From: Acidobacteriota bacterium
GTDB taxonomy: Bacteria > Acidobacteriota > Terriglobia > UBA7540
Direction of reading: 5' to 3'
DNA length: 41,388 nt
Assembly (NCBI GenBank): GCA_902812415.1
Contig: CADDZJ010000026.1
Span: 1 to 41,388, forward strand
Each line of letters begins with the position of its first letter. Position 1 is the first letter of the stretch. This document shows positions 1 to 41,388 of this stretch, one piece after another. Under the pieces are notes generated by a model. It was not told the DNA's origin, made no database searches, and saw nothing but the letters and a program-made list of their open reading frames with translations. A program made the position numbers and the translations under genes.

Positions 1-217
1 GGAAATCCTGAGGTTTTTCTTTGATGTGGATTTTGACGGGAATAAAGTTCTGCGCGATAAAGTTTTGCACCGGCGCCTGTGTATAAACCTCGGCATCCAG
101 CCGAGCGCATCCCCCTCACATCGGCGCGGCGCTGAAATCCAGCAGCGCCATTTTGCCTTGCAATTTCGCCATCTGGAGTCCTTGATCTGCGTCACGAATC
201 CATTGGATATCAGCCAT
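1..217 (-). CDS. Thioredoxin-like selenoprotein (UxxC active site), 3' end outside window
   Basis: Read on minus from an ATG at 217, with a strong GGAGG ribosome site 10 nt upstream (228-233), the frame gives 72 codons and leaves the window. Codon 34 (118-116) is TGA; everything on both sides stays coding. The residues around it read DFSAAPM-U-GGC-ARLDAEVY, the pattern of thioredoxin-7/DsbD-gamma-like proteins (DFxAxWCxxCxxL...V). The TGA lies exactly where the first Cys of CxxC is expected, giving UGGC. After it come AQNFIPVKIHIKE, a typical thioredoxin-fold beta strand. A perfect 6-bp hairpin follows the TGA at the right distance for a bacterial SECIS. The likely role is a thiol/selenol redox enzyme; the substrate is unknown. 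No signal peptide is seen, so it is probably cytoplasmic. A TACAAT at 250-255 could be its -10 box. The alternative is a nonsense mutation, but the intact flanks and hairpin argue against that. SelA, SelB and tRNA-Sec are not in this window. Confidence 0.72.
89..118 (-). promoter_or_regulatory. Putative bacterial SECIS hairpin with its UGA codon
   Basis: On minus the UGA occupies 118-116. Sixteen nucleotides later a perfect 6-bp stem begins its loop: CUCGGC (105-100), loop UGGAU (99-95), GCCGAG (94-89). Known bacterial SECIS elements are hairpins immediately downstream of UGA, with the apical loop about 16-37 nt away and a G in the first two loop positions. Both conditions are met here (G is loop position 2). 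The same bases encode ARLDAE, so some structure could be coincidental, but the exact distance and perfect pairing support SelB-dependent decoding. Confidence 0.65.
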
Positions 218-508
218 AACTTGAAAACCTCCTGTTTGCGTTCCTCTCTATTGTAGCGAATTGGATGATCCCCGAATATGGCGGGTGTGGAAAATCGAAG
301 ACGCAAGTTTTGAGTCGGAGAAGCTAGAGGCGTTTGACTGGGCGGTAAACACGCTTTGATAAGCAGAATCGCTTCATCCCATACGCCGATTTGTCCGATA
401 AATGCAATGAGGGGATCGCGGGGAGGACGATTTCCAAGATTTGAGCTCGCCGGAGGCTCAGCGATTCGGCGCTTGGCGGAAGTGAAATTTCGTAATAGGA
501 TTCACTGT

Positions 509-853
509 ATGAATAAACCTCGAGCTGTTCTCCTCGCACTCGTGTTGTCGGTTGTAATTGGGGCAGGCACATTAGGAGCCGCGCAAAAGTCCTTTTCCGG
601 GATTAAGGAGCTGAAGCGCCAGCAGAAGCTGGAACGCAAGCAGCTTCAGATGACTCAGAAGATCTGGAAGAAGTCTTTCCGAGGGCGGCACATTCCGCGC
701 GCTGAAAAGCTCGCCATTGAGCACCAATACAAGTGGCAGATGCGCAATCTCAAAATGCAGCAGAAAGAGCAGCTCCAGCGCATGAAAGACCAGCAAAAGG
801 TCTGGAAAGTTCAGCAGCGCCATGTGTATTCTGGCGGAACGATGATCCAATAA
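509..853 (+). CDS. Small secreted charged, coiled-coil-like protein of unknown function
   Basis: A 114-aa product. The ATG at 509 is chosen because AGGA lies 8 nt upstream and the protein then begins with a clean signal peptide (MNKPRAVLLALVLSVVIGAG..LGAAQ). The mature part is almost wholly K/R/Q/E/L with heptad-like spacing (KELKRQQKLERKQLQMTQK, QYKWQMRNLKMQQKEQLQR), which suggests a long helical or coiled-coil periplasmic protein. It ends with HVYSGGTMIQ. I recognise no domain. It lies 108 nt before another secreted protein gene on the same strand, so they may be co-transcribed. An upstream in-frame ATG at 356 would add a non-signal extension and has no ribosome site. Confidence 0.6.
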   Translation: MNKPRAVLLALVLSVVIGAGTLGAAQKSFSGIKELKRQQKLERKQLQMTQKIWKKSFRGRHIPRAEKLAIEHQYKWQMRNLKMQQKEQLQRMKDQQKVWKVQQRHVYSGGTMIQ

Positions 854-961
854 ATGTCCGGCATGGACCGTTGGAGGCCCGATTTCCGCAGAGCCAGCAA
901 AAACGCCGCTCGCTTTATTTTCTGGTAGAATAAGTTCATCTTAAGCGTCGCGGAGGCCGCG

Positions 962-1486
962 ATGAGATGGCTGAGTTTATTTCTGATTTGCTTGCTCTTT
1001 TCAGGAGCGGCGATCTCCAGCCAGGATAGCTCCCCGCAACAACAGCAGGAACAGCGTCCCACGCTGGGTAAAGAGCCTGAACAACGAAGACCTACCTTGG
1101 GCGCTGCTCCCTCACTGAACGGCCCTCTCACTGCAACCATCATGGATGCCCGCAAACTTCGGCGGGTGAGAACGGTTTACATTGGAATGATGGACAATCA
1201 GTTGAATCTCAGGCTCAGCGAAGACCTGAACAAGCACGGGCCTTTTCGCGTGGTCGATAATCGCAACTCGGCGGACGCGATCCTGCAGGGAACGTGTTTT
1301 GATTCCCTTCACCTGAGAGAAGTGCATTCGGAAGTTTTCCTCACCGGGCGGGATGGCAAAGCCATCTGGCAGGATATTATCCACGAGCCTTATCACCCTC
1401 CCTCGCTCGCGAAAGCCGTCGATAATACGGCTGAAAAAATTGTGCTGCACCTCCAGGAAAGCATCGGACAAGCGGGACGTCGGTAG
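962..1486 (+). CDS. Secreted protein of unknown function with duplicated RPTLG motif
   Basis: A 174-aa product with GGAGG 5 nt before the ATG. Residues 1-20 form a signal peptide (MRWLSLFLICLLFSGAAISS). A low-complexity Q-rich linker follows, with RPTLG occurring twice about 12 residues apart. The C-terminal 110 residues look folded: VRTVYIGMMDNQLNLRLSEDLNKHGPFRVVDNRNSADAILQGTC, then a strand pair ending GRDGKAIWQD and a terminal helix. The layout (small alpha/beta unit asking whether a component is 'more-than-noise' among periplasmic nucleotide-free proteins) recalls the fold of LptE- or CsgG-like periplasmic proteins, but the similarity is only of pattern and I do not assign a family. It probably acts in the periplasm. 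Confidence 0.6.
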   Translation: MRWLSLFLICLLFSGAAISSQDSSPQQQQEQRPTLGKEPEQRRPTLGAAPSLNGPLTATIMDARKLRRVRTVYIGMMDNQLNLRLSEDLNKHGPFRVVDNRNSADAILQGTCFDSLHLREVHSEVFLTGRDGKAIWQDIIHEPYHPPSLAKAVDNTAEKIVLHLQESIGQAGRR

Positions 1487-1872
1487 TCCTCTTGAGGCTG
1501 GTCCTTAATATTTTTCTCTCAATTTCAATATCCTGGTGAAGAAACGCGTGGCGACGGCTTTATGGATCTTTTCACCACAGAGGACGCAGAGATCACGGAG
1601 ACTTTTTCTCGCCGTTAAGATTTTTATGCGAACTGTTTCCCTCTGTTTGCGTGGCGATCTCTTTCCGGAATCTGAAATTTGAAATTTAGCTTTGGTTGCG
1701 GATCTCCCGCTCCGTGTCCTCTCCTCTGGGGTGAGTTCTATCCAGTTCTTGCCTGCTCTGTTAGAATTATTTTGCGCGGCTCCATGATTGGTGAAGGTTT
1801 TCAGGCCGCCGCACTGCGTCTGCTCAATCATGGCTGGCGCATTCTGAATCGACTTCGATAAGGGATTATCTC
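1487..1872. other. Intergenic stretch with degenerate CACAGAG-type repeat
   Basis: 386 nt without a convincing gene. At 1571-1602 lies a run of related units (CACCACAGAG, GACGCAGAG, ATCACGGAG). Read on minus it gives LRDLCVLCGE, a peptide I recognise as typical of spurious ORFs from dispersed repeats in many genomes. A frame on minus across 1505-1831 has no ribosome site or recognisable domain and is not accepted as a gene. Confidence 0.45.
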
Positions 1873-2700
1873 TTGCTCACCTTTCACAAAATTATGGCCG
1901 GCTGCGAAGCGGGTGAACCGCAGGCGTGGCGCGCTTTTCTTAGCGACTATACGCCCATCGTTCTTCAGCTTTCACGCATCCACTTGCCCGCTTGCCCCGG
2001 CCCGATGGAGTTGTGGCAACAGGCGCTCGGTGAGGCCTGCGCTGAAAATTTCAAGATTCTTCGCAGTTTTGGGCGTCAGTCTGAACGCGAATTTCTGATT
2101 GACCTTCGCGCGTTTCTCTTTATGAAGGGAAGCTCATCTTTGGGAGAGGCGAAGGATTCAATTGACTTGGGCAACCTGACCGTCGAAAACCTGAAGGAGT
2201 TGGTGAAAGGACTGCCGCTGCTCCATCAGGAGGCGCTTTTTTTGAAGCTTTCCGGGTATTCTGATCGGACTCTCGAACAAATGCTCCGAGTCACCCCGGA
2301 GGTCATTCAGAAGGGCTGGGAACGACTGAAGACAAACTACTCCAGCGCGTTGAATCGTGAAGAGGACGCGTGCATGTGCCCCGCAGCATGGCTCGCCATC
2401 TTTCATGAACTGCGAGCCGCAAGGACTGAGGCCTGCCCGCACGTCAGGCAGTTCATTCGCATTCAGGACGGCCAGGTGGGATGGTACGACAAAGAGCCGG
2501 TAGAAAAGCATCTGGTGGAATGCCTGCATTGCCTGGAAGCCTGGACCGCTCTCAAGGAGCTTTCCTACTGGCGCCGCACTGCCAAGCCGGTTTCCGAGGC
2601 TGAAGTGGATGATTTGCTTTCGGGTTTGCCGGTTCAAAAGGCGTCTGAAAAGCCCAAGTCCCTGTTGAAGAAAATCTTCGGCCCTCACTCGGCATCGTGA
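1873..2700 (+). CDS. Sigma-factor-like protein with C-terminal zinc-binding (ZAS-like) motif
   Basis: A 275-aa product. I use the TTG at 1873 because AAGGGA lies about 8 nt upstream; an ATG at 1894 has no ribosome site. Residues about 8-85 (CEAGEPQAWRAFLSDYTPIV...) resemble the helical region 2 of ECF sigma factors. Residues about 105-160 (ELVKGLPLLHQEALFLKLSG, then TLEQMLRVTPEVIQKGWERL) resemble region 4, a helix-turn-helix that would contact the -35 element. After a linker, residues 213-220 contain H-x3-C-x2-C (HLVECLHC), the core of the zinc-binding anti-sigma domain. So sigma-like and anti-sigma-like parts may be fused. Region 2 is divergent, so promoter binding is not assured; a non-canonical regulator is possible. 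No membrane segment is seen, so it is cytoplasmic. Confidence 0.55.
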   Translation: MLTFHKIMAGCEAGEPQAWRAFLSDYTPIVLQLSRIHLPACPGPMELWQQALGEACAENFKILRSFGRQSEREFLIDLRAFLFMKGSSSLGEAKDSIDLGNLTVENLKELVKGLPLLHQEALFLKLSGYSDRTLEQMLRVTPEVIQKGWERLKTNYSSALNREEDACMCPAAWLAIFHELRAARTEACPHVRQFIRIQDGQVGWYDKEPVEKHLVECLHCLEAWTALKELSYWRRTAKPVSEAEVDDLLSGLPVQKASEKPKSLLKKIFGPHSAS

Positions 2701-3074
2701 TTGACACGAGGCAGAAGTGCTCAGTGAAAAGTGACGAGTGACGAGAGACAGGAAAAAGTGGCCACAGCGCCGTAAGCGACCATTGCTCGACACTTATTAC
2801 TCAGAACTGGTCACTACCTCCCAGACTCCTTCCCACCTGCAAATCCTCAAATGACCGGCTCTCAAAGTTCCACGTCTGTCATTCTGGGCGCACCGAAGAA
2901 TCTCGGTATTTCGAGAATCAAATGCGGGGATTCTTCGTTGCCTTCGGCTCCTCAAAATGACAGGTGAAGGGCTTGGCATGACGCTGCTCAAAAAGCTTTT
3001 CCAATAACATACCCAGCGCCTATAAACCGCAGATTGCTTTGTATAATCGTACCAGTGGCAAACGGAAAAGCTTG
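2701..3074. other. Intergenic region carrying short repeat elements
   Basis: 374 nt between a sigma-like gene and the acetyltransferase. At 2722-2745 GTGACGA is repeated directly (AGTGAAAAGTGACGAGTGACGA), a spacer type seen widely as dispersed repeats. At 2876-2963 is a palindromic element described separately. No promoter for the downstream gene can be called with confidence. Confidence 0.5.
2876..2963. repeat. 88-bp palindromic intergenic element (CTGTCATTCTG ... AAAATGACAG)
   Basis: The element begins CTGTCATTCTG and ends CAAAATGACAG, and holds internal inverted GAAGAATCTC (2895-2904) and GATTCTTCG segments. Frames across it give EILRCAQNDR, which I recognise as a hallmark of spurious ORFs from a widespread repeat. 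A half copy is at 21779-21806. It has the look of a REP or MITE-like element rather than a gene. Confidence 0.6.
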
Positions 3075-3518
3075 ATGATCCTTCGTTTCTTCAAACCGGC
3101 AGACCTGGCTGCCCTTCACAAAATCGATGCTGCATGTTTTCCGCGCGGAGTTTCTTATTCTCTGGAGGAGCTTCAGGCGTTCATTCGCCATCGGTATTCC
3201 AAAACGTGGGTGGCGGAGGAAAACGGAGAAATCATTGGATTCCTGGTGGCGCAGTGCGTGGCCGGCGAAGCGTTGCACATCGTCACAATTGACGTCAAGG
3301 AGGGATGGCGGCGCCGCGGCGTGGGAGCGGCGCTGATGAATGCCGCAGAGGAATGGGGGAACAGGCAATCTTTAAAGCTTGTTTCATTGGAGACGGCAGA
3401 AGATAATCAGGGAGCACAGGCCTTCTACAAGAAACGAGGTTACATCCGGCTTAATCGGGTAGAGCGCTACTACGCTAACGGCGCAGCCGCGTGGGTGATG
3501 GGCAAGTGGCTGCGATGA
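3075..3518 (+). CDS. GNAT-family N-acetyltransferase, RimI-like
   Basis: A 147-aa product. The ATG at 3075 follows GGAA by 7 nt and places MILRFFKPADLAALHKIDAACF at the N terminus, as in RimI-type enzymes; an in-frame ATG at 3039 adds 12 residues without support. The acetyl-CoA motif A is RRRGVGAA at residues 79-86, preceded by the strand HIVTIDVKEGW. Motif B follows: LVSLETAEDNQGAQAFYKKRGY, with the Tyr often used as the general acid. These enzymes transfer acetyl from acetyl-CoA to an amino group, RimI onto ribosomal protein N termini. The true substrate is not shown. It lies 7 nt before the CPBP gene and is probably in one transcript with it. The protein is cytoplasmic. Confidence 0.85.
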   Translation: MILRFFKPADLAALHKIDAACFPRGVSYSLEELQAFIRHRYSKTWVAEENGEIIGFLVAQCVAGEALHIVTIDVKEGWRRRGVGAALMNAAEEWGNRQSLKLVSLETAEDNQGAQAFYKKRGYIRLNRVERYYANGAAAWVMGKWLR

Positions 3519-3525
3519 GGTCGAG

Positions 3526-6500
3526 ATGCCAATCAGATTAACGTCAAAGCAGTATCGCGTCATCGCTATCGCCATTGTGGTGGCTGCCGCTTCGTTCGTG
3601 ATTGGATGGAAGTATTTCTCGCACGCCTTTCCGGAGGCAGCCATCCAGTTTCGCGTCGATCGCGGCAGTTCGCGGCAGATCGCGCAGCAGTTCCTGGCCG
3701 CTCGCGGCTTCCATCTGGAAAATTATCGTCATGCTGCGGTCTTCAGCTACGACGACATGGCAAAGCTTTATCTTGAGCGAACGCAAGGGCTGAAGCGCAT
3801 GGATCAGCTCACGCGAGGGCCTGTGCACCTGTGGCGATGGTCGCATCGCTGGTTCAAGCCGTTTCAGAAAGAAGAGTTCCGCATCGAGGTGACCCCTGAA
3901 GGCAAAGTCGTAGGCTTCGACCACGAGATTCCCGAGGATGCCCGAGGCGCGAATCTGGCCCAGCCGCAGGCCCGCGCGATTGCCGAACAGTTCCTCAGCC
4001 AGGAGATGAAGCGCGACGTGGGCGACCTGGAATTTGTAGATGCCGAACAGAGAAAACGTCCCGCGCGCACCGACTATGTTTTCACGTGGAAACAGAAGAG
4101 CGTCGATCTTGGCAACGGCAGCCTTCGGATTGCCGTTCGGGTGGATGGCGACCAGGTAGCCGGCTATCAGGAATTTGTGAAGATTCCCGAAGACTGGCTG
4201 CGAGGCTATCAGAAGCTGCGGTCCAGGAATATCGCCGCGCAAATTGTGGATCAGGTCTTCTGGGTGTTTCTCAGCATCGCGATGCTGGTGATTCTGGTGC
4301 GCAAGCTTCGCGATCATGACGCGCCGTTGCGGCTGGCCTTGGGCTTTGGGCTGGTGGCCGCTGCGCTCGCTTTTCTCAGTCAACTGAACTCCTTTCCGCT
4401 TGCGAAGTTCTCCTATCCAACCACCGATTCATACTCCAGCTTCCTTTCGAGCTATGTCTTGGAGGCGCTGTTAGGAGGCCTGGGACTCGGCGTGCTCATC
4501 TTTCTGCTGGTAGCTTCGTCGGAGCCGGTCTATCGGGAAGGCTTTCCAGGATTTGTCTCTTTTCGCCGCTATTTCACCTGGCACGGATTGCGCACCCGCT
4601 CCTTTTTGATGGCCAACATCGTAGGCATCTCGCTGACGTTCTTCTTCTTTGCTTATCAAACAGTGTTTTACCTGCTCGCCAACCATCTGGGCGCGTGGGC
4701 GCCGGCGGATATTCCTTTTTCCAATCAGCTCAACACGCGCATTCCGTGGGTTGCGGTGCTCTTCACGGGATTCTTTCCGGCAGTTTCCGAAGAGATGCAG
4801 TTTCGCGCCTTCGCAATCCCGTTTCTAAAAAAGATCACCCGCTCATGGCCGCTGGCCCTGGGACTTGCGGCCTTTAACTGGGGATTCCTGCATTCCGCCT
4901 ATCCCAACGAGCCGTTTTTCATTCGAGGTGTTGAGGTGGGAGTGGGCGGCATTATTGTGGGAATCATCATGTTGCGCTTCGGAATTCTGGCCACATTGAT
5001 GTGGCACTATTCTGTGGATGCGCTTTACACCGCCTTCTTGTTGCTGCGCTCGCCGAATCATTACCTGATGATCTCCGGCGGCCTTTCAGCCGGGATCATG
5101 CTGATTCCTCTCATCGTGGCATTGATCGCCTATCTGGGCACAGGCACTTTCGCCGATGAATCTCAAATCACGAATGCCAGCGCCGGCGTTGCGCGGGCGG
5201 CGCGCATTGAAGAAGCGGCCGAGGTGGAATCCATAAACTATCAGCCACTTTCGAAGCGCAAGCTCCTGGCCGCTGGTTGTGTGATTGTGATCTTCTTTGC
5301 GCTGGGCGCCATCAGAGTTTATCGTCTGGGTCAGGGAATCAAGATTCATATGACGCGCAGACAAGCTATACAGACGGCTGTAACTTTTCTGCAAGCTCGC
5401 CACGTTTCAGTGGCTTCTTATCATTCGGTAGCGTGGCTGGATGCGAACATCGATCCCATGGCGTTGCGCTATATGCTCCAGCGGTTGTCAGTGGAACGAA
5501 CAGACCAGGTGATGCGCCAGGCGACGCAGCCCCTTCTCTGGGAAGTGCGCTTTTTCAAGCCTTTGCAGAAAGAAGAGTATCGGGTCTTCGTGGATGTGGT
5601 CGGCGGAAAAGTGTTTGACTATCAGCATCTCCTGGATGAAACAGCGCCGGGAGCAAGTTTGACTCCTGAGCAGGCTCTGGCGCTTGGCGAGCAGGCCGTG
5701 GCTGCGCACGGCTATTCGCTGGCCGATTTCGCCCTTCAGGATACTGAGGCGCAGAGACGCAAAGCGCGTGAGGATTATACGCTGGTCTGGCAGGCAAAAC
5801 CTGGCGATCCCCGCAACGTGGGCGACGCGCATTATCGTCTGGAAGTCCAGATTGCCGGCGACCAGGTGGTTGGTTTTTCGCGCCATTTCAAGCTTCCCGA
5901 ACAATGGCTGCGACAGCAGGAAACCACCCGGCTTGCCAATTCCGTTCTGTTGGGTCTTGAAATTGCTTTTGGCGCCTTCTTGATTGCTGGAGCGGTCTGG
6001 TTGTTTGTGAGGCAGGTGCGCCACGGCAAAATCCGCTGGGTGCGGTCGTTGAAAGTGGCCATTGTTCTCGCGGCGATCCTGGCGCTGGCTGAGCTTGACC
6101 AGCTTCCTTCACTGGCCCGTCTTTATGACACTTCCATTTCGTTTTCCAATTTCGAGCTTCAGATGGCCGTGGGGCTGATTACCGCGATTGTGCTGGGCGG
6201 GCTGGCGTTGTGGTTCGTCGTGGCGCTCGTCACCAGTCTTTACCCTGATGCGTGGAAAATCCTGCGCGCATCGGCTCGAAGAGTGTGGCGCCGTGACGCC
6301 GCTGTGGCTCTGCTGGTGGGGATTGCCGTGGCGTTCGGCATGGATAAGATTTTAGGGTTGCTGGCCAATCATTTTCACGCCGACGTTGCAATGGGATTCT
6401 TTGGATCGCTTCCGGCGTTCAACACGGCCTTGCCGGGTCTCGATGTTTTCTTCCGCGCGCTGATCTATAGCGTCGCAGGCGCTTCAGTTGTTGGGATTGC

Positions 6501-6867
6501 GATTTATGGCGCGCTTCTGGGCTGGCGGCGGCGAGCGTGGTGGTTCTGGGCAGGACTCGTTTTGTTGCTCGTTGCCTTGGGACCGGGTGGAGCGCATTCG
6601 GCGGCTGAATATGCGGTGAATTGGATGATGCGATTTCTGCCTTTGGTCGCAGGCGTCGTTGTGCTGGCGGCCTTTTTCAGAAATAACCTGCTGGCCTACG
6701 TGACGAGCGCCTTTGCCTCAGCCGCGGCCGCGCCTCTCGTAGAGATGTTCTCGCAGCCGAATTCATTCGCGCGCTGGAATGGCGCGGCGCTTGCTGTACT
6801 CGCGGCCATAGTTCTTATCTGGCTGCTCGCGCCGGTACCCCGCATCCGCCGCGCCGATGCGGGATAA
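3526..6867 (+). CDS. Large internally duplicated CPBP-family intramembrane protease-like protein
   Basis: A 1113-aa membrane protein made of two similar halves. Each begins with one helix (residues about 8-28 and 580-600), then a periplasmic-type PepSY-like region (LQKEEYRV / FQKEEFRI, then EDWLRGYQKL / EQWLRQQETT), then about eight membrane segments. The first half carries the CPBP (Abi/Rce1-like) catalytic motifs: EEMQFR at 422-427, FNWGFLH at 450-456 and HYSVD at 494-498. The second half has LDVFFR where EEMQFR should be and no matching His motifs, so it looks inactive. CPBP proteins are glutamate intramembrane proteases that process membrane substrates, or act in immunity; the substrate here is unknown. 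GAGG lies before the start codon, and the acetyltransferase gene ends 7 nt upstream. This length is about four times that of a minimal family member. The fused sensory-like domains suggest a controlled protease, which is inference. Confidence 0.75.
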   Translation: MPIRLTSKQYRVIAIAIVVAAASFVIGWKYFSHAFPEAAIQFRVDRGSSRQIAQQFLAARGFHLENYRHAAVFSYDDMAKLYLERTQGLKRMDQLTRGPVHLWRWSHRWFKPFQKEEFRIEVTPEGKVVGFDHEIPEDARGANLAQPQARAIAEQFLSQEMKRDVGDLEFVDAEQRKRPARTDYVFTWKQKSVDLGNGSLRIAVRVDGDQVAGYQEFVKIPEDWLRGYQKLRSRNIAAQIVDQVFWVFLSIAMLVILVRKLRDHDAPLRLALGFGLVAAALAFLSQLNSFPLAKFSYPTTDSYSSFLSSYVLEALLGGLGLGVLIFLLVASSEPVYREGFPGFVSFRRYFTWHGLRTRSFLMANIVGISLTFFFFAYQTVFYLLANHLGAWAPADIPFSNQLNTRIPWVAVLFTGFFPAVSEEMQFRAFAIPFLKKITRSWPLALGLAAFNWGFLHSAYPNEPFFIRGVEVGVGGIIVGIIMLRFGILATLMWHYSVDALYTAFLLLRSPNHYLMISGGLSAGIMLIPLIVALIAYLGTGTFADESQITNASAGVARAARIEEAAEVESINYQPLSKRKLLAAGCVIVIFFALGAIRVYRLGQGIKIHMTRRQAIQTAVTFLQARHVSVASYHSVAWLDANIDPMALRYMLQRLSVERTDQVMRQATQPLLWEVRFFKPLQKEEYRVFVDVVGGKVFDYQHLLDETAPGASLTPEQALALGEQAVAAHGYSLADFALQDTEAQRRKAREDYTLVWQAKPGDPRNVGDAHYRLEVQIAGDQVVGFSRHFKLPEQWLRQQETTRLANSVLLGLEIAFGAFLIAGAVWLFVRQVRHGKIRWVRSLKVAIVLAAILALAELDQLPSLARLYDTSISFSNFELQMAVGLITAIVLGGLALWFVVALVTSLYPDAWKILRASARRVWRRDAAVALLVGIAVAFGMDKILGLLANHFHADVAMGFFGSLPAFNTALPGLDVFFRALIYSVAGASVVGIAIYGALLGWRRRAWWFWAGLVLLLVALGPGGAHSAAEYAVNWMMRFLPLVAGVVVLAAFFRNNLLAYVTSAFASAAAAPLVEMFSQPNSFARWNGAALAVLAAIVLIWLLAPVPRIRRADAG

Positions 6868-6980
6868 GTGGCATGAGCGGATTGACCATATCGCGGCAGA
6901 ACTATAGCCCGGGCTGAATTTCAAATTTGAGATTTTGAGATTCCAGTGTTTTGCCCGACCCCAATAAGCCTAAGCTTGTT

Positions 6981-7691
6981 TCACAACAGCTTCACATAGG
7001 CTGCAGCGCCCAGAATCCCTCCGATGAGCGGCGCAACAATCGGCACCCAGGCATAGCTCCAGCCGGAATTACCCTTTCCAGGAATGGGTAGAATCGCGTG
7101 CGCGATACGCGGCGCGAGATCGCGCGCCGGATTGATGGCATATCCTGTCGGGCCGCCCAGCGAGAGGCCGATGGCCCAAACCAGAAAACCAACCAGAAGC
7201 GGCGTCAGGCCTGTTTGTGTGGGGGCATTGTTGGCGCCGAACGCGAGGCAGCCAAAAACCAATACAAAGGTTCCGATCGCTTCGGTGGCGATATTGGCAG
7301 CGGTGTGACGAATGGCGGGCATGGTGGAAAAAACCAAGAGCTTTGAAGCCGGATCTTCCGTGGCTTCCCAATGCGCCAGGTAAGCCAGCCACACCAGCAC
7401 CGCGCCCAGGAAAGCGCCAATCATCTGGCCGCCAATGTAGGGCAAAACGTTCACCCAGGGAAAACGGCCGACCATCGCATAGCCCACCGTAATGGCAGGA
7501 TTCAGATGCGCTCCGCTGATTCGGCCTACGGCATAAACGCCCACCGCCACCGCGAGTCCCCAGCCCGTGGTAATCACAATCCAGCCGGACTTTTCCGCCT
7601 TTGACTTGTGCAGCAACACCCCTGCCACCACGCCGTCGCCCAGCAGGATCAGCAACATGGTTCCCACCAGTTCCGCTCCAAAGAGTCTCAT
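6981..7691 (-). CDS. glpF: Aquaglyceroporin / glycerol uptake facilitator (MIP family)
   Basis: A 236-aa product. I use the ATG at 7691 because GGAGGAATCG precedes it and the six-helix protein starts properly (MRLFGAELVGTMLLILLGDG); longer in-frame starts only add unrelated residues. Both NPA boxes are present: GAHLNPAITVG (N64) and GYAINPARD (N187). The D in NPARD is the mark of glycerol-conducting channels rather than strict water channels. Family knowledge: it passively passes glycerol, and sometimes other small neutral solutes, through the inner membrane. No glycerol kinase is adjacent, so its physiological partner is unknown. A TATACT at 7729-7734 could be the -10 box. The upstream VWA gene is separated by a terminator, so this gene is probably transcribed alone. 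The CPBP gene converges from the other side. Confidence 0.9.
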   Translation of the reverse strand: MRLFGAELVGTMLLILLGDGVVAGVLLHKSKAEKSGWIVITTGWGLAVAVGVYAVGRISGAHLNPAITVGYAMVGRFPWVNVLPYIGGQMIGAFLGAVLVWLAYLAHWEATEDPASKLLVFSTMPAIRHTAANIATEAIGTFVLVFGCLAFGANNAPTQTGLTPLLVGFLVWAIGLSLGGPTGYAINPARDLAPRIAHAILPIPGKGNSGWSYAWVPIVAPLIGGILGAAAYVKLL

Positions 7692-7746
7692 CGATTCCTC
7701 CAGGAATAAAGTCGCCGTCAAGCGAAACAGTATAGTGATTCCTGGA

Positions 7747-7776
7747 AGAAAAAGCGCCCCCTCGTCCGCGGGGGCT
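7747..7776 (-). terminator. Intrinsic terminator after the VWA gene
   Basis: On minus, just past the VWA stop codon, is a perfect 6-bp stem GCCCCC (7775-7770), an 8-nt loop, GGGGGC (7761-7756), and soon after a T run (TTTTTCTT, 7753-7746). This is a typical Rho-independent terminator and separates the receptor/VWA transcript from the aquaglyceroporin gene. Confidence 0.75.
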
Positions 7777-7788
7777 TCTTGGAGCGCG

Positions 7789-10092
7789 TCACCGGCCGCC
7801 GCCGGAGGAAGCGGCGTGGCGGGCGCGCGCGGGCATAATCGCCAGCGGGACGCGCGCGAAAGCCACCTGGTCGGCGGGCGCATCAAGCACGTTCACCTGC
7901 ATCCAATAGCGGCCGGGAGGGAATTTTTCAAGCGGAATCCGGGTGAAGTAAAAAGCCTTGCCCGAACTGTCGCTCATCCGTTTGCCCGGATAGGGACCAG
8001 CCTCCGAAATCTGGACGCCGTGGCGGAAAAAGACGAGGGCGAAGGATGGGGCGGGGGACGCGCCGGAATTCTTCTTTCGGCCTTGCGAATTCGCGGCGCC
8101 TCCGCCGTAGGACTGAAGATAAATATAAAGATTCTGGTTGGTGCGGAAGACCCGGGTGACGCTGGGCAAAACCGCGCGCGCGCCCATTTCAAGCGGATTT
8201 CCTCGGCTGCGGAGCTGCCGGGTGTTCACCTCGCTGATCTCGTTTGAAACGACGACGGAGCTGATCTCAAGTTTGTCTTTGGTAATCGGAGGAAGAATCA
8301 GCGGCTCGACAAACGTCCCCATTTTTCCGGTTTCGTTTTCGCGCGCCACCACCTTCAGCTTGTACCTTCCGGGCGGCAGCAGAAAGCCGCCTTCGTAAAG
8401 GATATTGCCGCGCAGAATTTGCTGATAAGTGTCGGCGTCCAGCTTCACGGGCAGCGTGTCTCGGAGCGCCGCCACAACTTTTCCGGTGGGGTCGGTGGCG
8501 CGCCAGGCAAAATCAAATTCCGCGCGCCGCGCGCTGGATTTCTGCTTGAACGGAATGGCGGAGGCAGGCACTTTGGCAGCCAGCACGACGTAATATTCGC
8601 TGCTGGACTGCCGGAAGTACGCCGCATCGACAGCCAGGGGCAACTCGAGGAACGGAGTCTCGGAATCGAGAGCCTGCTGCAATTGCAGGTCTTTGTCTTC
8701 CCGGGTGAACTGCCGGAAATTTTTGGGGGCGTAATAGCCGGGCCGCGCCTCCACCTTCACGCCGCTGCGGTCCACTTCCACCTTGATGTGGCGGAAACGC
8801 CCGTCGGAGCGGGTGTTGGAGGGTGAATAGCCCAGCAGATAGTAAGTGGAATTTTCCTTCTGCACGTCGCTGAAGGCGGGCGCGAAATTGTTCAGGTCGT
8901 GAAACATCCTGCCGCCGGTATCCGTGGCGAGCGTCGAAAGGGTTTCCCGGCTGTTATGCATGGAGGAGAGGCTGGAGGAAACCGCGTCCGCGGAATAGAT
9001 GGCCGTCCCGGCGGGGCTCGCGCTTGAGGCGTCTCCCCCGGGCGGCATCGCCATCAGGCCGCGTGAGTCCAGCGTGTAAAACGAAACGTCGGAGCGATTC
9101 GCTGCGTCGATGGCGGCTTCAAGCTGCGCTTCGTTATCGACGCCGGTCTGCTCGATTCCGCTTGAGAACTGAATCACGGATTTGCGCCCGGGAACGGATT
9201 GCAACATTTCTGCGAGCGACTGCATCGCAGCCAGTTTCTCATCGGTGTTGAAGATGTTGAATTCGGTCTCATCCGGCGTGAACGCGTTGCCCACATCCTG
9301 GGTGACGACGGTGTTGCCGAAAGAATCTGTCCCGCCGGCCGCGCCCACGCTGCCGTTTGACGCCAGCGAAGAGGCCGGGCCGACCTCGATGCTCCTGATC
9401 GCCTTGCTGAGCGCGTCGCGGTCGTTGGTGAATTCCTGAACCACGCGAAGGTCGCTGGCGTAGGTGACCACGGCCACAAGATCGGCCGGGGTCATCTGCT
9501 TCTGGATGAAGTTCTGCGCCGATTTGAGCGACCGCATCAGGTCGTCAAGTTGCAGCGAGGAGAGGTCGAAGAAGAGCACGATCAGCCGATGGTTCTGCAC
9601 CATGCGCTTGAGAGTTGATGGCGGCGTGGTGCGGGGAAGCGCGGCCAGGTTGATCACGGGCGCTTTCCCGTTTTCCGCCTCCGCCTTTGCGAGCTGCTGG
9701 ATATCCTCAAGATCGAATGAGTTGATCTTCTGAAGGACGCCGTCTTCATACACCTTGAAGTCATCCGGCTTCAGGTCGGTCACCGGATTGCCCTTCTTGT
9801 CGTAAACGCGAACATCCACCAGCACCTCGTTCCGTTGAATCTTCAGCGTGTAGCCTTGCTGCGCCTGATTCTGATAGCCGATTTGGCCAGCGTTGGAAGA
9901 AGACTGGTTGCCGGTGGACTGCGCCTGAGCGTCTACGAACGCCAGACCCGCCAGAAGGCACAGCGCCAGCGCGCCGCCAGCCACCGACTTCCAAGGTGCA
10001 AGGCGAAGCCGGGGGTTTTGGCGGGAAAAACCGTGAGGACACACTTCAAAAAAGCGTTTGCAGGCCGAGATGAAATGAATGGCTGGTCGCAT
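7789..10092 (-). CDS. Secreted VWFA-domain protein (acidobacterial type), long form
   Basis: A 767-aa product beginning ATG at 10092, with only a weak ribosome site. Residues about 38-56 are a signal-type hydrophobic segment ending DAQAQS. Residues about 85-125 form the leading strand domain typical of the acidobacterial VWFA family (EVLVDVRVYDKKGNPVTDL, then DDFKVYEDGVLQKI). The VWA domain starts near 165; its MIDAS begins D176-x-S178 but has Leu at the third site. Next come VVTYASDL, then GGRMFHD and YYLLGYSPS, all common to the family. The C-terminal 250 residues hold beta-rich repeats (GKVVAALRDTLPVKL; PPGRYKLKVVARENETG). Function is not known for the family; a role in surface or matrix binding is plausible. 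It lies 6 nt after the Oar-like receptor, so they are probably co-transcribed and may act together in the envelope. Confidence 0.85.
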   Translation of the reverse strand: MRPAIHFISACKRFFEVCPHGFSRQNPRLRLAPWKSVAGGALALCLLAGLAFVDAQAQSTGNQSSSNAGQIGYQNQAQQGYTLKIQRNEVLVDVRVYDKKGNPVTDLKPDDFKVYEDGVLQKINSFDLEDIQQLAKAEAENGKAPVINLAALPRTTPPSTLKRMVQNHRLIVLFFDLSSLQLDDLMRSLKSAQNFIQKQMTPADLVAVVTYASDLRVVQEFTNDRDALSKAIRSIEVGPASSLASNGSVGAAGGTDSFGNTVVTQDVGNAFTPDETEFNIFNTDEKLAAMQSLAEMLQSVPGRKSVIQFSSGIEQTGVDNEAQLEAAIDAANRSDVSFYTLDSRGLMAMPPGGDASSASPAGTAIYSADAVSSSLSSMHNSRETLSTLATDTGGRMFHDLNNFAPAFSDVQKENSTYYLLGYSPSNTRSDGRFRHIKVEVDRSGVKVEARPGYYAPKNFRQFTREDKDLQLQQALDSETPFLELPLAVDAAYFRQSSSEYYVVLAAKVPASAIPFKQKSSARRAEFDFAWRATDPTGKVVAALRDTLPVKLDADTYQQILRGNILYEGGFLLPPGRYKLKVVARENETGKMGTFVEPLILPPITKDKLEISSVVVSNEISEVNTRQLRSRGNPLEMGARAVLPSVTRVFRTNQNLYIYLQSYGGGAANSQGRKKNSGASPAPSFALVFFRHGVQISEAGPYPGKRMSDSSGKAFYFTRIPLEKFPPGRYWMQVNVLDAPADQVAFARVPLAIMPARARHAASSGGGR

Positions 10093-10098
10093 AAAAAT

Positions 10099-13000
10099 TC
10101 AGAACCTGAATCTTACTGAAAATGTCAAACTGCGCATGGAGTCCACGCCCGTCACGCGCCCGAAGGTATTGGAGTTCACCGTGGTCGCCAACCCGGTAAA
10201 GTTGACGGTGTTAAAAATATTATTGGCTGAGACGCGGAAATCTGCGGAAAGCCCTTTCTCGCGTGAAAGAGTCACCAGACGGTCCAGCGACATATTGAAA
10301 TCAATCGTGGGCGGACCGGGAATGGTGTTCCGTCCGGCGTTGCCGTAGGCGCCTGCGGGTGGAAGAGCGAAGGCAGCGGGATTAAAGAAGAGCAGCGGAG
10401 TCTGCACAAAATTTGCAGGCAGCACCGGCTCGCCCGTGGCATTGGCCCTCAGACTGTTGAACGGCGCAGACCCGTTGACGTTATTGCTGAGATTGCCGGC
10501 GATGAAGGCCGTGAACGGAGTCCCTGAGTTATAGCTGGTCATATCGCTGATCGACCAATTGCCCAGAATCCGCGCCATCACGCCTCCCTGATTCAGGAAG
10601 CGCTTCCGTTCGCCGAAAGGTAACTGATAGCGGGTGAAGAAATGGAAACTGTGGGTGGGGTTAAAGCTGGAAAGTCCCCACTCATCCTGCAGGTCGAAGG
10701 CATTCTGCGCCACAGTGCCAAGGCTGCTTGTCGCGGCGGCATTGCTGGTGTTTGCGCCGCCCACCTGCATGCCGTTGATGAAAAGTCCTCCGCCGCGCGC
10801 GCCGGCGGCGCCGCCCACGCTGGCCGCATCGTCCATCGATTTGGAATAAGTGTAGTTGGCGAAAAACGAGAATCCGTTATGAGAAAATCGCCGCAGGCTG
10901 ATGCGAAGTCCGTTGTAGCTGGAGGCTGCGCCGGAAGTGTCATAGACAAAGGGCAAGGCGTTGGTAATTAAAGTCTGCCCCTGGCCGGTGGTTGAGACGT
11001 TGGGAGCGAGCAGCAAGTTCAGGTGCGTGCCACGCGTCCCGATATAAGCTGCCGAGAGCACAAAATTCTGGCCCAGGTCCTGCTCCAGCATCAGGTCCCA
11101 CGTTTGCGCGTAAGGGGTAAGATAGTCCGGATTCACCACAAACGTGTTGCGGGCGACGTTCGGCGCGACCACTGGAAAGCCGTTTTGCAGCGTGAGCGGC
11201 AGAGCCGGGCTGGTGACCAGCGTGCTGGTCGTGGCGAAAGGCGGCTCGCTGGTGAGATTGCCCACAATCCGGGAATAGATGGATTCGTCATAAAAAATGC
11301 CGTAGCCTGCCCGAACGACCAGGCTATGCGCGAGCCAGGGACGGTAGGCAAGCCCGAAGCGCGGAGCCAGATTGTAGGGCTGGCCGCGAAGCAGGGACGA
11401 TGGCAAGCTTCCGGGATTCTGGCCTGTCACCACGCCGAGCGGCGTGAATCCCAATCCTAAATTGAGGTCTGAAAGATGCCCGTATTTCTCCGTAAAGGGA
11501 GTGTCATACTCCCATCGAAGTCCGAGATTGAGCGTGAGATGCGAAAGAACTCTCCAGTCGTCGTTGCCGAAAAAGTCGTAAGCGGACGATCGAAGATAAT
11601 TGGCGCTGGTCCCGAAACGCTCGGAAGTGGTTTGCGGGAGTCCCAGGAGGAAATCGGCAAAATCGTAACCTGTGCCGTTCACCGGCGCGCCCTCGGGCGT
11701 GAAGTCGCTGGTGGTATAGCCGGTGAAGCTGAAAGTTCCGCGCGCGTCCGGGTTCGTCAGGGTGTTCAACTGAATTTTGGAAAAGTCGCCGCCCACGTGA
11801 AAGTTATGCTTGCCGCGGCTGAAGAGGACGTAATCGGAAAGACGAAACGTTTGATTGCGAGTCAGTGAAGGAATGGTGTCGTTCAGTCCGGTAAAATTGG
11901 TGAAATTGATCAAAGGGATTCCCCAGTCCATCGGATCCTGGGAGACTCCCTGAATGCCCAGTTCGCCCGCAATGTTCTGCTTGAAGGCAAAGGGATTCAG
12001 CGTGCTGATGCGCGAGCGATTGAAGTTGGCGGTCAGCAGATTCACCGCATGCGGGCTGAAGGTGTGCGTTTCGAGCACGTTCAGATTCTGGTTGCGCGTG
12101 GCGGCGGTTGAAGTGAGATCAGGATAACTGTTGACCGTCTCGCTGAGCGAAGAGTTGAAGAAGTAAAAGCCCGCCAGATTGTCCTTGGCCGATATCTCCT
12201 GGCCGATGCGGCCCATGATGAAATTACTATGGTTCGGCAACGCTCCCTGCAGGTGAAGGTTCTGCACCTCGCCCGGCAGGTTGGGCAGAGGGATGTAGTT
12301 CAACAGAGCCTGCGCCGCCGGATTGATCATCGACGCCGGAATCTGATTGCCCGGAAACGGAGTTCGCGGCCCCAGAGAATTGGAAGGCTCGTAGATGGCC
12401 GGAACAGTCCCGGCGAGCGGTCCGGACGTAATCGTTGTGCTGGAAAAATCTCCGGCGCGCTGAGCGGCTGTGGGAACCGAGTCAAAGAGGCTATAAGGGC
12501 TCTGGGCGCGCGTGGTATTGAAATGCACGAAAAAGCTTGTCTTGTTAGCCCCATGATAAATTTTGGGAATCGTCAGCGGCCCGCCCAGCGAAAAGCCCAC
12601 CCGTTCGGTGTAATAGGGAATCTGGGGCTGCGAGGGCGTATTCAACGGGTAAGGACGGGCGTTGAGAGCGGAATTGGAGTAGGTGTCGAAGAGATTGCCG
12701 CGCAGGCGGTTCACGCGGGGCCGCTGGTGAGTTCCAAAGAAGAACGTCATGTCCTGGGCGCGCTCGGCCCCGCCGCCGAAGCCTGGGAGGCCTGGGGTTT
12801 TGTCCTCCATTTCAAAGAAACGAAAACGTCCGCCACCGTGGCCCTGTTGGGGAGGAGCGCTGGCGTTCACCACGTTGCCCGTCAGCAGGAAGGAGTTTTC
12901 GGCGCTGGCAGAGCCATTTTCCCCCTGATCGCCGTTTCCTTCCCCCTGCATATCGCCGGAAGCCATGGCGCCCTGCATGCCTTGCTGAGAGAATCGCAGT

Positions 13001-13632
13001 CCGGCTGTGTTGCTGGGTTGCATATCACCGCCCAGCGCCTCAGCGACGGCGGGCGGTTGCCCGTTGCGGGCTGGAAGCTGGGTGTTGTTCCTTGCTTCGA
13101 TCCCCCGTGAATTGGTCCCGCGCGCATTTCCTCCGCGGCCCCAGGGCACCATCGGATTCGCTTCTCCCGGCGTGGCCAGAGCGAGGGAAACATCCAATTT
13201 ATCCTGCGCTCCCGCAGTAATGGTCAAAGGACCTTTCATTTGTGGGCGAAAGCCAACCAGCAGGACGATGATGCGGTAGGCGCCGGGTTGAACGCCGGTA
13301 AATTGGAAGTTGCCTGCCTCGTCTGACCACGTCTCCTTGCGCTGGCGGGTGGCCGGGTTAATGAGCAGAACCCTCGCGCCAGGAACAGAAACACCCCCGG
13401 GGCCCTCCACGTGACCTGTGATCGAACCGCCTGAGACGGATTGGGCGTAAATATTCCCGCCGAGAAACAAAGCCGCCAGCAGCAAAATAGAAAGCAGTGG
13501 GATCGGAATCCGCCTGGAGCGCCGGTCGCACATTAAGTTTTGTGAAAGCATGGGGTTAGAAAAAGCACAGGACTCTGTGTTGCTCATATAGGCATAAAGA
13601 CGATGGAGAGGGGTTTGAGGTTGCAGCGCCAT
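10099..13632 (-). CDS. Oar-like TonB-dependent receptor with carboxypeptidase-regulatory domain
   Basis: A 1177-aa outer-membrane protein. The start is uncertain: ATG at 13632, 13587, 13551 and 13533 are all in frame and none has a clear ribosome site. The last puts MCDRRSRRIPIPLLSILLLAALFLGG at the N terminus and gives the best signal peptide. Residues about 68-150 form a carboxypeptidase-regulatory-like beta domain (GSITGHVEGPGGVSVPGARVLL ... AGNFQFTGVQPGAYRI), common in SusC/Oar receptors. A Gly/Asn/Gln-rich linker with repeated QGEGNGDQGENG follows, then plug and a large beta-barrel. The C terminus SVRFRF ends in Phe, as barrels handled by BamA do. These proteins are abundant in Acidobacteriota and are thought to import polymers or other large ligands. 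Upstream is a long gap with repeats; downstream, 6 nt away, is the VWA gene. Confidence 0.85.
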   Translation of the reverse strand: MALQPQTPLHRLYAYMSNTESCAFSNPMLSQNLMCDRRSRRIPIPLLSILLLAALFLGGNIYAQSVSGGSITGHVEGPGGVSVPGARVLLINPATRQRKETWSDEAGNFQFTGVQPGAYRIIVLLVGFRPQMKGPLTITAGAQDKLDVSLALATPGEANPMVPWGRGGNARGTNSRGIEARNNTQLPARNGQPPAVAEALGGDMQPSNTAGLRFSQQGMQGAMASGDMQGEGNGDQGENGSASAENSFLLTGNVVNASAPPQQGHGGGRFRFFEMEDKTPGLPGFGGGAERAQDMTFFFGTHQRPRVNRLRGNLFDTYSNSALNARPYPLNTPSQPQIPYYTERVGFSLGGPLTIPKIYHGANKTSFFVHFNTTRAQSPYSLFDSVPTAAQRAGDFSSTTITSGPLAGTVPAIYEPSNSLGPRTPFPGNQIPASMINPAAQALLNYIPLPNLPGEVQNLHLQGALPNHSNFIMGRIGQEISAKDNLAGFYFFNSSLSETVNSYPDLTSTAATRNQNLNVLETHTFSPHAVNLLTANFNRSRISTLNPFAFKQNIAGELGIQGVSQDPMDWGIPLINFTNFTGLNDTIPSLTRNQTFRLSDYVLFSRGKHNFHVGGDFSKIQLNTLTNPDARGTFSFTGYTTSDFTPEGAPVNGTGYDFADFLLGLPQTTSERFGTSANYLRSSAYDFFGNDDWRVLSHLTLNLGLRWEYDTPFTEKYGHLSDLNLGLGFTPLGVVTGQNPGSLPSSLLRGQPYNLAPRFGLAYRPWLAHSLVVRAGYGIFYDESIYSRIVGNLTSEPPFATTSTLVTSPALPLTLQNGFPVVAPNVARNTFVVNPDYLTPYAQTWDLMLEQDLGQNFVLSAAYIGTRGTHLNLLLAPNVSTTGQGQTLITNALPFVYDTSGAASSYNGLRISLRRFSHNGFSFFANYTYSKSMDDAASVGGAAGARGGGLFINGMQVGGANTSNAAATSSLGTVAQNAFDLQDEWGLSSFNPTHSFHFFTRYQLPFGERKRFLNQGGVMARILGNWSISDMTSYNSGTPFTAFIAGNLSNNVNGSAPFNSLRANATGEPVLPANFVQTPLLFFNPAAFALPPAGAYGNAGRNTIPGPPTIDFNMSLDRLVTLSREKGLSADFRVSANNIFNTVNFTGLATTVNSNTFGRVTGVDSMRSLTFSVRFRF

Positions 13633-14076
13633 GCACTTTTATATTTGCTGTGAACCAGGCAAGAAGTTCCAAAATATAGCCTTCGGCCCGGCTCCCGGGC
13701 GGAATCACCCTCGCTGCCAGCCGCCGCCTTCGCCCGAGGACAAACCGCAGCGCGCGGCCTCGCGCATTGCCTTCAATGTGAATCGGGACTCGCAAATTAT
13801 CTTCATAACTCCCGCCGTTTCCAGCACATCGTCGGTTCGTTTTCATCCGCTCCACCGCCTTCCATCTATAGCGCCACACCAGGCGCGCCGGGGTGAGCTT
13901 GGGAGAGCGGCATAAATGGGGTCGGTTGCAATGGTTCGTCTTCATAGCGGTTTCAGGATAACAGAGCGGGCGCCGAGGATGGAGACAGATGAGACATTTG
14001 AGACACTTTTTCGCCGTTTCAGCAACGTGCGCATGGGCATCCTGCCCATGCGCACGGCCAGGATGGCCGTGCCACG
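13633..14076. other. Intergenic region with paired hairpins next to the adaptor gene
   Basis: 444 nt with no accepted gene. The strongest structure is at 14026-14056: a perfect 14-bp inverted repeat with a 3-nt loop (CGTGCGCATGGGCA, TCC, then its complement). It is followed directly by GGCCA-GGA-TGGCC at 14056-14068. There is no T run on minus, so this is not a clear intrinsic terminator for the adaptor gene. A frame on minus over 13556-14080 exists but reads through these repeats and has no domain. Confidence 0.5.
14053..14075. repeat. 23-nt palindromic repeat, copy 1 (CACGGCC...GGCCGTGCCAC)
   Basis: The unit starts CACGGCC, has a short centre and ends TGGCCGTGCCAC. A second copy in the same orientation is at 15354-15376. 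The two copies sit just outside the 3' and 5' ends of the efflux adaptor gene. Frames across both give peptides such as WHGHPGRAHGQ and WHGRLGRGQ, which I know as signs of a dispersed repeat family. Confidence 0.65.
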
Positions 14077-15294
14077 TCAATTAGGGGAAACCAGATGGGT
14101 TGAAACCTGTGTGTTGGGCCGAAGCTCTTCTGAGGCTCGCAATGCGACTTCATCGCCGGGCCGGAGGTCGCCAAAGACTTCGACGAGATTTCCGGAGCTC
14201 GCTCCCGTTTTGACGTTCACCCATTCGGTCTTGCCGTCACGAATGCGGATCGCAAAGTTTGATTCCATGGTGCGAGCCACGGCAGACTGGGGAACAAAGA
14301 GGGAAGGCCGGGGCCGGCGAACAGGCCACGAGACCTGCGGAAACATCCCGGAATGAAGTTCCCAGGATGGATTCCAAACGTCCATCTCCACCGGCATGGT
14401 GCGGGTGGCGACGTCCATGGATTCGGCAAGTCGGGCCACCGTGCCCGTGAAAGTTCGGCCAGGAAATGCCGGAACGGTAAAGCTCACCCTGGCGCCTTTT
14501 TCGACGCCGGCCACATAGGCTTCGGGCACGGCTACTACAAGTCTCAGATGAGACACTTCTTCAATCCGAACCATCGACGATTGCGACCCTGGCCCTCCTG
14601 AGGGCCCCACCAGAGCGCCGGGATGGACGTTGCGTTTGGTGATGACGCCGTCGAACGGAGCGGTAATCAGAAGATAGCTTTCCATTTCCTCGACGGATTT
14701 GAGCGTCGCCTTGGCGGCCTCGGCCGTATTGCGGAGCGCCACGACTCGCGCGCGATCGGCTTCCGCAGTTTTCTGGGCGACTTCGAGTTCGTTATCGGAG
14801 ATCACGCCCGGCGTTTCGGCGGCAACCTTCAGCCTCTGGTAAGTGCTTTCATCCGCGGCGAGTTTGGCCTCGGCTTCGATGCGCCGATTTTCAGCGCTCT
14901 GCAATTTCGCCTGCGCTTCCGCCTTCTGCGCAACGAGTTCAGGCGCCACAAGCCGCGCCAGAAGCTGCCCGCGTTTCACGCGCGAACCGCGATCCACGCC
15001 AATCCATTGAACAAAACCGGTAACCTTGGGGAAGATTCGCACTTCCTGGTAGGGCTGCAACTCGCCCGGCAGGGGGATGGTCATATTCAATTGCCGGGAG
15101 ACAACTTTCACGGTATCGACCGAAGGGATGGCCGCAGCGTCCGGTCTGGTGTTCGTGTTCGCAGCCGAGACCTTCGTGCCTCCGGCGGGATTACACCCGC
15201 TCGAAACGAGCGCAAGTCCCAAGGCGAACGCCACCGCAAATCCCGGCCAGCCGTTCCTGCCAAATATCGAGCTTGGAAGCGCTGAATGTCGCAT
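14077..15294 (-). CDS. RND efflux periplasmic adaptor (membrane fusion protein)
   Basis: A 405-aa product. I use the ATG at 15294 because AAGGAG lies 5 nt upstream; longer starts would run through the repeat at 15308-15376. A lipoprotein-like signal ends at C34 (FALGLALVSSGC). Then come the barrel-sandwich lipoyl half (PGELQPYQEVRIFPKVTGFVQ), a coiled-coil hairpin of about 100 residues (AEAQAKLQSAENRRIEAEAK ... AEAAKATLKSVEEME), the second lipoyl half (LLITAPFDGVITKRNVHPGA), and the beta-barrel and membrane-proximal domains. It joins the inner-membrane pump to the TolC channel. Gene order on minus is TolC, pump, adaptor, with the adaptor 136 nt behind the pump and a palindromic repeat in that gap. 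Substrates could be drugs, dyes or metals; the sequence does not decide. Confidence 0.88.
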   Translation of the reverse strand: MRHSALPSSIFGRNGWPGFAVAFALGLALVSSGCNPAGGTKVSAANTNTRPDAAAIPSVDTVKVVSRQLNMTIPLPGELQPYQEVRIFPKVTGFVQWIGVDRGSRVKRGQLLARLVAPELVAQKAEAQAKLQSAENRRIEAEAKLAADESTYQRLKVAAETPGVISDNELEVAQKTAEADRARVVALRNTAEAAKATLKSVEEMESYLLITAPFDGVITKRNVHPGALVGPSGGPGSQSSMVRIEEVSHLRLVVAVPEAYVAGVEKGARVSFTVPAFPGRTFTGTVARLAESMDVATRTMPVEMDVWNPSWELHSGMFPQVSWPVRRPRPSLFVPQSAVARTMESNFAIRIRDGKTEWVNVKTGASSGNLVEVFGDLRPGDEVALRASEELRPNTQVSTHLVSPN

Positions 15295-15307
15295 AAAATC
15301 TCCTTGC

Positions 15308-15376
15308 GTGGCACGAGCGTCCCGCCCGCGTCCATAATCTCCCGCCCGTTGCCCACGGCCGAGACGGCCGTGCCAC
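15308..15376. repeat. Palindromic element with GTGGCACG/CGTGCCAC ends, between pump and adaptor
   Basis: A 69-bp element lies between the pump stop and the adaptor start. Its ends are perfect inverted GTGGCACG (15308-15315) and CGTGCCAC (15369-15376). The right part (15354-15376) is the second copy of the 23-nt repeat found at 14053-14075. It may lower read-through into the adaptor gene or be a passenger repeat. Confidence 0.6.
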
Positions 15377-15430
15377 ATTCGTTGCGGCTTCGCCGCGCCG
15401 TGTGGCCGCAGGCTTTGCAAATCCGTAGCG

Positions 15431-18400
15431 CTACTCCGCCGTCGCGTAAGGGCTATCGGGATCAGAAGGATCAAGCGAGGCGGATTCCGCGCTTGCATGT
15501 TCCTGGGCCAGTGAGAAAATCGCGGGCAGGATCAGAAGCGTTGCCACGGTTGAAGCCGCCAACCCGCCGATCACCGCGCGCCCCAGGGGCGCCGTCTGGT
15601 GGCCGCCTTCGCCCAACGCCAGCGCCATGGGAACCATGCCGGCGATCATCGCCAGACTGGTCATCAGGATGGGTCGCAGGCGGGTTCTGCCGCCATAAAC
15701 AGCCGCTTCGGTGGCGGGGCTTCGCGTTTCGCGGCGATGTACCTCCGCAAAGGTAACCAGCAGAATGGAGTTCGCCACCGAAACCCCCAGCGCCATGATG
15801 GCGCCCATGAACGATTGCAGGTTCAGCGTCGTGCCGGTCAGAAGCAAGGCAATGATGACGCCGCAGATCACCGCCGGCATGGTCGAGACCGTGACGAAGG
15901 CCAGGCGCATGGATTGGAAATTGGCCGCGAGCAGCAGGAAAATGGCCACGATGGCAAACGCCAATCCCAGACCCAGGTAATGAAACGTCTGGCGCAGCGG
16001 AGCGACCTGGCCGCGCACATGAACTTCAACTCCGTGGGGCGGCGCGCCCGCAGCTTTAATCGCTGCATCGACCTGATTGGCCGCGCGGGCAAGGTCTTCG
16101 CCTTCCACATTGGCGGTCAGCGAGATCATGCGCGCCATATCGAAGCGGTCGAATTCCCCCACCACGCTTCCGTAGGAAAGATGCGCCACATCACCTAGGT
16201 TCGGATGGTTTGACGGCCCGCCCTGCATCAGCGGAATGTCAGCCACGTCATCCAGCCCTTTCATTTCTGACTGCGGCACTTCCACCTGCACCTGGTAACC
16301 GATTCCGGTTTCGGGGTCCTGCCAGAAATTCCGGGAGACGAACCGGCTGGACCAGGTTGCGGTTTCAAGCGACTGCGCAATCTGCTGCACAGTAAGGCCC
16401 AGTTGCCCTGCTCGCGTGCGGTCGATATCCACATTGAGGCTCGGGTAGTCCAGGGGTTGCCCGTAATGCAGGTCGCGCAGATGTTCATTCTTGGCCAACT
16501 GCGCGCGAACCTTTTCGGCATAGGCGTGATTGGTGGCCATATTGGGGCCGTGGATGGCGACCTCAATCGGCGTGGGGGAACCAAAATCCATGATCTGGCT
16601 CACGATATCGCCGGATTCAAAAGTGAACGCCGTGCCCGGAAAATCGCGGGCCAGCACGGGCCGCAACTGCTCCTCCAATGCCGTGACGTGAAGGTGGGCA
16701 TTCGGCTTCAGTTGAATGCGAAGGATGGCTTCATGAGGTCCGCTGGTCCAGAGATAAATCAGATTGATGGGATAGCTTGGCGCATAAGTGCCCACGTAGC
16801 CGATGCTGATGTCCACGTTTTGAGGCCCCGCAAGCCGCTTGATTTCATCCAGCGCTTTGAGAGCGATCTGCTCGGTCACTTCAATCCGGGTTCCGGTAGG
16901 CGCGCGGAGGCGAAGCTGGAACTGATTCTCGGGAATATGAGGGAAGATTTCGCGGCCAAGCTGCGGCGCCAACAGAAAAATCACGAGAATCGTAAGCCCA
17001 AGGTAAGCTCCCACCAGAAGCCGCCGCCGTCTCAGCAACCTTTGAATGAAGCTTCCATAGCGATCGCGGAAGTGATCGAATTTCGAGCGTCCGCTGCTTT
17101 CTTCCTCGCTCCGATGAAGCCGCTTGTTGAACCAGATGTACAGCACGGGCACAAAGGTGCTGGAAAGCACGTAGGAGGCGATCATCGCAAAGCCGACGGC
17201 GAGCGATAGAGGAACGAACAGCGCCCGCGTGACGCCCACCATCAGGAACGAAGGCACGAACACCGCCAGAATGGCGAGCATGGAAAGAAAGCGCGGCATA
17301 ATCGTCTGCCGGGTGGCGTTTAAAACCGCGTGGGCCACTTCGTTGGTTTCCTGGAGATTGCGATGGATATTTTCGATCTCCACCGTGCCTTCGTCCACCA
17401 GAATGCCGACGGCGAGCGCCAGTCCGCCCAGCGTCATGATGTTGATGGTCTGATTGGTGAACCAGAGCGCGACCACAGCGGTCAACAGGGCAAAGGGGAT
17501 GGAAGCGATCACAATGAACGAACTGCGCCATTCGCGGAGGAACAGGAACACCATCAAGCCCGTCAGAAGCGCTCCGAGAATTCCTTCCCGGATCAGGGAG
17601 GCGAGCGAATTCCTTACCCGGCCAGACTGGTCAAATTCGTAGCTCACCTGGATGTCGGAAGGGAGCACGTTCCGGAAGCGGTCCATGCTGTCTTTTACGG
17701 AATTCACCACGTCGATGGTCGAGGCGTCGGCGCGCTTGGTGACCGGGAGATAGACCGTGCGGCGGCCATTGACCAGCGCGTAGCCCAGGGTGATGTCGCT
17801 GCCATCCTCCACCCAGCCGATATCGCGCATGAAGACCGTGGGACCCGCGCCGGTGCGGATGGGCAAGTCCGCCAGGTCCTGGATGTTGGTGACGACGGAA
17901 TTCATCGGCGTGATGCGGTCCAGATTGCCGGTGCGCACGTCGCCGGCCGGAGCGATGACGTTCCCGGAAAGCAGGGCTTTCACCACCTCGCCCGTTGACA
18001 TGCGGTAACTGTTCAGTTTCTCCCGGTTCACGTGGATGACGATGGTGCGTGAACTTCCTCCAAAGGTTGCAGGCGAGGAAACGCCGGGCAGCGTCGTGAA
18101 GAGCGGACGCACGCGGTTGAGCGCCAGGTCCTGTAGTTCATCCACCGTGTGCGTCTTGCTCGAAAAGACGAGGAAGCCCACCGGGACGCTGCCTGCGTCA
18201 AACCGCAGCACAAAGGGAGGAACAGTTCCAGCAGGCATGTAAGCGTGCGCGCGCTCAATATAGGCAATGGTCTGAGACAGCGCCTGGTTCATGTCGGTGC
18301 CGGGCAGAAACGAAAGCTTGAGCAAGGCGAAATTCTCAACCGATTTCGACTCCACGCTTTCCAGCCCCGCGATGTAGAGGAAGTTATACTCGTAGTAGTA

Positions 18401-18592
18401 CGTGAGATAACCTTCCATTTGCGCGGGGCTCATGCCGCCGTAGGGCTGCGCCACATAGATGACCGGCAGATTGAGGTTGGGGAAAATATCAATCGGCATG
18501 CGCGTGAGCGCCAGCACCGAGCACAGCGCGATGCCGATGATCGAGACCATCACCGTAATGGGCCGTCTTAAAGCTGCATGGACTAACCACAT
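15431..18592 (-). CDS. RND-family efflux permease (AcrB/HAE1-like)
   Basis: A 1053-aa inner-membrane transporter of the usual length (about 1030-1070). It starts [47 protein letters not shown], typical of the family. A large periplasmic loop is followed by TM2-6, the second loop and TM8-12. The proton-relay motif in TM4 is [17 protein letters not shown]400 is kept but the second Asp is Glu (E401), where AcrB has DD. Downstream motifs such as [21 protein letters not shown] and [22 protein letters not shown] are intact. It uses proton flow to expel compounds through the adaptor and TolC. The gene starts 3 nt after the TolC gene stop, so the two are translationally close. The substrate class is not clear; CusA-like metal sites were not evident. 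Confidence 0.88.
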
Positions 18593-18595
18593 AAA

Positions 18596-20029
18596 TCAGG
18601 GGGCTCCGGTTGTCAGGCTGTTGGCCAGATTGAGGAATGGATGGATATCGCCTTGCGCTGCGGCGAGATCGGCCAGCGCGCGCCAAATGCTCAGGCGGGC
18701 GAGCGAATCATCGATCTCCGCCTGCACCAGCAGCCGCTGGGCTTCGGCCACATCGACGATGGTTCCCACTCCGGCCTGGAAACGCGCGCGGGCTTGCGCT
18801 TCGCTGTCGCGCGAAGCCTGTAACTCAACCGGCGTGTTCTGGGCGACGCGGCGGGCGCCCTCGATGGTGGCCTTCGCCCGCTCCAACTGCCCGGAAAGGT
18901 TCTGAATCGTCTGATCGTAGAGCGCCTGTTCGCGGCGGCGATTGGCCAGCTCAATGCGCCGGCGCTCGTGAATGGAGGCAAAGTCAAACAGAGGAAGCGA
19001 TACGGTAAGGCCGGCTTCCCAGTTGTGGACGTCCGCGCCTAATCCGTTGAATCCCGGGGCGGCCAATCCCTTCGAGTTCTCCCCGCTGCCGCGCGCCGAA
19101 GTCAGCCCTTCCAGCGTGAAATGAGGGTAAAACGAGTGGTTCAACACGTTGATTCTGGACTGAACCTCTTCGATTCTTTGCTGTTCCACGATGGCTTGCG
19201 GATGGTTCGCAACGGAGGTCTCTTGCCAGATATTTTCCGGAGGAATCTGGAGGAACGGCCCGGGTTTGATTTCAACGCGGGTTCCAGTGATGCCCAGAAT
19301 TTCCGCCAGGGCGGCATTTGCAACCTGAAGGTTTTCCTGAGCAAGGATAAGCTGCGTTCGGGCGGCCGCCAACTCCGCGTCCGCTCGGGAAGCGTCGGCG
19401 CCGGGCCGCAAGTGCGCATCAACCAGCGCGTGAACCGACCGGGCAAACACCGTTCTCCGATCCACGTCGGCCTGCGAGGCTTTCACGCGTTGCTCGTCGG
19501 CAAGAACGGCCAGCGAAGCATCCGTAACCGCTGTGGCCACGCCCAGCCGAGTGAGCGTGACTTCCGCCGCCGTGCGGCGGGCCGTGGACTGCGCCGAGCG
19601 CACCTGCGAGCGGCGGTATCCAAAATCGAAGGGCTCCCAGGAAAGCAAAAGCCCCGCGCCGCTTACCCAGAAGGCCCGGTCGGACGGAGGCAAGACCGTT
19701 CCTTGCGTGCCGGTCAGGATATTGGGGGACTGAGGCAACAGAACTCCAAGAACGCTGTTGCGCGTGCCGCGATCTCCCTGCCAGACGGCGTCCAGCCGGG
19801 GCAGATAATTGGTGGCCGCCAGACCTACGCTGGCCTTGGCGGCGTTGTAGCGCTCAAGCGCCGCGCGCACGGCAGGATAGTTCGCCAAAGCGTAATTGAC
19901 AGCCTCCTGGACAGTAAAGGTTTTGGTCTGAGGGGCATTGGCCTGGGCTGCCTGGGTTGAAGCGATTGAGGAGAGACCGAGAAAGACCAGCGAGAAAAAC
20001 TGAAGAATATTCCTTTTTCTAAACAGCAA
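18596..20029 (-). CDS. TolC-like outer-membrane efflux protein (TTG start)
   Basis: A 477-aa product. I choose the TTG at 20029: a near-ideal ribosome site GGAGGTGA (20045-20038) lies 8 nt before it, and the protein then opens with a good signal peptide (MLFRKRNILQFFSLVFLGLSSIASTQAAQ). A GTG at 20104 would need no such site. Then come two OEP repeats: TVQEAVNYALANYPAVRAALERYNAAKASVGLAATNYLPRLDA and, later, IVEQQRIEEVQSRINVLNHSFYPHFTLEGL. These form the helical barrel that crosses the periplasm. It is the first gene of the set TolC, RND pump, adaptor. A short inverted repeat at 20108-20121 (AATGT-ATCG-ACATT) lies in its leader and could be an operator, though no regulator gene is beside it. 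Confidence 0.85.
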   Translation of the reverse strand: MLFRKRNILQFFSLVFLGLSSIASTQAAQANAPQTKTFTVQEAVNYALANYPAVRAALERYNAAKASVGLAATNYLPRLDAVWQGDRGTRNSVLGVLLPQSPNILTGTQGTVLPPSDRAFWVSGAGLLLSWEPFDFGYRRSQVRSAQSTARRTAAEVTLTRLGVATAVTDASLAVLADEQRVKASQADVDRRTVFARSVHALVDAHLRPGADASRADAELAAARTQLILAQENLQVANAALAEILGITGTRVEIKPGPFLQIPPENIWQETSVANHPQAIVEQQRIEEVQSRINVLNHSFYPHFTLEGLTSARGSGENSKGLAAPGFNGLGADVHNWEAGLTVSLPLFDFASIHERRRIELANRRREQALYDQTIQNLSGQLERAKATIEGARRVAQNTPVELQASRDSEAQARARFQAGVGTIVDVAEAQRLLVQAEIDDSLARLSIWRALADLAAAQGDIHPFLNLANSLTTGAP

Positions 20030-20107
20030 AAACTCCGTCACCTCCCACTGTTTCCTCAAGCGCAGAAGCCATCCTTCTGCCCTGGCCCCAAGGAAACGGC
20101 GCACACA

Positions 20108-20121
20108 AATGTATCGACATT
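20108..20121. promoter_or_regulatory. Possible operator upstream of the efflux genes
   Basis: AATGT-ATCG-ACATT is a perfect 5-bp inverted repeat located about 80 nt before the TolC-like start. Such sites suit a small dimeric regulator (for example TetR-like), but arms of five bases occur often by chance. Confidence 0.25.
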
Positions 20122-20272
20122 GTGCATCAACTCGTTGAAATTAAAGCGTTAAATCGATGTAAAAATTTCTTAACATGGTCTTAATATCTCGGAGGGTGTG
20201 TTGTAGAGAGGGTGAGAAGAATGAAATCTTGTGGACCTGCGGGTAAGGTTAGTGAGAAGACCGATACAGCGT

Positions 20273-20599
20273 TCAGATGAGTCCCAGCACGTTCCACCAG
20301 TCTTGTGCAGCATGCAGGACACGCACAATCGAAACGCCATGTGATCGCGGGAGGTAAAAAATCAGGAATTTTTCAAACCCTTTCACCTGCCATTTGCGCA
20401 TCCCTGCTGTCTCCGCCCGGCGCAACCTTAGCTCATGGCCCATTGCCGGATATCGGGCCAGGTCGGAAAAGCTTTCGTCCGCCGCTAATAGAGATCGCTC
20501 GGCGGTCTCAACGCCTGCATTTTCAGCCAGGTGGATGTAATGCTGAATCAGGTCGCGCTTCGCAGCCACGCGCTTATGGATCTGCGCTATTCCACTCAA
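20273..20599 (-). CDS. RelE/ParE-family toxin
   Basis: A 108-aa product read from an ATG that overlaps the antitoxin stop (ATGA) at 20596-20599. Features of the ParE fold are visible: a leading helix pair (AKRDLIQHYIHLAENAGVETAERSLLAADESFSDLARYP, where the YP precedes MGHELR), then the strands LRLRRAETAGMRKWQVKGFEKFLIFYLP and VSIVRVLHAAQDW. ParE toxins block DNA gyrase; RelE relatives cut mRNA on the ribosome. Which of these applies here is not settled, though pairing with a ParD-type partner favours the ParE side. The protein is cytoplasmic. A very short upstream-strand reading frame overlaps its end but is not a supported gene. Confidence 0.85.
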   Translation of the reverse strand: MSGIAQIHKRVAAKRDLIQHYIHLAENAGVETAERSLLAADESFSDLARYPAMGHELRLRRAETAGMRKWQVKGFEKFLIFYLPRSHGVSIVRVLHAAQDWWNVLGLI

Positions 20600-20856
20600 T
20601 GTCGTTTTTTGCGACTCCTGATTTGCCTCAAGGCTTCCTTTCGGATGTCCTCGAAGTCCTGATGCGTAAACTTGGTTTCTTCACCTTCCAACCCCTCGAT
20701 CAGCAACGCCTCTAACCGCTCTTCAGCCTTGCGCTTTTCGTCTTCGCGGATCAGCGCGCGAATGTACTCACTGACGCTGCTATAGCGGCCAGCGGCAATC
20801 TGCGTGTCAACGAATTCTTTCAGCCTTTCAGGCAGGGAGACGTTCATCGTTTGCAT
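20596..20856 (-). CDS. ParD-type antitoxin
   Basis: An 86-aa product. GGAGG (20869-20865) lies 8 nt before the ATG at 20856. The N terminus MQTMNVSLPERLKEFVDTQIAAGRYSSVSEYIRALIREDE is a ribbon-helix-helix domain with the ParD pattern (G-x-Y-x-S-x-S-E-x-I-R). The C-terminal charged part would wrap the toxin. It overlaps the toxin gene by 4 nt, the usual order of antitoxin first. Family knowledge: the antitoxin binds its own promoter, and tandem half sites lie just upstream here. The pair stabilises chromosomal segments or acts against phage. Confidence 0.88.
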   Translation of the reverse strand: MQTMNVSLPERLKEFVDTQIAAGRYSSVSEYIRALIREDEKRKAEERLEALLIEGLEGEETKFTHQDFEDIRKEALRQIRSRKKRH

Positions 20857-20890
20857 GGCGACACCCTCCTCGTTCTAGCTTACCGTATAA

Positions 20891-20915
20891 TGGCAATATA
20901 TGCCAATCGATGCCA
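20891..20915 (-). promoter_or_regulatory. Likely antitoxin operator: three TGGCA half sites spaced 10 bp
   Basis: Half sites TGGCA (20891-20895), TGCCA (20901-20905) and TGCCA (20911-20915) start exactly 10 bp apart, i.e. on one face of the helix. The first two form the perfect inverted repeat TGGCA-ATATA-TGCCA. Ribbon-helix-helix antitoxins bind such arrays. The site is 35-60 nt upstream of the antitoxin start. Confidence 0.55.
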
Positions 20916-21008
20916 TTCCGGGTCATGCCGACGGCGTTGACGAAAGATGCCCAGAGGATTTTGGAGCAAGACAAATGATTTCCTGTGGCTTGGGTGGCGC
21001 TTCGGCTT

Positions 21009-21695
21009 TCAGCCCGCGAATCGGTAGCCCAGCCCTTGCACGGTCAGGATCAGGCGAGGATGCTTTGGGTCATCTTCAAGTTTCTGGCGCAGCCAGGCCA
21101 CATGAACGTCCACGGTGCGGGTGTTGGGAGTGGATTCATAGCCCCAGACATTCTTGAGCAGTTCCTCGCGGGAAATGGTTTCCCCGCGATGCTCGATAAA
21201 ATAACGGAGCAACTGAAACTCGCGTGCTGACAGCATCACCTTCTGGGTGTCGCGCCAGACTGTCGTGGATTTGAAGTCAACCCGCAGCGTCCCGGACTGA
21301 TAGGCCGCATTCGACGCGCCGGAAGGCGCGGGGCGGCGGAGCAGCGCTTCAACGCGCGCGAGCAATTCGAGCATATCGAATGGCTTGGTCAGGTAGTCGT
21401 CGGCGCCGAGTTTCAGGCCGACTACCTTATCCACAATCTGGCTGCGGGCGGTGAGCATTAAAATCGGTATGGTGACGTTTTGCGACCGGAGGTCACGGCA
21501 AACATCCAGGCCGCTTTTGAAAGGAAGCATCACGTCGAGAATAATCAGATCAACATCGCCTGCTGAAGCCCGGCCAAGAGCCTGCTTTCCATCGGAAGCG
21601 GTCTCAACATCATAGCCCTCGTTGCGGAGGCGGTCGCTGAGCGTGACGACAAGCCCGGGCTCATCCTCGACCAGCAGGATTTTCTTATTATTCAT
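21009..21695 (-). CDS. OmpR/PhoB-family response regulator
   Basis: A 228-aa product with start ATG at 21695 (no clear ribosome site). The receiver is intact: acidic pair E10/D12 region (LLVEDEP), phospho-acceptor D54 in LIILDVMLP, T82 and K104 in DDYLTKPF. The winged-helix DNA-binding domain follows: LRVDFKSTTVWRDTQKVMLSAREFQLLRYFIEHRGETISREELLKNVWGYESTPNTRTVDVHVAWLRQKL. It is paired with the kinase upstream on minus (start of the kinase at 23720), 183 nt away with a repeat between. Targets are not known; the adjacent glycoside hydrolase is only a neighbour. Confidence 0.9.
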   Translation of the reverse strand: MNNKKILLVEDEPGLVVTLSDRLRNEGYDVETASDGKQALGRASAGDVDLIILDVMLPFKSGLDVCRDLRSQNVTIPILMLTARSQIVDKVVGLKLGADDYLTKPFDMLELLARVEALLRRPAPSGASNAAYQSGTLRVDFKSTTVWRDTQKVMLSAREFQLLRYFIEHRGETISREELLKNVWGYESTPNTRTVDVHVAWLRQKLEDDPKHPRLILTVQGLGYRFAG

Positions 21696-21778
21696 AGGAG
21701 AAGGTCGAAACCTGTAAGAGGCTGATTATCGCATGGACGGCGAGATTCCTCGCTGAGTTTATCCGAACCTGCAATACA

Positions 21779-21806
21779 GGGATTCTTCGCTTGCGCTCAG
21801 AATGAC
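21779..21806. repeat. Half copy of the 88-bp palindromic element
   Basis: The sequence GGATTCTTCGCTTGCGCTC then AGAATGACA matches the right half of the element at 2876-2963 (GATTCTTCG ... AATGACAG). It sits between the kinase and regulator genes. A related fragment with GAAGAATCTC lies near 30443-30500. Confidence 0.55.
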
Positions 21807-21878
21807 AAGCGAAGGGCTCGGAATGACACGATCAGGGAACTCGCCTCAGCAACCCGTTAAGGTGATGTCTCGACAGCC

Positions 21879-23720
21879 TCAGGCTGCCGTTGTGGGCGTC
21901 TCAACAGCCACCAGGCCTGGAAGATGCAGCGTAAAGCTGCTTCCCTGGCCCGGAGAGCTTGTGACGGTGATCGCGCCTCCCATCGCTTCGGCAATCTCTT
22001 TGGCGATGCTGAGTCCTAGTCCGGTTCCGTGAACTTGCAGGGTGTTTTTGATTTTGCCGCGATAGAACGGCTCGAAGATGTGAGGCAGGTCTTCCGGCTC
22101 AATCCCTACTCCGCGATCCTCAACTGTGATCCTGACTTCCGGCCCTTGCTTGCCCATTGCTTTTTCAGCCCGAAGGCCGATCCAGCGATTTTCCTGGCCA
22201 TATTTAATGGCGTTTGAAATCAGGTTTTGGATGCAGCGGCTCAGAGCGGATGGATCTGCTAGGACAAGGGGAAGGTCGGATTCCAGGCGTTTCTCGACGC
22301 TGACGCCGGTTGATTCCAAGGCTGGTTGCGCATCTGCAAGGGCCGCCTCAATGATCTCGAGGATATCTACCGGACGCTGACTGTAGGATGGCGGGCCGGC
22401 CCGTCCGGCGGCAAAGACCAGAATCTGTTCCATCATCTCCGAAAGCCGGCGGCCCTCAGCCTGAATGAGCGCGCCATAATTCTTAACTTGCTCTTTTGCG
22501 CCCACCACTCCATCCGCCAGATTTTCTGCTGCCGAGCAGATGACCGCAAGGGGCGTGCGCAGTTCATGAGAGATATTCGCCACAAAATCCATCTGAAGTT
22601 TGGCAAGACGCTGGGCTCGCTGGGCTGAGATCAGGATCAAGCCCATGCTGGCCGCGAGCAAGAGCAATACGCTGAAGCTCACTGTCAGATTCCGGCGGCG
22701 CAGGCCCAATACGGCTGTCTCCACAGAACCTGAGCGGTGCCGCACGATCATCTTCCAGTTTGCGGTCCGATTGGCCGGAACAATGAAGGCGAACGGTTGC
22801 CTGGCTCCTTCGAGATTGAATGAGTCAATGCCTTCCGGTGATGACGCGCTCGCAATCTCGTCACTGACGGAATTAGCCTTGTTCCTGTCTTCCTGGAAAG
22901 GCGGTTGCATCGAGGTGTGTCTGCCGCTGAAGAGAAGGTCTGCGACGGCATCGCCGGTTGGAGAAGTGGAGTTGATTGCGCCCGAAGATGATTGGTAGAT
23001 GACGCGGGCAGGGCGGCCGCCGCTCACAATCGTGACGCCGTAAGTAAAACCTTCCGGGCCGCGAAAATAGCGATCAGCCAGCATGGGCAGCAGGACTCGC
23101 TGGATGAAATTCATATCGAGCTGCACGATCACGCCGCCGCTCGGAACGTCCATTTTTTCCGGAGTCTCCGGCTTGCCGGTGGTGACTCGCCAGGCGTGAT
23201 AGAGCGCTGGAATCCGCTCGTCGATGACCCATGGCGCTTCATCGGCTTTTGCCGGGCGCTCCATCCCGCCCGGAGAGGCCTGGCGCAGAAGACGATGATG
23301 CAAGGATTCGAACTCAGGCGGCCAAGGAATGCTTGCAAACCTGGCAGAGGCTGGGTTGAAGCGAAAAAGCCGGAGGCTTCCGTCGCGCCCGGTCCTCCAG
23401 ACGAATAATCCCGCGACCAGGGCGGGATGCGCGGAAGCGCCCATCCAGTCGGAGTAATGATCGCCATAGGCTCGCATGATTTTGGCCGGCGGACCGCTGG
23501 GAACCGTCTGAAACGTCCAGCAAACGCGAAAAAGCTCGAGATAAAAATTGCGCCGGAATCGAGTAACGGCGATGTGAAGATTCGCTTCCAGCCGTTCACG
23601 CTGCGCCTGGCTCACCTGATTGCTCCAGCGAATTTGAAGAATAGCCAGGACGATCAGGATCACGGCCAGGGCACAGACCAGGCCAATCCAGGAAGCAGAA
23701 CGGCGCGGGCGCAGCCTCAT
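21879..23720 (-). CDS. Membrane sensor histidine kinase
   Basis: A 613-aa product. TM1 spans residues about 11-30 (WIGLVCALAVILIVLAILQI), an extracytoplasmic sensor region of about 310 residues follows, then TM2 near 345-366. The dimerisation/phospho-acceptor motif is ANISHELRTPL with H385. N box CIQNLISNAIKYG, G1 VEDRGVGIE with the F box DLPHIFEPFYRG, and G2 GTGLGLSIAKEI are all present, so it should be active. There is no evident HAMP between TM2 and the kinase core; a short helix links them. It likely phosphorylates the OmpR-type regulator 183 nt downstream. The sensor region is not recognised as a known family, so the ligand is unknown. Confidence 0.9.
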   Translation of the reverse strand: MRLRPRRSASWIGLVCALAVILIVLAILQIRWSNQVSQAQRERLEANLHIAVTRFRRNFYLELFRVCWTFQTVPSGPPAKIMRAYGDHYSDWMGASAHPALVAGLFVWRTGRDGSLRLFRFNPASARFASIPWPPEFESLHHRLLRQASPGGMERPAKADEAPWVIDERIPALYHAWRVTTGKPETPEKMDVPSGGVIVQLDMNFIQRVLLPMLADRYFRGPEGFTYGVTIVSGGRPARVIYQSSSGAINSTSPTGDAVADLLFSGRHTSMQPPFQEDRNKANSVSDEIASASSPEGIDSFNLEGARQPFAFIVPANRTANWKMIVRHRSGSVETAVLGLRRRNLTVSFSVLLLLAASMGLILISAQRAQRLAKLQMDFVANISHELRTPLAVICSAAENLADGVVGAKEQVKNYGALIQAEGRRLSEMMEQILVFAAGRAGPPSYSQRPVDILEIIEAALADAQPALESTGVSVEKRLESDLPLVLADPSALSRCIQNLISNAIKYGQENRWIGLRAEKAMGKQGPEVRITVEDRGVGIEPEDLPHIFEPFYRGKIKNTLQVHGTGLGLSIAKEIAEAMGGAITVTSSPGQGSSFTLHLPGLVAVETPTTAA

Positions 23721-23973
23721 AGTGCAAGCATAGTGGGGGTTGTCTTTCGACGCAAGCGTGACGGTGTCCTGGGCGTCGTCCTTGTCAGGATAACCTTGCG
23801 GGCCGTTGCCAGCCTACCGAGAGCTGTGGGTTAAAGCCCCAACATTCACTACTGTAGCGGCGGTGTCCTCAGCGCCCGGAAAGAGCTGGTATCACCACCA
23901 GCGCCTTTTCATCATAAGACCGGCGGTGAGGACACCGCCGCTACAATACAGATTTTTCCTGTAATCTGCAGCG
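23721..23973. other. Intergenic region with a long inverted repeat
   Basis: 253 nt between the kinase and the glycoside hydrolase. At 23853-23876 and 23922-23945 are 24-bp arms, identical on complement except at one base, with a 45-nt centre. The outer parts are TGTAGCGGCGG and CCGCCGCTACA. No ribosome site or ORF explains it; it looks like a mobile palindromic element, or a strong structure limiting read-through. Confidence 0.6.
23853..23945. repeat. 93-bp element with 24-bp inverted arms (TGTAGCGGCGG...)
   Basis: The arms match at 23 of 24 positions and run from the outermost TGTA/TACA ends inward. The centre (23877-23921) is unrelated to the arms. I know TGTAGCGGCGG ends from dispersed repeats in soil bacteria, but cannot search here. 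It could be a MITE or REP-like unit. Confidence 0.6.
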
Positions 23974-25257
23974 TCAACGATGGATGACATTTGCAAAGCC
24001 GCCCGGCTTTTGCGGCGTCAGATATTTCGGCGCATCGGTCAACGTGATCTTGAGTTCGTGGCGGCGCGCATGAAGCGGACGGAGCTCGCGGCCTTCGACG
24101 TCGGTGACAGCGAAGCGGCCATCAGCGCCGTGAATCGTAATCTGATGGGGCTGCCACGCTGCCGTCCAGATTACAAGACGCTGCTCTTGAGCCCTTGTGA
24201 AAAGCAGAATGTAATCCTGTGGGCCGCCTACCGTTAACCTCTCACTGAACCTGTAGCCATCCAGTGTGCGCGCGAGCGTCTGAAGCGCGAAATAAGCGGG
24301 CTTGGGTTTAAAGACAGGGCTTTTTCCTTTCTGATAGGGGAATTCGACGAGGCCGAAATTGGCTTCCTGATTGTTGGGATCGGTCCCATCATTGCGCCAG
24401 TCGTACCAGATGGTTAGCGGAATGCCTTCGGCAAGATCGCTGAGGAATTCACGCGCCAGCAGGTTGGCCTGCAAAGTGTTGCTCATCCCCGGCCAAAGCC
24501 AGGTGCTGGGATAGCCCCATTCGCCCGCAATGATGGGTATCGACTTGCCTTTGGGAGCATACGTCGCGATCAGCTTGCGAAGTTCGGCGTACTCGGTTGC
24601 GGTCGATTCTGGCGCGCGCTGGCGATAAGGATGGACGGAGACAGCATCCCAGTAGTTCAACAGGCCGGCCGCGAAGCATTCCTTGAGGAAACCGAGATCG
24701 ATCAGCGCGCCGGCGGGGCCGATGTATGTGGCGTCGGGTGTGTTCTCTCTGAGCGCCTCGCCTACGGCAAGCGCCAGCTTGATGTAATCGCCGTCATTTC
24801 GTTTGGGCTTCCAGAAGTAGCCGTTCGGCTCGTTATACATTTCCCAGACCACGCCGCGCCCGCGAAAGTGCCGGGCTGCGGCAATGGCCCAGCGAGCAAA
24901 TGCCGCACGTCCCGCCGGAGTGTGCGGTGAGAGGCCCTGATCATAGAGCTTGTTGGTATAATCGAAAATCAGAATGGGCCGGATGTGAAAGGGTTCAAGC
25001 GCCTCAAGCAGGCGATCATAGGTTGAAAAGTCGTATCGCCCTTTTGCCGGCTCCGTCTTCTGCCAGAAAAAATCCATGCGAACCCAACGGATGCCGGCGG
25101 CGGACAACTCTTCCATTTCACCCGGCTGCGGAATGGTGAAGTGGATGTCCACTCCGAGGCTTTCTGACACAGCGAGATGGGTTGGGATGGCGTTCTGAGC
25201 GACACTTAAAGAAGCCAGGATGAACAGAATGGAAAGTGACTGGAAGGCGTGTTTCAC
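23974..25257 (-). CDS. Secreted glycoside hydrolase, clan GH-A type (GH5/GH39-like)
   Basis: A 427-aa product if started at the GTG at 25257, which gives the signal peptide MKHAFQSLSILFILASLSVAQNA. A GTG at 25290 is in frame but lies in the loop of a palindrome and adds no expected residues. Neither has a clear ribosome site. The (beta/alpha)8 features are present: LGVDIHF, RWVRMDFFW, the acid/base in WEMYNEPN (E143), SVHPY, and the nucleophile in IAGEWGY (E246). The two Glu at the ends of strands 4 and 7 are the clan GH-A pattern. Family assignment between GH5, GH39 and related groups is uncertain, as is the substrate. The C-terminal 90 residues form a beta-rich tail. It probably acts in the periplasm or outside the cell. 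Confidence 0.75.
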   Translation of the reverse strand: MKHAFQSLSILFILASLSVAQNAIPTHLAVSESLGVDIHFTIPQPGEMEELSAAGIRWVRMDFFWQKTEPAKGRYDFSTYDRLLEALEPFHIRPILIFDYTNKLYDQGLSPHTPAGRAAFARWAIAAARHFRGRGVVWEMYNEPNGYFWKPKRNDGDYIKLALAVGEALRENTPDATYIGPAGALIDLGFLKECFAAGLLNYWDAVSVHPYRQRAPESTATEYAELRKLIATYAPKGKSIPIIAGEWGYPSTWLWPGMSNTLQANLLAREFLSDLAEGIPLTIWYDWRNDGTDPNNQEANFGLVEFPYQKGKSPVFKPKPAYFALQTLARTLDGYRFSERLTVGGPQDYILLFTRAQEQRLVIWTAAWQPHQITIHGADGRFAVTDVEGRELRPLHARRHELKITLTDAPKYLTPQKPGGFANVIHR

Positions 25258-25273
25258 AGTGAGGAGTTCAGAC

Positions 25274-25304
25274 TTGAATCCAGAATTCACAATTCTGAAT
25301 TCAA
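25274..25304. repeat. Near-perfect 14-bp palindrome at the alaS stop
   Basis: TTGAATCCAGAATT (25274-25287), a 3-nt loop CAC, and AATTCTGAATTCAA (25291-25304) pair at 13 of 14 positions. It begins directly after the alaS stop codon (25305-25307). Its AT-rich AATTCTGAATT composition resembles the repeats around the four-helix-bundle gene. There is no T run, so it is not called a terminator. Confidence 0.6.
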
Positions 25305-28046
25305 TTACAGCATTCGTTCAATGATGGATGGGACGGCCTGAAGGGATTCGTCCAGTTTGGCGGGATTTTTTCCGCCGGCTTCGGCCAAGTCCTTGCGGCC
25401 GCCGCCCGAGCCTTCGACGATCGCCGCCGCAGCCTTCACTATCTTTCCTGCATCAAGCCGTGAGGTGAGGTCTTTGGAAACGGCAGCAACCAGCGAAACT
25501 TTGCCGTCGGAGGCGCTGCCCAGGACGATGACGCCGGAGCCCAACCTGGCGCGGAGATTATCCACCATCTGGCGCATGGCGGGCCGGTCGAGCGCTTCAA
25601 TGCGGGCTGAGAGGACCCGCACGCCTTTCACGTCACGCGTGTTTTCCAGCAGGTCGCCGGCGGAAGCGACGGCCCGTTTCAGTTGCTGCGCTTCAAGCTC
25701 TTTGCGCAGTTTCTTTTCCGATTCGCTCAACTTCTCCGCCGCTTCGAGCAATTCTTCGGGCTTGGCGCGCAGCGATTCGCCGAGTTGAGCCAGCGTCCCG
25801 CTGGCCTTCCTCAAATATTCGAGCACGCCCGTGCCCGTGAGCGCCTCAATCCGGCGCGTTCCGGCTGCAACGCTCCCTTCCGAAGTCACTTTGAAAAGGC
25901 CAATATCGCCTGTGCGCCGCACGTGAGTGCCGCCGCAGAGTTCCTTGGAAAATGCCCCGTCGCCGACAGAAACCACGCGCACCTGATCTCCATACTTTTC
26001 ACCGAACAACGCCATTGCCCCGGAGTTGAGCGCTGCGTCAAGCGGCATCACATCGGTATGCATCTCTTCATTGGCCAGAACGTGTTGGTTGACGAGGTCT
26101 TCGATATCGAGAACGTCCTGCTCATCCAGCGCAGCATAATGCGTGAAATCAAAGCGCAAGCGGTCCGGCGCGACGAGAGACCCGGCCTGTTTTACGTGCG
26201 TCCCGAGCGTCGTCCGCAGCGCCGCATGGAGCAGATGCGTGGCCGTGTGATTGCGCCGGATGGCGTCGCGGCGTTCGGCATCAACTTGGGCGGTAACTTT
26301 CATGCCCACCTCAAGCGGTTGAAGCGCTTTTACTTTGTGGATAATCAGCCCCGAGATGGGGCGCTGCGTATCCGTGACTTGTGCAACTTCTTCGCCTGAT
26401 TCGACGTAAAGACGTCCCATGTCTCCGACCTGGCCGCCGGCTTCGGCGTAAAAAGGGGTATGATCCAGAACGATCTCGACCTCTGTTCGTGCGGGGACGC
26501 GCGGGGCAGGTTCCCCGTGGACCAGCAAGGCCAGAACGCGACAATCCGTAGACTCTGTTTGTGTGTAACCGTCGAAGATTGTCGGTTGCTTTTCAGCCAA
26601 TGTGCGATAGGCGGGCGGCGCAGCCTTCTTTTCTGCGCCTTTCCACGAAGCTCTCGCCCGCTCGCGCTGGCGCTCCATTTCGGCGTTGTAGCCCTTCCAA
26701 TCAATTGAGAGGCCATAATTCTTGACGACATCCTGAACAAAATCCGGACGAAGGCCGAATGTATCGTGCAATCGGAACAGGTCATCCCCGCGGACAGCGC
26801 CCGGAGGCAGCGGCGCGCCCGGATGCGAACCGGCAATGGATTTGTACTCATCGAAGCGCAGAGTTTTGCCCGAGGCCAGGACCACGTGCGCCTCATCCAG
26901 CCGTTCCAGTCCCACGCGCGTGGTGTGGGCGTAACGTTCTTCTTCAATCTTGATCGCCTTGGCCACGTGCTGCGCAGTTTCAACCAGTTCGGGATAGGCG
27001 GCCTTCATCAGTTCGACCACTTCGCCCGACATTTTGTAGAGAAACGGTTCGTTCAGGCCAAGCGTCTGGCCATGGTAGAGCGCGCGGCGCATGATGAGCC
27101 GCAGCACGTAGCCGCGTCCTTCGTTTGAGGGCAGAACACCGTCGGAAATCAGGAAAGTCGCGGCGCGGCTGTGGTCGGCGATGATGCGGAGCGAGACATC
27201 GGTTTCGGCGTTTGCTCCGTATTCGACGTTTGCAAGCTCCGCGGCTTCTTCGATGAGCGGTTGGAAGAGGTCAGTATCAAAGTTGGAGATTTTCCCCTGA
27301 AGGACGGCGGCCAGGCGCTCAAGGCCCGCGCCAGTATCGATCGAAGGGCGGGGAAGAGGCGTCATCTGGCCCTGCTCATCACGGTTGAATTGCATGAAGA
27401 CCAGATTCCAGAGTTCAACGTAACGACCACAATCGCAGGGAAACTCGCAGTCGGTGTGGCCCAGATCGCTGGCCGCCGGGCCCATGTCATAATGAATTTC
27501 CGAACATGGACCGCACGGGCCGGTGTCGCCCATCTGCCAGAAATTTTCCGCTATGCCCAGCTCAAAGATGCGGTCAGCGGGAATGCCCAGGGCACGCCAG
27601 CAATGGTAGGCTTCGTCGTCGCGCGGAATATCCGCGTGCGGCTCCATCGCGCCTTCAAAAATCGTGACGTAAAGTTTTTCGCGGGGAATCTTGTAACCCT
27701 CGGTGATCAGTTCCCAAGCCCAGGGTATGGCTTCCTTCTTGAAGTAATCTCCGAAGGAAAAATTTCCGAGCATCTCAAAGAAGGTGTGATGTCGCCGGGT
27801 GCGGCCCACCTGTTCGAGGTCGTTATGCTTGCCGCCGGCGCGGACGCACTTCTGGGAGGAGCAGGCGCGGGTGTAATCACGCTTCTCGCGTCCCAGAAAA
27901 ACGTCCTTGAACTGATTCATTCCGGCATTTGAGAAAAGCAGCGTGGGATCATTCGCCGGAACCAGAGAAGATGAGCGCACCACGCGATGCCCGCGCGCGG
28001 CAAAAAAGTCCAGAAAAAGTTTTCGGATGTCGTTTGAAGTCATCAT
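25305..28046 (-). CDS. alaS: Alanyl-tRNA synthetase
   Basis: A 913-aa enzyme, slightly longer than the 876 aa of E. coli. It charges tRNA-Ala with alanine, using ATP, in the cytosol. Class II motif 1 is in RGHRVVRSSSLVPANDPTLLF. The editing domain carries the zinc ligands HTATH (near residue 600) and CGGTH (near 703). The C-terminal coiled coil and dimerisation domain are present (AEKLSESEKKLRKELEAQQL...; GSGGGRKDLAEAGGKNP). The start is at MMTSNDIRK; an ATG one codon later is equal. No ribosome site is visible because the upstream side is a repeat. In many bacteria recX lies next to alaS; here a small gene is inserted between them. Confidence 0.97.
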   Translation of the reverse strand: MMTSNDIRKLFLDFFAARGHRVVRSSSLVPANDPTLLFSNAGMNQFKDVFLGREKRDYTRACSSQKCVRAGGKHNDLEQVGRTRRHHTFFEMLGNFSFGDYFKKEAIPWAWELITEGYKIPREKLYVTIFEGAMEPHADIPRDDEAYHCWRALGIPADRIFELGIAENFWQMGDTGPCGPCSEIHYDMGPAASDLGHTDCEFPCDCGRYVELWNLVFMQFNRDEQGQMTPLPRPSIDTGAGLERLAAVLQGKISNFDTDLFQPLIEEAAELANVEYGANAETDVSLRIIADHSRAATFLISDGVLPSNEGRGYVLRLIMRRALYHGQTLGLNEPFLYKMSGEVVELMKAAYPELVETAQHVAKAIKIEEERYAHTTRVGLERLDEAHVVLASGKTLRFDEYKSIAGSHPGAPLPPGAVRGDDLFRLHDTFGLRPDFVQDVVKNYGLSIDWKGYNAEMERQRERARASWKGAEKKAAPPAYRTLAEKQPTIFDGYTQTESTDCRVLALLVHGEPAPRVPARTEVEIVLDHTPFYAEAGGQVGDMGRLYVESGEEVAQVTDTQRPISGLIIHKVKALQPLEVGMKVTAQVDAERRDAIRRNHTATHLLHAALRTTLGTHVKQAGSLVAPDRLRFDFTHYAALDEQDVLDIEDLVNQHVLANEEMHTDVMPLDAALNSGAMALFGEKYGDQVRVVSVGDGAFSKELCGGTHVRRTGDIGLFKVTSEGSVAAGTRRIEALTGTGVLEYLRKASGTLAQLGESLRAKPEELLEAAEKLSESEKKLRKELEAQQLKRAVASAGDLLENTRDVKGVRVLSARIEALDRPAMRQMVDNLRARLGSGVIVLGSASDGKVSLVAAVSKDLTSRLDAGKIVKAAAAIVEGSGGGRKDLAEAGGKNPAKLDESLQAVPSIIERML

Positions 28047-28060
28047 TAAAAAATTATGAA

Positions 28061-28077
28061 TTCTAAGTTATGAGTTA
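28061..28077. repeat. Left terminal inverted repeat of the four-helix-bundle insert
   Basis: TTCTAAGTTATGAGTTA pairs with the sequence at 28541-28557 in inverted orientation at 15 of 17 positions. It sits 14 nt upstream of alaS. Confidence 0.55.
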
Positions 28078-28083
28078 CGAGCC

Positions 28084-28527
28084 TCATGAGCATCGCTTCG
28101 GGAGCGAAGGCGGCCATTTTTTGTGCTCAGGATACAGGATAATGGAGCCTAAGATGCGGATTAATGCTTCCGCTTCCTCCATCAGGGGTCCTAGCTTTGG
28201 TTTCGCCATGACCCGAGATTCACCAAGCAGTCGAAGCCAGTATAAGCTTTCACGGCTTTCTTTCTGGGCAATGCCCAGCTTATGGATAAAGTCTGCGCGG
28301 CTTTCAGCGGACTGCGCTTCCTCGACATTTGCTCCTACAGAACACGCGGCACGGAGGAATTGCTTCCCGAGCACCGAACCCACGCCATTCTTTTGTTTTT
28401 CTAAATGTTGAAAAAGCTTGATGACACGAAGCGAGAAGGCAAACGAGCGCTCGCGTATTTTGAGCGATGACTGGCTGTTGGTCGAACTGTCCGCAGATTT
28501 GGAACTCACGCATTGGTCATTATTCAT
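28084..28527 (-). CDS. Four-helix-bundle protein (23S rRNA-intervening-sequence-like)
   Basis: A 147-aa product of the S23/four-helix-bundle family (Pfam PF05635). The core starts near residue 23: IRERSFAFSLRVIKLFQHLEKQKNGVGSVLGKQFLRAACSVGANVEEAQSAESRADFIHKLGIAQKESRESLYWLRLLGES. This matches the family's pattern: S-x-x-G-A-N-x-x-E-A and K-E-S-x-E-x-x-Y-W. Family members are encoded inside 23S rRNA insertions and also as free genes; their activity is poorly understood. The start ATG (28527) lies inside an AT-rich repeat, and the N-terminal 20 residues are not conserved-looking. The gene is bounded by inverted repeats at 28061-28077 and 28541-28557 and separates recX from alaS, so it looks inserted. 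Confidence 0.85.
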   Translation of the reverse strand: MNNDQCVSSKSADSSTNSQSSLKIRERSFAFSLRVIKLFQHLEKQKNGVGSVLGKQFLRAACSVGANVEEAQSAESRADFIHKLGIAQKESRESLYWLRLLGESRVMAKPKLGPLMEEAEALIRILGSIILYPEHKKWPPSLPKRCS

Positions 28528-28540
28528 AACTCAGAACTTA

Positions 28541-28557
28541 TAACTCATAACGCAGAA
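28541..28557. repeat. Right terminal inverted repeat of the four-helix-bundle insert
   Basis: TAACTCATAACGCAGAA is the inverted partner of the left repeat, ending just outside the recX stop codon. A further related unit (CATAACTCAGAACTTA) lies at 28525-28540, so the right end is a tandem of the same motif. Confidence 0.55.
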
Positions 28558-28558
28558 C

Positions 28559-29140
28559 TTACTTCTGTTCTTCTTCAGCCTCGGGCAACTCAGTCTCTTC
28601 TGCCACCGGCTTCAACTCCGGTCGGGAGCGCATCGTTTTCATAATATCATCGGAGCGGAATCCCAGCCTCATCAGGCTCTGGCAGAGGGAATAGAATTTG
28701 CGAGGGGTTAAAGGAAGGCGGATGCTGCGGAGCTTCTTTTCAAGCGCGCGCTCGAGCAACTCGCGCTCGTTGGTCTCTTGAAAAGCCTGTTCAATCGCCG
28801 GATCGATGACCCGATAATCCACCAGCTTGGCTTTCAATTCCCGGCGAATGCGTTCCCGTCCGAACGCCCGGTGACGCGCGAGGAATGAGGCATATTGCAG
28901 GGCGAACTTCCGGTCGTCCAGATATCCAAGCTGGCGAAGGCGGGCCAGCGACTCTTTCACTTCTCCGGTTTCGCCATAGCGCTTTTCAAGCGCTCTCTGC
29001 AACTCAGCGGCGGAATATGAGCGGCGAGCCAGAAGGCGCACGGCAGTGGAAAAGGGATCGGGAGACGGCGCTGAGCCGGCCTTGCCATCCGCAAAGGATG
29101 ACCCGGCCTCCGACTTCAACGGCTTCTTAGGCTTTTCCAA
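28559..29140 (-). CDS. recX: Recombination regulator RecX
   Basis: A 193-aa product. RecX binds RecA filaments and limits recombination. It is built of three-helix repeats: STAVRLLARRSYSAAELQRALEKRY, LRQLGYLDDRKFALQYASFLARHRAFGRERIRRELKAK and YSLCQSLMRLGFRSDDIMKTMR. The pattern L-x-Y-L-D-D-x-x-F-A is characteristic. The start is a TTG at 29140 that overlaps the pilT end by 14 nt; no ribosome site is seen and no other start is nearby. The terminal acidic tail (ELPEAEEEQK) is unusual. recA itself is not in the window. It is probably translated with pilT. Confidence 0.85.
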   Translation of the reverse strand: MEKPKKPLKSEAGSSFADGKAGSAPSPDPFSTAVRLLARRSYSAAELQRALEKRYGETGEVKESLARLRQLGYLDDRKFALQYASFLARHRAFGRERIRRELKAKLVDYRVIDPAIEQAFQETNERELLERALEKKLRSIRLPLTPRKFYSLCQSLMRLGFRSDDIMKTMRSRPELKPVAEETELPEAEEEQK

Positions 29141-30269
29141 AACGTTCGATCTGGGTGCGCGCGGCCTGTTCCATTTCTTCCCGAGCCATGTCGCTGACCG
29201 AGCGGATGCCTGCCACGCGGAGCTTCAGTTCGTGAGGGTTGGATGACCACCGTGAAGCCTCTTCCAGTGTGATCAGACCCTTCGAATAAAGATCATACAA
29301 CGATTGGTCAAACGTCTGGGTGCCATATTGGGAGGCGCCTGAGGCGAGCAGCCCTCGAATGAGGCGGGTCTTGTCGGGATTGATGATGCAGTCGCGGATG
29401 AATTCCGTAGCCACCAGAATCTCGGCGGCCGGGACGCGACCCTTGCCGTCCGCCCGTCGCACCAGGCGTTGGGAGATGACGCCTTTCAAGGTGGCGGCCA
29501 GTTGGAGGCGAATCTGTTTTTGCTCCTCGGCGGGAAACACCGCAATGATGCGCTGCACGGTTTCCTGAGTATCCAGAGTATGAAGGGTCGAGTAGACCAT
29601 GTGCCCGGTTTCTGCCGCGGTGATCGCTGTGCGCATGGTCTCAAGGTCGCGCATTTCGCCCACCTGGAGCACATCTGGGTCCTGGCGCAAAGCCGAGCGC
29701 AGCGCGGCTTCGAAACTGGGCGTATCATCTCCAACTTCGCGCTGGTTTACAAACCCCTTTTTGTCCGGATGGTAGAACTCGATGGGATCTTCGATGGTAA
29801 TGATATGGTCGGTGCGAGTTGAGTTGATGCGGTCGATGATGGCCGCCAGGGTGGTGGATTTGCCGCTGCCCGTCGTTCCGGTCACCAGTATCAATCCCCG
29901 GCGCTCCTCGCAAAGCTGATACACAACGCGAGGCAGATGAAGTTCATCGATGCTGCGAATCACGGGCGGAATGATGCGCAGGACCATCGAGATGGCTCCG
30001 CGGTCATGAAAGACGTTCACGCGAAAGCGCCCGATGCCGATCACACTGTAGGCCAGGTCCAGTTCCGCCGCTTCCTGGAATTTCTGCTTGTGGCGGGCGG
30101 TCATGACTTTGTCAGCGATGAAGTGCATGGCCTCAAGCGTCATACGCGGGAATTGGGTGAGGGGATGAAGTGCGCCGTCGATCCGCACGTGGGGAAAGTT
30201 GCCAGCCTTCAGGTGCAAATCGGAGGCGTTAACTTCGCACGCCTTTCGCAAAAGTTCGTCAATGTTCAT
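29127..30269 (-). CDS. pilT: Type IV pilus retraction ATPase PilT
   Basis: A 380-aa product. I use the ATG at 30269 (MNIDELLRKACEVNASDLHLKAG), the normal PilT N terminus; an ATG at 30317 adds 16 residues. Walker A is GTTGSGKST at 131-139, the Asp box is IEDPIEF and the Walker B region is DPDVLQVGEMRDLETMRTAITAAETGH. The His box STLHT follows. PilT hexamers depolymerise type IV pili and so drive twitching and DNA uptake; they sit at the cytoplasmic face. No other pilus genes are in the window. It overlaps recX by 14 nt. The C-terminal 20 residues (REEMEQAARTQIERFGKA) are helical and not part of the core. Confidence 0.93.
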   Translation of the reverse strand: MNIDELLRKACEVNASDLHLKAGNFPHVRIDGALHPLTQFPRMTLEAMHFIADKVMTARHKQKFQEAAELDLAYSVIGIGRFRVNVFHDRGAISMVLRIIPPVIRSIDELHLPRVVYQLCEERRGLILVTGTTGSGKSTTLAAIIDRINSTRTDHIITIEDPIEFYHPDKKGFVNQREVGDDTPSFEAALRSALRQDPDVLQVGEMRDLETMRTAITAAETGHMVYSTLHTLDTQETVQRIIAVFPAEEQKQIRLQLAATLKGVISQRLVRRADGKGRVPAAEILVATEFIRDCIINPDKTRLIRGLLASGASQYGTQTFDQSLYDLYSKGLITLEEASRWSSNPHELKLRVAGIRSVSDMAREEMEQAARTQIERFGKA

Positions 30270-30550
30270 AGGATGACCTGTGATGACTTCCCCTGCCATG
30301 CTGAGCGAAAACGCCATGAGCCTTCGGCTTACCCCATGGCATGAAAATGCAGCGCCAGCGTCTCGCTGGCCCTAGACCGAAGCCGGCAAGGCCTGCCCTG
30401 AGCGCGGCGAAGGGATGCCGGCGCGTTCGGCTATTTTCAGGGCCGCGAAGAATCTCTGTGTTTGGAGAACCCGGCCAATGTAGAGATTCCTCAAAGAATT
30501 TATCGGCGGATGGCGGGGAATGTTGAGGAGCATCCTTGTGAAAGTTGCGG

Positions 30551-31573
30551 TTATAAGTTCGCTCCGCTTTTGTTCAGATAATTCCGAATCTTGCGCAGGG
30601 TTGAGTAGATTTCCGGCAGCCGGGCGTATATGGCCGCGCATTTAAGCCAAAGCGAGTTTTCAATCGCCGGATAGCCTGAGATCACGCTGCCCGGAGCGAC
30701 ATCATGAGGCACTCCGGACTGCGAGCTGACGACCGCGCGGTCGCCAATGGTCAGATGGCCGGCGACGCCTACCTGGCCGGCAAGGATGACGTTGCGCCCC
30801 ACTTTGGTGCTTCCCGCAAGCCCCACCTGGCCGCAGAGTAAGGCATTCTCGCCCACTTCGCAGCCGTGCCCCACCTGCACGAGGTTGTCAACCTTCGCCC
30901 CGTGGCGGATTCGCGTGACCCCCACGCTGGCGCGGTCAATGCAGGAGTTGGCCTGAATCTCGACGCCATCTTCAATCACCACAGTTCCTGTCTGAAGGAT
31001 TTTGTAGTAAGTTTCATCGGCTTGCCTGGCGAATCCAAATCCATCTCCTCCCACCACGACGCCATTTTGCAGCGTCACATTGTGACCAATCCGAACATTT
31101 TCGCGCACCACGGAGTGCGAGTGGGCCAGGAAACGATCGCCGATTTGAGCGCCACGATAAATTGCAACGAAACTTTTCAGCACGCAGTCGTCGCCGATTT
31201 TGACATGGTCCTCAACGACGACGTAAGGGCCGATGGACGGGTTCCGACCGATGCTCGCCGTAGGCGCAATGACGGCTGTGGGGTGGATACCGGGCGTGGG
31301 ACGCTCGGCGGGATAAAACAGTTCCAGAGCGTGAGCGAAAGCCAGGTAAGGATTTTCGGAGAGCAGCAAGGCGCGGTCGGGAAGTTCAACGCCTTCGCCG
31401 ACGATTATCGCTGCGGCTTGTGTCTGCAGAGCTTTCCGGTAGTATTTAGGGTTCGATAAAAAAGTCAGGTCTTGAGGAGCCGCTTCTTCCAGGCTCGCCA
31501 CGCCGGTGACTTCCGCGTCTGCCGGGCCTTCCAGTTTGCAATGGATGCGGGATGCAACCTCGCTGAGTTTCAT
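30551..31573 (-). CDS. lpxD: UDP-3-O-acylglucosamine N-acyltransferase
   Basis: A 340-aa enzyme of the lipid A pathway (third step), adding a second acyl chain from acyl-ACP to UDP-3-O-acylglucosamine. GAGAGGAAUC precedes the ATG. The N-terminal uridine-binding domain (TGVASLEEAAPQDLTFLSNPKYYRKAL) is followed by a left-handed beta helix of hexapeptide repeats (ITVGYAMVG-type units such as IHPTAVIAPTASIG, VGHGCEVG). The catalytic His lies in VQVGHGCEVGENALL near residue 235. It shows the cell has an outer membrane with lipid A. Its start is divergent from a LuxR-type regulator 111 nt away; no operon partners in lipid A synthesis are adjacent. Confidence 0.93.
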   Translation of the reverse strand: MKLSEVASRIHCKLEGPADAEVTGVASLEEAAPQDLTFLSNPKYYRKALQTQAAAIIVGEGVELPDRALLLSENPYLAFAHALELFYPAERPTPGIHPTAVIAPTASIGRNPSIGPYVVVEDHVKIGDDCVLKSFVAIYRGAQIGDRFLAHSHSVVRENVRIGHNVTLQNGVVVGGDGFGFARQADETYYKILQTGTVVIEDGVEIQANSCIDRASVGVTRIRHGAKVDNLVQVGHGCEVGENALLCGQVGLAGSTKVGRNVILAGQVGVAGHLTIGDRAVVSSQSGVPHDVAPGSVISGYPAIENSLWLKCAAIYARLPEIYSTLRKIRNYLNKSGANL

Positions 31574-31684
31574 GATTCCTCTCGCAATTGCCGATAAATT
31601 GGACGATGACAGTTTGGAGCTTGACCGGATGTTCGAATCCCACGATCCATTCTTTCACATTCGGGGCTGGTTAGCATCGTAGAG

Positions 31685-32383
31685 ATGAGATCCGCGCGAA
31701 ACTTCAGGAAGAAAATTCAGATCCTGATCATTGACCGGGAAGCGGTCTTCCGATTTGGTCTGCGCCGCTTGATTGCGGCAGGGGATGGTCTACGCGGCAT
31801 CGCGGAAGCGGAAAACATGACGCAAGCGATCCATATGACGCGGCAGTTGAAGCCAGACTTGATTTTCCTGCAGGCGGAACTCCTCACCGAGAAGATTGCC
31901 GAGCAGTTGAACAAACTGCGTCATGCCTCTCCAGGCTGCAAACTGGTGATCACCGCAGCCTCGCTGACCGAAGGCGAATCCTTGCGTTACATCCGTCTGG
32001 GCGCTTCCGGAGTGGTTCTGAAATCGCTCGACCCGGCGCTTTTCATCAAGTGCGTCGAAAAGGTGATGCTCGGTGAAATCTGGCTCCCTAAGCGCGAAGT
32101 CACGAAGATGGCTCATATGCTGGGGAGTTCGCCGCTTCACCTTCCTCGTCCGGTGGATACGCTGACGCAGCGCGAAAAGGCCATCGTTAGCTATCTCGTG
32201 CAGGGTTGGCGAAATCGGGAAATCGCGGAACAGCTCTCGATCAGTGAGCAGACGGTCAAAAACCATCTACGCCACATTTATGATAAAGTCGGCGTCGCGG
32301 ACCGGCTGGAATTGGTGCTCTACGTGATCTACCAGCGTCTCGACCTGCCCGCCGTTTCAGCCCCTCCCGCAAGCCACGGTTAG
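31685..32383 (+). CDS. LuxR-type response regulator with receiver lacking the phospho-Asp
   Basis: A 232-aa product with a receiver-like domain (residues 10-130) and a NarL/LuxR-type helix-turn-helix at the C terminus (TLTQREKAIVSYLVQGWRNREIAEQLSISEQTVKNHLRHIYDKVGV). In the receiver the acidic pair is D17-R18 instead of DD, and the site of phosphorylation is Q63 in PDLIFLQAELL; K113 is kept. So it should not be phosphorylated in the usual way. Such aspartate-less receivers act through binding of small molecules or dimer contacts. The gene is divergent from lpxD and convergent with accA (7 nt). A kinase partner is not visible. Confidence 0.85.
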   Translation: MRSARNFRKKIQILIIDREAVFRFGLRRLIAAGDGLRGIAEAENMTQAIHMTRQLKPDLIFLQAELLTEKIAEQLNKLRHASPGCKLVITAASLTEGESLRYIRLGASGVVLKSLDPALFIKCVEKVMLGEIWLPKREVTKMAHMLGSSPLHLPRPVDTLTQREKAIVSYLVQGWRNREIAEQLSISEQTVKNHLRHIYDKVGVADRLELVLYVIYQRLDLPAVSAPPASHG

Positions 32384-32390
32384 AGCCGCA

Positions 32391-33365
32391 TTAACGCTCA
32401 GCCACAAAAGTGGCGAGGCGGCGCAGGCGTTCGTGTCGGCGACGGAGAAGCTCTTCTTTTGGGATAAGCGATAGCTCCTGCAAATTCCGGGCGAGAAGTG
32501 GACGCAGCATTTCTGCCGCCGCGTGCGGGTCAGTATGGGCGCCTTCAGCAGGCTCCGGCGCGATCTCATCCACAATGCCGAAGCTCCTCAGATCCTCAGC
32601 AGTGAGCTTCAGGATGCGCGCCGCTTCCTCTTTATGGTCCCAATCGCGCCAGAGAATGGAAGAACAGCTTTCCGGCGCAATGACGGAATAGATGGCATTC
32701 TGCATCATGATGACTCGGTCGCCTACAGCAATAGCCAAAGCGCCCCCGCTGCCCCCTTCGCCGTGAATCACTACGACGATAGGTGTTGCCAGCTTGGGAA
32801 TCTCTTTCAGATTGTAGGCAATGGCCTCAGCCTGGCCGCGTTCTTCAGCGCCGATACCGGGATAAGCGCCTGGGGTATCTACCCAGGTGATGATCGGCAA
32901 GTTGAATTTCGCGGCAAATTGCATCAACCGCAGGGCCTTGCGATAGCCTTCGGGCTTGGGCATGCCGAAGTTGCGGGCCACCTTCTGTTTGGTATCACGG
33001 CCTTTTTGCTGTCCCACCACCATCACAGTCTTTCCCTCGAAGCGCGCAAGGCCGCAGGCTATGGCCGCGTCATCGCCGAAGCGCCGGTCCCCGTGCAGTT
33101 CGGTAAAATCGGTGAAGAGCATCTGAACGTAATCGAGGGTATAAGGGCGTTGTGGGTGACGGGCCAGCAAGACGCGGCTCCAGGCATCGTGAGTCTTGCT
33201 CTTGGAAGTTGCTTCCGGGCCTTTTTTTAAAGCTTCAACCTGCTGTCGAAGCCGCTCGATTTCTTCCTGGCAACCTGCGGATTCCGGCGTCTTTTCGAGT
33301 TCGGCAATCTGACGCTCGATCTCGTGAAGCGCCGACGACGGTTGCGGTTTGGGTTGAGCTGCCAT
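32391..33365 (-). CDS. accA: Acetyl-CoA carboxylase carboxyltransferase subunit alpha
   Basis: A 324-aa product. I choose the ATG at 33365 because AAGGAATT precedes it and the protein then opens with the usual helix ([13 protein letters not shown]); a far longer in-frame extension is not supported. The carboxyltransferase core is clear: [77 protein letters not shown] and [12 protein letters not shown]. With AccD it moves carboxyl from biotin to acetyl-CoA, making malonyl-CoA for fatty acids. accD and accBC are not in the window. It lies 46 nt after dnaE on minus, so they may share a transcript. Confidence 0.95.
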
Positions 33366-33411
33366 AATTCCTTGTTGCGCGGTTCCCCGGATCGCCAAAA
33401 ATACGCCGGTG

Positions 33412-36400
33412 CTACGGCTGCCCGTTGGCCGATTTTTGCCTTTCGATGGAGACCGCGTCCTGCCCGCAAAGGGTTTTGAGCCGCCCAAGCAACGGTTCAT
33501 CCGCCTTAACGCCGGAAGGCTTGCGGGCGCGCAGGCGAGCCGTGAAATCGCCCGGCTGGACCAGTTCAAACGTTACAGGGCTTTCTCCTGGATGTGATGC
33601 CAGCAGGTTTTCCAGGTCATCCAGCAATGCTTCCAGCGTCTCGTCAACTTTCAGACGGATCAGCACCTCGGGCTTGGCTCTGCTGGCCGCCGCCTCGAGC
33701 GGTTGAACCTCATTCACCACCAATTTGGGCCGCGCATTCTCTTCCTGGCGGACGCGACCGCGGATCAGCAGCGCTGCATCCGGCCTGAGAAGGTTCTGCA
33801 CCTGCTGCAATGCCTGTGGAAAGACCAATAAATCCACCGTTCCGCGCAAATCCTCCAGCGTGCCACTGGCCCAAAGATCCCCTTTCTTGCTGGGTCTGAT
33901 GCGGATGGAAGTCAGAATGCCCGCCAGAGTGATGGGCGAATCATGCCGTATTTCTTCGAGCGAAGTGCTGTCGTGCTGAGTCAGCGAAGCCACAACGTCC
34001 CGATATCGTTCAAGCGGGTGCCCCGTAATGTAGAACCCCAGCACTTCCTTTTCGCCCGCGAGCTTCTGGCTCTCTGACCACGCGGGAACGTCCGGCAGCG
34101 GAATGCTTCGGGCGGGCTCGGCGACCAGGGTTGATCCACCGAAAAGGCCGGCCTGCCCGGCCGCTTCCTGCCGCTGGCGACTCTGACCCATTTCCATCGC
34201 GCGGTCAAGCGCCGCCATCATCTGCGCCCGATGGGCCCCCAGCGAATCCATCGCGCCTGCTTTAATCAGACTTTCAATGACGCGCTTGTTCAGCAACCGC
34301 AGATCCACATTTTCGCAAAACTGGAAGAGGCTATCGAAGCGGCCCAGCTTTTTGCGCGCTTCGAGCACAGATTCAATCGCCGCCTCGCCCACATTTTTGA
34401 TGGCGGTGAGACCGAATCGAATGCTGTTTCCGCAAGGCGTAAACGTGTGGTCGCTCGAATTGACATCGGGGGGAAGAATGCCGATGCCCATATCGCGGCA
34501 TTGATTGAGGTAGTGCGTGAGCTTATCCTGGTTGCCGATTTCCGCCGTCAGCAGCGCGGCCATGAATTCTACCGGATAATGGGCTTTCAGATAGGCTGTT
34601 TGATAGGCCACCAGCGCATAGGCTGCCGAATGCGACTTGTTGAAGCCGTAACCGGCGAATTGTTCCATCAACTCAAAGAGTTTCTCGGCCTTTTGGGGGG
34701 GGACATTGTTTTTGCGGGCGCCGGCCAGGAATTTTTCCCGCATGGCGATCATGACTTCCGGTTTCTTTTTACCCATGGCGCGGCGCAATACGTCAGCCTC
34801 GCCCAGTGAAAAGCCCGCCACGCTCGCCGCAATCTGCATGACCTGCTCCTGATAGACGATTACGCCGTAAGTCTCTTCAAGAATATCCTTCAGTTGCGGC
34901 AGATCATAAGTCACTTTCTTGCGCCCGCTCTTGCGCGCAATAAAATCGTCGATCATGCCCCCCTGGATGGGGCCCGGACGGTAGAGGGCGTTGAGCGCGG
35001 TCAGGTCGGTCAGCCGGCTGGGTTTCACGCGACGGAGAATATCCGTCATCCCCCGGCTTTCAAATTGGAAGATGCCCCCTGTCAGGCCCTTGCCGAGCAG
35101 TTCATAGGTTTCAGGATCGTCCAGCGGCAGGTGATCGAGATCGATCGTTTCGCCGCGCGTCTTTTCGATCAGTTCCACGGCGTCATGGAGAATGGTGAGC
35201 GTCGTGAGTCCCAGAAAATCCATCTTGATGAGGCCGATCTTTTCGAGATCGTCCATCGCATACTGGGTTGTAATTTCGTCTTTGTTGCTCTTGTGGAGGG
35301 GGACGATTTCATCGAGCGGCTGCGGCGAAATCACCACGCCGGCGGCGTGCGTCGAGGCGTGCCGCGACAGGCCCTCAAGACTCATCGCAACAGTCAAAAG
35401 GTCTGCCACGCGGGGATCATTCTCTTTCAACTGGCGCAACTCGGGAGATTGCTGGAGCGCCTCTTCCAAGGTGATGTTCAAAATATTCGGCACCTGCTTG
35501 GCGATGCGATCAACTTCCGCAAAGGGCATATCCAGCGCGCGTCCGGCGTCTCGGATGACCGCTTTGGCGCCCATCGTCCCGAAGGTGATGATCTGGCTGA
35601 CGTTTTCGCGGCCATATTTCTCCGTGACATAGTTGATGACCTCGCCGCGACGCCGCATGCAGAAATCGATGTCGATATCGGGGAAAGTGATGCGTTCGGG
35701 GTTCAGGAAGCGCTCGAAAAGCAGGTCGTACTGAAGAGGATCGATATCGGTGATATAGAGGGAATAAGAAACAAGGCTACCCGCCGCTGACCCGCGTCCG
35801 GGGCCGACAGGAATGCATTTTTCGCGCGCAAAGCGTATGAAGTCCCAGACGATCAGAAAGTAGCCGGCGAACTTCATCTGCTTGATCAGTTCAATTTCCC
35901 GATTCAAACGCTCTTCATAGGCTTCGAGCGGATACCGCAATTTGCCTTCGGCGCGCAGCTTTTCGAGTTGCGGGCGTCGCCGTTCAAAACCCTCGCGCGT
36001 GACGCGTTCGAAAAGACTTTCGATGGTCTCGCCTTCCGGCACCTCAAACCGCGGAAAAACGTGCTGGCTCTTTTCGAGATGCAGATTGCAGCGCTCGGCA
36101 ATTTCCATCGTGCGCGCCAGCGCTTCAGGGATTTCATGAAAGATCGCCTGCATTTCCTCATAAGACTTGAAGTAAAACTGGTCGCTTGCAAACTTCATCC
36201 GCTGGGGGTCGCTCAACGTTTTGCCCGTCTGAATGCACATCAATACTTCCTGGGCGCGCGCGTCAGACTGGCGAATGTAATGACAATCATTCGTGACCAC
36301 CAGAGGGATGCCTGTTTCACGCGATAGGCGGGTGAGGTGAGGATTGATGCGACGTTCTTCGGGCACCCCCTGATCCTGGATTTCAAGGTAAAAATTCCCT

Positions 36401-36906
36401 TTGCCGAAAACGTCACGCAGATCGTAAGCGGCCTGGCGAGCGGATTCATATCGCTCGCCCATCAAGGCGGAAGCCACTTCGCCTTTCAGACAAGCCGAGA
36501 GCCCGATCAGTCCTTCGGAGTGGCGCGCCAGCAGGTCCTTATCAATCCGGGGTTTGTAATAATAGCCTTCGGTGTAGGCAAGCGACGCCAGCTTCACCAG
36601 ATTGCGATACCCGCGCTCGTTTTCACAAAGCAGCACCAGATGATTGGGCCGGTCGCTTTCGGGTGACCGGTCGAAACGATTGGTGGAGGCCACGTAAACT
36701 TCGCAGCCGATGATGGGCTTGACACCTCGTTTCACGGCGGCATCGTAGAATTTCACCGCACCGAACATATTGCCGTGGTCGGTGAGGGCCACGGCGGGCA
36801 TCTTCAGCTCGGCGGCGCGGTCCATCACTTTTGGAATGTCGCAGGCGCCGTCAAGCAGGCTGTAATCCGTATGAAGATGGAGATGAACAAATTGTGAGTT
36901 CGCCAT
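33412..36906 (-). CDS. dnaE: DNA polymerase III alpha subunit
   Basis: A 1164-aa replicative polymerase (E. coli 1160). The PHP domain opens it: [44 protein letters not shown]. The polymerase active site includes FPDIDIDF near residue 408. The helix-hairpin-helix, OB domain ([29 protein letters not shown]) and C-terminal tau-binding region are in order. The ATG at 36906 has its GGAGG site only 2 nt away, so the spacing is unusually short; a GTG at 36909 overlaps the site. The gene stands 46 nt before accA. It works with other Pol III subunits at the replication fork. Confidence 0.96.
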
Positions 36907-37084
36907 CACCTCCTCATTCTACCAGAAAATATTTTTCGTTATTCCAGCCATCGGGTGATCAATCAGAGCGCTGCCCGATGAGGGAAAGAGGCAAGGGACG
37001 AGAAGTAAGGGGTTAATCCGCAAGTGCGGGCGGGTCAAGCTAAAACGAAGCAGTCTTTCTGCGACGCTTTTGGCAGTGAGTGTC

Positions 37085-37123
37085 AGCAGGAGGCTTCTCG
37101 CGGCGCGCGAAAATCCTCCTGCT
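37085..37123. repeat. Strong two-part hairpin between dnaE and the OmpA-like gene
   Basis: AGCAGGAGG (37085-37093) pairs perfectly with CCTCCTGCT (37115-37123). Inside it, TCGCG (37098-37102) pairs with CGCGA (37106-37110), leaving 4-nt internal loops. The whole forms a 39-nt imperfect hairpin. It has no T run. It may be a palindromic repeat or a structured RNA end. Confidence 0.55.
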
Positions 37124-37157
37124 CTCGGGTGAGTTCCAATGCGACGGCCCAAAAAGC

Positions 37158-37913
37158 TTATTGGGGCGACTCGGCTGGCGTTAACTGCGCCGCTGATTGT
37201 GGGGCATTAGGCATTTGAGGAACGAAAACGGTGATCTGCACACGCCGATTCAATGCCCGCCCTTTTCGGGTGTTGTTCGGATTGACGGGCGCTGCTTCTC
37301 CATAGCCTAAATTGTGAATCTTCACCAACGGAATATCGCCATTCAAGGTCAGATAGCGAACGACAGCATCAGCCCGGCGTTGGCTCAGTTGCAGATTGTA
37401 CGCCCTCGGCCCCGTGCTGTCGGTGTAGCCCTGGACTTCAATCACATAATGTTTCAGCGTCTTGACCGTTTGCACAAACTGATCCAGACGCTGTTTGTCT
37501 TCAGCCGTCAAGGTGCTTTTATTCAAGCCAAATAAGACCGTCGCTTGTTGCGCCGGTTTATAGTTATCAATATTATTGACCATTTCCTGAGCCTGATTTG
37601 CCTGCGCAAGGCCCTTTTCGCCTACCTGTTGAGCAGCCTGAGCGTGCTGATCAGCCGTGGTAGCCGCCTGGTGAGCCTGATCGGCTGCGTTTTGCGCCTG
37701 CGCAATGCCACTTTCAGACCTTCGGTCCACATTGCGGATCTGCTCAGCGTTCTGATTCGTCTTCTGATCCACCTTGTTAAGGTTTGCTTGAAGCGGTTGG
37801 ACAGATTCCTGCACTGACTGCCGAACGAACTTTTTCGTCGCGCAACCTGCCGTCATAAGCACGACCACACCTAATCCCAACGCAACCAATTTGATAGAAT
37901 TTGTTGGACTCAT
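37158..37913 (-). CDS. OmpA/Pal-like peptidoglycan-associated lipoprotein
   Basis: A 251-aa product. I choose the ATG at 37913: GGAGGA lies 6-7 nt before it, and the lipobox LMTAGC with C24 follows. Longer frames begin far upstream without support. Residues about 30-125 are a coiled-coil Ala/Gln-rich stalk (QIRNVDRRSESGIAQAQNAADQ...). The C-terminal OmpA domain is ATVLFGLNKSTLTAEDKQRL, VIEVQGYTDSTGPRAYNLQLSQRRADAVVRYL and GYGEAAPVNPNNTRKGRALNRRVQI. It binds peptidoglycan and ties the outer membrane to the wall. A C-terminal tail rich in Pro/Ala/Gln follows. No Tol genes are adjacent. Confidence 0.9.
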   Translation of the reverse strand: MSPTNSIKLVALGLGVVVLMTAGCATKKFVRQSVQESVQPLQANLNKVDQKTNQNAEQIRNVDRRSESGIAQAQNAADQAHQAATTADQHAQAAQQVGEKGLAQANQAQEMVNNIDNYKPAQQATVLFGLNKSTLTAEDKQRLDQFVQTVKTLKHYVIEVQGYTDSTGPRAYNLQLSQRRADAVVRYLTLNGDIPLVKIHNLGYGEAAPVNPNNTRKGRALNRRVQITVFVPQMPNAPQSAAQLTPAESPQ

Positions 37914-38325
37914 AAACATTCCTCCGCCCATCCTACAGCACTCTGTTTGCCAATCTTTTTGAGGATGTAACTCCCTTAAAATCAGCAGACAACGTAATGA
38001 AAGGCGGGATGGGATGAGCCGTAAGGGAGATGCACTTGTAGAATTTTCCAGTACGGTGTCTATAGCCCTTGTGAAAAGACGGAGTTCAAAATTATAAGTT
38101 AGTAAACAAGGAATGACGGGTATGGTGATTATTGAAGTTGTGCTTTGCTGGTTTAGTGGGCGTGGCTGAAAGCCGATGAAAAGAGAAGTGAACTGAACGG
38201 CAAACGGAGGGGTAGCCCCTTTCATCTAATTACGCAGGCGCAAAAGAGGTGGAAACCAGGGTAAATGGGACACAGCAAGGAATTGTTAAACGGCTTATGT
38301 CATACTTTAGGAGAAAGGGCTGCTG
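37914..38325. other. Intergenic region without recognised features
   Basis: 412 nt between the divergent lipoprotein and VWA genes. I see no tRNA, repeat or clear hairpin. The regulatory region of both genes must be here, but no promoter hexamers at good spacing could be called. A frame on minus crosses it without a ribosome site. Confidence 0.4.
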
Positions 38326-39498
38326 ATGAGACCTGAGATCAATCGTTACCCATTATTATCCTATTCGATTTTCCTCTTACTGGCGTTGCTGTTCGCGTGG
38401 AACGCTGCGTGGGCGCAGTCGCAGCAACAGCCGAACGCGCCCCCAAAGCTTTCGAGCCGCCCGCAGCAGAATCCCAATGCCCCGCGTCCGACGCCTTATC
38501 CCGATCTCGCCAGCATTCACGTGCAGTCCACGCTTGTTCAGGCGCCAGTCACCGTGATTGATCCTTCCGGACAGTTCGTGGAAAATCTGGCGGAAAGCGA
38601 TTTTCGAATCCTCGACAACGGAGTTCCTCAGCGCATCAGCAAGTTTGGGTTGGCAATGCAGCCGGTGGCCCTGGTAATCCTGGTGCAAACGAATAAGGCC
38701 GTAGGTCCGCTTCTTAACCAGGTGAGGCCATTGGGCTCTCTTTTCTCTGGGTTGCTTCTCGGGAAGCCTGGGCAGGCAGCCTTGATTACCTTCGATGATA
38801 CGGTGCGTGTGGATCAGGACTTCACGGGAGATCCAAACGCCCTGGCCCAGGCGTTGCAGCACATCACGACCGGCGGGACCAAGGCGCGCTTGAATGATGC
38901 GCTGGGGCGGGCGATTCTGATGCTCGCCAATCGTCCCACCCAGGAGCGACGCGTGGTGATTGTCTTTTCAGAAGGGACTGATAATGGGAGCGAGACCACA
39001 AGGGACGAAATTATCCGCGCGGCGACGGGCGCAGGGGTTGCGATCTATGGCCTGCGGTTCAGTCCGGTACAAGCGCTGTTGCATAATCAGCAGGAGCCTC
39101 CGCCGCCCAATACCCTCGCTCGGAACATGGCTCTTCCCGGTCCGCCCGGTCGACCCCAGACGCCGAATAATGTGGCTGTCTATAACCAGAATTCGGATAT
39201 CTCGGTGATCCCGCTGGCCTCAGGCGCTTCCCAGGCTATTCGCTCACTTCATGGCAAAGATCTGGTGGAGGTTTACGCCGGCTATACAGGAGGCGTGACC
39301 TATTCTCACTGGAAAGCGAACGAATTACAGAAGCAGCTTACGAGAATTGCGCTCGAAATCAACAGCCAGTACATGTTGGCCTATACCCCCAGCACGCTGA
39401 ACGAGCCGGGGTTCCACCGGCTCCAGATTGAGGTGGTCGAACCAAACCTGAGGGTGAGATCACGCGAGGGATATTTCTATGGGATGAAGAACAGGTAA
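38326..39498 (+). CDS. Secreted VWFA-domain protein (acidobacterial type), short form
   Basis: A 390-aa product. AGGAG followed by AAGGG lies before the ATG. Residues 1-30 are a signal peptide ending AAWAQS. A Pro/Gln-rich linker leads to the family's first strand domain (LVQAPVTVIDPSGQFVENLAESDFRILDNGVPQRI). The VWA domain has VILVQTNKAV where the MIDAS Asp should be: Q121, N123 and A125 replace D, S and S. The later metal-binding EGTDNGS is retained. Then RVVIVFSEG, VEVYAGYTGG and YMLAYTPS follow. Loss of the first MIDAS residues suggests metal-free binding. It is paralogous to the longer protein at 7789-10092. Function unknown; probably extracytoplasmic. Confidence 0.85.
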   Translation: MRPEINRYPLLSYSIFLLLALLFAWNAAWAQSQQQPNAPPKLSSRPQQNPNAPRPTPYPDLASIHVQSTLVQAPVTVIDPSGQFVENLAESDFRILDNGVPQRISKFGLAMQPVALVILVQTNKAVGPLLNQVRPLGSLFSGLLLGKPGQAALITFDDTVRVDQDFTGDPNALAQALQHITTGGTKARLNDALGRAILMLANRPTQERRVVIVFSEGTDNGSETTRDEIIRAATGAGVAIYGLRFSPVQALLHNQQEPPPPNTLARNMALPGPPGRPQTPNNVAVYNQNSDISVIPLASGASQAIRSLHGKDLVEVYAGYTGGVTYSHWKANELQKQLTRIALEINSQYMLAYTPSTLNEPGFHRLQIEVVEPNLRVRSREGYFYGMKNR

Positions 39499-39576
39499 GT
39501 TGGCGGGCGACTGCGAGCCTGATAGGCCGCTGAAGATTCGCGGCGACGCTCCCCCGGGAAGCTACAAACCATAGCC

Positions 39577-40056
39577 TTAATCAAAGCCCCGATAATCCCA
39601 CACCTGGATGCGTTTGCCGGTTGAGAGCTCAATTTCGGCAAGGTAAGGCCGCATCTCCTCGGGCTGTACGCGCAGAACAAGGGCGTGCATCTGATCCCCT
39701 CGCTTATAAAGCACGGTAAAAAAGAGGTTCTTTTTACCCCCCGAGCCGTTAGGTTTCACTTTCCACGGAAGTTTCATGTGTCTGACCGCGCGACTGAGGC
39801 TCGGCCGATATTGCATCAGGGTAATCGAGTGGTAGGGGATGGTGATCGATCCTTCGGGGCATTGGAAAGTCATGGAGCTGTGTGTTAATTCCAGCTTGCC
39901 TCCGCAGCCATCCTGAATGCTCTCCGTACCGCCGGCGTAGATAAACTCCGAGGTCGGCGAGTTTCCATAGGCGAGAATCGGGCTGGCCGTCATAAGGAAC
40001 CCAAAGGCCAATGCGAGGATCAGCGCCCGCGCCAGTTGATATCTTGCTTCTTCCAA
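39577..40056 (-). CDS. Small secreted protein of unknown function (TTG start)
   Basis: A 159-aa product. The TTG at 40056 is preceded by CGGAG at a good 8-nt distance. The N terminus forms a signal peptide (LILALAFGFLMTASPILAYG). The mature part has two nearby Cys (C51, C66 region: QDGCGGKLELTHSSMTFQCPEG), which may form a disulfide, and then basic strands (SITIPYHSITLMQYRPS ... KLPWKVKPNGSGGKKNLFFTVLYKRG). I do not recognise a domain. It converges with the VWA gene and is 100 nt from the tandem TonB gene. Confidence 0.6.
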   Translation of the reverse strand: MEEARYQLARALILALAFGFLMTASPILAYGNSPTSEFIYAGGTESIQDGCGGKLELTHSSMTFQCPEGSITIPYHSITLMQYRPSLSRAVRHMKLPWKVKPNGSGGKKNLFFTVLYKRGDQMHALVLRVQPEEMRPYLAEIELSTGKRIQVWDYRGFD

Positions 40057-40157
40057 AATCTTACTCCGTTCCTTTCGTCAGGCGTGACGAAACGCTTTGT
40101 TTGCAGTCGAGGAACACTGGCCTGCTAACTGGCCATATTCATCCATCGCCCTTTCGG

Positions 40158-40865
40158 TCATCTCAAGGCTTTGCTCTCAGCGAGCGGCACCTCCACACTG
40201 AAATACCAGGGGACGTTGATGTTCCCCCACTTGGCTGGCTTGAACTTCCACAATCTCACCACTCTCTTGGCCGTCTCGAATTCCGCGGGAGTTCCAGAGA
40301 GCAGCGTGGAGTCTACCACACGGCCTTTATCATTCACCAGTACACGCATTCGCACCACGGTCTTGGCCTGCTTGGATGAAGGCTGGGACAGAATCTGAGG
40401 AGGTTGCACCCGATCTTCCAGAAACTTTTCCGGCTGAGGAGGGAGGTGTTGAATATTCCGGCTCAGGAGCGAGAAATCAACGTCGATGGTGGTTTGGAAG
40501 GCAGTCGGCCCGGCTTTTGTCAGAAAAGGCCGATACACCCATCGATGAATCGCTTGGAGCGCGGCGACAGCCAGAAAGGGATGCCCGTGAACCACATGAA
40601 TCTGCTGAACCTTCCCCTGGCAGTTGACCGTGACGAGCAGGCGAACATGGCCGCGAATATAATTGATGCGGGCGAGAGGCGGGTAAGAAGGCCGAATTTC
40701 GCTGAGCAGCAGATGGGTGGCTGTCCGGCGGTCTAATTGAAGCACCTGCGTGCTGGGCCCGGTCGCGCATCCTTGCGTGATGCTGAAAGCCGTCGTCGCC
40801 CAAAAGGCCACCGCAAGCGGCGTGACGGTCTTCAGAAGACCGCCTCTGCCGGCATGGCTAGTCAT
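40158..40865 (-). CDS. Exported protein with two tandem TonB C-terminal-like domains
   Basis: A 235-aa product started at the ATG 40865, overlapping the acpS stop by 8 nt. Residues 1-30 form a signal-type hydrophobic segment (LKTVTPLAVAFWATTAFSITQGC), possibly a lipoprotein signal, although the residue 3 before Cys is not typical. Two TonB-C-like domains follow: YPPLARINYIRGHVRLLVTVNCQGKVQQIHVVHGHPFLAVAALQAIHRWVYRPF, and RMRVLVNDKGRVVDSTLLSGTPAEFETAKRVVRLWKFKPAKW. Both share the pattern V-x-V-x-G-x-V and the closing W-x-F/Y-x-P. TonB transmits energy from ExbBD to receptors like the one at 10099; this protein lacks the usual Pro-rich linker, so its role differs or is unknown. Confidence 0.75.
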   Translation of the reverse strand: MTSHAGRGGLLKTVTPLAVAFWATTAFSITQGCATGPSTQVLQLDRRTATHLLLSEIRPSYPPLARINYIRGHVRLLVTVNCQGKVQQIHVVHGHPFLAVAALQAIHRWVYRPFLTKAGPTAFQTTIDVDFSLLSRNIQHLPPQPEKFLEDRVQPPQILSQPSSKQAKTVVRMRVLVNDKGRVVDSTLLSGTPAEFETAKRVVRLWKFKPAKWGNINVPWYFSVEVPLAESKALR

Positions 40866-41241
40866 CGGACTCAAAAATGACCTGCGCCACCACATAATGA
40901 TTCGCGTGCGAGAGCGAAACAGCGGCCCGCACCACGCCGAGTTGCCGAGCCACCTCCTGCGCCCGGCCGCGAAGCGCCAGTTCCGGTTTCCCGCTCGGCT
41001 GGTGAATGACCTCAACATCCAACCAACGGATTCCAGAGCGCCATCCCGTCCCCAAAGCTTTAAAAGTCGCCTCTTTGGCCGCGAAACGCGCCGCGTAGCG
41101 CTCCGCCTTATTCTTGAAGCGTTCGCAATAGGCGATCTCCTCGGGTGTGTAAATGCGGTCCCGAAAGCGCTCTCCGTAGCGTTCGAAGCTTTCCTGAATC
41201 CGTTGCGTCTCAGTAATATCGATGCCTGTTCCGACAATCAC
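40858..41241 (-). CDS. acpS: Holo-[acyl-carrier-protein] synthase
   Basis: A 127-aa product with a GTG start at 41241. It moves 4'-phosphopantetheine from CoA to ACP, a cytosolic step for fatty acid synthesis. Motif 1 is MIVGTGIDITETQRI with D8; motif 2 is RFAAKEATFKALGTG with E57. Both metal-binding residues match those of E. coli AcpS. Length is normal. The ribosome site is weak (GCGAG). The tandem TonB gene overlaps its end by 8 nt, so they are translationally coupled. accA and lpxD in the same window are also acyl-metabolism genes but are not adjacent. Confidence 0.93.
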   Translation of the reverse strand: MIVGTGIDITETQRIQESFERYGERFRDRIYTPEEIAYCERFKNKAERYAARFAAKEATFKALGTGWRSGIRWLDVEVIHQPSGKPELALRGRAQEVARQLGVVRAAVSLSHANHYVVAQVIFESDD

Positions 41242-41282
41242 CTCGCTCGTTTCCCCGGTTCGATTCTGAGCTGAAAGTGCTT

Positions 41283-41387
41283 TTATCGCTTCAAGAAAGG
41301 CGGGCGGATGAGGCCGGAAGGGTCTGCTCGGTCCCAGGACTTGCGGGCGGCTTTCACGCGCGGTCTCTCAGCCTCAGGGAGAGATCG
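41283..41387 (-). CDS. Possible 3' end of a gene running in from the right edge
   Basis: On minus a frame open from the window edge ends in TAA at 41285-41283, giving RSLPEAERPRVKAARKSW and then DRADPSGLIRPPFLKR. It is 41 nt upstream of acpS. It is too short to identify, and other frames are partly open, so it is only a candidate. Confidence 0.3.
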   Translation of the reverse strand, partial: RSLPEAERPRVKAARKSWDRADPSGLIRPPFLKR

Positions 41388-41388
41388 G

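Follow-up and report, generated by a model that had tools for sequence, protein, structure and literature searches.

A predicted thioredoxin–TPR selenoprotein of an uncultured soil acidobacterium, with a SECIS hairpin 16 nt behind its UGA codon

At its first edge, the window analysed here (a 41,388-nucleotide stretch of an Acidobacteriota genome, contig CADDZJ010000026.1) carries the 5′ part of what is very probably a functional bacterial selenoprotein gene, whose UGA codon 34 would be decoded as selenocysteine (Sec) by SelB and tRNA-Sec, directed by a downstream hairpin. Sequence evidence supports the reading frame, the position of Sec, the SECIS element, the machinery for Sec decoding and the order of domains; catalysis, partners and location are inferred. 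The features concerned are as follows.

Positions 1–217, minus strand: selenoprotein gene, 5′ 72 codons, thioredoxin domain up to ...KEKPQDF (translation with TGA as U; Pfam; C198 overlap).
Positions 116–118, minus strand: in-frame TGA, codon 34, predicted Sec, first residue of UGGC (TGA in 60/60 full-length homologs).
Positions 107–109, minus strand: TGC codon of Cys37, putative resolving cysteine of UxxC (invariant in aligned homologs).
Positions 89–105, minus strand: predicted bSECIS hairpin CUCGGC-UGGAU-GCCGAG (published consensus model; frozen synonymous stem codons; R/Q compensation in two relatives).
Positions 228–233, minus strand: Shine–Dalgarno sequence AGGAGG, 10 nt before the ATG (direct reading).
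Positions 1–127, no strand assigned: sequence shared exactly with the terminal 127 bases of contig C198 (its positions 4910–5036), which carries the remainder of the gene (sequence identity).

The minus-strand frame from 217 to 1 starts with ATG at 217–215, meets TGA at 118–116 and is otherwise open to the window end. AGGAGG lies at 233–228; the initial annotation of this DNA had described an excellent ribosome site. With TGA read as U, the frame gives MADIQWIRDADQGLQMAKLQGKMALLDFSAAPM-U-GGC-ARLDAEVY...; the motif is thus U-G-G-C (residues 34–37) and Sec takes the first position of a CxxC-type motif, as had been proposed. Window position 1 is the end of contig C26, which leaves the gene incomplete. 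Contig C198 of the same assembly, a 4.84-Mb draft in 261 contigs that is 96% complete and probably metagenome-assembled, shares an exact 127-base overlap and carries the frame onward. The protein joined across the two contigs has 189 amino acids; it begins MADIQWIRDADQGLQMAKLQGKMALLDFSAAPMUGGCARLDAEVY, passes through WTPTLILAEPDGTERFRFSGFLP and AAPEAIYWAGVSAYKQSGKPD, and ends in WAKKSSVWLN, after which come TGA and, three codons further, TAA. Within the joined gene there is a single internal TGA, no other internal stop and no frameshift. A 140-codon open reading frame with a GTG start was found 3′ of the UGA.

To survey homologs, we searched 396 genomes of the phylum and obtained more than twenty of full length, almost all of which contain one TGA, located at the same codon. 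GTDB contigs were also searched, with a pattern that starts at the second Cys and is blind to the Sec codon. This returned 65 loci, with TGA at the Sec codon in 60/60 full-length family members, three or four of which lie in metagenome-assembled genomes where the frame is broken or the contig stops further downstream (for example, L100, L135, L136 and L140). A few of the 65 loci have TGC or TGT at this codon; these are remote thioredoxins whose alignment falls short of the full length. Exact peptide patterns derived from the 72-residue peptide were too strict and found no match in the contigs. The TGA homologs span Acidobacteriota, Gemmatimonadota, Eisenbacteria, Zixibacteria and Desulfobacterota, with Geobacter (G. 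argillaceus), Syntrophus sp. and Desulfuromonas among the relatives recovered. The closest homolog, from a genome of the same family (G010), is 73% identical, or 67% over the 72-residue part. Cys37 of UxxC is invariant among aligned homologs. One Cys version, L083 (HCKGC), is full-length with a TPR-like tail; SelA was not found in its genome, G376. Sec in 60 full-length homologs, with Cys in L083 and in distant thioredoxins, agrees with the thioredoxin-like selenoprotein originally put forward.

These data also bear on a pseudogene reading, in which a thioredoxin gene is decaying and the TGA arose as a nonsense mutation, as a stop that interrupts the frame and a contig end that truncates it might suggest. 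Evidence against decay comes from the identical TGA in each of the 60 full-length homologs, which belong to several phyla and preserve the frame to either side of it, from the single TGA inside the joined gene and from the synonymous constraint on the hairpin described below. The pseudogene reading is refuted by the homolog set; we give it practically no credence and rejected it.

The hairpin consists of a 6-bp stem, CTCGGC (105–100) pairing with GCCGAG (94–89), closed by the 5-nt loop TGGAT (99–95). We compared it with the bSECIS consensus model as quoted in PMC13188914, which sets an apical loop of 3–9 nt, an upper stem of 4–16 bp, a G at loop position 1 or 2, a UGA-to-loop distance of 16–37 nt and a minimum free energy (MFE) of ≤ −7.5 kcal/mol. 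Applied as four constraints, the model agrees with the window hairpin in 4/4, with G at loop position 2, an MFE of −11.4 kcal/mol for the core hairpin and a spacer of 16 nt, the lower limit of the model. The stem length, the UGGAU loop and the G within its first two positions stand as initially described; the distance of 17 nt given there counts the first loop base, and the spacer itself is 16. The loop reads UGGA(A/U/G) in 53/53 sequences of the window's clade. An Rfam search of window positions 1–1000 gave no SECIS-like match. Since 82 of the 1458 TGAs in the window (5.6%, about 1 in 18) are followed by an equally good hairpin under the same rule, the hairpin alone is weak evidence, and its significance comes from homology and not from the hairpin score alone.

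Among the 48 sequences compared from the window's clade, stem codons are nearly frozen at synonymous sites: GCT for Ala38 (92% versus 12% background), CGG for Arg39 (46/46, 100% versus 24%), CTG for Leu40 (100% versus 36%), GCC for Ala42 (96% versus 33%) and GAG for Glu43 (98% versus 59%). Codon 41 (Glu/Asp), the third base of which falls in the loop, is free to vary, and most other conserved codons are near background; comparing the stem codons with other columns is the proper control, as a binomial P for the codon lock ignores shared ancestry. In two relatives, an Arg-to-Gln change (CGG to CAG) is paired with GCC to GCT, preserving the base pair. When ARLDAE was recoded at random with synonymous codons at family usage, all six pairs arose in 0.8% of trials. 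Judged from these substitution patterns, the downstream hairpin is under selection at the RNA level.

The source genome encodes the four components of Sec decoding for which the initial annotation had proposed a search: selA (E 1e-145), selB (E 3e-111), selD (E 1e-112) and selC, a tRNA-Sec with a TCA anticodon (UCA in RNA; 72.6 bits). The selD gene (L053 1501–2433, G000:C37, minus strand) is itself a selenoprotein gene with an in-frame TGA in GUAAK, UxxK being the motif listed for selenophosphate synthetase (PMC13188914); the genome thus has a further gene, independent of the first, that points to UGA being read as Sec. SelA scored above cut-off in 26/26 Acidobacteriota genomes with the TGA gene versus 13/30 compared genomes without it, a difference in the expected direction but confounded by kinship. 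In other phyla, selA was present in 16/18 genomes with the TGA gene, the exceptions being a genome where selA was matched in part, at the edge of a contig, and another that had none.

That UGA is clearly read as sense in this gene would also fit suppression or a genome-wide reassignment (to Trp or Gly, for instance, as in tables 4 or 25), with selenium not involved. This we consider highly improbable and rejected, because related thioredoxins have Cys at the aligned position, the genome contains the full Sec machinery, the downstream hairpin is under selection and the joined gene appears to terminate at UGA where homologs use various stops, so that UGA apparently still functions as a stop.

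The 72-residue part matches Pfam Thioredoxin_7 (E 1e-7), and the closest full-length homolog matches Thioredoxin_2 (PF13098), Thioredoxin_7 and TPR_6. The PF13098 score of that homolog is 43.8 bits against a cut-off of 27; the window fragment alone reaches 23.2. No NCBIfam family scored above cut-off for the protein, PHROGs gave nothing of use, and inspection of the N terminus revealed no evident signal sequence. For the closest homolog, an AlphaFold model built with a 36-sequence alignment (pLDDT 97, pTM 0.92) shows a thioredoxin fold followed by a helical C-terminal domain, with residue 34 directly preceding helix 35–44, the thioredoxin active-site position. Fold search matched DsbH, DsbD-gamma, thioredoxins and the thioredoxin–TPR protein YbbN/CnoX.

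In the mechanism that we propose, SelB and tRNA-Sec would read UGA34 as Sec, guided by the mRNA hairpin directly downstream, to give a probably cytoplasmic product of ~190 residues, in which a thioredoxin fold at the N terminus precedes a helical, TPR-like domain at the C terminus. The Sec34 selenolate may attack a disulfide or oxidized thiol of a substrate, Cys37 would resolve the mixed selenenylsulfide, and a thioredoxin reductase or similar donor could re-reduce the enzyme; the TPR domain probably touches the substrate or a partner. No gene neighbourhood that would point to a substrate or reductant is conserved over the 60 loci, and the sequence likewise identifies no substrate. The selenoprotein might instead act mainly as a CnoX-like redox-linked chaperone and not as a dithiol/disulfide reductase, given the same domain order, thioredoxin then TPR, and a structural match to YbbN/CnoX that extends over ~200 columns. 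We think this unlikely: the YbbN matches have an rmsd of ~11–13 and a TMq of 0.43–0.45, indicating that the two domains are arranged differently, and UxxC is invariant in the present family.

Selenoproteins probably of this family have been predicted before. A Sec-containing 'thiol:disulfide interchange protein' was listed for Geobacter metallireducens, G. uraniireducens (printed as uraniumreducens) and Syntrophus aciditrophicus (PMC1794560), and Table 1 of PMC13188914 gives the thiol:disulfide interchange protein family with PF13098, UxxC and WP_011366075.1. The protein described here shares with that family a UxxC motif (UGGC) in a Thioredoxin_2-type domain, with PF13098 above cut-off in the closest full-length homolog. 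TGA-bearing PF13098 matches in 13 genomes (G. argillaceus and its family) were of the thioredoxin–TPR type in 3/3 cases; together with the Geobacter and Syntrophus relatives, this makes it very probable that the family is known in Desulfobacterota. We conclude that it is probably the previously predicted UxxC thiol:disulfide interchange selenoprotein, matched by taxonomy, domain and Geobacter relatives. The computational checks proposed in the initial annotation all turned out in its favour, and its gene, Sec codon and SECIS stand; only 'new system' was too strong a term. The window's clade differs from that family in having SAAPMUGGC/SGC instead of NPxUIGC and a SECIS at +16 rather than +24, and in occurring in Acidobacteriota and other phyla. 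For this Acidobacteriota-centred clade, no NCBIfam model scored above cut-off and no describing paper was found in a literature search covering few subscription journals.

Other known families are more distant. Sec-containing thioredoxin (Trx, PF00085, UxxC) has the same fold and a UxxC active site, but the thioredoxin model TIGR01068 scores 21.3 bits against an equivalog cut-off of 96.8, and the present protein has a TPR-like C-terminal domain. The VPGUxxT family NF041383, with a related thioredoxin domain, is the best selenoprotein model for the 72-residue part at 37.2 bits, far below its 275-bit cut-off, and neither VPG nor UxxT occurs here. The chaperedoxin CnoX/YbbN likewise has a thioredoxin domain followed by TPR (Pfam and fold search), but is not a selenoprotein and packs its domains differently. 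For uncultured soil Acidobacteriota, the gene is a well-supported predicted addition to the selenoproteome. A thioredoxin–TPR family probably known from a few Geobacter and Syntrophus genomes is seen to carry Sec in all 60 full-length homologs that the unbiased contig search recovered, in several phyla. As the family lacks a dedicated NCBIfam model, these genes are liable to be truncated or given a downstream start in annotation.

The +16 hairpin is not retained in the NPxUIGC, PGULGC, AAPTUGAC and DGULGC subfamilies. All 16 sequences sampled from these (L138–L146, L075–L081, L086 and L173) instead have a GGAUGC/GUAUCC hairpin with its loop 24 nt or slightly more after the UGA. Its six pairs are intact in 16/16, with two-sided changes at two of them (G-C to A-U and A-U to G-C) and a third variable pair that appears as G-U, A-U or G-C. 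In a 65-protein tree, sequences of the +16 type group as a single clade (support 95/96), and the remaining Sec branches are of the +24 type. A single relocation of the SECIS within the family is the simplest reading that this suggests, although it hinges on rooting and a few long branches. We see about an even chance that the large Sec-only clade SAAPxU[G/S/A][G/A]C (Acidobacteriota, Gemmatimonadota, Eisenbacteria, Zixibacteria and others) represents a subfamily not yet described, in which the SECIS shifted by 8 nt, from GGAUGC/GUAUCC at +24 to CUCGGC/GCCGAG at +16, while Sec was never lost. If so, it would be a traceable SECIS repositioning inside a protein-coding stretch. Because subfamilies differ in where the SECIS lies, they provide a natural test of the hairpin features that SelB needs. 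L173 itself (G471:C58), from a relative of G. argillaceus, is a further thioredoxin–TPR selenoprotein variant, with DGULGCSAMNTGPY.

The gene is absent from three sampled genomes of the same genus (G001–G003), though two of them have a full selA; it is therefore not essential to the lineage, and the patchy presence within the genus suggests loss or transfer. Four loci from metagenome-assembled genomes labelled Verrucomicrobia, Terrabacteria or Deltaproteobacteria (L096, L102, L107 and L136) branch among Acidobacteriota and Gemmatimonadota sequences, L136 being similar to these but outside the tree; this odd placement suggests horizontal transfer or binning errors. Elsewhere in the window, positions 3526–6867 encode a 1113-residue membrane protein with YcdB-type (DUF4901) and CAAX-protease (Rce1-like) domains, the second half of which seems, by eye, to repeat parts of the first.
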